NCBI GenBank assembly: GCA_014384565.1
Contig: JACNFO010000040.1
Location: 1 to 47,661 of the forward strand
Direction of reading: 5' to 3'
DNA: 47,661 nucleotides
From: Candidatus Pseudothioglobus aerophilus
Lineage (GTDB): Bacteria; Pseudomonadota; Gammaproteobacteria; PS1; Pseudothioglobaceae
The notes below the pieces were generated by a model that saw only the letters and a program-made list of their open reading frames with translations, was not told the origin of the DNA and ran no database searches. Position 1 is the first letter of the stretch, and the number at the start of each line of letters is the position of its first letter. The position numbers were made by a program, and so were the translations under genes. Below are positions 1-47,661 of this stretch, in pieces.

Positions 1-325
1 AAAATAGATGCATCTTTCCATCTGGAAAATTATCCGGGTGATATTTTTCATGCTCAGGGTCTGGGCCACTATTTTCAGTAATAACTGGCCAATTCATCTC
101 AGTGCTGTATTTTCTATTGAACTCTAACCATTTGACGCCAATAGGGTCAGTGTCAGGTAATATTGCCTCAACCGGACACTCAGGTACGCAGACATCACAA
201 TCAATGCACTCATCTGGGTTAATGACTAGTGTATTTTCACCTTCGTAGAAACAATCTACTGGGCAAACTTCAACACAATCTAGATGTTTACATTTGATAC
301 AACCATCGGTTACTACGTAGGCCAT
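1..325 (-). CDS. fdxA: 7Fe ferredoxin FdxA, 3'-truncated by window edge
   Basis: Reading the minus strand from the ATG at 325 gives 108 codons with no stop before the window edge, so the C-terminus is missing. The protein starts [13 protein letters not shown] and has the Cys pattern of a bacterial [3Fe-4S][4Fe-4S] ferredoxin: C9, C12 and C17 with CP at 21-22, then C40, C43 and C46 with CP at 50-51. The single-domain, roughly 107-112 aa form with an acidic tail is typical of FdxA in gamma- and betaproteobacteria. It is a soluble low-potential electron carrier; its redox partner cannot be told from here. The family assignment is firm. The gene is a monocistronic-looking minus-strand unit divergent from the small ORF at 474. 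Confidence 0.93.
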
Positions 326-473
326 TTGATTTCATCCAGTAATAGAAACTAAAAAAATATATTCTGTGTTAATTTGAACACATTTTATTAAGAATAAAAA
401 CATGAAATACAACAAACATCAAAAAGAGTACAATTAAGATGTAATAGCTTTACTTCAACTAGCGGAGAGAACT

Positions 474-644
474 ATGAAAAAACAGAATGAAGAACTAAAA
501 ACTAAGAAGAAAAAGAAGTTATCGTTGCAAGAAAAAGCAATAATGGCTACCAATGCAAGGTCTGAAGAGTCAGGTACGCTTAATTCTGATTGGAATCCGG
601 GGGCACTAAATCGATTGAATAAGTTTTTGAAAGAAGAGAGTTAG
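474..644 (+). CDS. Small basic hypothetical protein, 56 aa
   Basis: ATG at 474 follows a clear Shine-Dalgarno (GGAGAG at about 464-469), and the frame stays open for 56 codons to TAG at 642-644. The N-terminal third is highly charged, with a run of six Lys/Thr positions at 10-15, followed by a short segment with one Trp (W40) and a helix-like end ending KEES. There is no signal peptide, membrane segment or Cys. I do not recognise the family. The good ribosome site, and composition that differs from random low-GC sequence, argue that it is real. It fills most of the gap between fdxA and the yeiH-like gene. It could be a nucleic-acid- or ribosome-associated small protein, but that is only suggested by the charge. 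Confidence 0.55.
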   Translation: MKKQNEELKTKKKKKLSLQEKAIMATNARSEESGTLNSDWNPGALNRLNKFLKEES

Positions 645-745
645 TGTTTAATTGTTGGTTGATTAAATAAAAAACCATAGGCCCACTTTTGATCTACATT
701 GTTTAAAATGAATCGCCGTATCAATTACGTTAAATACCTTTCTAA

Positions 746-1753
746 ATGAATTCCTTGATTATTAAGTTACAAGATCGACTTAACAGACTTTTCCCTGGCC
801 TAATTGTTGTTGGAACAATTGCCGCAGCAGCAGGATTTCTAAGTCTTCACTACAAAGCGCCAGTGATGCTCTTTGCACTCCTTATTGGTATTGCCTTTAA
901 CTTCCTATCAACGGATGAGCGGTGCGCTCCAGGCATAGAGTTTTCAAGCAAAAAGATTCTTCGCTTCGGGGTTGCGTTATTAGGCTTTAGGGTTACGCTT
1001 GATCAAATTTTAGGTCTTGGCACGAGTGTACTTTTACTTGTACCTATACTTGTGCTTTCGTCAATTGCAGTTAGTTGGTTTATAGCAAAATTGATGGGTA
1101 GGCGTTACCTATTTGGACTTTTAACCGCGTGCGCAGTATCTATTTGCGGCGCTGCTGCAGCGCTCGCTGTCGCCTCCGTCCTTCCTAACTGGAAAGAAAG
1201 GCATCGCGACACCTTATTTGTCGTTGTGTGCGTTACTGGCTTGTCAACCTTTGCAATGATTGCCTATCCTATTTTGTTTTCAGTGGGAGGCTTCAGTGAC
1301 GTTGAGATTGGAATCCTTATTGGCGCAACCATCCACGATGTTGCTCAGGTAGTTGGCGCAGGTTATGCCGTATCTAATGAGACCGGTGATGTAGCTACCT
1401 TTATTAAGCTCCTCAGGATTTCAATGCTACCATTCATCGTAATTATTATTGCACTTTTATTAAAGGGCGATGACGAGCTTGGCACTATTAGTCCTAAGGC
1501 TTTTCCTTGGTTTGCTCTTGGCTTTGCCTTATGCTTGATTGTTAATAGCATCGGATTTATACCTGAAATGATAACGAGGTTTCTTGCGGACGTCTCGCAA
1601 TGGTTTTTAGTATTCGCTATTGCAGGGCTTGGCGTTTCCACATCACTTAAGTCAATGATGGAGCTAGGAGGAAAATCAATCGCACTTATGGTGTTACAAA
1701 CTGTCGCATTGCTCGGGATTGCAATTCTCGCTGTCTCAACAGACTTCATCTAA
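746..1753 (+). CDS. YeiH/UPF0324 family membrane protein, putative sulfate exporter
   Basis: A 335-aa hydrophobic protein with about ten predicted membrane segments, matching the full length of the UPF0324 (Cons_hypoth698, YeiH/YadS) family. Recognisable family features are the FGVALLGFRVTL segment near residue 73, the central CAVSICGAAAALA stretch near 128-140, and the GATIHDVAQVVGAG motif near residue 192. Family members are annotated as putative sulfate exporters and recur in sulfonate-degradation loci; the transport substrate is poorly proven. Upstream the 100-bp gap holds no clear terminator. Downstream, after 13 bp, comes a small ORF and the hydantoinase gene, so cotranscription is possible. 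A role in exporting sulfate made from sulfonates would fit the putative sulfoacetate locus at 22.8-29.8 kb, but that link is inference. Confidence 0.85.
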   Translation: MNSLIIKLQDRLNRLFPGLIVVGTIAAAAGFLSLHYKAPVMLFALLIGIAFNFLSTDERCAPGIEFSSKKILRFGVALLGFRVTLDQILGLGTSVLLLVPILVLSSIAVSWFIAKLMGRRYLFGLLTACAVSICGAAAALAVASVLPNWKERHRDTLFVVVCVTGLSTFAMIAYPILFSVGGFSDVEIGILIGATIHDVAQVVGAGYAVSNETGDVATFIKLLRISMLPFIVIIIALLLKGDDELGTISPKAFPWFALGFALCLIVNSIGFIPEMITRFLADVSQWFLVFAIAGLGVSTSLKSMMELGGKSIALMVLQTVALLGIAILAVSTDFI

Positions 1754-1766
1754 CAAAGGAGAGAAA

Positions 1767-1841
1767 ATGAGGGTTTTAAAGGTTTTGGATGCTGAATTGG
1801 TTTTAGTAGACTTAGAAGTGAATTTGGGAATTTCAAGATAG
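1767..1841 (+). CDS. Possible 24-aa leader peptide ahead of the hydantoinase gene
   Basis: A 24-codon frame (MRVLKVLDAELVLVDLEVNL and four more) begins seven bases after a strong Shine-Dalgarno (AAAGGAGAG at 1755-1763) and stops 3 bp before the hydantoinase ATG at 1845. The hydantoinase start itself has no convincing ribosome site, so translation of this short frame may feed ribosomes to it. It could equally be a decayed gene remnant or chance. I know of no family for the peptide. Confidence 0.35.
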   Translation: MRVLKVLDAELVLVDLEVNLGISR

Positions 1842-1844
1842 TGT

Positions 1845-4800
1845 ATGCACATTAAAAAACCCTCCAAAAATACAAAATGGCAATTCTGGATTGATAGGGG
1901 TGGCACATTTACCGATGTTATAGGACGCAATCCAGCTGGTAAAATTATTACTCATAAACTTTTATCTGAAAATGCAAGGCAATATCCAGATGCTGCAATC
2001 CAAGGTATTCGAGATTTATTAAAATTAAAAAAGGCTGACGACATTCCAATTGGCAATATTGAGTCAATTAAAATGGGCACAACAGTTGCAACAAATGCTC
2101 TTTTAGAGCGAAAAGGAGAAAATACATTACTTGCAATTACAAGTGGGTTTGCAGATATTTTACGAATAGGCTATCAACAAAGACCCGAACTATTTGCACT
2201 TGACATTAATCTGCCAGATATGCTCTACTCAAAAGTTATTGAGATTGAAGAGAGGGTTGATGTTAACGGGAAAATTCTCACAAAACTCGACACGCTTAAA
2301 TCTGAAAAATTACTAAAAAGCGCCTTTAATGAAGGCTTCAAATCAATAGCTATTGTTTTGATTCATGGCTATCGCTATCAAGATCACGAAAATAAATTAA
2401 AGCTTATTGCAAAAGAAATTGGTTTTGAACAAATTTCAGTTAGCCATAATGTAAGCCCTCTGATGAAGATTATTCCAAGAGGCGACACAACAGTGGTTGA
2501 TGCTTATCTTTCACCTATCCTTCGTCGATATGTTACTCAGGTTAAAAATGCTCTAGGATCTGATAAAAACGATTCTGGTAAGTTAAAATTTATGCAATCA
2601 AATGGCGGCCTTACAGATGCAAACTACTTTCAGGGGAAGGATGCAATTTTATCTGGGCCCGCTGGCGGGGTTGTTGGTATGGTTAAGACGGGTGAAAAGG
2701 TGGGGCTTACTAAACTGATTGGTTTTGATATGGGCGGCACATCAACCGATGTATGTCACTACAACGGTGAGTATGAACGAACCCTTGAAACTGAGGTTGC
2801 TGGTGTTAGGCTTAGGTCTCCGATGATGCTAATTAATACTGTTGCTGCAGGCGGCGGCTCTATTCTTCACTTTGATGGATCAAGGTACAGAGTTGGACCA
2901 GATTCTGCAGGTGCGAACCCAGGCCCAGCTTGTTATCGAAATGGCGGCCCTTTAACCGTTACTGATTGCAACGTAATGATTGGTAAACTGAGTCCAGATT
3001 TCTTTCCAAAAGTTTTTGGACCAAATGCAAATCAAAAGCTTGACTCAAGAATTGTCTTTAAAAAATTTAAAGCTCTTGCAAAAGAGATTTCTTTGTCAAC
3101 AAACAAGCTGATTTCTCCAGAGGAAGTCGCAGAAGGATTCTTGTCAATTGCAGTTGAAAGTATGGCAAATGCCATTAAAAAAATATCCGTTCAGCGTGGG
3201 CATGATGTAAGCAACTATGCCCTTTCTTGTTTTGGCGGGGCAGGTGGTCAGCACGCCTGTCTAGTTGCTGACAGTCTTGGGATAAAGCAGATCCATCTTC
3301 ATCAGTATGCTGGCGTTTTATCAGCCTTTGGTATTGGGCTCGCAGACAGTAAAACAATTAATGACTTGGCAGTTGAATTAGTCTTAGATGAAAAGACCAT
3401 TAACTCTCTTTCAAGCAGCTTTAATGAACTAAAAAGTGATGGAAGAAAAGAGCTAATTTCTCAAAACCTAAACGAAAAGCTATTTGACTACTTTAATCGC
3501 GTTTTCCTTCGTTACAACGGCTCTGATAGCTCCTTAGCTGTTAAGTTTGATGATTATAAAGCAATGAAGTCGAGTTTTGAAAATACTCATAAAGCTCGCT
3601 TTGGTTTCATATCTCCTGAAAAAACACTCATCATTGAATCGATACAAGTTGAAGTTTCATGCCAGAGTGAGCAGCTTGATATAGAGGAGATACCTACCCA
3701 AGCACTAAAGACTAAAACCCTAGCCTCAAAGGATGTTTTTATAGGTGGTGAAACACAACAAACTATTTTTTATAACCGCAGTGATATTGCCTCTAATGAC
3801 TTAATTTTTGGGCCGGCTGTTATTATTGAATCGACCTCAACAATTGTAATTGAGCCAGGCTGGCAAGGATACCTTAATGATAAAAATGATCTTATCTTAG
3901 AGAGAATTAAAAAAATAAAAAGAGCGAGTGCGATTGGTACTAATGTAGACCCAGTAATGCTAGAGATCTTTAACAACCTATTCATGAGCGTTGCTGAGCA
4001 GATGGGTACAGTACTTGAAAATACCGCCTCCTCGGTAAATATAAAAGAGCGCTTAGATTTTTCGTGCGCTTTGTTTTCGCCAACAGGCGATCTTGTTGCT
4101 AATGCGCCTCATGTCCCCGTTCATCTCGGCTCAATGAGCGAGTCCATTAAAACAATTATTCGTGAAAATTTTGACACTATGAGTCCAGGCGATGCATTTT
4201 TGATCAATGCTCCTTACAATGGAGGTACCCACTTGCCCGACATCACTCTTATTAAGCCGGTTTATGATGAAAACAGTGAAAAGGTAATTTTTTATGCTGC
4301 AACGCGTGGCCACCATGCCGATATTGGGGGCACAGTCCCTGGCTCTGCTCCAGCAAATTCGAGCCATGTTAAAGAGGAGGGGATTTTAATTGACAACTTT
4401 ACTTTAGTCTCAAAAGGCGTCTTCCTTGAAAAAGAAATCTATGATTTACTTAGCTCAGGGGAATTTCCAGCGCGCAATGTTCAGCAAAATATCGCGGATT
4501 TAAAGGCGCAAGTAGCGGCAGCTGAAAAGGGGTCTCAAGAATTATTAAAAGTTATTAAGAATTATGGGTTAGGTGTTGTCCATGCCTATATGAAACATGT
4601 TCAAGACAATGCTGAGGAATCTGTTCGAAGAGTCTTAGATGTCCTTAGTGACTCCAGCTTTACTTACAAAATGGATGATGGGCATCAGGTTTCAGTTGCA
4701 ATAAGCGTTGACAAAATAGAGCGAAGTGCTACGATCGATTTCACTGGGACTAGCGAACAACACCCCGGCAATTACAATGCTCCAAGCGCGATTTGTTGTG

Positions 4801-5483
4801 CAGCAGTTTTGTATGTTTTTCGATGTCTTGTGGATGATGATATTCCTCTAAATGCAGGTTGCCTTAAGCCATTAAATCTAATTATTCCTAAGCGCTCCAT
4901 GATTAACCCAGAATACCCAGCAGCAGTGATTGCAGGAAACGTCGAAACATCACAGTACATTGTAGATGCTTTACTTGGCGCTTTAGGAGTTGTTGCAGCA
5001 TCTCAAGGAACTATGAACAACTTTATCTGGGGAAACGATAGGGTACAAAACTATGAGACTATTTGTGGCGGCTCAGGAGCTAGTATTAATCAAGATGGCT
5101 GCAGCGCAGTTCATACTCATATGACTAACTCTAGATTAACGGATCCTGAGGTTCTTGAATGGAGGTTTCCTGTAAGACTTGAATCTTTTAGTATCAGAAA
5201 AAATTCTGGAGGTAGTGGGCTAAACAATGGTGGCGATGGGGTTGACCGAAGATTACGTTTTTTAGAGCCGATGACTGTTAATATAATTACCGGGCATAGG
5301 GTAGTACCACCTTATGGTTTGGCTGGTGGAAATTCTGGAGCCTTAGGAAAAAACTATGTAATCCATTTAGATAACAGCATTACTGAATTAAAAACGAAAG
5401 GACAAATTGAAGTGTCTAAAGATGACATTTTTGTCTTAAAAACTCCTGGAGGAGGGGGGTTTGGAAAATCTACTTTAATCTAA
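1845..5483 (+). CDS. Fused hydantoinase A/B (oxoprolinase family), ATP-dependent
   Basis: A 1212-aa protein joining the two subunits of ATP-dependent hydantoinase/5-oxoprolinase. Residues about 12-690 are the HyuA half: the ASKHA phosphate-binding motif [11 protein letters not shown] at 17-27 and a second actin-like ATP site [11 protein letters not shown] near 293-303. Residues about 702-1212 are the HyuB half, starting [11 protein letters not shown] and containing [20 protein letters not shown] and the glycine-rich C-terminal GGGGFG. The family hydrolyses cyclic amides such as 5-oxoproline, N-methylhydantoin or hydantoins with ATP. Substrate cannot be read from sequence. It is followed after 39 bp by a creatinase-like gene and a DUF1989 gene, which favours a creatinine- or hydantoin-type nitrogen substrate over 5-oxoproline. 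The ATG at 1845 is kept because the conserved domain starts about 12 residues later; translation may be coupled to the short frame at 1767. Confidence 0.93.
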
Positions 5484-5522
5484 CCAAACAAACCATAAAA
5501 TTCTAAAAATTGGAGTCAGACT

Positions 5523-6674
5523 ATGGCAATTCATTTTACGAATGAAGAGTTCAAAAAAAGACAGAAGAATGTTCTTACAGAACTCAATAAGAAAAACCTT
5601 GATGGCATTTTAATATTTCGCCAAGAGAGTATGTATTATCTGAGCGGCTATGACAGCTTTGGGTATGCCATGTTTCAATGCCTATACCTTGGGGTAGACG
5701 GAAGAATGGTTTTGCTCACGAGGGCTCCAGACCTTGCACAAGCAGAGTTAACGTCAATACTTGATGACATTAGAATTTGGAAAGATGAAGCCGGAATCAA
5801 TCCCACTCAAAATTTAAAGCTTCTATTGAAAGAATTTCATTGTGAAAATAAAAGATTAGGAGTTGAGTACGACAGTGTGGGATTAACTGCTCACAACTAT
5901 CGGCTTTTAGATGGTGCATTAAAAGGATTTTGTTCGCTTCACGACGCATCAAGCTTGGTTAATAAATTGCGCTACATTAAAAGTGAAAAAGAGCTTGAAT
6001 TTATAAGGACTGCAGCAACTCTTGCAGATGATGCTTACAAAGCGGGCATTGAATTGACTCATTCTGGGGCTTTTGAAGGTGATATTTTGGCTGCGATGCA
6101 AGGCGCTGTGTTTAAAGGCGGGGGCACCTATGCTGGAAATGAATTCATAATTGGCTCTGGAGAGCACGCACTACTTTGTAGATATCACTCTGGCCCAAGA
6201 CACCTAAGTGAGGTTGATCAAATGACACTAGAATGGGCTGGGTGTTACCGAAGGTATCATGCCGCTATGATGCGAACTGTTCTTATTGGAGAGGCAACTG
6301 AGCAACACCAAGATATGCATAGAGTTGCAACGCAGGCACTTGAAGCGTGTGAAGATGCTTTAATTCCAGGCAACACACTGGGTGATGTCTTTTTAGCGCA
6401 TTCAAATGTGATGGATAGAGGTGGCTACAAAGATCACCGCCTAAATGCCTGTGGATATTCAATGGGCTGCGCCTATGCCCCAATTTGGGTAGATTATCCG
6501 ATGATATTCGAAGGTAATTCCATGGTAGTTGAGGAGAATATGGTCTTCTTTCTGCATATGATTATTATGAATAGAGATAGCAGGCTTGCAATGTGTCCGG
6601 GCCATACTGTCATTGTTGGTTCTAATGGCGTAGAGAGGTTGAGCAAAATAGCATTAGATTTAGAGGTAAGATAA
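5523..6674 (+). CDS. Creatinase/ectoine-hydrolase-like M24 protein lacking metal ligands
   Basis: A 383-aa pita-bread-fold (M24) protein with the creatinase N-terminal domain (about 1-150) and the peptidase-like domain (about 155-380). The five metal ligands of M24 aminopeptidases are all replaced. The first Asp is E237 (LEWAG), the second Asp is A248 (YHAAMMRT), the His is Y312 (GYSMG), the first Glu is H345, and the last Glu falls at about G360. Creatinase and ectoine hydrolase (DoeA) are known M24 members that work without a metal centre, so this is likely an amidino- or amide-hydrolase rather than a peptidase. H222 (RYHSGP) is a candidate catalytic His by analogy with creatinase. It has a Shine-Dalgarno-like TTGGAG upstream and lies 3 bp before the DUF1989 gene, so the two are almost certainly co-translated. 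Confidence 0.85.
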   Translation: MAIHFTNEEFKKRQKNVLTELNKKNLDGILIFRQESMYYLSGYDSFGYAMFQCLYLGVDGRMVLLTRAPDLAQAELTSILDDIRIWKDEAGINPTQNLKLLLKEFHCENKRLGVEYDSVGLTAHNYRLLDGALKGFCSLHDASSLVNKLRYIKSEKELEFIRTAATLADDAYKAGIELTHSGAFEGDILAAMQGAVFKGGGTYAGNEFIIGSGEHALLCRYHSGPRHLSEVDQMTLEWAGCYRRYHAAMMRTVLIGEATEQHQDMHRVATQALEACEDALIPGNTLGDVFLAHSNVMDRGGYKDHRLNACGYSMGCAYAPIWVDYPMIFEGNSMVVEENMVFFLHMIIMNRDSRLAMCPGHTVIVGSNGVERLSKIALDLEVR

Positions 6675-6677
6675 CGT

Positions 6678-7541
6678 ATGAAAACAATAAAGCAAAATCA
6701 AGAGCCAAGTGATGCCCAAGAGCGGCGTGCAATTAAGCCAGTTATCTGTTACCCAATAGATAATTTACCATCCCACGACTCAAGTCTTTATGCGAACGCA
6801 AGAAGTAAAATGGAGCTTATTGAATCAATAATTATTCCTCCAAGGGATGCTAAAACATTTGAAGTTCCCGCGGGTCATTTTTTTCGAATTGTCAGTGTTG
6901 AGGGACCACAAGTTGGAGATTTAAACCTGTGGAATAGAGACAATATTAGTGAGCACTTTTTCAGTGGAAAAACAAGAGCCCTCCACGGAACTCATGTTAG
7001 CACGGGTGACAAGCTGTACTCAAATCTTCCTTTCCTAAGACCGATGGCAACAATTACTCATGACACTTTAGATTGGTATGGCTGGGATGAAGACGGCGGT
7101 AGCGTTCATGACGTTATTGGAACGCGTTGTGACCCATACACTCATTTGTCTTTGAATAACGAAGAATACCATTTCTGCTGTCATTCAAATTTATGCAGAG
7201 CTCTGTCTAATCATCAACATGCAAAAATTTCTGAAATAGAAATGAAAGTTCATGATGTTCTTAATGTTTTTATGTGCACAGGTTTTACAAAAGAAACGCA
7301 TCAGTACTTTATGAAGGCCAGCCCTGTAAGGCCTGGTGATTTTATTGAGTTTTTCGCAGAAATAGATTTACTAGGTGCTCTATCTGCTTGCCCTGGCGGT
7401 GATTGTAGTTCAAGCCATTCGAGCGATTCAGCAAAATGCTACCCTTTAAAAATAGAAGTTTATAGGCCAAAGGACGATACTCTAAAGCAATGGACATCAC
7501 CATCCTTAAATAAATATTCTAAAAACCATGGATTAAGTTAA
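6678..7541 (+). CDS. DUF1989 (urea-carboxylase-associated) family protein
   Basis: A 287-aa protein whose body (about 50-275) fits DUF1989, the family formerly called urea-carboxylase-associated proteins. Features seen are the VEGPQVGDLNLWN segment, GTRCDPYTH, a Cys-rich patch FCCHSNLC near 166-173, and the signature LSACPGGDC near 235-243. Two DUF1989 proteins, CgdA and CgdB, have been shown to act together as carboxyguanidine deiminase in guanidine breakdown; other members are uncharacterised. Here only one copy is present and no carboxylase or amidolyase gene is adjacent, so the same reaction should not be assumed. The start is 3 bp after the M24 gene. The operon context (hydantoinase, creatinase-like protein) suggests a guanidino, urea or methylhydantoin compound as substrate. 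Confidence 0.82.
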   Translation: MKTIKQNQEPSDAQERRAIKPVICYPIDNLPSHDSSLYANARSKMELIESIIIPPRDAKTFEVPAGHFFRIVSVEGPQVGDLNLWNRDNISEHFFSGKTRALHGTHVSTGDKLYSNLPFLRPMATITHDTLDWYGWDEDGGSVHDVIGTRCDPYTHLSLNNEEYHFCCHSNLCRALSNHQHAKISEIEMKVHDVLNVFMCTGFTKETHQYFMKASPVRPGDFIEFFAEIDLLGALSACPGGDCSSSHSSDSAKCYPLKIEVYRPKDDTLKQWTSPSLNKYSKNHGLS

Positions 7542-7577
7542 TGAATAGTTATGAATTAATAAAAACTTGTATTGTAT

Positions 7578-8726
7578 CTAAATCATCTTCATCGCATACC
7601 AGTTAGTAAATGAGGCAACATTTTCTTCCATTAGAGGGGAAAATTGACCCTGCAGTGATGGTGAATTTCGAAGCCCTCTATGTTGATTTTCTAGAGCAAT
7701 AATGTCCTCACTCATGGCGTCGTCAAGGCGCTGATAATAGGCCCGAGACTTTTCATTAAAATCAGGGAGCTCCGTTGTATTTTTTGGAAAACAAATGCTT
7801 TGACGTATTTGGCAGCGCTCTGAACTGATTGGAGTGGCTTCATAAACCCAGATCGCTTCTTGGCTTGCTGCAAAAGTCATATTTGGAAAAATCCAGCTAT
7901 ACCGAGCTCCATGGCTCCATGGCTCAGTTAAACTCGTCATTTTTGGTAAAGCACTGAGTTGTTGAACTTCAAGTAGGGCGCCAGTTCCAGAGGTAAGCCC
8001 AAACTGACTCGCATAGTCTCCCGATGTAATGTCAGACTTTTCAGGCCTGCAATAGAGGTTGTCGATGCTGGTTGGGTGCACGTTGTTCAGATGGTAGTAT
8101 TCATTAAAAACATCTAAAAATGCCTTCCAATTGCACTGCACTTCAAAGGCTTGACGCCTTGTCGTCACAAGATCGTTCAATGCCCAAGGTTTATGAAGTT
8201 TTGCAAAATCACCTAACTGCTTCTCTAAACTTGTTGAATCACTGCCAATAAAAGCAAACAAAAATCCTTCTACTTCTTTTAGGTCATACTCAATCAGCGA
8301 GTGTTCTGAGAAATCAAAATTTGGATTTTTATCCATCTCTTTGGCGTGAATTAGGACTCCTTCTTTTGAATATGTCCAGCCATGAAAAGGACAACTAATT
8401 GCTTGGCATTGTCCGTTACCCTCTAACAACTTAGCGCCTCGATGCCTACAGGTATTTGCATATAACCGTAAAGCTTTATCTTGATCGCGAATCAATAAAA
8501 GTGCTTGACCGCATAGCTCTAATGCTTCATATTCACCCGGAAACATTAATCTATCTGCCCGACCTAACCCTAACCATTGATCTGTAAAAATACGTTTTTT
8601 TTCTTGTGTAAAAATAGAATTCTGCCAATAGAATTCAAAAGGGAGGCTTTTTCTATGAGGAAGTGGTAAAGAGCATAGCTTTAGATTTTTTATTAGTTTA
8701 TTTTCAATTTTCTCGCTGTAATTCAT
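7578..8726 (-). CDS. Rieske non-heme iron oxygenase, alpha-subunit type
   Basis: A 382-aa ring-hydroxylating-type oxygenase. The Rieske [2Fe-2S] ligands are visible as C93-x-H95 (CRHRG) and C112-x2-H115 (CPFHGW). The mononuclear iron site is in FNEYYHLNNVHP with H212 and H217. Full length for a single-component alpha subunit of the glycine-betaine or carnitine/stachydrine oxygenase type; such enzymes N-demethylate or cleave quaternary or methylated amines, though many other substrates are known. No reductase gene lies in the window. It is convergent with the DUF1989 gene (36 bp apart) and divergent from the 5'-nucleotidase. A link to methylated nitrogen compounds handled by the neighbouring operon is plausible but unproven. 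Confidence 0.88.
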   Translation of the reverse strand: MNYSEKIENKLIKNLKLCSLPLPHRKSLPFEFYWQNSIFTQEKKRIFTDQWLGLGRADRLMFPGEYEALELCGQALLLIRDQDKALRLYANTCRHRGAKLLEGNGQCQAISCPFHGWTYSKEGVLIHAKEMDKNPNFDFSEHSLIEYDLKEVEGFLFAFIGSDSTSLEKQLGDFAKLHKPWALNDLVTTRRQAFEVQCNWKAFLDVFNEYYHLNNVHPTSIDNLYCRPEKSDITSGDYASQFGLTSGTGALLEVQQLSALPKMTSLTEPWSHGARYSWIFPNMTFAASQEAIWVYEATPISSERCQIRQSICFPKNTTELPDFNEKSRAYYQRLDDAMSEDIIALENQHRGLRNSPSLQGQFSPLMEENVASFTNWYAMKMI

Positions 8727-8878
8727 CGTTAATTACTTTAATTTATTTTTAGATAACACATTGTTATTTTGAATTGCATTGGAGCATGAGTCTACCCATA
8801 ATAAATATTTTTGTAAATAATATATTAAATAGGATTACAATATAACATCAACTTTTTTAATTACACAGGAGAGTAATT

Positions 8879-10513
8879 TTGAAACACATATATAAAATCC
8901 AATCAATTGGTTTGCAAAAAATAATTCCAGGTGTGCTTTTGAGTTTGGTTGTTACATTGGGCTTTTTTAGCCAATCGTCAATAGCTGCTAGTCACAAGGT
9001 TCTAAACTTAACAATACTTCATACAAATGATTTTCATGCTCGCTTTAGGCCTATCAGTAAGTACGATAATAATTGCTCTGCGGAGAGTAATACTGAAGGA
9101 AAATGTTTTGGCGGCTCCGCTCGATTAATTACAGCAATTGAGGATGCACGCTCAAGACATGAAAACACAGTACTTTTAGATGGCGGTGATCAGTTTCAAG
9201 GAACTCTATTCTACAACCTTTATAAGGGTAAGGTTGCAGCAGAAATGATGAACAAGCTTGGTTATGATGGTATGACTGTTGGTAATCATGAGTTCGATGA
9301 TGGGCCAGAAACTCTAAGAGAATTCATGGACGCAGTTAATTTCCCTGTTCTTATGGCAAATGCTGATGTAGATATGGAGCCAGAACTTAAGGGTAGGCTG
9401 CAAAAATCAACGGTCATAGAGAGAGGTGGTCACAAAATTGGACTGATAGGTGTTGTTACTGAGGACGTGGTTGATATTTCGAGTCCAGGCGATAACATTA
9501 TTTTCACGGATGCCATCTCTGCAGTTCAGGCTGAAGTTGACTCTTTAACAGCAGATGGAGTTGGCATAATTATTCTAATGTCGCACTCTTCATATGAGAT
9601 CGATAAAGAGATTGCAGCAAACACAACAGGTGTTGACGTGATCGTTGGTGGTCATGATAATGCTTATTTATCAAACATTAGCGATAGTGCAAAAGGACCT
9701 TACCCAACCGTTGTTAATGGCACTCAAATTGTGCAAGCTTATGCTTATGGTAAATACTTAGGCGAACTCTCAGTTGTCTTTGATGATGAGGGTGAAATTA
9801 TCTCTGCAACAGGTGAGCCAATTACGATTGACGGCTCGGTCAATGAAGACAGCCAAATCGTTGCTCGCTTAGATGAATTAGAGAAGCCAATTACAGATCT
9901 TAAAGAAACTCTTGTTGGAAACATTTCTAGCTCTTTAAATGGCGATAGAGCGGTTTGTCGAGTTCAAGAATGTGACATGGGTAATATGATCACGGATGCC
10001 ATGAGAGCAGCAGGAACTGCAAAAGGTTATTCGATTGCACTTGCGAATTCAGGCGGCATAAGAGCTTCTCTTGATTCTGGCCAGGTTACTCTTGGTGAGA
10101 TAATGACTATCCTTCCTTTTCAAAACACAATGTCAACCTTCAAGGTTACGGGTAAGCAGTTACTAGCAGCAATTGAGAATGGCGTTAGTCAAGTTGAGGA
10201 TGGTTCGGGTCGATTCCCACAAGTTTCTGGAATGCGCTTTTCATTCGACATGTCTAAGCCAGCAAACGAAAGGGTGACTTCAATTGAAATCCAAGAGGGC
10301 AATGGATCTTTTAGTGCTCTTAACCTATACGGAACATACGGTATGGTTTCTAACAACTTTATTCGTGGTGGCGGTGACGGATACAAGATGTTTAGAGCTG
10401 CAACTGACATCTATGACTTCGGTCCTGATCTAGCGGACGTTGTTGTTGATTACATTAAAGCAAACCCAGGATACATTGGTTATACCGATGGCCGAATAAC
10501 GCAAGTTAAGTAA
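8879..10513 (+). CDS. Exported 5'-nucleotidase / metallophosphatase (UshA-like)
   Basis: A 544-aa protein with a signal peptide (hydrophobic core about 15-37, cut near AAS at 36-38) followed by the calcineurin-type metallophosphatase domain: TILHTNDFHARF at 45-56 (D51, H53), LLDGGDQFQG, VGNHEFDDG, and GGHDN. The C-terminal 5'-nucleotidase domain (about 340-520) carries NSGGIRASL and IRGGGDGYKMF. The start is TTG at 8879, chosen because GGAGAG lies 8 bases upstream and the signal peptide needs it. The enzyme would act in the periplasm or at the surface, releasing phosphate and nucleosides from nucleotides, a useful phosphorus source in seawater. The transcript ends at the strong terminator at 10520. 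Confidence 0.9.
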   Translation: MKHIYKIQSIGLQKIIPGVLLSLVVTLGFFSQSSIAASHKVLNLTILHTNDFHARFRPISKYDNNCSAESNTEGKCFGGSARLITAIEDARSRHENTVLLDGGDQFQGTLFYNLYKGKVAAEMMNKLGYDGMTVGNHEFDDGPETLREFMDAVNFPVLMANADVDMEPELKGRLQKSTVIERGGHKIGLIGVVTEDVVDISSPGDNIIFTDAISAVQAEVDSLTADGVGIIILMSHSSYEIDKEIAANTTGVDVIVGGHDNAYLSNISDSAKGPYPTVVNGTQIVQAYAYGKYLGELSVVFDDEGEIISATGEPITIDGSVNEDSQIVARLDELEKPITDLKETLVGNISSSLNGDRAVCRVQECDMGNMITDAMRAAGTAKGYSIALANSGGIRASLDSGQVTLGEIMTILPFQNTMSTFKVTGKQLLAAIENGVSQVEDGSGRFPQVSGMRFSFDMSKPANERVTSIEIQEGNGSFSALNLYGTYGMVSNNFIRGGGDGYKMFRAATDIYDFGPDLADVVVDYIKANPGYIGYTDGRITQVK

Positions 10514-10519
10514 TTATTA

Positions 10520-10547
10520 AAAGGGCCCTAATAGGGCCCTTTTTTTA
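10520..10547 (+). terminator. Rho-independent terminator after the 5'-nucleotidase
   Basis: A near-perfect hairpin (AAAGGGCCCTA paired with TAGGGCCCTTT) is followed by a run of seven or more T. It separates the nucleotidase from proteorhodopsin. Confidence 0.9.
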
Positions 10548-10603
10548 TTAGTTTCTGCTTTTAAATAGATCAAATACCGTTAAAAAAAGGGTCAAAAAAA
10601 ACC

Positions 10604-10630
10604 ATTATTAATTCGAGGGTAATTAATAAT
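10604..10630. repeat. 10-bp inverted repeat upstream of proteorhodopsin
   Basis: ATTATTAATT and AATTAATAAT form a perfect 10-bp dyad around a 7-bp spacer (CGAGGGT). It has no T-tract of its own, so it is not a usual terminator. It lies about 75 bp before the proteorhodopsin start and could be an operator or a leader hairpin. In such AT-rich sequence chance is not excluded. Confidence 0.45.
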
Positions 10631-10703
10631 CTTTCAAGGTATATTTTTCCAGTGATGGCTATTGGTTAGTTATCGTTAATTTAATTTAATTTAGGGAGTT
10701 CTT

Positions 10704-11432
10704 ATGAGCGACACGAGTTTATTTTTACAAGCCGGCGATTTTGTTGGCGTTTCATTCTGGATAGTCTCTGTAGCGATGGTTGCTGCTACAGTTTTTTTCT
10801 TTTATGAAGGTATGGCAGTAAATAAAGAGTGGAGACTGTCAATGACAGTTGCAGGTTTGGTAACTTTGGTTGCTGCTGTTCACTATTATTACATGAGAGA
10901 TTACTGGGTAGCTTCGGTTATCGCAGGAACTCCTGATTCTCCAATCGTATATAGATATATCGACTGGTTAATTACAGTTCCATTATTGATGATTGAATTC
11001 TTCATTATTCTTAAAGCAGTAGGCGCTTCAGTATCAACAAACTCTTTTTGGAGATTGTTAGTAGGTACTCTAGTCATGCTTATTGGTGGATTCGCAGGTG
11101 AGGCACATTTAATGTCCGCTTCTATGGGATTTGTCATCGGTATGATAGGTTGGGCAATCATCATCTGGGAAATCTTCGGTGGTGAGGCTAGTAAAGCAGC
11201 TGAGGCAAATGCAAGCGTGAAATCTGCATTTAATGCTCTTAGAATCATTGTTTTAGTAGGCTGGGCTATTTATCCTCTTGGATATGTCTTCGGATATATG
11301 ATGGGAAGTGTAGATGCAGGAACTTTAAACATTGTTTATAACCTTGCAGATTTTGTTAACAAAATCTTATTTGGTTTAATTATTTGGAATGTTGCAGTGA
11401 AATCTAGTGAAGCTGTCAGCAAGAAGAAGTAA
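10704..11432 (+). CDS. Proteorhodopsin, green-tuned proton pump
   Basis: A 242-aa seven-helix microbial rhodopsin. Key residues are present: proton acceptor D87 and T91 (RYIDWLITVP), proton donor E98 (IEFF), H60 near the acceptor, and retinal Schiff-base lysine K220 (ADFVNKILFG). The D/T/E motif marks an outward proton pump. The spectral tuning position, equivalent to residue 105 of the first described proteorhodopsin, is L95, which predicts green absorption. ATG 10704 follows a good AGGGAG ribosome site. The gene stands alone between two terminators. No carotenoid or retinal (crt, blh) genes lie within the window, so the chromophore must be supplied from elsewhere. Membrane location is certain; the in vivo role (light-aided survival) is family knowledge. 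Confidence 0.97.
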   Translation: MSDTSLFLQAGDFVGVSFWIVSVAMVAATVFFFYEGMAVNKEWRLSMTVAGLVTLVAAVHYYYMRDYWVASVIAGTPDSPIVYRYIDWLITVPLLMIEFFIILKAVGASVSTNSFWRLLVGTLVMLIGGFAGEAHLMSASMGFVIGMIGWAIIIWEIFGGEASKAAEANASVKSAFNALRIIVLVGWAIYPLGYVFGYMMGSVDAGTLNIVYNLADFVNKILFGLIIWNVAVKSSEAVSKKK

Positions 11433-11454
11433 ACATAACTTTAAATAAGTTCAT

Positions 11455-11485
11455 AAAAAGCCCTCTTCATTGAGGGCTTTTTTTA
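11455..11485 (+). terminator. Rho-independent terminator after proteorhodopsin
   Basis: The hairpin AAGCCCTC-loop-GAGGGCTT is followed by T8. Because the 5' arm is preceded by A5, it may also end transcription of the minus-strand photolyase/DUF2256 unit coming the other way. Confidence 0.9.
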
Positions 11486-11510
11486 GTTTTTAGTTAATAG
11501 AGCGAATTTG

Positions 11511-11630
11511 CTATAACTTATTCCTTCGACACCTTTCACTGCAGTAGAGGACGCTTTCCCAGTCTTTACGCCATTTTTTTCTCCAGGTAAAAGGTTTATT
11601 GCAAGTTTTACAAATCTTTTCAAGTTTCAT
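11511..11630 (-). CDS. DUF2256 small zinc-binding protein, 39 aa
   Basis: The ATG at 11630 overlaps the stop of the photolyase-like gene (ATGA), so the two are translationally coupled. The 39-aa product begins [20 protein letters not shown] and continues with YCSERCRR. Four Cys (C7, C10, C30, C34) form a probable zinc site in a strongly basic context. This matches DUF2256, a roughly 40-50 aa family that typically sits beside deoxyribodipyrimidine-photolyase-related genes. Function is unknown; a DNA-binding or photolyase-accessory role is inferred from the constant neighbourhood and the basic zinc-finger look. It is below usual gene-calling length, so it is easily missed. Confidence 0.85.
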
Positions 11631-13117
11631 CGAGTATGAATCTCAATAAATTTTTCTGCCTCACCAAAGATAAGCTCTTTCCTTTCTTGTGACATTCTGT
11701 CTAATAGTTTTGGTTGAAGGGATAATCTAGGATTAGATTCATAAAACTTTCTATTTTTTTGAATAAACCTCCAATAAAGTCCGTCAACTGTATTACACCA
11801 TTCACCTTTTTTGTAGTTACTCATTTTAAGTAGGTAATTTGAACCGCAAGTGTAAGGCTTAGTTGACATTAGGCCGCCATCAGAGTAGGTTGCCATTCCA
11901 AACACATTTGGAACCATAACCCACTCGGAGGAGTCAATATACATCTCCATAAACCACCTGTATATTTCTTTGGGATCGATTTCACAAAGATTCATCAGGT
12001 TACTTATGACCATAAGTCTAGGGATATGATGGTTGTATCCATCTTGTATCGCAGTAATGATAGAATCATCTAAAGGCGCTATTCCAGTTGAACCTTCGTA
12101 CCAGCTAGAAGTTAACTTACCAGTATGGCCCCAATAGTTTTTATTATATTGGTAATCACCTTTTGTTTGATAAACCCCCCTTATAAACTCACGCCATCCT
12201 AGGACTTGCCTTACAAAACCCTCCAATGAATTCATAGGAATTTGATAGGTATCAGCGCTATCTAGTAAAGTTTGAATAACTTTTTGAGGAGACAAAAGCC
12301 CAACATTCATTGAGGCGCTGATGCAGCTATGAAACAAAAAGTTTTTGCCTTCTAGCATCGCGTCTTCATATATACCAAAATTAGCCATTCTCTGCTTTAA
12401 AAAATCTTCAAATTGCCTCTCAGCATCACTTCGGTTAACTGGAAACCATGGGTTATCTAGACTTCCAGGGTGGTCATTAAAGTGCTGCTGAATGAGGCTA
12501 CAAACTTCATCATGGTATAACGATTGCTTAGTATTTGGTAGGTCAGGAATGAAAGTATTAGCAGGGATTTTTTTTCGATTTTCTGCATCAAAGGACCACT
12601 TACCACCCAAAGGTTTGTTATTTTCATCCATTAAAATATTGAATTTTTTCCTTGCATGCTGATAGAAATTTCCCATTCTAAGAGTCTTTTTATCCTTCAT
12701 TAGAGAATAGAGCTCTTCCCTAGAAAAGAGAAACATTGGCGACTGGTGAACTTGAATCTTAATATTACTCGTAGTCAAGCCATCAAGTAATTCAGATTCA
12801 AAGTCCTTGTCCTCAATTTCAAATACATTTACCTGCTCTATTTTATTATCCAAAACGTAATCAACAAGGCACTCCAGATAAGATTGATTTTTAATTCGAT
12901 CATTTAAGGCAAAGTATCCTACAGAGATGCCCAAAGACTCAAGCTCTTTTTTGTACTCACGCATTGCACATAGAAACAAGTAAAGCTTGAGTTTGTGATG
13001 TTTTTCATAGCTGCAAAGATCAAAATCCTCCGCCATAAAGACCTTATTACAGCCCAGATCTTGAAGTAATTTGGGCTCAAAGAGTTGGTTTCCTAGGATT
13101 ACAAAAATGCTTTTCAT
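11627..13117 (-). CDS. Photolyase-related protein of the prokaryotic (6-4)/FeS-BCP group, cluster ligands partly lost
   Basis: A 496-aa protein of the deoxyribodipyrimidine-photolyase-related (PhrB/CryB) family. Visible are the N-terminal Rossmann-like domain (about 1-140) and the FAD domain with [15 protein letters not shown] (about 302-316), [12 protein letters not shown] (371-382) and [14 protein letters not shown] (402-415). Known members carry a [4Fe-4S] cluster held by four Cys: one in the LCEIDP helix, a YCxxC pair and a later Cys. Here C378 and probably C441 remain, but the pair is replaced (YKKGEW at 435-440), so a normal cluster looks impossible. It may still bind FAD and repair (6-4) lesions, or act as a light sensor. 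It is coupled to the DUF2256 gene and lies next to proteorhodopsin, with its own promoter candidate at 13138-13166. Confidence 0.88.
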
Positions 13118-13137
13118 TGATGATTAATTTTAGTTAA

Positions 13138-13166
13138 TTAATAGCCGTTAGATTTTAAAGCATCAA
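13138..13166 (-). promoter_or_regulatory. Candidate sigma-70 promoter for the photolyase-like gene
   Basis: On the minus strand TTGATG, a 17-bp spacer, then TATTAA lie about 21 bp before the start codon. Spacing is ideal; both boxes match consensus at four of six positions. Confidence 0.4.
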
Positions 13167-13258
13167 GTCATAAATTATTGATTTTATTCACCTTAAATGT
13201 GTATAAAAAAAGGATTAGAAGTTCATCAAGTCTTCACTATTTCTTTACGCACCACCTA

Positions 13259-13264
13259 TATAAT
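13259..13264 (+). promoter_or_regulatory. Candidate -10 box for the RND pump operon
   Basis: A perfect TATAAT lies 30 bp before the RND start codon. No good -35 box is seen at 16-18 bp, so this is tentative. Confidence 0.35.
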
Positions 13265-13294
13265 AATCCGCTTGAAGCTTAAGTAAAAAAAATT

Positions 13295-16200
13295 ATGGAT
13301 TCATTTTTAAATTTTCTTGTACGTCAAAAGAAACTTGCACTTCTGTTTACACTGTCAATTGTCGTATTGGGCTTTATGACACTCCAAAAAATTCAGCGTG
13401 ATACCTACCCGGTTATTGAATTTGATCGACTCTCAATTAATACTGCTTATCCAAGCGCCTCTCCGAGGGATGTTGAAAAAAATATCACTAACGTTATTGA
13501 AAGTAAAATAAAGGGAATTTATGGAATCAAAGAGCTGACGTCAACCTCATCTGAAGGGTCATCTCGTATCAATATTGAAATTGATGAAGGTGTAGATGAT
13601 ATTCAAGAGGTAAAGGCTAGTATTTCTGAGGCTGTAAATGAAATAGAAGACTTGCCAGAAGACGCTAATGACCCATTGGTGGTTGATAGAACAAGCACTG
13701 AGTGGCCTATTCTAACGATAGTAATCGGTGGGGATGGCATTAATGTCGAGACTGCCAAAGCCATTGCCAATAATATTGAAAAAAATCTTTCGTTGATTGA
13801 TGGCATTTCGAGCATTAGCATTGGTGGAGACTCTGAAAGAGAGGTTCAAATTAGAATTAATCCAGAAAAGCTTTTACAATATCAGCTCTCTTTTGATCAG
13901 GTAAGGAGCGCCATTGCCGATCAAAATATACGCTCCGCAATTGGTGATAACAACCAAGGAAGAAATCAAAAGAATATCGTTATTATTTCTGAATATCAAA
14001 ACAAGGAGTCTTTAGAGGACGTTGTTGTAAAGTCCAGCTATGATGGACCAACAATTCTATTAAAAGATATTGCTTCAATTGATGAGGGTGAAATTGGTTT
14101 TAATACAATTACTCGAATTAATGGAACTAAGGGCTTCATCCTTAAGGTTACAAAAACAGAAAAAGCAGACGTTATTAGAACTATTGAAAAAGTAAGGGAG
14201 TCTTTGGATTTGCTTAAAGAGTCGTACCCTTCAAATATCAATTTAATTGTTACCGATGACAGATCAAAGCCAGTATCTAACCGATTAAACATTGTAACTA
14301 ACAATGCTTTAGTGGGGTTAGCCTTAATTATGGTTGTTTTAGGCTTATTTTTATCTTTTAAGACTGCATTCTGGGTCGCTGTAAGTATCCCTGTGACTCT
14401 TTTAGGGACGGTTGCTTTTCTTGGTTTTGCAGGCGAAACAATTAACTTAATCTCATTAATTGGAATGGTTTTAGTGCTAGGCTTGGTGGTTGATGACAGC
14501 ATCATAATAGCTGAAAGTATTCACCACTACAAAGAAAGGGGGGGTGACGTCTATCAAAATATTGTTGATGGCTTTAAAAGAGTAATCATGCCTGTTGTGA
14601 CAACTATATTAACTACAATTCTTGCAATATCAACCGTTCTAATAATGAGCGGCACGACAGGTAAATTTATATACATATTACCCATTACTGTTATCTGTGC
14701 TTTAACGTTCTCATTTCTTGAAGTGAGTATCGCTCTGCCTGCTCACATGTCTGGCAGTAAAATTAGTAAACAAAAAACATGGTTTAAGCCTGTCGAAAGG
14801 TGGTTTGAAAAAGTGCTAGTCGTAATTCTTAGATGGCGCTTTATAGTTCTGAGTCTATTTATTGCGCTTCTTGCATTTAGTGCTTATGTTGGCATGAAAG
14901 AAATTACTTATATCCAGTGGCCATCGAGCGGTACAAACTCGATAAATATGCGCATTCAAACGCCATTAGGTACTCCTGTCGAAACAACTGAACAGTCTAT
15001 CATTAAAATTGATAACATCATTATCGATAAGGTGGGTTCAAACCTAGACTTTTTTACCAGCACAATTGGCTCAAGGGCCTCTAATCGAGCATCAATTGCT
15101 ATTACCTTGACACCAGCGAACGATCGCGCAATCACTGCTAAAGAGATTATTGAGGTCCTTAAAGAAGAAACCAAGGATATTGAAGGGGTTTCAAGGATTG
15201 ATTTTAGATCAAATAGAGGTGGCCCAGGCGGGGCGTTAGATATTGAATTAAGTCTAATTGGAAGTAACGATGTTCAGCGTCAGGCTGCTGTTGACCAGCT
15301 TGAAAAAATTCTTAACAGCTATGATGGAGTCAGCGACATTGACCGTGATGATGATTTAAGTAAAAATCGAATTGAAGTTTTGTTGGATTACGAGTCAATG
15401 GCAAGGTTAGGAATTCAATACCAGCAGGTATACAGCCACTTAAGAACCATTTACTCTGGGATGGACGTTTCTGATGTTGATTTTAATAATACCAAGCTAA
15501 GCGTTAAAATGTATCTTGGGGATAGCAATTATTCTGATGACTATATTACGAAAACCTCTATCAAGAATAATCAGGGAAGGATGATCCCAATGTCTCAGTT
15601 TGCAAGTGTTGTTGAGACCCCAGGCGATCCAAACTACAAGCACTTGAATGGTGAGCGAGTTGTTAAGGTAAGTGCGGCAGTTGAAGACTCAATAACCACC
15701 GCCCAATCTGTTTCAAAAAGAGCGCTTGATGAGCTTGATTTGATTAATAATTTTCCTGAAGTTCGTGCAATAGAAGGGGGCAGCTCATTTGAAGCAAAAG
15801 AAGCTTTAAGTGATTTTACTTTGGCACTAGGGTTTGCTGTCTTTGGTATATTTATGCTAATAGCGCTTCTTTTTAATTCATACTCTCAGCCTTTGTTAGT
15901 AATTCTTAGTATTCCTTTTGCTTTGATTGGCGTAGTTTGGGCTTTTTTCTTTCACTCTGAACCATTCAGTTTTTTTGTTTTATTGGGGGTCTTAGCGCTA
16001 GTGGGAGTAGTGGTAAATGACTCTTTAGTAATGATAAGCCACCTTAATTTCATTAAACAAAGTCAAGACAAAGATAGTTCGTCAATCCAGTGGATTGCGA
16101 TGGGTGCTAAAGACCGACTAAGGGCAGTAATATTAACAACCCTTACAACGCTCGCAGGTGTCTTGCCACTTATCTATGGCTTTGGAGGTAAGGACGCATT

Positions 16201-16345
16201 CTTGCAGCCAATGGTAATGGCACTAGGATACGGCTTACTATTTGGTACTTTTGTTACTTTGATACTTCTTCCTTGCCTTTATTCTTTAAACTTAGACTTA
16301 GCTAACTGGATTAAAAAGATTAAAAATAGTCTATTGAAAACATGA
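13295..16345 (+). CDS. RND efflux transporter, inner-membrane permease
   Basis: A 1016-aa AcrB-type permease of full family length: N-terminal membrane helix, two large periplasmic loops (about 35-330 and 550-850) and two groups of membrane helices, about twelve in all. The proton-relay Asp pair is present as D400-D401 in LGLVVDDSIIIAES. The partner segment in the second half reads GVVVNDSLVM. Such pumps normally need a periplasmic adaptor and an outer-membrane channel; neither is encoded next to it, so they must lie elsewhere or it works differently. Substrate is not predictable. Its stop overlaps the psuK start (ATGA), suggesting one transcript with the pseudouridine genes, an unusual pairing. 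Confidence 0.93.
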   Translation: MDSFLNFLVRQKKLALLFTLSIVVLGFMTLQKIQRDTYPVIEFDRLSINTAYPSASPRDVEKNITNVIESKIKGIYGIKELTSTSSEGSSRINIEIDEGVDDIQEVKASISEAVNEIEDLPEDANDPLVVDRTSTEWPILTIVIGGDGINVETAKAIANNIEKNLSLIDGISSISIGGDSEREVQIRINPEKLLQYQLSFDQVRSAIADQNIRSAIGDNNQGRNQKNIVIISEYQNKESLEDVVVKSSYDGPTILLKDIASIDEGEIGFNTITRINGTKGFILKVTKTEKADVIRTIEKVRESLDLLKESYPSNINLIVTDDRSKPVSNRLNIVTNNALVGLALIMVVLGLFLSFKTAFWVAVSIPVTLLGTVAFLGFAGETINLISLIGMVLVLGLVVDDSIIIAESIHHYKERGGDVYQNIVDGFKRVIMPVVTTILTTILAISTVLIMSGTTGKFIYILPITVICALTFSFLEVSIALPAHMSGSKISKQKTWFKPVERWFEKVLVVILRWRFIVLSLFIALLAFSAYVGMKEITYIQWPSSGTNSINMRIQTPLGTPVETTEQSIIKIDNIIIDKVGSNLDFFTSTIGSRASNRASIAITLTPANDRAITAKEIIEVLKEETKDIEGVSRIDFRSNRGGPGGALDIELSLIGSNDVQRQAAVDQLEKILNSYDGVSDIDRDDDLSKNRIEVLLDYESMARLGIQYQQVYSHLRTIYSGMDVSDVDFNNTKLSVKMYLGDSNYSDDYITKTSIKNNQGRMIPMSQFASVVETPGDPNYKHLNGERVVKVSAAVEDSITTAQSVSKRALDELDLINNFPEVRAIEGGSSFEAKEALSDFTLALGFAVFGIFMLIALLFNSYSQPLLVILSIPFALIGVVWAFFFHSEPFSFFVLLGVLALVGVVVNDSLVMISHLNFIKQSQDKDSSSIQWIAMGAKDRLRAVILTTLTTLAGVLPLIYGFGGKDAFLQPMVMALGYGLLFGTFVTLILLPCLYSLNLDLANWIKKIKNSLLKT

Positions 16346-17289
16346 AACCCAAACAAAAACACCATGTCTTTGTAATTGGTGGGGCTAATATTGATCTTCA
16401 GGGGTCTAGTGATAACCCGCTTTTATTAAAGGATTCGAACCCAGGTGAAATATCAATGTCTTCAGGAGGCGTGGGAAGAAATATAGCTGAGAATATGTCT
16501 AGGCTCCGGATACCAACAAAAATATTTTCATACGTCGGATCTGACGCTCTGGGTAATTTTTTAATTGAGTCGACTCAAAAAGCGAATGTCGATACTTCTT
16601 ACATAAATAGGCATCCCACATTGCCAACCAGTCAATACCTTTCAGTGCTGGATGATAATAACGACATGCTGGTGTCGATCTCAGACATGAGAATTATTAA
16701 TGAGATGACAATTGATGATATTAGAGGCCACAGAGATGCCTTAAACCAAAGCGCAGTGATTGTAGTTGATACAAATATCCCGGTTGATGTCATTGAGCAC
16801 GTAACTGAAGAATTTAGCCATATTCCCCTATTTTTAGATACAGTATCTATCGCAAAGGCAGCAAAGATAAAGCACCTTATTGGTAAATTTCATACCATTA
16901 AGCCGAACAGGTTAGAGTCTGAGCTAATTACTGGCATTAAAATTACTGATCAAAGCTCTATGCTCAGTGCTGCAAAGAGCATGTTTGAAAGGGGCTGTAA
17001 ACAAATCTTTATTACTCTGGGTGACGAGGGTGTGTTTTATTATGACGGAAAAGAGTATGGGATGTTTAATCAAAAAAAGATAGATGTAGTCAGTGCAAAT
17101 GGAGCGGGAGACGCTTTTGTGGCAGGAATGGTTTATGGTTTTTTAAATTTAAATGGCATTAAAGAAACAGTAAAATATGCATCTGCTGCTGCGTTGATTG
17201 CATTAAAAAGTAAAAATACTATTAGTGATCAGTTATCAGTAGAAAATGTAGCGCTATTATTAAAGGAACAGAGCAATGAAGCTGAATGA
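16342..17289 (+). CDS. psuK: Pseudouridine kinase (PfkB family)
   Basis: A 315-aa ribokinase-like sugar kinase. It has the N-terminal PfkB signature GGANIDLQG and the SSGGVGRNIAEN substrate segment, and the C-terminal signature with the catalytic Asp in SANGAGDAFVAG (about 251-262). Being directly followed by and overlapping psuG (14 bp) identifies it as PsuK, which phosphorylates pseudouridine to pseudouridine 5'-phosphate in the cytoplasm. The start overlaps the RND pump stop by 4 bp. No dedicated pseudouridine importer (for example a NupC-type gene) is seen nearby, so the substrate may come from turnover of the cell's own RNA. Confidence 0.9.
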   Translation: MKPKQKHHVFVIGGANIDLQGSSDNPLLLKDSNPGEISMSSGGVGRNIAENMSRLRIPTKIFSYVGSDALGNFLIESTQKANVDTSYINRHPTLPTSQYLSVLDDNNDMLVSISDMRIINEMTIDDIRGHRDALNQSAVIVVDTNIPVDVIEHVTEEFSHIPLFLDTVSIAKAAKIKHLIGKFHTIKPNRLESELITGIKITDQSSMLSAAKSMFERGCKQIFITLGDEGVFYYDGKEYGMFNQKKIDVVSANGAGDAFVAGMVYGFLNLNGIKETVKYASAAALIALKSKNTISDQLSVENVALLLKEQSNEAE

Positions 17290-18196
17290 TTACTTAGATT
17301 TTCACCCAGACGTTGAAAATGCACTAAAAAATAACTTGCCAATTGTTGCGCTTGAGTCCACTATTATCTCTCACGGGATGCCTTACCCTAAAAACATAGA
17401 GACTGCGTTGATGGTTGAAGAGACTGTTCGATCAAATAATGCGGTCCCAGCAACGATTGCAATTATTAAAGGGCGCTTAAAAATAGGCCTTACTGAAAAA
17501 GAAATTGAATTTTTAGCAACGAATGACGAGATTAAAAAGATTTCCAGGAGGGATCTTGCTGTTGCTGTTTCACAGCAGTTATCTGGCTCAACAACCGTTG
17601 CGTCAACAATGATTATTGCAAAACTTGTAAATATAGCGGTATTTGCAACAGGCGGAATAGGAGGGGTTCATAGAGGCGCTGAAACAACACTTGATATCTC
17701 TGCAGATCTTGATGAGCTCTCAAGAACAAACGTGTGTGTTGTTTGTGCTGGGGTAAAGTCTATACTTGATATTGGGCTAACTCTTGAGTATCTTGAAACC
17801 AAGGGCGTTCCTGTTATTGGCTATAAAACTTCTGAGATGCCAGCTTTTTACTCCACAAAATCTGGGTTTAATGTTGACTACAGAATTGATGCAGCAACGG
17901 ATATTGCAGGCATACTTAAAACCAAATGGGATCTCTCTATTGATGGGGGTGTATTAGTCACCAACCCTATTCCAGTTGCATTTGAACTTGAATCAAGCGC
18001 TATGAATGAGGCAATAAATCTAGCTATTATTGAGGCTGATAATGAAGGTATTACAGGCAAAAAAATAACGCCTTATTTGTTATCAAAAGTTAATGAAATT
18101 ACAAAAGGTAAGAGCTTAGATGCCAACATCAAGTTGATTAAAAATAATGCAGACTTAGCGGCAAAAATTGCAGTGCATTTTTCTAAGAAGGATTAG
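17276..18196 (+). CDS. psuG: Pseudouridine-5'-phosphate glycosidase
   Basis: A 306-aa protein of full PsuG length, starting with the family's ALESTIISHGMPYP (about 25-38). It also has the GSTTVASTM segment near 106, FATGGIGGVHRG near 123-134 and CAGVKSILD near 157. PsuG breaks the C-C glycosidic bond of pseudouridine 5'-phosphate to uracil and ribose 5-phosphate, using a metal ion and a catalytic Lys. With PsuK it completes pseudouridine salvage. The start overlaps psuK by 14 bp. It is convergent with the next gene with no gap (stop 18196, opposing stop 18197) and no visible terminator between them. Confidence 0.95.
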   Translation: MKLNDYLDFHPDVENALKNNLPIVALESTIISHGMPYPKNIETALMVEETVRSNNAVPATIAIIKGRLKIGLTEKEIEFLATNDEIKKISRRDLAVAVSQQLSGSTTVASTMIIAKLVNIAVFATGGIGGVHRGAETTLDISADLDELSRTNVCVVCAGVKSILDIGLTLEYLETKGVPVIGYKTSEMPAFYSTKSGFNVDYRIDAATDIAGILKTKWDLSIDGGVLVTNPIPVAFELESSAMNEAINLAIIEADNEGITGKKITPYLLSKVNEITKGKSLDANIKLIKNNADLAAKIAVHFSKKD

Positions 18197-18574
18197 TTAC
18201 TCTTTTTCTCTTACGAAAAAATTAAACAATAGAATTATTGCTACAAAAAAAAGTATCAATAGCACAAGGATTCCTTGGTCTGACATAAAGTACTTTTCAA
18301 TAGAAGCAACGGTTTTATTCATTGTTACACTCTCGTCAATAGTTTGAGTGCTTAGTGCAGGCTCTTTCTTGCTGGGCTCTTTTTCTATAACTTCTTCTAT
18401 ATTTTCATCAATCTGCGCCTCAACTAACTCATCTTCCTGAAGGAAATTTGGGGTTTCATCATAATCTTCATTCAGAGAGTTTAAAGGAAGCACCTGGTCT
18501 CTATCATCACCTCCAGCAAAAGATAAGCTGACAAAAAAGAAAGATACAAATAGGAATAAAAGTATTTTTTTCAT
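18197..18574 (-). CDS. Hypothetical exported, C-terminally membrane-anchored acidic protein
   Basis: A 125-aa protein with an N-terminal signal peptide (MKKILLFLFVSFFFVSLSFA, 1-20), a very acidic low-complexity middle (about 21-95, rich in Glu and Asp) and a C-terminal membrane segment (about 97-118) ending in RxKE. The layout predicts an acidic periplasmic region tethered to the inner membrane. I recognise no family. It is a single-gene minus-strand unit divergent from the small Cys-rich gene at 18689. Confidence 0.7.
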   Translation of the reverse strand: MKKILLFLFVSFFFVSLSFAGGDDRDQVLPLNSLNEDYDETPNFLQEDELVEAQIDENIEEVIEKEPSKKEPALSTQTIDESVTMNKTVASIEKYFMSDQGILVLLILFFVAIILLFNFFVREKE

Positions 18575-18688
18575 AGAGCTTACAATAATATACCTTTTAG
18601 ATAAAAATAATAAAAATTCTACTTAATAAATTAAGAATAATTTGATGTAATTCTGTTACTATATTGATTAATTAAACTGGAGAAATTT

Positions 18689-18880
18689 ATGGCAACTTAT
18701 GAATGTAGTAATTGTGGAATGGGCGTTAATGCAACCTGCGCTAAATGTGATGAGCCTCTTGTAGACGGTGTACTTAAGCTTGATGATGGCGGTGAAGTTC
18801 AAATCTCTGAGTGTCCAAATGGTCATGGAAAAATTAAATCACCAATGTGCTGTGGTAATGATATGAGCTGCGCGATTTAA
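18689..18880 (+). CDS. Cys-rich 63-aa putative zinc- or metal-binding protein
   Basis: A 63-aa cytoplasmic mini-protein with eight Cys: C6-x2-C9, C17-x2-C20, C42, C54-C55 and C61, plus H46. The first two pairs form a zinc-ribbon-like unit; the later Cys and His may form a second site. It begins MATYECSNCGMG, with a ribosome site (CTGGAGAAA) upstream. The transcript ends at a strong terminator 26 bp downstream, so the gene is a short stand-alone unit, presumably well expressed. I do not recognise a named family. Metal storage, delivery or sensing are possibilities, not conclusions. Confidence 0.8.
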   Translation: MATYECSNCGMGVNATCAKCDEPLVDGVLKLDDGGEVQISECPNGHGKIKSPMCCGNDMSCAI

Positions 18881-18905
18881 AAGGATTTTAAAGCTATTCC
18901 AATGA

Positions 18906-18934
18906 CCCCTAGTATTAGTAATACTAGGGGTTTT
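18906..18934 (+). terminator. Rho-independent terminator after the Cys-rich mini-gene
   Basis: A perfect 11-bp stem (CCCCTAGTATT with AATACTAGGGG) and 3-base loop are followed by TTTTATTT. Confidence 0.92.
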
Positions 18935-18964
18935 ATTTATTAATAATTTAGACCACTTATCTCT

Positions 18965-19798
18965 ATGAAAAGTTTACTTGCTCCAGAAGAAATTAAACAT
19001 TTTAAGCGTGATGGTGCAGTCTTAATAAAAGGTAAATTTGAAAAGCAATGGATAGACAAGCTAAGAAGAGGTATTGACGAAGATATCCAAAACCCCAGTC
19101 CAAGGTTTGAAAGGCACACCAAAGATATAAATGCACCTGGTTACTTTGAAGATTTCTGGACCTGGGATCTTTATGCGGACTTTAAAGACTTCGTTTTTAA
19201 CTCACCAACTGCAAAAATAGCATCCGAGCTCTTGGAAGCTAAAAAAATAAACTTAGTAATGGACAACTGGTTTTTTAGAGAAGCGGAATCAAAGTCTGGC
19301 GCTCCATTTCATCACGACATCTCCTACTTTGATTTTGAGGGCTCAATGTGTGTTCTTTGGCTTCCACTAGAGCCTGTATCAAAGGAAGAGGGGATTGCTT
19401 GGATTAAAGGCTCCCATCTTTGGGATAAGCTGTTCATTAGAACGCGATTTAATGATGGATATCTTGTAGATGGGCAGGCTGGCATTGTCAACGGTAAAAC
19501 TTATGATATTACGCCAGATATTCTTAACAATAAAGATGATTATGAATTTCTTCAGTGGGACTTTGAACTGGGAGATTGCGTCTTTTTTGATATGCGAACG
19601 CTGCACGGAAGCTTAAATCAAGTAACGCCAAAAAAAGATATACATCGATATACCTTAAGAATGGCTAAAGAAGGCTCTATGATTGAGTATCGAGGTGATT
19701 GGGCCCAAGAAGAAAGAGCAATGATGGAGGTAAATGGTTATCAGAATGGTGATGATTTAGGTGGCAAAATGTTTCCAACACTCTATGAAGAAGACTGA
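18965..19798 (+). CDS. Phytanoyl-CoA dioxygenase (PhyH) family oxygenase
   Basis: A 277-aa Fe(II)/2-oxoglutarate-type oxygenase. The N-terminus FKRDGAVLIKG (13-23) is typical of PhyH proteins. The metal motif H-x-D is in PFHHDIS (H116 or H117 with D118), and the distal His in LHGSLNQ (about 214) is followed by the RYTLRM strand with the 2-oxoglutarate-binding Arg. Such marine bacterial enzymes hydroxylate many small molecules; the substrate is unknown. It lies 30 bp after the terminator of the Cys-rich gene, so it probably has its own promoter, and is convergent with the aminotransferase gene. It is only distantly similar to the second PhyH protein in the window (40648-41463). Confidence 0.88.
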   Translation: MKSLLAPEEIKHFKRDGAVLIKGKFEKQWIDKLRRGIDEDIQNPSPRFERHTKDINAPGYFEDFWTWDLYADFKDFVFNSPTAKIASELLEAKKINLVMDNWFFREAESKSGAPFHHDISYFDFEGSMCVLWLPLEPVSKEEGIAWIKGSHLWDKLFIRTRFNDGYLVDGQAGIVNGKTYDITPDILNNKDDYEFLQWDFELGDCVFFDMRTLHGSLNQVTPKKDIHRYTLRMAKEGSMIEYRGDWAQEERAMMEVNGYQNGDDLGGKMFPTLYEED

Positions 19799-19861
19799 CT
19801 ATGAAAGATTTAATTAAAAGCATTAAAGGAGGCTAGAAACTTTTAATATTTCCAAACCTAA

Positions 19862-21115
19862 TTAACCTCTAATATCCTTTAATGCTTCAATTAATTTTTT
19901 AACATCCTCATGAGTGTTGTAGTGAACCATGCTGGTTCTAACAACGCCATCATCCGTATCAATTCCAAGTGCCTTTAAGCAGCGCCATGCATAAAAGTTA
20001 TCATTTCGAGTAGCTATGCCTTGCTGCACCAGGTCACTACTTAATTCATTGGAGGATTTATTATTCATAGTGAAGGCAATTGTAGGGGCTCTGTCTTTGT
20101 TGCTTATTTTGTTTTTTCCTATAAGGTTGATGTCATCTCGCGTGTTGATGTAATCCAATAACGGGTTTGCAATTTCCATCTCATGCTTGGCAATGAGCTC
20201 ATTAACAGCTTCAATTTTTCCTCTAGTTGAAGCATCTTGGCCAGGAAAGTGATGTAAATATAAGTTATTGAAGTACTCATAAACACCAATTAAACAAGAC
20301 AATTCTTCATGGTTGGGCCCACCTGGATTAAGTGTGTATGGGACATCTCCTTCAAGAAACTCGTGATTTTGATTAGGTAGCTTTCTTAAAATCTCCTTCT
20401 TTCCATAAAGAAGTCCAAGGTGTGGGCCAAACGTCTTATAAAGACTGAATGCATAAAAATCGACATCTAGATCCTTTACATCTGGAAAGCCATGAGGAGC
20501 ATAGGAGACGCCATCACCAACAATATAAGCGTCATACTCATGAACTAACTTAGCAATTGATTTTAAATCATTAATGGACCCTACAATATTGGAGCAGTGG
20601 GTAACCGCTACTATTCTAGTTTTCTCTGATAAGAGGACTTTTAAATCATTAATGTTAAGTTCAGCTGTTTCTGGATTAATTTGCCATTCTTTAATAATCA
20701 TTCCATGCTTTGCTAGTCTTCGCCATGCACCAACGTTTGCCTCATGATCTTGGTTTGTAACGATGACCTCATCACCCGGCTTAAGGAGGCTGCTCATTGC
20801 GTTAGAAAGGACATACATATTCATTGTCGTTGAACCGCCTATAATTATTTCATCAGTTTTTGCGTTAATCATCTCAGCAAAAAGCTTTGTGGCCTGGTCC
20901 ATATTGTCACCAGCAATAGCAGACGTATCAAATTCAGCATAGGGCTGTACTTTGGTAGAAGTCATAAAGTGGTTTAAGTGCTCTATAACGTTAGTTGGAA
21001 CGTAGCTTCCTCCAGCATTTTCAAAGAATGACCATTTCGAACTTTTGGGGTCACTAAAAGCTGGAAATTGCGCTTTGACGTAATCGACGTCTAATGAGAT
21101 ATTGTTACTTAGCAT
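19862..21115 (-). CDS. Class V aminotransferase (cysteine-desulfurase-like), desulfurase Cys absent
   Basis: A 417-aa PLP fold-type I enzyme. The PLP lysine is K227 (FSLYKTFGPH), with the cofactor Asp D201 (VGDGVSYAPHG), ring-stacking H124 (QDHEAN) and THCSN at 172-176. The catalytic loop Cys of SufS/IscS (motif RxGHHC) is replaced: RNDNFY at 370-375 puts a Tyr there, although C379 lies four residues on. It fits the cysteine-desulfurase-like branch that lacks proven desulfurase activity and ends in a VRTSMVHYNT strand. It probably transaminates, epimerises or lyses another amino compound. It is the last gene of the minus unit GntR, aldolase-like, aminotransferase, and probably belongs to the regulon of the divergent transport genes. 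Confidence 0.82.
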   Translation of the reverse strand: MLSNNISLDVDYVKAQFPAFSDPKSSKWSFFENAGGSYVPTNVIEHLNHFMTSTKVQPYAEFDTSAIAGDNMDQATKLFAEMINAKTDEIIIGGSTTMNMYVLSNAMSSLLKPGDEVIVTNQDHEANVGAWRRLAKHGMIIKEWQINPETAELNINDLKVLLSEKTRIVAVTHCSNIVGSINDLKSIAKLVHEYDAYIVGDGVSYAPHGFPDVKDLDVDFYAFSLYKTFGPHLGLLYGKKEILRKLPNQNHEFLEGDVPYTLNPGGPNHEELSCLIGVYEYFNNLYLHHFPGQDASTRGKIEAVNELIAKHEMEIANPLLDYINTRDDINLIGKNKISNKDRAPTIAFTMNNKSSNELSSDLVQQGIATRNDNFYAWRCLKALGIDTDDGVVRTSMVHYNTHEDVKKLIEALKDIRG

Positions 21116-21154
21116 TAAAGCTCCTTATGAAAAAAATAACATTATTAAGCAAAT

Positions 21155-21880
21155 CTAATTTTTATAGTCTGCTTCTTCCTTATCTAAAATTCTTTTTAAA
21201 GCATTAAAATGCATATCTGATGCATCATATTTTTGCCATTGCGCGGCAGTTTTTGTGGCAATCTCGTGCGAGACTTGGTGCAATGCTTTGCCTGTTTGAT
21301 AGGCCCCAATGAGCGTTTCACAGGACCTCTCAAAATAAAAAAGGTCATCAAACGCTTTGGCAACTGTTTTTGCAGCAGTTAGAACGCCATGGTTACCCAT
21401 TAACAATACCGAGTTATTCCCTAATATGGTACTTAATCTCTCTGCTTCTTCACCAAGACCCATGCCGCTATATTCATAATCTATCGATACTTTTTCATAA
21501 AATCGCATAGTATTTTGATCAATCGGCTTCATAGTCTTATCCTCTAAACAAGATAAAATTGTTGCATACTTAGGATGGACATGAAGAATACACCTTGCTT
21601 GAGGATTATTTCTATGCAAAGCACCGTGTATTGCCCATGCCGTTGGGTCAGGAGCGTTTGGCTTGGACATTGTAGATTCATCGTTTGAATCAACAAGAAT
21701 AAGGTCGCTAGCGCAAATCTGTGAGAAGTGCATTCCAATAGGGTTTAGAAGAAATTTTGAGCCATCTTCTGAAACTGCTAAACTAAAATGATTTGCAACG
21801 GCTTCATGCATATTTAGTCTTGCAGCCCAGCGAAAAGCTGCTGCAAGATCCGAGCGTTCTTTTTTAAAGTCATTTGACAT
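21155..21880 (-). CDS. Class II aldolase/adducin family protein, catalytic Glu absent
   Basis: A 241-aa protein with the zinc site of class II aldolases: H100 and H102 in CILHVHP, and H164 in MGNHGVLT. The general acid of fuculose-phosphate aldolase (SSEWxxH) is missing; here the matching stretch PTAWAIH (79-85) has Ala in place of Glu. That is common in adducin-like proteins of this family, which may be decarboxylases, epimerases or unassigned enzymes rather than aldolases. It lies 60 bp after the GntR gene and 39 bp before the aminotransferase, all on the minus strand and probably one transcript. Substrate unknown; the context suggests metabolism of whatever the divergent TTT system imports. 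Confidence 0.82.
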   Translation of the reverse strand: MSNDFKKERSDLAAAFRWAARLNMHEAVANHFSLAVSEDGSKFLLNPIGMHFSQICASDLILVDSNDESTMSKPNAPDPTAWAIHGALHRNNPQARCILHVHPKYATILSCLEDKTMKPIDQNTMRFYEKVSIDYEYSGMGLGEEAERLSTILGNNSVLLMGNHGVLTAAKTVAKAFDDLFYFERSCETLIGAYQTGKALHQVSHEIATKTAAQWQKYDASDMHFNALKRILDKEEADYKN

Positions 21881-21940
21881 AGTTGATAAGTTTAACTGGA
21901 AGTTGATTAAATGGCAAAAAAACTAGGTAGCTAGAATAAA

Positions 21941-22663
21941 CTAGGTCTGAGGCGTTCCAATTGTAGTGGTGTAACTGAACATATCCGCTCTTCCTGTTGT
22001 AATTCGGAACTCAACTAGCCCTTTATCTTTTGCATAGGAGTGACGATTTAATATTACAACAGGATCACCTTTATTGATATGAAGAATTTTTGCAGTTTCA
22101 TCATCTGCAATGCCTGCAGTCAAAACTTCTTGAGAGGAGTTAATTTGAGTATCAAATTCTTTAAAAATAACGGCATAAAGAAGGTCAGGTATATGAAGTG
22201 AGGGCTTTTGAAGGCCTTCTACAACGTCAGCAACCCACCAAGATTTTTCGATAATTATAGGATTTTTTTTATCAATATATCCCCTTCTTTCTAGATAAAT
22301 AACATCATCACCCTGATTTATACCTAATTGAAATGAGATCTCAGAGGTCGCTTTAACTTTTTTTCTAATAGGAGTAGTTTTATAAATTCGAATTGACGAT
22401 CCAGTCTGGTTGCCATAACTAAAGAAATTAAAAATACTGTTATCAAATCCATAGTCAGATATATAAGTTCCCTTACCATGATGACGGTAAAGGACTTTAT
22501 TGTGCTCAAGTTTATCAGTAGCTTTTCTGACAGTCCCAATACTTACATTAAGTAATTTTGAAAGTTGCGACTCAGATGGAATTAAATCACCAATAGTGAG
22601 CTCACCACTACTTATTTGACTATTTATATAATCTATAACCGTTTGGTATAGCTTTTTATTCAT
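21941..22663 (-). CDS. GntR-family transcriptional regulator with UTRA ligand domain (HutC type)
   Basis: A 240-aa regulator. Residues about 1-72 are a GntR winged helix-turn-helix with the typical IPSESQLSKLLNVSIGTVRK segment (45-62 core) and the wing HHGKGTYI (about 79-86 region). Residues about 95-230 are a UTRA small-molecule-binding domain (YLERRGYIDKKNPIIIEKSW). It heads the minus-strand unit and is divergent from tctA. Two identical 10-bp palindromes of the HutC-like type sit just downstream of the tctA promoter, and another short palindrome lies near its own start, so it probably represses both directions until the imported substrate or a metabolite binds. Confidence 0.9.
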   Translation of the reverse strand: MNKKLYQTVIDYINSQISSGELTIGDLIPSESQLSKLLNVSIGTVRKATDKLEHNKVLYRHHGKGTYISDYGFDNSIFNFFSYGNQTGSSIRIYKTTPIRKKVKATSEISFQLGINQGDDVIYLERRGYIDKKNPIIIEKSWWVADVVEGLQKPSLHIPDLLYAVIFKEFDTQINSSQEVLTAGIADDETAKILHINKGDPVVILNRHSYAKDKGLVEFRITTGRADMFSYTTTIGTPQT

Positions 22664-22755
22664 TTTAATAGGACTAGTTTTGTTAAATTATTTTAACAAT
22701 AGAGCAATTAGTATACTCATTTAGTTTTACACTTTTTAGCATTAAATATTTTTTG

Positions 22756-22784
22756 TTGACTTTTATATAAGTGCCGTGTACGAT
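22756..22784 (+). promoter_or_regulatory. Strong sigma-70 promoter for tctABC
   Basis: TTGACT (22756-22761), a 17-bp spacer, then TACGAT (22779-22784). Both boxes match consensus at five and four of six positions with ideal spacing. Transcription should begin near 22791, at the edge of the first palindrome. Confidence 0.75.
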
Positions 22785-22792
22785 GCTTTACA

Positions 22793-22824
22793 CATATATA
22801 TGAGTTTTAGTAGACATATATATG
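22793..22824. promoter_or_regulatory. Two identical palindromes, probable GntR operators
   Basis: CATATATATG occurs at 22793-22802 and again at 22815-22824. Each is a perfect 10-bp palindrome and their start points are 22 bp apart, two helical turns, so two dimers would sit on one face of the DNA. They lie directly after the -10 box, where bound repressor would block initiation. HutC-type GntR proteins favour TATA-centred palindromes of this kind. A third related sequence, AGTATACT, is at 22710-22717 closer to the regulator gene. Confidence 0.6.
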
Positions 22825-22858
22825 AATAAATATATGTTTTTATTGAAATGGCTTCGCT

Positions 22859-24352
22859 ATGGAATTTTTAAACTACTTTGATAATGTCTTCACTATTTAT
22901 CATATTGCTCTTCTCGTAGGGGGGACTTTTGCAGGTATTATTCTTGGAGCACTTCCAGGACTAAGTCCAACAATGTCTGTGGCACTTCTTATACCTTTTA
23001 CATTTCATATGAAGCCCGAAAGCGGACTTATATTACTTGGCGCTATGTACACGGCAACTGTTGCTGGAGGAGCAATTAGTGCAATCCTTGTAAACGTTCC
23101 TGGCGCTCCTGCAAACATTGCAACTGCATTGGATGGCCATAAAATGGCGCAGGATGGTAAAGCTAAGAATGCCCTACATTACTGTTTTATTAGTTCATTT
23201 GTTGGCGGTATTTTTGGAGTCTTTATTCTCATATTTTTTACTCCACCACTTGCTGCATTGTCATTAAAGTTTATGTCTACAGAAATGTTTTGGGTTGCAA
23301 TACTAGGTATCACTATTATTGCAACTCTGGACTCAAAATCAGTCATTAAAGGCTTGTTATCAGGATTATTTGGATTAATGCTTGCAACAATTGGAGAACA
23401 CCCTACAAATGCAGTTGAAAGGTTTGTTTTTACGGATCACCTGGAGAGCGGTGTTCATATTGTTGTTGGCTTAATTGGTTTATTTGCAATGCCTCAAGTG
23501 TGGAATCTTTTAGAGAATTTTTACGCTAAGAAGAACCGAGTTTTTTCAGCAACAGGTGATGCAACTTTAACCCAATCTTTTAAACTTGTTTTTAGCAAAC
23601 TCAAAGCCTTATCAATTGGATCTATTATTGGCTCGGTTATTGGAATTATTCCAGGTGCAGGTGGTCAGATTGCAGGTATTGTTGCTTATGACCAATCTAA
23701 AAAGGTAAGCACAAACAGAGAAAACTATGGAAAAGGCGAGCCTGAAGCAATTATTGCTGCTGAGAGTGCTAACAATTCTATGGTCGGCCCTTCCTTAATT
23801 CCTCTTCTTACATTAAGTATTCCTGGAAGTCCTACTGCAGCAGTTCTACTTGGCGGATTATTAATTCATGGGATATTCCCAGGGCACGACATATTTACTA
23901 AAAATCCTGAAGTTATATGGACTTTTATTGATTCACTAATAATCGCACAAATTCTAATGTTGATTATTGGGTTGTTTCTTAGTAGACATAGTAAATGGAT
24001 TATGAAAGTGCCTGATAACTATATGGCAGTTGGAATTTTATTACTTGCTGTATTTGGAACTTACAGTATCCAAAATAACTATTCTGATGTTTTGATTATG
24101 TTTATATTGGGAACTCTAATGTATTTTGGAAGCAAAGCTGGATTCAGTCCAGTTCCAGTTGTATTAGGTTTAATACTGGGAACAATGACAGAGGAAAAAT
24201 TTCTACTTGGTAACCTTATAGGAAATGCCAAGGGAAGCTCTTTTCAACACTTTACATCAGGAACAATCAATATTGTTCTAATTTCGCTTTGTATTGCTTC
24301 GATTGTGTACGGAGTATATTCCAGTAGAAAGTCTAAAAAAATTAAAGCATGA
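22859..24352 (+). CDS. tctA: TTT transporter large membrane subunit (TctA family)
   Basis: A 497-aa protein with about eleven or twelve membrane segments and the family motifs GALPGLSPTMSVALLIPFTF (31-50) and, in the second repeat, IPGAGGQIAGIVAYDQ (about 263-278). TctA forms the transport path of tripartite tricarboxylate transporters, secondary importers for organic acids fed by a periplasmic binding protein. The start ATG at 22859 has only a weak ribosome site. It overlaps tctB by 4 bp. Substrate is not predictable from TctA, but the genes that follow suggest a sulfonated or other small carboxylate. Confidence 0.95.
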   Translation: MEFLNYFDNVFTIYHIALLVGGTFAGIILGALPGLSPTMSVALLIPFTFHMKPESGLILLGAMYTATVAGGAISAILVNVPGAPANIATALDGHKMAQDGKAKNALHYCFISSFVGGIFGVFILIFFTPPLAALSLKFMSTEMFWVAILGITIIATLDSKSVIKGLLSGLFGLMLATIGEHPTNAVERFVFTDHLESGVHIVVGLIGLFAMPQVWNLLENFYAKKNRVFSATGDATLTQSFKLVFSKLKALSIGSIIGSVIGIIPGAGGQIAGIVAYDQSKKVSTNRENYGKGEPEAIIAAESANNSMVGPSLIPLLTLSIPGSPTAAVLLGGLLIHGIFPGHDIFTKNPEVIWTFIDSLIIAQILMLIIGLFLSRHSKWIMKVPDNYMAVGILLLAVFGTYSIQNNYSDVLIMFILGTLMYFGSKAGFSPVPVVLGLILGTMTEEKFLLGNLIGNAKGSSFQHFTSGTINIVLISLCIASIVYGVYSSRKSKKIKA

Positions 24353-24780
24353 ATAGTCAAATCAAACTATCAACCGTTATTGTTACACTTTTTGGTGCTT
24401 TTCTAGTTTATTCATCATTTATTTTAGGTGATTCAGAGAACTATCTCTTTCCAAGACTCATATCTGCAACTATTGCTATTTTAACGATAATGCTTTGGTT
24501 TGAGAAGGGTGAGGCTGACAAATCAACTAATTTTAAAGATTTATTGCCAGGCATAGCAATCGCTTCAGCATTTATCTTACTACTAAAAATACTGGGCTTC
24601 TACTTAGCCTCAATGATTGTATTCTTTACGCTTGTAATGTACTACACCAAGCCTATGGAATCAAAAGACTTTTGGCGTGTGTTACTCATAAAATTGGGTG
24701 TCGCATTTGTGTTTACTTTTGCACTATATGGATTGTTTACACTTCTTTTAAAAGTTCATACACCAGAAGGTTTGTTTTAA
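24349..24780 (+). CDS. tctB: TTT transporter small membrane subunit (TctB family)
   Basis: A 143-aa protein with four membrane segments (about 8-26, 31-48, 65-95 and 110-138), the usual size and layout of TctB. It overlaps tctA by ATGA and is followed after 16 bp by tctC. TctB is the poorly conserved small integral subunit needed for transport. Recognition rests mainly on position and topology, because the sequence itself diverges quickly. Confidence 0.9.
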   Translation: MNSQIKLSTVIVTLFGAFLVYSSFILGDSENYLFPRLISATIAILTIMLWFEKGEADKSTNFKDLLPGIAIASAFILLLKILGFYLASMIVFFTLVMYYTKPMESKDFWRVLLIKLGVAFVFTFALYGLFTLLLKVHTPEGLF

Positions 24781-24796
24781 TAAAAAAGGAGAAAAA

Positions 24797-25756
24797 ATGA
24801 AAATTATTAATGTAACTAAAGTGGCCTTGTTAGCTTTAGCATCAATGATGTTATTGCCAGTTCAGGCTGATTATCCTGAAAAGCCAATTGGCGTAATGGT
24901 AGCTTATGGACCTGGTGGAGCGACAGATTTCCAAGCTAGAATTGCAACATTGGCCTCAGGAAATGCGGACCTTATTGGCCAGCCAATCTATATCCTAAAT
25001 AAGCCAGGTGCTGGCGGAAGAACAGGCTGGAATTGGTTTGCAAGTGAGGCTTCAAAAGACGGCTATATGCTTGGTTCGTATAATGTTCCGCACTTTATAG
25101 CGCAGTCCATTGTATTTGATACTAAGTACAATATTAACAACCTTGAGCCAATCGGAAATTGGGGTGCAGATCCTGCAGTATTGATTGTTGGTAAAGACAG
25201 TCCATTTAACACGGTAGGAGAGTTGCTTGCTCACGCTGAAGCTAACCCAGGGGCAGTTACCATTAGTGGTGCTGGAAAATTTGTTGGACACCATATCGCC
25301 TTCTTGCAATTCGCAAAAGCATCTGGTGCAAATCTAACTTATATCCCTGCTTCGGGTGGAGTAGATGCTCTAAGAATGGTTAAAGCAGGCGAAACAGTGG
25401 CTGGCTTTAACAATCTTTCTGACTCTGCAAGAAGTGCAGCTGACCTTAAGATATTAGCTGTTGCTGACCTAGCGAGACATGAGTACTTGCCAGACGTTCC
25501 TACGCTTATGGAAAGTGGTGTTGATGTTGACGATTCAAGTGTCAACTTCCGTGGATTGATGGTACCTTCTGGAACTCCTCAGGATGTTATAGATTACCTT
25601 GCAAGTAGAACTCCTGCAATGTTTAATGAGGGGAAGACACAAGGAAAAATGAAGTCTACTAACTCGCCATCAAGAGTGATGTCTAGAGACGAAGTTATTG
25701 CCATGTGGAATGAAAGACAGGCTTATCTTACTGAGCTCCTAGCGGGTCTCAAGTAA
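24797..25756 (+). CDS. tctC: TTT transporter periplasmic binding protein (TctC/Bug family)
   Basis: A 319-aa protein with a signal peptide (cut after about residue 24, VQA-DYPEKP) and the Bug-family pattern: YPEKPIGVMVAYGPGGATD near 26-44, NKPGAGGRTGWNW near 74-86, and a PSGTPQDVID segment near 258. It has the best ribosome site of the operon (AAAAAGGAGAAAAA), consistent with binding proteins being made in excess. It captures the substrate in the periplasm and delivers it to TctAB. Bug proteins bind carboxylates through backbone contacts, so ligand identity cannot be read from the sequence. Confidence 0.94.
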   Translation: MKIINVTKVALLALASMMLLPVQADYPEKPIGVMVAYGPGGATDFQARIATLASGNADLIGQPIYILNKPGAGGRTGWNWFASEASKDGYMLGSYNVPHFIAQSIVFDTKYNINNLEPIGNWGADPAVLIVGKDSPFNTVGELLAHAEANPGAVTISGAGKFVGHHIAFLQFAKASGANLTYIPASGGVDALRMVKAGETVAGFNNLSDSARSAADLKILAVADLARHEYLPDVPTLMESGVDVDDSSVNFRGLMVPSGTPQDVIDYLASRTPAMFNEGKTQGKMKSTNSPSRVMSRDEVIAMWNERQAYLTELLAGLK

Positions 25757-25781
25757 AGTAAAATTTGCTGAAATATTTTTT

Positions 25782-25808
25782 ATTGGAGGGCTATTAAAGC
25801 TCTCCAAT
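25782..25808 (+). promoter_or_regulatory. Intercistronic hairpin between tctC and the fusion gene
   Basis: ATTGGAGGGC and GCTCTCCAAT can form a 10-bp stem (one G-U pair) with a 7-base loop. The bases after it (AAATTCTTATAA) lack a proper T-run. It may partly end transcription or protect the 3' end of the tctC message, giving more transporter than enzyme. Confidence 0.55.
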
Positions 25809-25836
25809 AAATTCTTATAATTCATATAAATAAGTA

Positions 25837-28746
25837 ATGACTATTAAACAAAAATCATCAATAGCAAGTATTGTTATTGAGGCAAGAAAAGCTCAATCAA
25901 TTATTAACGATTATTCTCAAGAGCAGATTGATGAATTAATTCTGGCGGTTGCCTGGGAAGTAATTCAGCCCGAAAATAATCAAAATCTTTCTGAGATGGC
26001 AGTAAAACATACTGGTCTTGGAAATGTTGAAGACAAGATGAGAAAAAATCGACGAAAAACTATTGGACTCCTCAGAGATCTAAAAGGTGTTGAAACGGTT
26101 GGAGTTATTAACCAAGATATTAAAAAAGGCCTAACTGAGATTGCAAGACCAGTTGGTGTGGTTGGCGCAATTGTGCCCTCAACAAACCCTATTGCAACCC
26201 CTTTAAATAAAGTAATTAATGCACTTAAGTGTAGAAATGCAGTCATATTGGCGCCATCACCAAAAGGCGCATTGGTTTGTAGTAGAGTGGTTGAGCTAAT
26301 GCAAAAAGCCATTCAGCGTATTGGAGCACCTAAAAATATCGTTCAATCATTACCTGAGCCAATCAGCAAAGATGATACGAACGAATTATCAAAACTTGTT
26401 GATTTAATTGTGGCGACTGGATCACAAAATAATATACAAAGAGCATTACAAAGTGGTACCCCAACGCTAGGTGTTGGAGTTGGTAATGTTCCTGCAATAG
26501 TCGACGATAGCGCTAATTTAGATGAAGCATCTCACAAAATTATGACTTCAAAGACTTTTGATAATGCAACAAGTTGCTCTTCAGAGAACAGTATTATTGT
26601 TCTAGATAGTATTTATGATGCACTAATTAAATCTCTTGAAAAAGAGGGTGGCTCATTGTTAAATTCAAAGGAAAAAGCTGTCCTTGCAAAAAACATGTGG
26701 AGTAAAGAAGGCGTCATAAACCGAAATATAATTGCAAAAAAATCTAATGAAATTGCTTCTTTTGCAGGACTTAATGAGAAACATATGAACTCTAAGTTCC
26801 TTATGGTTGAAGAAGAAAATGTTGGCAAAGATTACCCATTTTCAATGGAAAAACTCTCACCCGTTTTGGCAGTTTATAGAGCCAAAAATTTTGATCATGC
26901 CGTTGAAATTGCAACTACCATTCTTGACAATCAAGGTAAAGGACATTCTTGCAGTATTCATAGTGAAAATAAAGACAATATTCTTAGGCTTGGAAATGAG
27001 TTACCTGTTTGCAGAGTTATAGTAAATCAAGCGCATTGTTTTGCAACTGGTGGTAACTTTGATAATGGGCTTCCATTTTCATTATCGATGGGCTGCGGAA
27101 CATGGGGCAATAATATTACAGATGAAAACTTAAATTATAAGCACTACCTAAATATAACCAAAATAGTTAAAACCATTAAAACTGATGAGCCCTCGGAAGA
27201 TGATATCTTTTCAAGTTACTGGGAAAAATATTCATTAACCCCATCTACGATTACAGAGCTGGTTAATCAATTTGCAGAAACTACGCCAAATAAAAACTAT
27301 TTGATTGATGCAGATTTAGACCTTCATATTTCATATGGTCAGCTTAAAAAAGATATTTTGAAGTTAGGTATTTTTTTTCAGCAAAACAATATTCATGCGC
27401 GTGATAAAGTTGGGTTTATGCTTGATAATGGCTATGCATCTTCACTTCTTTTTATTGCGGCGATGTATCATGGCATAACAATTGTGCCATTAAATGTGCT
27501 GGCAGGAGCTAAACAAATTAAGTACACAATAGAACACTCAGAGTGCAAGCTAATACTCGCCTCTAAGATCTATATTGATAAGTTCAGTGATATTCTTGAA
27601 GCCTCAAATGTCCAAGTTATTTGCCATGAAAAAGCGAATGACTTAGAAATTAATAACCATAAAATTGTTAATTCAATTACTAAGACTTTATTATCAGATA
27701 CGCCGGCAGTATTGATTTATACCTCGGGCACAACTGGCGTGCCGAAAGGGGTTCTGCTTTCCCACAAAAATGTTTTAGCTGGAGGCAGAAACACCGCTTT
27801 AGCGCATGAAATTAATAAAAATGATGTATCTTTTTGCGTACTGCCTCTTTACCATATTAATGCTGAAATGGTGTCCATTGCAAGCGCCCTAGTAAGTAAT
27901 AGCTGCGTTGTTATTGTTAGCAAGTTTAGTGTTACTAATTTTTGGAATATTATTGACAAATATAAATGCACCTGGTTTAGTGTTGTTCCTACTATTATTA
28001 ATTATCTACTTAATGATAATTTTGATATAAGTTCATTGAATCTTAAAAATCTTCGCTTTGGTAGGTCTGCATCAGCACCTCTTTCTCCTGAGGTCCATAA
28101 AAAATTTGAAAAAGTATTTAATGTTAGAATTATTGAAACAATGGGCCTCACTGAAACGTCAGCTCAAATCCTTTCAAATCCTATGGATCAATGTAAGCAT
28201 GGCTCTGCAGGAAGGCCTTATGGCAATGAAGTTAAAATTATAGATGACTCTGGAAATTACCTAGCTTTTGGAAACACTGGTGAACTAGTGATCAAAGGCG
28301 ATAACGTTCTTTTAAAGTATTTTAAAAACGAAGAGGCGACAGCAGAGGCTTTTAATAAAGATGGTTATTTTTTGACTGGTGACCTTGGTGTTGAAGATGA
28401 GGATGGTTTCTTTTTTATAACTGGCAGAAAGAAAGAGTTAATTATTAAAGGTGGAGAAAACATATCACCTAGAGAGATAGATGATACGCTTTATAAGCAT
28501 AATGCCGTATTGGAGGCATGTACATTTGGCATTAAAGATGAAAACTATGGTGAAGAAATTTCAGCTTGTGTTTTTTTGAAAGATAATTTAATTGTTAATG
28601 AGGAAGAATTACTTGCACTTTGTACAGCAGATCTTGGAGAATATAAGACGCCTAGTCAAATAATTTTTGTTGATAAGCCACTACCTAAAGGTCCATCTGG
28701 AAAAATTCAACGTCTTAAAATCGCAAGTCACTATAGTCATACCTAA
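25837..28746 (+). CDS. SauS-like acylating aldehyde dehydrogenase fused to AMP-forming CoA ligase
   Basis: A 969-aa two-enzyme fusion. Residues about 1-450 are a CoA-acylating aldehyde dehydrogenase; the nucleophile is C247 in SKTFDNATSCSSENS, a motif I associate with sulfoacetaldehyde dehydrogenase SauS, with GVVGAIVPSTNP at 107-118 and GVGVGNVPAIVDD at 212-224. Residues about 465-969 are an adenylate-forming ligase: P-loop YTSGTTGVPKG (628-638), ETMGLTET (767-774), TGDLG (847-851), GRKKELIIKGGENISPRE (863-880) and the catalytic Lys K956 (GPSGKIQR). In Cupriavidus necator, SauT (ligase) and SauS convert sulfoacetate through sulfoacetyl-CoA to sulfoacetaldehyde; here both would be in one chain and could pass the CoA ester directly. 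A TTT importer upstream and Pta downstream fit that path. Another carboxylate substrate remains possible. Confidence 0.88.
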   Translation: MTIKQKSSIASIVIEARKAQSIINDYSQEQIDELILAVAWEVIQPENNQNLSEMAVKHTGLGNVEDKMRKNRRKTIGLLRDLKGVETVGVINQDIKKGLTEIARPVGVVGAIVPSTNPIATPLNKVINALKCRNAVILAPSPKGALVCSRVVELMQKAIQRIGAPKNIVQSLPEPISKDDTNELSKLVDLIVATGSQNNIQRALQSGTPTLGVGVGNVPAIVDDSANLDEASHKIMTSKTFDNATSCSSENSIIVLDSIYDALIKSLEKEGGSLLNSKEKAVLAKNMWSKEGVINRNIIAKKSNEIASFAGLNEKHMNSKFLMVEEENVGKDYPFSMEKLSPVLAVYRAKNFDHAVEIATTILDNQGKGHSCSIHSENKDNILRLGNELPVCRVIVNQAHCFATGGNFDNGLPFSLSMGCGTWGNNITDENLNYKHYLNITKIVKTIKTDEPSEDDIFSSYWEKYSLTPSTITELVNQFAETTPNKNYLIDADLDLHISYGQLKKDILKLGIFFQQNNIHARDKVGFMLDNGYASSLLFIAAMYHGITIVPLNVLAGAKQIKYTIEHSECKLILASKIYIDKFSDILEASNVQVICHEKANDLEINNHKIVNSITKTLLSDTPAVLIYTSGTTGVPKGVLLSHKNVLAGGRNTALAHEINKNDVSFCVLPLYHINAEMVSIASALVSNSCVVIVSKFSVTNFWNIIDKYKCTWFSVVPTIINYLLNDNFDISSLNLKNLRFGRSASAPLSPEVHKKFEKVFNVRIIETMGLTETSAQILSNPMDQCKHGSAGRPYGNEVKIIDDSGNYLAFGNTGELVIKGDNVLLKYFKNEEATAEAFNKDGYFLTGDLGVEDEDGFFFITGRKKELIIKGGENISPREIDDTLYKHNAVLEACTFGIKDENYGEEISACVFLKDNLIVNEEELLALCTADLGEYKTPSQIIFVDKPLPKGPSGKIQRLKIASHYSHT

Positions 28747-28772
28747 TTATGTATTAAGTTTTTAGAGTTTAA

Positions 28773-28791
28773 GCCTTAATTGAATTAAGGC
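28773..28791 (+). promoter_or_regulatory. Hairpin ahead of pta, with a competing repeat over the pta ribosome site
   Basis: GCCTTAAT pairs with ATTAAGGC (28784-28791) across three bases. The same arm could instead pair with a second copy of AATTAAGGC at 28818-28826, which includes the likely pta ribosome site AAGG. The following bases (ATTTTCGGG) make only a poor terminator. Confidence 0.5.
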
Positions 28792-28806
28792 ATTTTCGGG
28801 TAAACT

Positions 28807-28833
28807 ATGATGAACTTAATTAAGGCAGAATAA
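28807..28833 (+). CDS. Possible 8-aa upstream ORF overlapping the pta start
   Basis: ATGATGAAC and so on encodes MMNLIKAE and ends in TAA, whose last base is the first base of the pta ATG (TAATG). Such overlap can couple translation. It has no clear ribosome site of its own, so it may be chance. Confidence 0.2.
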   Translation: MMNLIKAE

Positions 28834-29795
28834 TGGCGTTATTAGAAGACCTATCCAACAAGGCTAAAGCGAAATTTCCACGTATCTTATTACCCGAATC
28901 TAGTGACTCTCGAGTCCTAGAGGCGGCTCACATTCTGTCGAGTCAAAAAATTGCTCAAATTGTACTTTTTGACATAGATTCAGACAAGTTTCTGGGTATA
29001 GAGACAATTAACCGTGAAAACGAAGATTTGAAGGTCAAGTACGCCCAAACCTTGTTTGAAATAAGAAAGCACAAGGGTGTTACTTTAGAGGTTGCTCTTG
29101 AAATGATATCAAACCCAACTGTATTTGCAATGATTGCCCTTCATAGAGGTGATGTTGATGGCGTTGTTACGGGTGCTATAACTCCAAGCCAGGAGGTTCT
29201 TAGTAATGCACTTCGAATTATTGGCGTTTCTAAAGGCAGTAAACTAGTTTCGAGTTTGTTCCTAATGGCGTTTGATCAGAATCACAAAATGTATGGTGAA
29301 AATATGGTTTTTTCAGATTGTGCAATGAATATTAATCCCAACTCTGAAGAGCTTGTAGAAATAGCCCAAAGCGCCTATGAAACGGCAAAATTGTTTTTAG
29401 AGGAAAAACCTAAGATGGCTATGCTTTCATTTTCAACAAATCAAAGTGCCAATCACGCAGAGGTTGATAAAGTAAGAGATGCAACTGATATTCTAAAGTC
29501 TAGGCTTGCAGGTGCTCAAATAATTGGAAACATTCAGCTTGATGCTGCTCTCGATAACGAGGTCTTAAGAATTAAATATCCTGAGGCTTCATTTACACCA
29601 CCTGCAAACGTCTTAATTTTTCCAAACCTTGATGCTGCAAACATTGGCTATAAGCTGGTTCAGAGATTTTCAGGAGCCAAAGCAATTGGCCCAATTCTAC
29701 AGGGGCTGGCAAAACCAGTTAATGACTTGTCTAGGGGTTGTAGCGTTGATGAGATTGTTAATACTGTGGTAATTACTGCAAATCAATGTAGCTAG
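28833..29795 (+). CDS. pta: Phosphate acetyltransferase (short, single-domain form)
   Basis: A 320-aa protein matching the catalytic domain of phosphotransacetylase: LLPESSDSRVLEAA (20-33), DGVVTGAITPS near 108-118, FSDCAMNINP near 158-167 and a C-terminal DLSRGCSVDEIVN near 300. The long N-terminal DRTGG-type domains of the E. coli Pta are absent. It interconverts acetyl phosphate and acetyl-CoA. This short form is the one commonly found with Xsc in sulfonate degradation, and no acetate kinase gene is adjacent, which points to use of acetyl phosphate made by Xsc. Convergent with the ETF-QO gene, stops 2 bp apart, without a terminator. Confidence 0.9.
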   Translation: MALLEDLSNKAKAKFPRILLPESSDSRVLEAAHILSSQKIAQIVLFDIDSDKFLGIETINRENEDLKVKYAQTLFEIRKHKGVTLEVALEMISNPTVFAMIALHRGDVDGVVTGAITPSQEVLSNALRIIGVSKGSKLVSSLFLMAFDQNHKMYGENMVFSDCAMNINPNSEELVEIAQSAYETAKLFLEEKPKMAMLSFSTNQSANHAEVDKVRDATDILKSRLAGAQIIGNIQLDAALDNEVLRIKYPEASFTPPANVLIFPNLDAANIGYKLVQRFSGAKAIGPILQGLAKPVNDLSRGCSVDEIVNTVVITANQCS

Positions 29796-29797
29796 CC

Positions 29798-31417
29798 TTA
29801 CATCCCAATATAATTAGGCCCGCCACCGCCTTCAGGAGGCACCCAATTAATATTTTGTGAAGGGTCTTTAATGTCGCAGGTCTTGCAGTGAAGACAGTTT
29901 TGCGCATTGATTTGGAAATAATCTTCACCATCTTTTTCAATTATTTCATAGACTCCAGCGGGGCAATACCTCTGAGCTGGCTCATCATAGAGTTTTTTAT
30001 TGTGAGCTAAGGGGATTGATGCATCTGTAAGCTTCAAATGAACAGGCTGGTCTTCCTCATGATTCGTTCCAGACAAGAATAAAGAAGAGGTAATATCAAA
30101 ACTCAAAACGTTATCTGGAGCGGGGTATTCTTTTATAGGCGAAGACTTGCTAAGGCTTAATGAATCGCAATCCCTATTCTCGTCTTTAATAGTGAACGGA
30201 AGTTTGTTTCGAAAAATATTTGATTCAATAAAGTTATAAGTTGCGCCAAGATAAAAACCAAATTTGTGCATAGCGGCACTAAAGTTTCTCGATTCATAGA
30301 GCTCTTTGAAAAGGGCACTGCTTTTAAATAAGTCATCAAAATCACAGTTTTCTTCTGAAAGCACTTTATTAATATACTCAGCGGCTAATATTCCAGATTG
30401 GAGTGCACAGTGACTACCTTTAATCTTACTAGGGTTCAAAGTTCCAGCATCACAGCCAACAATCATGCCTCCATCAAACTCCATTTTTACAAGGGAGTTA
30501 ATGCCGCCTTTGGTGATTGCTCTTGCGCCATAAGAAACTCGCTTGCCAGATTCAAGATATTGCTTAATGGATGGATGCTGTTTAAATTGCTGGAATTCTT
30601 GAAAAGGGCTGTGACTTGGGTTGCTATAATTGAGATCAACAATTAGGCCAACAGCGATTCTGTTGTTGTCGAAGTGATAGAGGAATCCACCACCAGACGT
30701 TCCGCCTTTAAGAGGCCATCCCATAGTATGTACAACGTCACCGGGACTATGCTTATCGTTATCAACTTCCCATACTTCTTTGAAGCCTATAGCAAAGTGT
30801 TGAGGAGTTTTTCCCTCGTCAAGATTAAACGCTTTTATCAACTTCTTACCTAGGTGGCCTCTTGCGCCTTCTGCAAAAATTGTCTGCTTAGCAAGTATGT
30901 CCATTCCAGGAGTATAGGTACCTTTGTGATTTCCCTCTTTGTCAATTCCCATATCGCCCGTTGCAATACCAATAACTCTTCCACTTTCATCAGTAAGGTA
31001 TTTTTGGGCAGGAAAGCCTGGAAAGATATCAACGCCAAGCTCCATTGCTTTCTCAGAGATCCATTGACATAACTCACCAAGTGATATTATATAATTTCCT
31101 TTGTTGTGAAGGCTTTTTGGAATTAACCAAGAAGGTATTTTTATACTTTTGTTATTGTTAGTAAGCCAGTAAAGGTCGTCTTTGGCAACAGGGGTTTTAA
31201 GTGTTGGACAGTCCTTGGCGTCTTCAGGAAATAAATCAAAGAGGGTTTTAGGCTCGAATACTGCTCCAGAGAGAATGTGTGAGCCGATTTCGGCGCCTTT
31301 TTCAAGTAGGCATACCGACAGATTAGGATTGAGTTGTTTGAGTTTGCAAGCAGATGCTAGTCCAGATGGGCCCCCACCAACTACAACTACATCATATTCA
31401 ATTGACTCTCTTTCCAT
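29798..31417 (-). CDS. etfD: Electron-transfer flavoprotein:ubiquinone oxidoreductase
   Basis: A 539-aa ETF-QO of full length. It has the N-terminal FAD-binding VVVGGGPSGLASACKL (11-26), the central quinone/FAD domain with GGTSGGGFLYHFD and KGGINSL, and the C-terminal ferredoxin-like [4Fe-4S] site with Cys in YCPAGVYE and NCLHCKTCDIKDP. It takes electrons from reduced ETF and passes them to ubiquinone at the inner membrane, linking acyl-CoA, sarcosine or dimethylglycine dehydrogenases to respiration. It follows etfB and etfA on the minus strand (11 bp after etfA). The symbol etfD is one of several in use for this enzyme. Confidence 0.95.
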   Translation of the reverse strand: MERESIEYDVVVVGGGPSGLASACKLKQLNPNLSVCLLEKGAEIGSHILSGAVFEPKTLFDLFPEDAKDCPTLKTPVAKDDLYWLTNNNKSIKIPSWLIPKSLHNKGNYIISLGELCQWISEKAMELGVDIFPGFPAQKYLTDESGRVIGIATGDMGIDKEGNHKGTYTPGMDILAKQTIFAEGARGHLGKKLIKAFNLDEGKTPQHFAIGFKEVWEVDNDKHSPGDVVHTMGWPLKGGTSGGGFLYHFDNNRIAVGLIVDLNYSNPSHSPFQEFQQFKQHPSIKQYLESGKRVSYGARAITKGGINSLVKMEFDGGMIVGCDAGTLNPSKIKGSHCALQSGILAAEYINKVLSEENCDFDDLFKSSALFKELYESRNFSAAMHKFGFYLGATYNFIESNIFRNKLPFTIKDENRDCDSLSLSKSSPIKEYPAPDNVLSFDITSSLFLSGTNHEEDQPVHLKLTDASIPLAHNKKLYDEPAQRYCPAGVYEIIEKDGEDYFQINAQNCLHCKTCDIKDPSQNINWVPPEGGGGPNYIGM

Positions 31418-31428
31418 TAACTAGCTTC

Positions 31429-32355
31429 CTAGACTTGATATTCGTTTAATTCTTTTAAAGCGCCAAATAGATCGGTCTGCCATACCAAATCTGCCATTCT
31501 CGACATAGGTGCATCAGGATCATTATTAATAACAACGATGACCTGTGAGTCCTTCATGCCGGCAAGATGTTGAATTGCGCCAGATATTCCTACAGCTAAG
31601 TAGAGCTGAGGCGCAACTACTTTTCCAGTTTGACCAACTTGATAATCGTTAGAGATAAAGCCTGCATCCACAGCAGCTCTTGAAGCGCCAACTGCTGCAT
31701 CAAGTTTATCTGCTAATTGCTCAATCAGAGCAAAATTCTCTTTGGATCCAAGTCCGCGACCACCAGAGACAATTCTTGCTGCTGTTGTTAACTCAGGGCG
31801 CTCAGATTGGGATTCTTGGAGTGAAATAAAGGTTGAGTTTGACTCCGGTATTGCTGATGTCAATACTTCAACTTCAGCTGAGCCTCCGTCGCCTGAATGA
31901 TCAAACGCAGTTGCTCTAACTGTCATGATGATTGTGTCATCTGAAGATTCTACTGTCGCCATAATGTTTCCAGCGTATAGCGGCCTTACAAATGTATTGT
32001 TTGACTTAATTTCACACACGTCTGATATAGGCTGAACATCTAGAAGGGCACCAACACGCGGTAAAATATTTTTACTGTAAGTTGAAGAACCTGAAACGAG
32101 GTATTTATAGCCACTCATTGCGTCTGCAATTAGCTTGCTCGCTACCTCTACATTGGCATTCTCAAGCGCATCATCAACAATCATTTTGACTGAGTTGATT
32201 CCAGCTAACTTAGATACAGATGCTGAGTTTGACGCGTCGTTCGTTAGAACCAGCGCATCAATACTATCCGAAAGCTGTGAGGCTGCAGTAATAGCCGCTC
32301 TGCTGCTTGCGTTTACCTCTGATCCGTTGAGTTCAATTAATATAAGTGCTGACAT
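31429..32355 (-). CDS. etfA: Electron transfer flavoprotein alpha subunit
   Basis: A 308-aa protein with the variable N-terminal domain (about 1-180) and the conserved FAD-binding domain: ARIVSGGRGLGSKENF (192-207), AVGASRAAVDAGF (about 216-228), QVGQTGKVVAPQLYLAVGIS and the ending NNDPDAPMSRMADL. It forms the FAD-bearing heterodimer with EtfB. The start overlaps the last base of etfB (stop and start share 32355), so the two are translationally coupled. Confidence 0.96.
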   Translation of the reverse strand: MSALILIELNGSEVNASSRAAITAASQLSDSIDALVLTNDASNSASVSKLAGINSVKMIVDDALENANVEVASKLIADAMSGYKYLVSGSSTYSKNILPRVGALLDVQPISDVCEIKSNNTFVRPLYAGNIMATVESSDDTIIMTVRATAFDHSGDGGSAEVEVLTSAIPESNSTFISLQESQSERPELTTAARIVSGGRGLGSKENFALIEQLADKLDAAVGASRAAVDAGFISNDYQVGQTGKVVAPQLYLAVGISGAIQHLAGMKDSQVIVVINNDPDAPMSRMADLVWQTDLFGALKELNEYQV

Positions 32356-33116
32356 TACAGAACTCCCATTTGATTTAATTCTGAAAATAACTCTTCAGCA
32401 GAACTGATCTGCTTGGAGGCTCTATCTTTAGTTCCTGACTCCACAACACTGATAACTTTAATGCGCGGGGATGTATCAATTCCAAGGCTATCTAGCTCGA
32501 TTGTCTCCAAGGGCTTGGATCTGGCTTTCATAATATTGGGGAGTGAAGCATATCTAGGCTCATTAAGCCTTAAGTCAACCGTTACAATTGCTGGAAGGTT
32601 AAGCTTTCTAGTTTCAATTCCTGAATCTATTTCACGACTAACTTCAACACTACTGGCATCAGAGCTAAGATCGAATTGCGATATAAAAGTACCCAAAGAA
32701 TAGTCCAAAAGGCCTGATAGGATTTGACCCGTTTGGTTATTATCATTATCAACTGCTTGCTTACCCATTATGATGAGTTCGGCTTCTTCGCGCTTAATAA
32801 TATTAGCCAAAATTTTACCAACATGTAACGGCTGTAAATCAAGTTCAGATTCAGTCTTAATAAAGATTGCACGATCAACGCCCATTGCAAGAGCTGTTCT
32901 AAGTGTATCTACAGTTTTATCAGTACCAATACTAACCGCAATAGTTTCGGATGCAGCGCCACTTTCTTTAAGAGTTAAGGCCTCTTCAACTGCAATCTCA
33001 CAAAAAGGATTCATAGCCATCTTTGCATTGGTAAGATCGACTTGCTCAGTTTGCTTGTTAACTCGGGCTTGCGTGTAGGGATCAAGGACTCGCTTGATAG
33101 GAATAATTATTTTCAT
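32355..33116 (-). CDS. etfB: Electron transfer flavoprotein beta subunit
   Basis: A 253-aa protein with the start MKIIIPIKRVLDP and the NPFCEIAVEEAL segment, and the AMP-binding signature IIMGKQAVDNDNNQTGQIL (about 118-136) and VEVSREIDSGIE. Full length for EtfB. First gene of the etfB-etfA-ETF-QO unit; divergent from rhlE across 217 bp that should hold both promoters. Together the three proteins move electrons from several flavin dehydrogenases into the quinone pool. Confidence 0.96.
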   Translation of the reverse strand: MKIIIPIKRVLDPYTQARVNKQTEQVDLTNAKMAMNPFCEIAVEEALTLKESGAASETIAVSIGTDKTVDTLRTALAMGVDRAIFIKTESELDLQPLHVGKILANIIKREEAELIIMGKQAVDNDNNQTGQILSGLLDYSLGTFISQFDLSSDASSVEVSREIDSGIETRKLNLPAIVTVDLRLNEPRYASLPNIMKARSKPLETIELDSLGIDTSPRIKVISVVESGTKDRASKQISSAEELFSELNQMGVL

Positions 33117-33333
33117 AGTTGATTAAATTTCGTAACAAAACTGGCGAATAATACCATATAAATTACCTTTGTCTAGAGCAAGAAAATACAATTTTATTAT
33201 AACTAAATAGCATAAGGTTCAATGTAAAACATAGTCTTCTTTTTTGCTCACCATTTCCATTCATATTTGAGATTACAAGTTATGGCTCAACTAAGCCCGT
33301 AAAATACACCCATATTTTTTTTGATGCTACCAG

Positions 33334-34707
33334 ATGAGTTTTTCAACGCTAGGACTATTACCACAACTTCTTGATGCTATTGAAGCGCAAGGCTACTCTG
33401 ACGCTACGCCAATTCAGGAAAAATCTATCCCTATTGTTTTAGAGGGAAAAGACTTAATGGCTGCTGCCCAGACCGGTACAGGAAAGACTGCAGGTTTTAC
33501 GCTGCCAATATTACAAATCCTTTCAGATGGTAAAAGGGCATCATCAAATCACACTCGCACTCTTATATTAACGCCAACTCGAGAGCTTGCTGCACAAATC
33601 CTTGAAAGTGTTAAAACTTATGGTCAGAACTTGCCGTTGAGCTCAACAGTCGTTTTTGGGGGCGTTGGCATTGGCCCTCAAATGCAAAAGCTTCGTAAAG
33701 GGGTTGACATATTAGTTGCTACTCCTGGAAGACTACTCGACCTTCATTCTCAAAATGCTGTCAATTTTAATGAATTAGAGATATTGGTTTTGGATGAAGC
33801 TGATCGTATGCTTGACATGGGGTTTATTCATGACATTAAAAGAATTATTAAATTATTACCAAAAAAACGCCAAACGTTAATGTTTTCAGCAACTTTTTCT
33901 GAAGACATCCGTAGGCTTGCAAAGGGTCTTGTCCATGAACCAGCTGAGATTTCAGTTACGCCCAGAAACTCTACAGTTGAGGCAATAAAGCACTGGATTT
34001 GTCCGGTAGATAAGTCTAGCAAAACTGCACTTTTAACCCATTTAATTAATAAGGGTCAGTGGCAACAAGTCCTGGTATTTAGTAGAACCAAGCATGGTGC
34101 TAATAGAATTGCTACTAACCTAGAAAAGAAAAACATCAGTGCAACTGCAATTCATGGAAACAAAAGTCAGGGCGCTAGAACTCGTGCATTAGCTGACTTT
34201 AAGGCTGGAAAAGTGAGAGTTCTTGTGGCTACTGATATTGCAGCGCGTGGAATTGATATTGACCAACTCCCGCACGTGATTAATTTTGACTTACCGAGCG
34301 TCCCAGAGGACTATGTTCATAGAATTGGCCGAACTGGAAGGGCGGGAAGAGGCGGCGAAGCAATTTCTTTGGTCAGTGCAGACGAAGCCAAACAATTATT
34401 TGATATTGAGCGCCTCATCCAAAAAGAACTAGAGCGTGAGTTAATTGATGATTTTGTGCCAAATCATGATCTTCCAAAGTCACGCGAACTGCTTCCAGTA
34501 AGGTCCAAAAAACCAAAGAAACTAAACGATCAAAAGCCCCAAGGAAGAAATAGAAATCGTAATAGAAGTAGAAACAAAAATGATTCTCAGGGCAGTGCTG
34601 CTAAAAATAGTGACGGCCAAAGGGATGAACAAAAAAAACCAAATAAGGCAAAAAAACGCGCATTTTGGAACAAAAAACCAAGCAGAAAGCTCAAACCTAT
34701 AAGCTAG
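33334..34707 (+). CDS. rhlE: DEAD-box RNA helicase, RhlE type
   Basis: A 457-aa helicase with the complete motif set: Q motif ([10 protein letters not shown], 24-33), Walker [10 protein letters not shown] (44-52), [12 protein letters not shown] in [13 protein letters not shown] (about 150-162), SATF, and the second-domain motifs [10 protein letters not shown] and [13 protein letters not shown]. The tail (about 385-457) is very basic, with RN repeats and KKP segments, as is usual for RhlE, and would bind RNA without specificity. Probable roles are ribosome assembly, RNA turnover and cold adaptation. The stop is 1 bp from the stop of the convergent sensor kinase. Confidence 0.92.
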
Positions 34708-34708
34708 G

Positions 34709-36169
34709 CTACTTAATATTAGTAGGAAACCTCAGTTTTGCCTCTGCTCCTTGCTGAATAAAGCGGTTCTGAAGGGTTACCTCGCCTCCATGAAGCTGCA
34801 TTATCTTTCTAACAAATCGAAGTCCTAAGCCGTTTCCTCGAACCCCTGTATCTGGCCTAGAGACAGAAAAAAACCGGGTAAATAGCTTGCTGAGAACGTG
34901 GGGAGGTATTCCTGGCCCATCATCAAGAACGATAATTGAAATGGCGGTATTAGTTTCAGAGACCTTAATAGTAATTGTTCCTGATTTTGGACTAAAGTCT
35001 AAAGCGTTATTTACAATATTTCCAATAGCTTGCTCTAGTAAAATTTTTTCAGCCTTAATTAGAGATTTGTTGTTAATCTCAAGAACTATATTTAAATCTT
35101 TATCTGAGATATTTTTTGCGCGGCTAGGCGCCTTTAAAACGTTATTAACGATCTGCAAAATGTTTACTGGCTCAACGGCCTTAAGCGTTTCCCGTCTTTC
35201 AATTCTTGATAGATCTAACAATCTATTGACCAGAAGATCCATATGCTTATTTGAATCCAGTATGTTTTCAATAAACCTTTTTCTTTGCGCGTCACTCATT
35301 GGCGTGAGTAAGTTTTCTGCAGTAAGCTGAATCCCTGTTATAGGCGTTCTTAGTTCATGCGCCAGGGTATCAATATACTGCTCAACATCGTCCTTAAGCT
35401 CAACCTCGGCACGTGCATTTTCAATAGTTTTAGCAAGTTTATTGAATTGGTTATTAAGATCAGGAGCAATAACCTCTTCACCACTAAAAAGACTGGCGGT
35501 ATATTTTTCTATGCGCCTGATATTTCTGGAAATCCTGTAGCTCCCTAACGCACCAAAAATTAATGAAATTAGAAAAATATAAAAGATAAATTGTAAGAGA
35601 TAGTTTTGATCTAATAAATCCATTAAAGGCGCTACAACAACTACTGCACCTAAGATTTCACCGTTGTTTCCATAGATTGGATTTGAAGCGTTAAGAAACC
35701 TTGACTTGTAAAAGTATTCAACGACAATTCCTTTAGCTTTTTTGGGCCCAGGGACACTCTCAATAACCACTCTGGTGATGCCTTGATCGCCACTTAGGGC
35801 TGAATCAACTTCATTATGAGCTCTCATATTTTTACCGAGTATAAGCCCTCTAGAGTCTAATACAAGGAGACCATCCTTGTCAGTAACATAAATTGCAAGG
35901 TTTTCAAGTTTTTGATTGCTATCAGCACTTCTTGTGTTTCTTTGAGATCGTAAATAGTTAACAATCAAACTTTCAAAGGTTTCTAAATCAATTTCACCGT
36001 CTTTGTTGTTTTGAGAGGCTACTCTGCTCATTAGGCTTGAAACTTCAACCATGACTGATTTTGCTGATTCGAGTGCGGTTCTGTGAGCAAAGACCCAAAG
36101 TAAAGTTGAGCTTATGATGAAGTAGAGAAAAAAAAGTTTGGTACCAATGTTTAGCTTAAAGTGTCTCAT
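34709..36169 (-). CDS. creC: Sensor histidine kinase, CreC-like
   Basis: A 486-aa membrane sensor: first membrane helix (about 10-28), periplasmic sensing region (about 30-186), second helix (about 191-210), HAMP-like linker, dimerisation domain with phospho-accepting H271 (DTLAHELRTPITG), and ATPase domain with N box (NIVNNALDFSP), G1 (DDGPGIP) and G2 (GNGLGLRFV). The periplasmic region and its VFAHRTALESAK start resemble CreC, the sensor of the CreBC system tied to central carbon metabolism and envelope stress in enterics. The signal sensed here is unknown. The start overlaps the response-regulator stop by 4 bp (ATGA). The symbol is a best guess. Confidence 0.8.
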   Translation of the reverse strand: MRHFKLNIGTKLFFLYFIISSTLLWVFAHRTALESAKSVMVEVSSLMSRVASQNNKDGEIDLETFESLIVNYLRSQRNTRSADSNQKLENLAIYVTDKDGLLVLDSRGLILGKNMRAHNEVDSALSGDQGITRVVIESVPGPKKAKGIVVEYFYKSRFLNASNPIYGNNGEILGAVVVVAPLMDLLDQNYLLQFIFYIFLISLIFGALGSYRISRNIRRIEKYTASLFSGEEVIAPDLNNQFNKLAKTIENARAEVELKDDVEQYIDTLAHELRTPITGIQLTAENLLTPMSDAQRKRFIENILDSNKHMDLLVNRLLDLSRIERRETLKAVEPVNILQIVNNVLKAPSRAKNISDKDLNIVLEINNKSLIKAEKILLEQAIGNIVNNALDFSPKSGTITIKVSETNTAISIIVLDDGPGIPPHVLSKLFTRFFSVSRPDTGVRGNGLGLRFVRKIMQLHGGEVTLQNRFIQQGAEAKLRFPTNIK

Positions 36170-36834
36170 TCAATTAGGCTATATCCAATTCCTCTATGGG
36201 TTTCAATAAAATCGCTGTTTTCGTCAACCTCATGAAGTCTTTTACGAATTGATTTAATATGAGTATTAATCGTTTTAATGTCAGAGCCATGGGGTCTATC
36301 CCAAATAATGCTCATTAAGAACTCTCTGGAGTGAACTCTGTTCGGGTTTTTAACAAGGTGAGATAAAATTTTAAATTCTGCAGGAGTAAGTGTTAGCTCA
36401 ATTTCATTAAACACAACTCTTTGCATAGCATGATTGATACCAAACTTTGAGGTGCCAGAACTAGTGTTTGATTTTCCAGTTCTTAGCTGAGCGCGAACAT
36501 GAGCAACAACAAGCCTTGGGCTTAATGGTTTAGTGACGTAAGCATTTGCCCCTAGACCTTCAAGACCGAGAACCTGGTCTGACTCATCATCCCTTGCTGA
36601 AATTATAATAACCGGTATGCTGTATTTTTCACGGACCTTTCTAAGGACATCAAACCCACTCATATCAGGCAAACCAACGTCAAGAAGAATTAGATCAACT
36701 TCGTTATTGTTTATATATTCAAGCGCGTCTTGACCATTGTCAAACCACTTGCAATTAAAAGAGTCTTGCTCGAGGATAAAAGCAATACTCTCAGCAATTG
36801 TTTTGTCGTCCTCAACTATTAAGATGGTTTGCAT
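36166..36834 (-). CDS. creB: OmpR-family response regulator, CreB-like
   Basis: A 222-aa regulator: receiver domain (1-118) with acidic pocket D9-D10, phosphorylation site D52 (LLDVGLPDMSG) and K102 (VTKPLSPR), and a winged-helix output domain (about 130-220) ending THRGIGYSLIE. The GLPDMSGF and KPLSPR segments match CreB. The alpha-4 region reads LEGLGANAY, one residue longer than the usual LEIGADDY, a small oddity near the output face. It is the first gene of the pair and diverges from an unusually structured 600-bp intergenic region that could hold its targets. Confidence 0.85.
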   Translation of the reverse strand: MQTILIVEDDKTIAESIAFILEQDSFNCKWFDNGQDALEYINNNEVDLILLDVGLPDMSGFDVLRKVREKYSIPVIIISARDDESDQVLGLEGLGANAYVTKPLSPRLVVAHVRAQLRTGKSNTSSGTSKFGINHAMQRVVFNEIELTLTPAEFKILSHLVKNPNRVHSREFLMSIIWDRPHGSDIKTINTHIKSIRKRLHEVDENSDFIETHRGIGYSLIE

Positions 36835-36992
36835 TTGTGATAATAATTTGTAATAAAAAAAAGTTATTGTAGTTTAAAACAAAAAAATTGAAAGAAACTT
36901 CATAAAGTCTTCATCAAAACTCCATCTATTAAACATTTGAAAGCCTGAGACATTAATTAATATGTGCATATTGTTTTTAGTTTATTAGAGCC

Positions 36993-37022
36993 GTTGCAAT
37001 TACAACCCCTTTAAATTGCAAC
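36993..37022. repeat. 9-bp inverted repeat (hairpin)
   Basis: GTTGCAATT and AATTGCAAC form a perfect stem around a 12-base loop (ACAACCCCTTTA). There is no T-run after it on either strand. Confidence 0.5.
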
Positions 37023-37178
37023 TAAACATAGTGCCAATAATCTCTTCATTTGTACTTAGATTATACATAATCATTATGCAAGTCTCTAATAGCTAAAAGC
37101 AATGTTTACGAATTTTAAGTTTTTTAAAGAACCTCAAAACTTTTGTCATTCTCTCTCCGTTTGGCATAAGAGGTACCC

Positions 37179-37228
37179 GCTTTAGTTGACAGGTCACTCC
37201 TTATCGGTCAACTAAAGCATTTTTCTTG
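37179..37228 (+). terminator. Strong terminator-type hairpin ahead of the 52-aa ORF
   Basis: GCTTTAGTTGAC and GTCAACTAAAGC are perfectly complementary over 12 bp with a 16-base loop, followed by ATTTTTCTT. No protein gene on the plus strand precedes it, so it either ends a non-coding transcript or acts as an attenuator 8 bp before the small ORF's start region. Confidence 0.75.
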
Positions 37229-37236
37229 GAATAACT

Positions 37237-37395
37237 ATGAATCAAACACAGAAGCAATTGTCTTTAAAGCCATCCTTAGCAAATATTGCTAAATCTTATT
37301 GTAAGAGAAATAATATCAATGAAAAACAGCTCTTAAAAGCTATGAATTGGTACCAGAGTGCAATACGTAACTCTAAGAAAAATAAACAAATCTAA
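37237..37395 (+). CDS. Small basic hypothetical protein, 52 aa
   Basis: ATG 37237 with a weak ribosome site (TTGGAATAACT) opens a 52-codon frame beginning MNQTQKQLSLKPSLANIAKS. It is rich in Lys, Asn and Gln with one Cys (C22), and has a possible helical pattern in NEKQLLKAMNWYQSAIRNSKK. There is no signal or membrane segment. The sequence looks protein-like (Trp, Tyr and alternating hydrophobics) but I recognise no family. It sits right behind the terminator hairpin and 58 bp before the peroxiredoxin gene. Confidence 0.45.
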   Translation: MNQTQKQLSLKPSLANIAKSYCKRNNINEKQLLKAMNWYQSAIRNSKKNKQI

Positions 37396-37453
37396 TTTAT
37401 TTACAAAATACATTCAATCTAAAATCATCCTAAACTAAAACATTTTTTTAAAA

Positions 37454-37993
37454 ATGAAAATTAAAACTATTAATAAACTATTTACCGTACTGCTTTTGTT
37501 AGCGATTTCTTTAACGACAAGTGCGGCGCTGGAACTTGGAGATAAGGCGCCAAACTTTTCATTAAATGATCAAAATAGTCTAAGTCATCAGCTGAGTGAC
37601 TACAAGGGCAAGTGGGTTATTTTGTATTTTTATCCAAAAGATGACACTCCAGGCTGCACTACGCAAGCATGTGACTTTAGAGATGCAGTTAAAAGAATTA
37701 TAGCTAGCAAGTCAATCGTTTTTGGATTAAGTCTTGATAGTGTTGAATCTCACAAGAAATTTTCTGAAAAAAATAGTCTTCCTTTCTCACTGTTGTCGGA
37801 CTCTGAAGGATTGGTTGCAAAAAAGTATAACTCTTTAAACAACTTCTTAGGCTTCAAGTCCGCCAAACGTAATACTTTTATCGTAAATCCAGAAGGTGAA
37901 ATTGCTAAGATTTATTTGTCAGTTGACCCTAAGACGCACTCAGAAATGGTTTTAAATGACCTGTCTAACCTGCAGGACTTAGGCTTAAATTAA
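37454..37993 (+). CDS. Exported peroxiredoxin (Bcp/PrxQ type)
   Basis: A 179-aa protein with an N-terminal signal peptide (about 1-25, cut near TSA-ALELG) and a thioredoxin-fold peroxiredoxin domain. The peroxidatic Cys is C68 in DTPGCTTQACDFRD and the resolving Cys is C73, the PrxQ spacing. The signal peptide is unusual compared with the cytoplasmic E. coli Bcp and places thiol peroxidase activity in the periplasm, where it would remove H2O2 or lipid peroxides. It overlaps the convergent GIY-YIG gene by 9 bp. Confidence 0.88.
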   Translation: MKIKTINKLFTVLLLLAISLTTSAALELGDKAPNFSLNDQNSLSHQLSDYKGKWVILYFYPKDDTPGCTTQACDFRDAVKRIIASKSIVFGLSLDSVESHKKFSEKNSLPFSLLSDSEGLVAKKYNSLNNFLGFKSAKRNTFIVNPEGEIAKIYLSVDPKTHSEMVLNDLSNLQDLGLN

Positions 37994-38254
37994 GTTCGCT
38001 AGTTCAGCCTTATCACGTTTAGTCATCTTTTTTATAATGAACTCTCTTTTTAAGGCTTCACTTCTTGTCAAAACCTCTTCAGTATAAGCAACCCTTAAAG
38101 GTTTGCGTGACCTTGTATATTTGGCTCCACCATTGACCTCCCCCCTGTGCTGCCTCATTCGTCTTTCTAAATTATTTGTAATTCCACAATACAGTGTTTT
38201 ATCGCCACATTCAAGAATATAGATAGTCCATATTTTTTTAGTAATATCAATCAT
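37985..38254 (-). CDS. GIY-YIG nuclease-domain protein (YhbQ-like)
   Basis: An 89-aa single-domain protein with the GIY-YIG pattern as IYILECGDKTLYCGIT (about 11-26; Y12, Y23), followed by NNLERRMRQHRGEVNGGAKYTR with catalytic Arg R32 or nearby and the Glu in EFIIKKMTK (about 71). Stand-alone members of this size (UPF0213/YhbQ family) are widespread in bacteria; some have weak DNA-cleavage activity and links to DNA repair. It is a one-gene minus unit whose 3' end overlaps the peroxiredoxin gene. Confidence 0.88.
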   Translation of the reverse strand: MIDITKKIWTIYILECGDKTLYCGITNNLERRMRQHRGEVNGGAKYTRSRKPLRVAYTEEVLTRSEALKREFIIKKMTKRDKAELANLI

Positions 38255-38391
38255 TTAAACTTTTCACTATATTTGTGAAAACACCCCGCACAAATACATT
38301 AAAATCCATTTTTTTTGTAAAAAGTGTCATGATAAACTGTTTCTTTTTTTATCAATGATTTTTTTTATTTTCTAATGGAATTGAAATTATT

Positions 38392-39645
38392 ATGCTGACT
38401 ATCGTTATGCGCTCTATATGGCCACTATTCTTAGGGATATTGTTTATCAGTTTGGGCAATGGCTTACAGGGAACTTTAAGTAGCTGGAGGGCAGATTATG
38501 AAGGTTTTTCAATTCTAACAACTGGATTTGTAATGTCAGGTTATTTTTTGGGGGCATTTGCGAGCTCTTTGATAGCTCCTGATCAAATTAAGAAAACGGG
38601 GCAAATACGCACCTATGCGGCTTTCGCCTCTATCGCCTCAACTGCAATTCTAATACAGTTATTATTTATAGAGCCGCCTGTTTGGTTTGTATCAAGATTC
38701 TTGTCAGGCTTTTGTGTTGCTGGAATTATGATTATTGTTGAGGGATGGCTTAACTCTATCTCTTCGAACAAGAACCGAGGCCAACTATTCTCAATTCATA
38801 TGGTCGTTGTTTGGGGCGGTTTGGCTATGGGCCAAGGCTTGTTTGTGATCGATGACCCAGCTGGTGTAAACCTATTTCTTCTTGCCTCTATATTGCTTTC
38901 AATTTCACTTATTCCAATACTCCTGACTGAAATTAAAGCGCCTGATGTTGAACATCAGGAGTCTTTAGGCTTTAAAGCACTCTGGAAAGCGTCCCCCTCT
39001 GGTGTTGCGACAATCGGTATTTCCGGGCTTGCTTCTGCTGGTTTTTTTGGAGTAGGAACAATTTATGCGATTCAGTCAGGTTTGAGCGTTTCAGAGACCG
39101 CACTTTTTATGACTCTATTTATAGGTTTTGGCGCCTTATCACAGTGGCCACTTGGCTGGCTATCGGATAAAATAGATCGAAGAAAAGTAATCTTGTTGTG
39201 TTGCTCAGTCGTTGTAGGGATTTGTATTCTTTTGAGTATGTATGATTTTTCTACTCCCACTTTTTTAATCTTAAATGGAGTTATAGGCGCAAGTACTTTA
39301 CCTCTATACTCTCTTGGAGTTGCGCAAACTAACGACCGCTTGAAGCCAAGTCAAATGGTCAGTGCAAGCGGAACCATTATTTTTGTTTATAGTGTCTTTG
39401 CAGCTTTAGGGCCTTTCTCAATGAGTTACTTTCTTAACCTTTTTGGCAGTCTTGGTTTCTTATTGTACTTAAGTCTAGTTCACTTGGTGATTGGGTTAAC
39501 AGTGTTTGTTATGATGTTTATTAATAAAGACGTTGACGAATCGGATCAATCAGACTTCCAAGTTATGGCGCAAATACCGAGTATGGTTGCAATGGAGGTG
39601 ATTGCAGAAGAGGCTATAGAATCTCAATCAGATTCAGAAAACTAA
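38392..39645 (+). CDS. MFS transporter, YcaD-like
   Basis: A 417-aa protein with twelve predicted membrane segments and the major-facilitator loop motif GWLSDKIDRRK (about 257-267) between helices of the second half. The start MRSIWPLFLGILFISLGNGLQGT and the following SYR-type first loop resemble the YcaD branch (YcaD and related uncharacterised MFS proteins). The C-terminal 35 residues are acidic and cytoplasmic. Substrate unknown. It stands alone, convergent with the DUF1185 gene. Confidence 0.85.
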   Translation: MLTIVMRSIWPLFLGILFISLGNGLQGTLSSWRADYEGFSILTTGFVMSGYFLGAFASSLIAPDQIKKTGQIRTYAAFASIASTAILIQLLFIEPPVWFVSRFLSGFCVAGIMIIVEGWLNSISSNKNRGQLFSIHMVVVWGGLAMGQGLFVIDDPAGVNLFLLASILLSISLIPILLTEIKAPDVEHQESLGFKALWKASPSGVATIGISGLASAGFFGVGTIYAIQSGLSVSETALFMTLFIGFGALSQWPLGWLSDKIDRRKVILLCCSVVVGICILLSMYDFSTPTFLILNGVIGASTLPLYSLGVAQTNDRLKPSQMVSASGTIIFVYSVFAALGPFSMSYFLNLFGSLGFLLYLSLVHLVIGLTVFVMMFINKDVDESDQSDFQVMAQIPSMVAMEVIAEEAIESQSDSEN

Positions 39646-39656
39646 TGCTTCCTTGC

Positions 39657-40271
39657 CTATACGTTTGCAGGGTTGTCTACGTCATGACCTAAGTCTTTCA
39701 AGTCTTGATATCGGTCACCTATTCTATGATGGGGTCTGCCGCCGATTGAAGCACCTAATGCGATGACTAACTCATCATCAGCCGGAGCATCAGGTATAGC
39801 GAGCTGAATTGTTAAGTAATGCGAGCGCCGCCCGGCATCATTTTTATCCATTAAAGGAATCATGATGGGCGCGTTTGCAGCACCCCTTGTATTGCAAAAT
39901 GACAAGTAAGATTGGGCTCCGACAGCTTCACGATAATAATTACCGAATCGAAGTGTATGGATAATAGCAGAAGCATGCTCAATCTCTCCCTTAAGCCCTA
40001 CTATAGCAGACTTACCATATCCCTCTACTTTATCCCCTGAGCCAGCCTCCTTAATAATCATGGCGGTTAATATTTCACCAAGCTCTGGCGCAACATCTAG
40101 TATTCCTGGCTTGAGGTCTTCTGTATATTTACCGCCGTTTTGTAGGTTAACCCAAGGGTTTTTTATAACAGCAATCGCTGCTATTAAAGTAAGCGGTTTG
40201 TCTGCTTTTTTGTTGCCTTCAATAAGAGTTTTTTCAACGTGTAATAGTGTTTTTCTGATTTCAACTGACAT
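39657..40271 (-). CDS. DUF1185 (PF06684) family protein
   Basis: A 204-aa protein fitting the DUF1185 amino-acid-synthesis family: IRKTLLHVEKTLIEGNKKAD (5-24), AAIAVIKNPW, GYGKSAIVGLKGEIEHASA near 104-122, FGNYYREAVGA and IALGASIGGRPHHRIGDRY near 181-199. Structures of family members show a variant of the Bacillus chorismate-mutase fold with proposed roles in amino-acid metabolism, but no reaction is established. It is the last gene of the operon dadA, alr, phyH, cupin, DUF1185, and abuts the cupin stop directly (40271/40272). The link to D-amino acids in this operon is a useful functional clue. Confidence 0.85.
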   Translation of the reverse strand: MSVEIRKTLLHVEKTLIEGNKKADKPLTLIAAIAVIKNPWVNLQNGGKYTEDLKPGILDVAPELGEILTAMIIKEAGSGDKVEGYGKSAIVGLKGEIEHASAIIHTLRFGNYYREAVGAQSYLSFCNTRGAANAPIMIPLMDKNDAGRRSHYLTIQLAIPDAPADDELVIALGASIGGRPHHRIGDRYQDLKDLGHDVDNPANV

Positions 40272-40625
40272 TTACTTCTCCTTCAGGGGCATGTTTAAGC
40301 CTCTTTGAAAAACGATGATTAAGGCACCTTTTTTAGAATAAGAAGAGTGCTGACTCCCAGGTTTAAAAGAAACAAATTCACCTTTATTAAAGACCACTCC
40401 GTCTGAGTCAATTAGCTCTCCTTCCACTATGAAAAACTCCTCAAAACCCATATGCTTATGCGGGACAGTTTGTGCCCCTGGATCCATTTTTAAGACATAG
40501 CTTCCTTGTCCTGATACTTGGTCATAACTGATGATATGCCAACTCATTTTTGGAACTGGAGAGCCATAACGATCAAATGGTATAAATTCAACGTTATGGA
40601 CATCAATTGTTTTTCTATCATTCAT
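40272..40625 (-). CDS. Small cupin-domain protein (ChrR-like)
   Basis: A 117-aa single-cupin protein. Motif 1 is PHKHMGFEEFFIVEGE (about 56-71, metal ligands H57, H59, E63 or E64) and motif 2 is the PGSQHSSY segment (about 92-99, H96). This resembles the anti-ECF ChrR-type cupins and small metal-dependent dioxygenase or isomerase cupins. It lies 22 bp after phyH and directly before DUF1185 in the same operon. Function unknown; it may be an enzyme for the same substrate. Confidence 0.82.
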   Translation of the reverse strand: MNDRKTIDVHNVEFIPFDRYGSPVPKMSWHIISYDQVSGQGSYVLKMDPGAQTVPHKHMGFEEFFIVEGELIDSDGVVFNKGEFVSFKPGSQHSSYSKKGALIIVFQRGLNMPLKEK

Positions 40626-40647
40626 AAGTTATTTCTAGACGTTAAAT

Positions 40648-41463
40648 TTAAAATTCAGATTGTAGCCAGTTATCTTTTGCATAGTGGCAATCTTGGTCAA
40701 CTAAATGTAGGCTAAACGCTTGTCGAGATCGCTCTGATGTGTTTGCAGCACTGTAATGAGGAAGCTGACCATGCAAGATGATTAGAGTACCAGCCTTAAC
40801 CTCAAGCATGTCTAACTTGTTATCAGGAAAAGGACTATCATCTAAAATTTCAAACTCAGTGCCTCCACCAGAAGACAATTTAAAGCGCTTTTTAAGTGGA
40901 ATTGAGTGTCCTCCAGTAATTGCTTGTAAACAGCCATTTTCTTTATTTGCATCCTCAAGGGCTACCCAAAATCCAATACAACTCATTGGGCTTGTGTATA
41001 AGAATGTTGAGTCTTGGTGAAGTCCAACCTCACCTCCAATACTGGGCTGCTTAAAGATGTGCATAGATTGTAGCTTCCTAGGTTTTTTGATTCCCAGCTG
41101 TAGGCCAATTTCTGGCAAATTAAGTTCATTAATTACTTTTTTATAGACAGGATCCAATTCATGCTGCGCATGGCCTATCTTATTAATAGATTTTTGTTTG
41201 GGAACGGTAAAGTTTCCCTTGTCATCGATTGCCTTTTCTTCAAAAAAAAATCGAATTTGATCTCCAGAGCTTAAAAAATATTCATCACTCGTTCTTTCTT
41301 GCTCATCTGTTGTAAACACTGAATGTGAAGAGGGTGGCTGAAAATCATCAATTAGTTTTTCAGCGCGCTTCATTAAAAGCTCTCTTTGCTCTTGATTAAT
41401 AAAATCTTCTACAACTACATATCCATCTTTATTAAATGCGTTGATTTGGTTAAGTGAAAGCAT
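40648..41463 (-). CDS. Phytanoyl-CoA dioxygenase (PHYHD1-like) oxygenase
   Basis: I start at the ATG at 41463 (MLSLNQINAFNKDGYVVVED) because family members begin close to this helix. An in-frame TTG at 41481 would add six residues, but a TATAAT on this strand (41497-41502) is too near for a leader containing it to have a ribosome site. The 271-aa product has the H-x-D motif in GLHQDS and the distal His/Arg in HYSAANTSERSRQAFSLH. It looks closer to human PHYHD1 than to phytanoyl-CoA hydroxylase. Predicted Fe(II)/2-oxoglutarate oxygenase of unknown substrate; placed between alr and the cupin gene, so an amino-acid-derived substrate is possible. Confidence 0.83.
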   Translation of the reverse strand: MLSLNQINAFNKDGYVVVEDFINQEQRELLMKRAEKLIDDFQPPSSHSVFTTDEQERTSDEYFLSSGDQIRFFFEEKAIDDKGNFTVPKQKSINKIGHAQHELDPVYKKVINELNLPEIGLQLGIKKPRKLQSMHIFKQPSIGGEVGLHQDSTFLYTSPMSCIGFWVALEDANKENGCLQAITGGHSIPLKKRFKLSSGGGTEFEILDDSPFPDNKLDMLEVKAGTLIILHGQLPHYSAANTSERSRQAFSLHLVDQDCHYAKDNWLQSEF

Positions 41464-41516
41464 GGTTTTTAAGAAATACAATAATGAATTAAATGCATTA
41501 TATTAGTATTGAAAAA

Positions 41517-42596
41517 TTATTGGACATAAGTTTTATAAACTCTGTTGGTAATTTTACTAAATATTTCATAAGATATGGTATTGCACCATTCTGCAAGCTC
41601 ATCTACTGGAATATTTTCACCAAAGAGTTCAACTCGGTCTCCAACTTGTGGATTTAGAGCATTACTTAAATCAATGGTCATCATGTCCATCGAAACTCTT
41701 CCTGCTACTGAGCACCTCAAGCCATTAATAAATACAGGGGTCCCATCTGCAGCGCTTCGGGGATAGCCATCTGCATAACCAATAGCCACAACACCTATTA
41801 GTGTATCTTTCTTGCAAATAAAGCGCTCGCCATAGCCAATTGATTGACCTGCTTTAAAGTTTTTTATTGAGATCAATGAGGAAGATAGAGTCATCACAGG
41901 AGCTAACTTTTTTTGTTGTAATGTATCTTTAAATGGAGAGGACCCATAAAGCATAATACCTGGGCGTGTGTAATCTTTATGAGTTGACTCCCAAGCCAAA
42001 ATAGCAGCCGAGTTAGCTAAAGATAATGAATAATTATGACTTCCAACAGCATTTTCAAAATCAATAACTTGTTCTGAAGTCGTCTTACTCTCAAGGTTGT
42101 CAGCACTAGAAAAATGAGTCATCAGGGTTATCTTGTTAATGTTATTACTTTTTTCTAGAGAGCTAATAGCCTCCTTAAATTGAGCATCTTGAAAGCCAAG
42201 CCTTCCCATTCCAGAGTCGTGCTTAATAAAAACATCAATCTTTTTATTTATTGTGGCATTAAGAATCCACTCAAGTTGAAGTGGGCTGCAAACCGTTATT
42301 ATTAAGTTGTTTTTAATTGCTAAGGCAAGCTCTGACAACTCAAAAATACCTTCCATCAGTAAGACTGGGGTTTTGCTTAATCCAGCAGTCCTTAATTCAA
42401 TTGCTTCTTCTATGCACGCAACGCCAAAAAAATCAGCACAATCTTCTAGATATTTTGCAACTTTAACAGCGCCATGACCATAGGCATTAGCCTTTACAAC
42501 TGCGATTGCATAAGAATTAGCAGACAAGGATTTAGCGTAAAGATAATTTTGCTTAATTGCGCTAAGATTTATTACTGCAGTGCACTTTCTAGCCAT
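41517..42596 (-). CDS. alr: Alanine racemase
   Basis: A 359-aa PLP enzyme of fold type III. The cofactor lysine is K35 in AVVKANAYGHG and the second catalytic Tyr is in GQSIGYGERF (about 253-262). HDSGMGRLGF (about 134-143), ARPGIMLYGSSP (near 210; read here as TRPGIMLYG) and GRVSMDMMTIDLS are all present. It interconverts L- and D-alanine, supplying cell-wall D-alanine or, together with DadA, feeding L-alanine into pyruvate. Its start overlaps the dadA stop by 8 bp, so this is probably the catabolic (DadX-like) racemase, though it may be the only one in a small genome. Confidence 0.94.
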   Translation of the reverse strand: MARKCTAVINLSAIKQNYLYAKSLSANSYAIAVVKANAYGHGAVKVAKYLEDCADFFGVACIEEAIELRTAGLSKTPVLLMEGIFELSELALAIKNNLIITVCSPLQLEWILNATINKKIDVFIKHDSGMGRLGFQDAQFKEAISSLEKSNNINKITLMTHFSSADNLESKTTSEQVIDFENAVGSHNYSLSLANSAAILAWESTHKDYTRPGIMLYGSSPFKDTLQQKKLAPVMTLSSSLISIKNFKAGQSIGYGERFICKKDTLIGVVAIGYADGYPRSAADGTPVFINGLRCSVAGRVSMDMMTIDLSNALNPQVGDRVELFGENIPVDELAEWCNTISYEIFSKITNRVYKTYVQ

Positions 42597-43875
42597 AATT
42601 TAAATTTGTTTTATTCGAGTACTTGTAACGACTCATGGCAATTCCTTCTAAAGATATTTCAGTCTCATTGCCTGCAACTATGTTTGCCAATAGTTTGCCA
42701 GAGCCTAGAGACATTGTCCATCCCAGCGTGCCATGACCAGTATTTAAATATAAATTTGAGTAAGGCGTTGCACCAATGATAGGAGTTGAATCAGGAGTGC
42801 TGGGCCTAAAACCTGTCCAAAACTTAACATCATCAGTCTCCTTTGCCGCATGAGGAAAAAGATTATCAAGCCCTTCTTTTAAAGAGTGGAGGGCCTTTTC
42901 TCTTAGGTTGGAGTTGTAATCTGTTAAATGCGCTATTCCAGCAACCCTTATAAAGTCTCCCAGTCTGGTTATGCCTATTTTATTCTTGTCATCCATAATC
43001 GTTGACTGAGGGGCATCGAGATCACTCAAGACTGGAAGGGTAATGGAATAACCCTTGACTGGATAAACAGGAATATCTATACCTATATCAGACAGAACTC
43101 TGGGTGAGTAGCTGCCAAGCGATACTGAGTAACTGTCCGCGGTTAATTCTCCGCGATCTGTTTTAACTGCAGAAACTTTGTTGTTAGCAATGCTAATAGA
43201 CTCGATATGAGTATTAAATTCGAATTTAACGCCCATCTCTAGACATTTTTTATACAATTCACTGGAAAATAAATAACAGTTTCCTGTGAAATCATTGATG
43301 AATCGTAGGCCGCCATAAATTTTATTTTTAATATACTGAAGTCCAGGTTCAGCATCAACGCAGCCATCAGCATCAAGTACTTCATATTGAATATTGAATT
43401 TCTTTAGGATTACCATATCTTGCTTTGCTTTCTCAAGTTCCTTAGGGCTCCAAAATAACTGAAGCGACCCCTGTTTTCGTTGCTCATAATTAATATCAAG
43501 CTCACTCTCTAAATCGATTAAATTTTTTTGAGAATAGTTTGCAATTCTAAGCATACGACTTTTGTTAATTTCATAGCTATTAGAGTTGCAATTTTTATAC
43601 GTTCGATACATAAATTTAATCGTGTTAAGACTGAGTTTAGGATTAACAACTAAGGGCGATGTCCCATTAAGATTCCACTTAAGCAAACTCAGTGGGAGGC
43701 TTGGTGATGCCCAAGGTGATGAAAATGCGTAAGATAACTGTCCTGCATTAGCATGACTTGTTTCCATGGCAACACTATCTTGTCGATCAACAACGGTAAC
43801 TTTATATCCCTGTTTGGCAAGAAAGTAGGCAGAAGTTGTGCCAATAATTCCGGCACCTAAAACTAGCACATTCAT
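42589..43875 (-). CDS. dadA: D-amino-acid dehydrogenase
   Basis: A 428-aa FAD enzyme with the N-terminal dinucleotide fold VLGAGIIGTTSAYFLAKQGY (5-24), the DadA signature SYAFSSPWASPSLPLSLLKW (about 49-68), PVKGYSITLP near 262, GFRPSTPDSTPIIG near 363 and the C-terminal NTGHGTLGWTMSLGSGK. Full length for DadA. It oxidises D-alanine and other D-amino acids to 2-oxo acids and ammonia, giving electrons to the quinone pool at the inner membrane. First gene of a five-gene minus operon; D-amino acids from peptidoglycan debris are a plausible marine carbon and nitrogen source. Confidence 0.95.
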   Translation of the reverse strand: MNVLVLGAGIIGTTSAYFLAKQGYKVTVVDRQDSVAMETSHANAGQLSYAFSSPWASPSLPLSLLKWNLNGTSPLVVNPKLSLNTIKFMYRTYKNCNSNSYEINKSRMLRIANYSQKNLIDLESELDINYEQRKQGSLQLFWSPKELEKAKQDMVILKKFNIQYEVLDADGCVDAEPGLQYIKNKIYGGLRFINDFTGNCYLFSSELYKKCLEMGVKFEFNTHIESISIANNKVSAVKTDRGELTADSYSVSLGSYSPRVLSDIGIDIPVYPVKGYSITLPVLSDLDAPQSTIMDDKNKIGITRLGDFIRVAGIAHLTDYNSNLREKALHSLKEGLDNLFPHAAKETDDVKFWTGFRPSTPDSTPIIGATPYSNLYLNTGHGTLGWTMSLGSGKLLANIVAGNETEISLEGIAMSRYKYSNKTNLNYG

Positions 43876-44075
43876 TGTTTAAAAAATAGTTAAAAAAGAT
43901 AATTTTACCACTGAGAAATATTAATGACTTGTTCAAGAGTTTAACTTAAATAAAAATAATAAAACTGTATAAAAATCATACTGTAATCTTTTTAAAAAAA
44001 AGAATAATTTAGCTTGGATATTATCAATTAAAGTGTTTAAAATTAAACCTTTAAGATTCCATTTACGGAGCAATT

Positions 44076-45329
44076 ATGTTTGATAAAAATCTAACATTAA
44101 ATGATGTTGACCCTGAAATTGCAAATGCAATAAATTCTGAAAATGCAAGACAAGAAGCCCATATTGAATTAATTGCATCTGAAAACTATACTTCACCGGC
44201 TGTCATGTTTGCACAGGGCTGTCAAATGACAAACAAATACGCTGAGGGTTATCCTGGTAAGCGATATTACGGCGGCTGTGAGCACGTTGACGTTGCAGAA
44301 ACCTTAGCTATAAGTAGAGCAAAAGAACTCTTTGGGGCTGCCTATGCAAATGTTCAACCTCATTCTGGTTCAACTGCAAATGCTGCAGTCTTTCAAGCGC
44401 TTTTAGTTCCAGGCGATACTATATTGGGAATGAGTCTAGCGCATGGTGGTCACTTAACGCATGGCGCTGCGCCTTCTTTTTCAGGTAAAAATTTTAATGC
44501 TATTCAATACGGCCTAGATGAGTCCACTGGTGAGATTGATTACGACCAAGTTGAGCGATTAGCCTTAGAGCATAAACCAAAAATGGTAATTGCTGGCTTT
44601 TCAGCATACTCAAGGATTGTTGATTGGGCTCGCTTTAGAGAAATCGCTGACATGGTAGGAGCTTACCTTCTTGTCGATATGGCCCATGTTGCAGGTTTAG
44701 TAGCAACGGGTGACTATCCTTCACCTATTGAATTTGCTGATGTATGCACTACAACGACTCATAAAACCTTGAGAGGTCCACGTGGCGGCTTAATTGTTGC
44801 TAGAGCAAATCCAGAAATTGAAAAAAAACTCAACTCTGCTATATTCCCAGGAATTCAAGGCGGTCCATTAATGCATATTATTGCTGCTAAAGCGATTGCC
44901 TTTAAAGAGGCCATGAGTGACGAATTTAAGGCCTATCAGAAACAAGTCGTTATTAATGCTAGAACTATGGCAAGCGTTTTTCTTGAAAGGGGGTATGACG
45001 TTGTCTCAGGAGGAACAGACAACCATGTCTTTTTGGTAAGCTTTATTGAGCAAGGACTAACAGGAAAAGCTGTTAATAATGCGCTTGGTGAAGCACACAT
45101 TACAGTAAATATGAACTCCGTTCCAAATGATCCTCAATCACCTTTTGTAACCAGCGGAATACGTGTTGGAACTCCTGCGGGAACAACAAGAGGTTTTGGT
45201 GAATCTGAGTGCAAAGACATTACTAACTGGATTTGTGATATTTGTGATGATTTAGAAAATCAATCTGTTATCGATGAAGTAAGAGCAAAAGTTGAAGAAC
45301 TTTGTTCTAGATTTCCAGTTTATAAGTAG
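44076..45329 (+). CDS. glyA: Serine hydroxymethyltransferase
   Basis: A 417-aa enzyme of standard length. Motifs seen are [15 protein letters not shown] (about 27-41), [15 protein letters not shown], the SHMT signature with PLP lysine in [14 protein letters not shown] (about 224-237) and the C-terminal [11 protein letters not shown]. It converts serine and tetrahydrofolate to glycine and methylene-tetrahydrofolate. ATG 44076 follows an ACGGAGC ribosome site. The 200-bp upstream gap, divergent from dadA, must hold its promoter; I saw no glycine-riboswitch-like structure in it. nrdR follows after 5 bp, a pairing common in proteobacteria. Confidence 0.97.
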
Positions 45330-45334
45330 TCATT

Positions 45335-45787
45335 GTGCGCTGTCCTTTTTGTCAATCCGATGACACCAAGGTTTTAGACACTCGGCTGCTCGATGATGGT
45401 TCCCAAGTCCGCCGAAGAAGGGAGTGCATCGCTTGTGGGGAAAGACACTCTACTCGTGAAACAGTTGATTTAAATTTACCAAGACTCATTAAAAGTGATG
45501 AATCAAGGCAATCATTTAATGAAGACAAGCTTCGTTCTGGATTGCTAAAAGCTCTCGAAAAACGACCCGTTGAAACTTCAAAAATTGAAACTGCAATTCA
45601 AAAAATTCAGCGAAAACTGATGGCTCAAAATGACAGAGAGGTTCCTTCATCAATGCTTGGAGAGTGGGTAATGGAAGAGTTACGGGCTCTTGATGAGGTA
45701 GCCTATATAAGGTTTGCATCAGTTTATAGGCAGTTTCAAGATATTGAAGCATTTAAGAGTGAGATTGATAAGTTAATGAATAAGTAA
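45335..45787 (+). CDS. nrdR: Transcriptional repressor NrdR
   Basis: A 150-aa protein beginning at GTG 45335. The zinc ribbon has C3, C6, C31 and C34 (MRCPFCQSDD and CIACGERH), and the ATP-cone covers about 46-136. NrdR senses ATP/dATP and represses ribonucleotide reductase genes through NrdR boxes. GTG is chosen because Cys3 of the zinc ribbon falls directly after it, as in other NrdR proteins. 5 bp after glyA and 11 bp before radA, so probably one transcript. Confidence 0.97.
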   Translation: MRCPFCQSDDTKVLDTRLLDDGSQVRRRRECIACGERHSTRETVDLNLPRLIKSDESRQSFNEDKLRSGLLKALEKRPVETSKIETAIQKIQRKLMAQNDREVPSSMLGEWVMEELRALDEVAYIRFASVYRQFQDIEAFKSEIDKLMNK

Positions 45788-45798
45788 TCTTTCGACTT

Positions 45799-47160
45799 AT
45801 GGCAAAAACTAAAATTGAATTTGTTTGTAGAGAATGTGGATCATCTCACCATCAGTGGGCAGGTCAATGCTTAGATTGTAAAGAATGGAACACACTTGAA
45901 GAGGTAGTAATATCACAGGCAACCTCCTCTAAACCTGAAAGCCTTAAAGATCTTCCTTCATCTAAAGTTCAAAACCTATCTGAAATCAAGTCACAAAATA
46001 ATCATCGTCTCTCAACAGGCCTCAGTGAACTTGATCGTACGCTTGGTGGAGGATTAGTAGATGGCTCTGTAGTTCTTATTGGTGGTGACCCTGGTATTGG
46101 TAAGTCAACATTGATTTTACAGGCAATAGCAGCTATTAATGCGTCAAGTACAACTTTGTATGTCAGCGGTGAAGAGTCAGCTGAACAGGTGAGTGATAGG
46201 GCTATTCGATTAGGAATTAAGGAAGATATACTCTTTATAGGTGAAACTCATCTAGAGAAAATAATAAAGATTTCAAAAGACACAAGACCTAAGGTTATTG
46301 TTATTGACTCCATTCAAACCATGGTTACCGACCTTTCAAATTCTGCACCAGGATCTGTCACACAGGTAAGAGACTGTGCTGCTCAGCTTACTCAATACGC
46401 CAAACAAACTAACACAATACTTTTGATGATTGGTCATGTTACAAAAGGCGGCGCACTTGCAGGCCCAAGAATCTTAGAGCACATGGTTGACGCTGTTTTA
46501 TATTTTGAGGGGGATGCTGGAGGTCGTTATAGAATAATCAGAGCCGTGAAGAATAGGTTTGGTGCTGTCAATGAGATTAGCGTCTTTGCAATGGGTGAGA
46601 AGGGACTTCAACAAGTCAGTAACCCATCTTCAATATTTCTTTCAAATCAAGAAAATCCTTCTTCTGGATCAATGGTTATGGTTACAAGAGAGGCTACAAG
46701 ACCTTTATTGGTAGAGATTCAGGCGTTAGTCGACCAAGCTAATGGAACTCCAAAAAGAGTCAGCGTAGGACTTGATCAAAATAGATTGTCACTCCAACTG
46801 GCAATTCTTCATAAGCACTCAGGCATTGCAACATTTGATCAGGACGTTTTTATAAATGTCGTAGGCGGGATTAAAGTTAGTGAAACAGCTTCTGATTTAG
46901 TTGTAATGCTTGCAATCGTTTCAAGTTTAAGAGATAAAGTGATTCCGAGTAAATGGATTGCTTTCGGAGAAGTTGGCCTTACTGGTGAGGTTCGTCCAGT
47001 CTACAACTCAATGGAAAGGTTATCAGAAGCTCAAAAACAGGGCTTTGAAGTGGCAATAATCCCAAAAGGTAATGCACCTAAAAAACCGATAAAAGGAATG
47101 AAGGTTGTAACGGTAGGGTATTTATATCAAGCAATTCAGTATTTACTTGAAAACAGTTAG
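45799..47160 (+). CDS. radA: DNA repair ATPase RadA
   Basis: A 453-aa protein with an N-terminal zinc finger (C10, C13, C24, C27), a RecA-like ATPase domain with Walker A GGDPGIGKST (95-104), the RadA-specific KNRFG motif (about 251-255) and a C-terminal Lon-protease-like domain (about 330-450) lacking a catalytic Ser-Lys pair. RadA is a hexameric helicase that drives branch migration and D-loop extension in recombination. It follows nrdR on the same strand and is convergent with cobO, stops 4 bp apart. Confidence 0.97.
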   Translation: MAKTKIEFVCRECGSSHHQWAGQCLDCKEWNTLEEVVISQATSSKPESLKDLPSSKVQNLSEIKSQNNHRLSTGLSELDRTLGGGLVDGSVVLIGGDPGIGKSTLILQAIAAINASSTTLYVSGEESAEQVSDRAIRLGIKEDILFIGETHLEKIIKISKDTRPKVIVIDSIQTMVTDLSNSAPGSVTQVRDCAAQLTQYAKQTNTILLMIGHVTKGGALAGPRILEHMVDAVLYFEGDAGGRYRIIRAVKNRFGAVNEISVFAMGEKGLQQVSNPSSIFLSNQENPSSGSMVMVTREATRPLLVEIQALVDQANGTPKRVSVGLDQNRLSLQLAILHKHSGIATFDQDVFINVVGGIKVSETASDLVVMLAIVSSLRDKVIPSKWIAFGEVGLTGEVRPVYNSMERLSEAQKQGFEVAIIPKGNAPKKPIKGMKVVTVGYLYQAIQYLLENS

Positions 47161-47164
47161 TCTT

Positions 47165-47661
47165 TTATAGATCTACGCCTTTTTGAGCTCTAATATTAGC
47201 TCTAAAAGCGTGCTTAACATCTTTGACTTCACTTACAGTATCAGAGGCCTCAATAATGCCGTCACTGGCTGCTCTTCCCGTAATAACAACATGCTGTCCC
47301 TCTGGTCTATTACTAAGTGCCTTAAGGATTAATCTCTCATCGAGATACTTGTAATTAATCATGTAGGTTATTTCATCTAGAACTACAAGATTAATTTTTG
47401 GATCAGCTAGAAACTTTTCAGCTTCCAACCATGTTTCATTAGCTAATTTTTTATCAAGTTCTTGGTCTTGAGTATTCCAAGTAAAGCCGCTTTCCATATG
47501 GGCAGATACAACATTTGGGTTACTATCAAGAAAAAGATCCTCTCCAGTCTGCTGCTCACCCTTCAAGAAACGTACGAGAGCTACATTCATGTCATAACCA
47601 AGAGCCCTACAAATCATCCCCATTGCAGAAGAAGACTTACCCTTGCCGTTCCCAGTAAGGA
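47165..47661 (-). CDS. cobO: Cob(I)alamin adenosyltransferase (CobO/BtuR type), 5'-truncated by window edge
   Basis: The frame stays open to the window edge upstream of the Met at 47623. The extra residues read LTGNGKGKSSSA before MGMICRALGY, which is the Walker A of CobO/BtuR, so 47623 is not the true start and the N-terminus lies outside the window. Visible are also NLVVLDEITYMINYKYLD (Walker B region) and VVITGRAASDGIIEASDTVSEV, and the end AQKGVDL. The enzyme transfers the adenosyl group of ATP to cob(I)alamin, so the cell makes or salvages adenosylcobalamin. Confidence 0.94.
   Translation of the reverse strand, partial: LTGNGKGKSSSAMGMICRALGYDMNVALVRFLKGEQQTGEDLFLDSNPNVVSAHMESGFTWNTQDQELDKKLANETWLEAEKFLADPKINLVVLDEITYMINYKYLDERLILKALSNRPEGQHVVITGRAASDGIIEASDTVSEVKDVKHAFRANIRAQKGVDL

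Follow-up and report, generated by a model that had tools for sequence, protein, structure and literature searches.

A gene of Candidatus Pseudothioglobus aerophilus joins SauS and SauT in a single reading frame, and its product is very probably a single-chain sulfoacetate reductase (SauST) that would feed Xsc and Pta, as judged from protein families, trees and gene neighbourhood. The underlying chemistry is known; the fusion of the two enzymes in one chain appears to be new. The gene occupies positions 25,837–28,746 on the forward strand of the window, by which we mean the whole 47,661-nucleotide stretch of DNA analysed, and encodes an acylating sulfoacetaldehyde dehydrogenase followed by a sulfoacetate–CoA ligase, both functions being assigned by homology. 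The SauS half comprises residues 1–465 (25,837–27,231, forward strand) and the SauT half, an AMP-forming CoA ligase by Pfam and by the SauT tree, residues 466–969 plus the stop codon (27,232–28,746, forward strand). An earlier note on this DNA had described one 969-aa chain containing both activities, and this is what we found: translation gave no internal stops across the 969 aa, and Pfam placed Aldedh at residues 5–403, AMP-binding at 478–829 and AMP-binding_C at 880–956. The acylating aldehyde dehydrogenase spans residues 6–465 and the AMP-forming CoA ligase 478–956, leaving a spacer of nearly nil, and the opposite strand contains many stops in the one frame read. The cysteine that the note had proposed as nucleophile, C247, is seen in the translation within FDNATSCSSEN of the dehydrogenase half, and the motifs YTSGTTGVPKG, ETMGLTET, TGD, GGENISPREID and PKGPSGKIQR, which we take to be the adenylation motifs of the ligase half, are all present, the note having spoken of a full set of them.

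The fusion is genuine, and purifying selection acts on it. A complete fusion scoring over the SauS cut-off was found in 11 of the 29 genus genomes, including the source genome, and the ten other full-length proteins share 75–97% identity with the source protein. Two further copies are partial, one interrupted by a contig end (G016) and one of which a contig start preserves only the final 94 residues (G006). The ratio dN/dS was ~0.09 in comparison with both G008 (dN 0.012, dS 0.141) and G024 (dN 0.028, dS 0.314), and the 30 codons around the junction gave the same kind of pattern, with several dS values saturated. Eleven full-length open frames together with low dN/dS led us to reject a chance frame, a frameshift or an assembly slip as the source of the fusion. 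We also considered whether the fused frame might yield two proteins through an internal start or proteolysis, in which case the fusion would carry no mechanistic meaning. In G009, G005, G010, G025 and G027, five of the 11, an internal start is possible, as aligned residues 457–475 include an in-frame ATG, GTG or TTG, but the other six, the source gene among them, have no such codon anywhere in residues 440–488, and the frame is open in all 11 genomes with the full gene; we consider separate products unlikely.

The dehydrogenase half belongs to SauS. Residues 6–465 scored 698.9 bits against NF047625, a curated equivalog model for acylating sulfoacetaldehyde dehydrogenase SauS with a cut-off of 600, whereas scores fell far below the cut-offs for AdhE (388.3 versus 951 bits) and for acetylating acetaldehyde dehydrogenase (357.3 versus 620.1 bits), and both memberships were rejected. 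In a 90-row tree, which contains copying slips in two outgroup rows, the 11 fused halves formed one clade (support 100) within the SauS clade (support 98). In a second, more carefully built tree with 37 rows (five fused, 26 separate and six others), SauS separated from AdhE, SucD and acetaldehyde dehydrogenase with support of 100/99. Based on these five of the 11 fused rows, AU tests rejected a clade of fused halves with SucD (p = 1.3e-5), with acetaldehyde dehydrogenase (p = 2.3e-6) and with AdhE (p = 3e-52). The half is thus grouped with SauS; clustering with the acetaldehyde or succinate-semialdehyde enzymes would, by the earlier note, have been fatal to its proposal. An AU test of a constraint that unites the fused rows with every outgroup gave p = 0.181 in the 37-row tree, short of rejection, and these rows may therefore branch off first within SauS. 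We defined SauS-diagnostic columns by a constancy of 90% or more among 68 separate SauS rows and by their absence from six outgroup rows; of the 25 such columns, 23 were kept in all 11 fused rows, while columns 173 and 201 vary. Among solved chains matching the dehydrogenase half by sequence, none is named SauS.

The ligase half was placed with a tree of ligases encoded beside SauS, to which two oxalate–CoA ligases were added. The 11 fused ligase halves formed one clade (support 100) inside a SauT clade of 62 rows, 51 separate and 11 fused (support 98), and so nested among SauT proteins encoded next to SauS. Within that clade, they grouped with eight separate, mostly gammaproteobacterial SauTs (support 98); Tct genes are present in the loci of seven of these eight, with TctC adjoining in L069 and L105. 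The ligase half stayed below the cut-off of each of the 25 NCBIfam models listed for it, and its nearest solved structures are oxalate–CoA ligases. This last result, together with the malate synthase G and isocitrate lyase genes near the cassette in one relative (L052), raises the question of whether the substrate of the fusion is instead some other small carboxylate with two negative charges, such as oxalate, which would be converted via oxalyl-CoA to glyoxylate for the glyoxylate enzymes encoded nearby in some relatives. We rejected the ligase half as an oxalate–CoA ligase based on the position of the two oxalate–CoA ligases outside the SauT clade (support 98), a placement that carries a long-branch warning. 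The dehydrogenase half, moreover, exceeds the SauS equivalog cut-off and keeps the diagnostic columns, and Xsc recurs near SauS, with a match of more than 500 bits in the fetched flanks of 17 of the 80 best loci among at least 569 confirmed SauS candidates. A role in oxalate reduction accordingly seems quite unlikely.

SauST is encoded within a cassette. Directly upstream, on the same strand, lie genes for a TctA-type large membrane subunit (22,859–24,352, forward; PF01970), a TctB-type small membrane subunit (24,349–24,780, forward; PF07331) and a TctC-type substrate-binding protein (24,797–25,756, forward; PF03401), the last in the same place in relatives and presumed to be a sulfoacetate receptor of the SauXYZ type. 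TctABC is presumably a SauXYZ-type TTT transporter that would import sulfoacetate. A divergent GntR/UTRA regulator (21,941–22,663, reverse; PF00392 and PF07702) adjoins the cassette in relatives as well and is its presumed regulator, and pta, encoding phosphate acetyltransferase (28,833–29,795, forward; TIGR00651, 328.8 bits versus a cut-off of 311.2), follows directly downstream. The order GntR-TctA-TctB-TctC-SauST-Pta is complete in eight of ten related loci with a full fusion; in L047 and L049 the cassette starts at TctA because the contigs end there. In L054, the contig is cut within SauST. Four related genomes (G028, G011, G013 and G015) keep both flanks, with aldolase at one end and Pta-ETF-QO at the other, while the cassette is absent. 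A gntR remnant of about 200 bases (192–203) from the 5' end persists in G015, G011 and G013, indicating loss of the cassette rather than a late gain there; G028 has no such remnant.

The earlier note had drawn support from pta being the next gene. The adjacency is as described, but the gene does not go with the fusion alone, being present in 23 of the 29 genus genomes. Relatives without SauST are among these, and three such relatives have pta 1.5–8 kb from xsc. Its presence in genomes without SauST makes pta a mark of the Xsc route, not of sulfoacetate itself. Pta is therefore part of the genus's Xsc route; the cassette with the fusion is slotted in ahead of the pta gene. In G017, IclR stands directly before pta, while in L052, and likewise by gene order and size in L051, L053 and L054, IclR is followed by the cassette. 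The L052 island (genome G007) runs xsc, DUF924, malate synthase G, AceK, isocitrate lyase and IclR, with two short unassigned frames among these genes, and then the cassette and pta; the glyoxylate-bypass genes between xsc and the cassette fit growth on acetyl-CoA.

The earlier note had made its proposal depend on xsc, and the gene is present in the same genome (C56:965–2698), scoring 1010 bits against a curated cut-off of 676.4. Beside it are genes for an alanine dehydrogenase (512 bits, cut-off 391.85), a class III aminotransferase and a MocR-type regulator, a combination that we take to be the pattern of a taurine cluster. In such a setting xsc would be usable without sulfoacetate, and its presence alone is no proof of sulfoacetate use. 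Across the genus, xsc exceeded its cut-off in 10 of 11 genomes with a full fusion compared to 11 of 18 others, a difference that is not significant (p = 0.11); counting the two partial fusion genes, the figures were 12 of 13 versus 9 of 16 (p = 0.044). The full-fusion genome in which xsc did not exceed the cut-off, G023, is 70% complete and has a near twin in the tree, G024, with xsc. In the source genome, which is 91% complete, the pta of the sauST locus is the only PTA_PTB match. Genes for AprA (999.1 bits, cut-off 641.75), AprB (193 bits, cut-off 135.65) and Sat (504.2 bits, cut-off 387) lie together on contig C58, whereas an Azospirillum molybdopterin oxidoreductase encoded near xsc, which we label SoeA-like, gave only a 24% partial match (51.8 bits). 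With this combination, sulfite from Xsc could be oxidized via APS with formation of ATP.

Taken with the SauS cut-off and the trees, xsc in the genome agrees with the earlier proposal that the fusion reduces a carboxylate, probably sulfoacetate, to its aldehyde. In the route that we infer, TctABC would import sulfoacetate, from which the C-terminal half would form sulfoacetyl-CoA at the expense of ATP and CoA, with AMP and PPi as the other products. Reduction of this ester to sulfoacetaldehyde, with NAD(P)H and via C247, would fall to the N-terminal half and free CoA for the next round. From sulfoacetaldehyde and phosphate, Xsc would make sulfite and acetyl phosphate, the latter of which the adjacent Pta would turn into acetyl-CoA; AprAB and Sat may oxidize the sulfite, giving back ATP. 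Fusion would fix the two activities at a 1:1 ratio and might perhaps allow local passing of the CoA ester. A more elaborate reading, which we advance tentatively and think somewhat doubtful as a whole, sees in SauST a single-chain, CoA-dependent reductase of carboxylates in which sulfoacetyl-CoA passes from the ligase site to the dehydrogenase site. Carried on a plug-in cassette, the enzyme would let part of a genus of sulfur oxidizers draw on one C2 sulfonate for carbon, by way of Xsc, Pta and the glyoxylate bypass, and at the same time for lithotrophic energy from sulfite via AprAB-Sat.

Two other readings concern the substrate and the direction of the reaction. The substrate is assigned by homology and TTT transporters are a broad class, and a sulfonated carboxylate other than sulfoacetate, such as a C3 sulfonate, might undergo the same chemistry. 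We judge this very unlikely, since only sulfoacetaldehyde as product would feed the Xsc and Pta that the genome encodes, and since family membership and diagnostic columns match SauS. As for direction, the reaction of AMP-forming ligases, the type found in the fusion, is unfavourable in reverse, and the neighbouring TTT system is of an uptake type, not an exporter; both points speak against the fusion running oxidatively, from taurine-derived sulfoacetaldehyde to sulfoacetate for excretion, like the SqwD/SqwKL branch. That direction appears highly improbable to us, although the genome does contain a taurine-type cluster with xsc and although oxidation by way of an ADP-forming ligase has been described (PMC12890257, partial text).

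We compared SauST with known systems of similar build. AdhE likewise begins with a related acylating aldehyde dehydrogenase, which makes up the first half of a longer protein, but its second half is an alcohol dehydrogenase, whereas that of the fusion is a CoA ligase, and a clade of AdhE with the fused half was rejected as given above. Carboxylic acid reductase (CAR), like the proposed SauST, is a single chain that reduces a carboxylate to the aldehyde at the cost of ATP, using NADPH; it relies, however, on a covalent phosphopantetheine carrier and on a C-terminal reductase domain of a different fold. We rejected the fusion as a CAR, as Pfam found only Aldedh, AMP-binding and AMP-binding_C, with the carrier and the CAR reductase domain absent, and free CoA is presumably used instead. 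In Cupriavidus necator H16, SauS and SauT are two proteins accompanied by the single-gene MFS transporter SauU (PMC12625764, partial text); the same two activities are expected in the fusion, but the source genome has one chain and TctABC in place of two proteins and SauU. The plan of the source locus is shared with TTT-linked sauST clusters of a hybrid type in sponge symbionts, proposed to act on sulfoacetate and comprising a TTT transporter, sauS and sauT, and a putative TTT transporter, SauXYZ, also occurs in Bilophila wadsworthia (PMC12625764, partial text). The SauS-SauCD system of B. wadsworthia, in which sulfoacetaldehyde goes on to isethionate, and SqwD-SqwKL, which runs in the oxidative direction, resemble the fusion in pairing a SauS-type dehydrogenase with a CoA ligase; their ligases are ADP-forming and two-part (PMC12890257, partial text), however, while the ligase half of the fusion is AMP-forming. 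Section 17 of PMC12625764 mentions no fused SauS-SauT, and its main text has no word beginning with 'fus'. The earlier note had known of no described fused form, and we likewise found no description of one in the open-licence literature searched.

A natural fusion provides independent evidence that its two activities act in sequence and hence supports the SauT-SauS assignment, which rests on few organisms in the literature that we reached. The activity of this one gene could decide the substrate question, and the relatives offer, for comparison, genomes that have the cassette and genomes that lack it. We place the Thioglobus-type source, presumably, in SUP05/Arctic96BD-19, and sauST might serve to mark sulfoacetate use in such plankton. 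If sulfite from Xsc enters AprAB-Sat, the cells could live on a sulfonate as heterotrophs and lithotrophs, which would directly link the organic and inorganic sulfur cycles. For taurine, another member of the clade, Ca. Thioglobus autotrophicus, is described as unable to use it as a reduced sulfur source (PMC6509183, partial text), and genes making sulfite from it were rarer in the rubisco-bearing lineages studied (PMC12168267, partial text).

Apart from genus genomes, the fusion turned up in none of the sets covered. None of eight genomes from other genera of the same family (G029–G036) contained the fusion. In a class sample, 16 of 369 genomes exceeded the SauS cut-off and only the source genome was fused, the other 15 having SauS frames of 478–515 aa; in a phylum sample, the cut-off was exceeded in six of 398 genomes, again with only the source genome fused and frames of 472–541 aa in the other five. 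A scan of genome contigs, in which partners were typed by tblastn for the best 80 of at least 569 confirmed SauS candidates, gave two fused loci, 65 separate neighbours and 13 loci without a nearby SauT match. Nine of 3,241 matching plasmid records were examined (six separate pairs and three with another partner), and in three roseobacter plasmids the separate pair stands behind TctABC. Over all sets, in which loci from the contig, plasmid, class and phylum sets may repeat a genome, a separate SauT lies beside SauS in 85 loci and 18 more have no SauT match nearby, among them five with a SauC-like partner and one with a CoA transferase. Annotated sauS and sauT overlap by 4 bases in all six plasmid regions (L057–L062), and a start codon giving a 4-base overlap was present in 31 of the 85 separate pairs, while five gave no start codon. 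The simplest origin of the fusion would be loss of the stop codon in such an overlapping sauS-sauT pair.

Both fused loci among the best 80 of at least 569 contig candidates are copies of genus genomes. Their records are named Candidatus Thioglobus sp. REDSEA-S12_B1 and uncultured gamma proteobacterium. Candidatus Thioglobus MED-G25 (L132) carries separate genes, with 54% identity, so the name Thioglobus alone does not predict the fusion.

In three relatives in the genus that lack the cassette, the class II aldolase is preceded in frame by approximately the first 66 codons of gntR, giving a joint HTH-aldolase frame of 315 aa (around 5853-6797 in L187, 9022-9962 in L182 and 3753-4690 in L183). 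Its counterpart in the window occupies 21155-21880 and 21941-22663, the latter being the divergent gntR. When the three loci were compared with one another, the HTH part of the frame had a dN/dS of ~0.09-0.14. An aldolase would be unusual as the second domain of a GntR-type regulator.

In the haloarchaeon Haloterrigena sp. KLK7 (L065, 7929-10595), the gene order is TTT transporter, SauS homologue and then a CoA transferase in place of the ligase, which is possibly a third way to sulfoacetyl-CoA. A second SauS-like dehydrogenase in the genus genome G010 (L056, 10709-12115) scored 434.7 bits, which falls short of the 600-bit cut-off, and is adjoined by pieces of an Xsc-like enzyme; together these perhaps represent a related route acting on a different aldehyde. 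L042 (315-6836) contains a taurine-type cluster of xsc, alanine dehydrogenase, a class III aminotransferase and a MocR-type regulator, with a DUF924 protein adjoining xsc, as also in L052 from genus genome G007.

The window encodes a PF03601 family protein (746-1753), and xsc of Paracoccus sp. MA (L059) is adjoined by a 'putative sulfate exporter family transporter', presumably the same family under another name. Elsewhere in the window, a bacteriorhodopsin-like protein (10704-11432) adjoins a photolyase-related protein (11627-13117).
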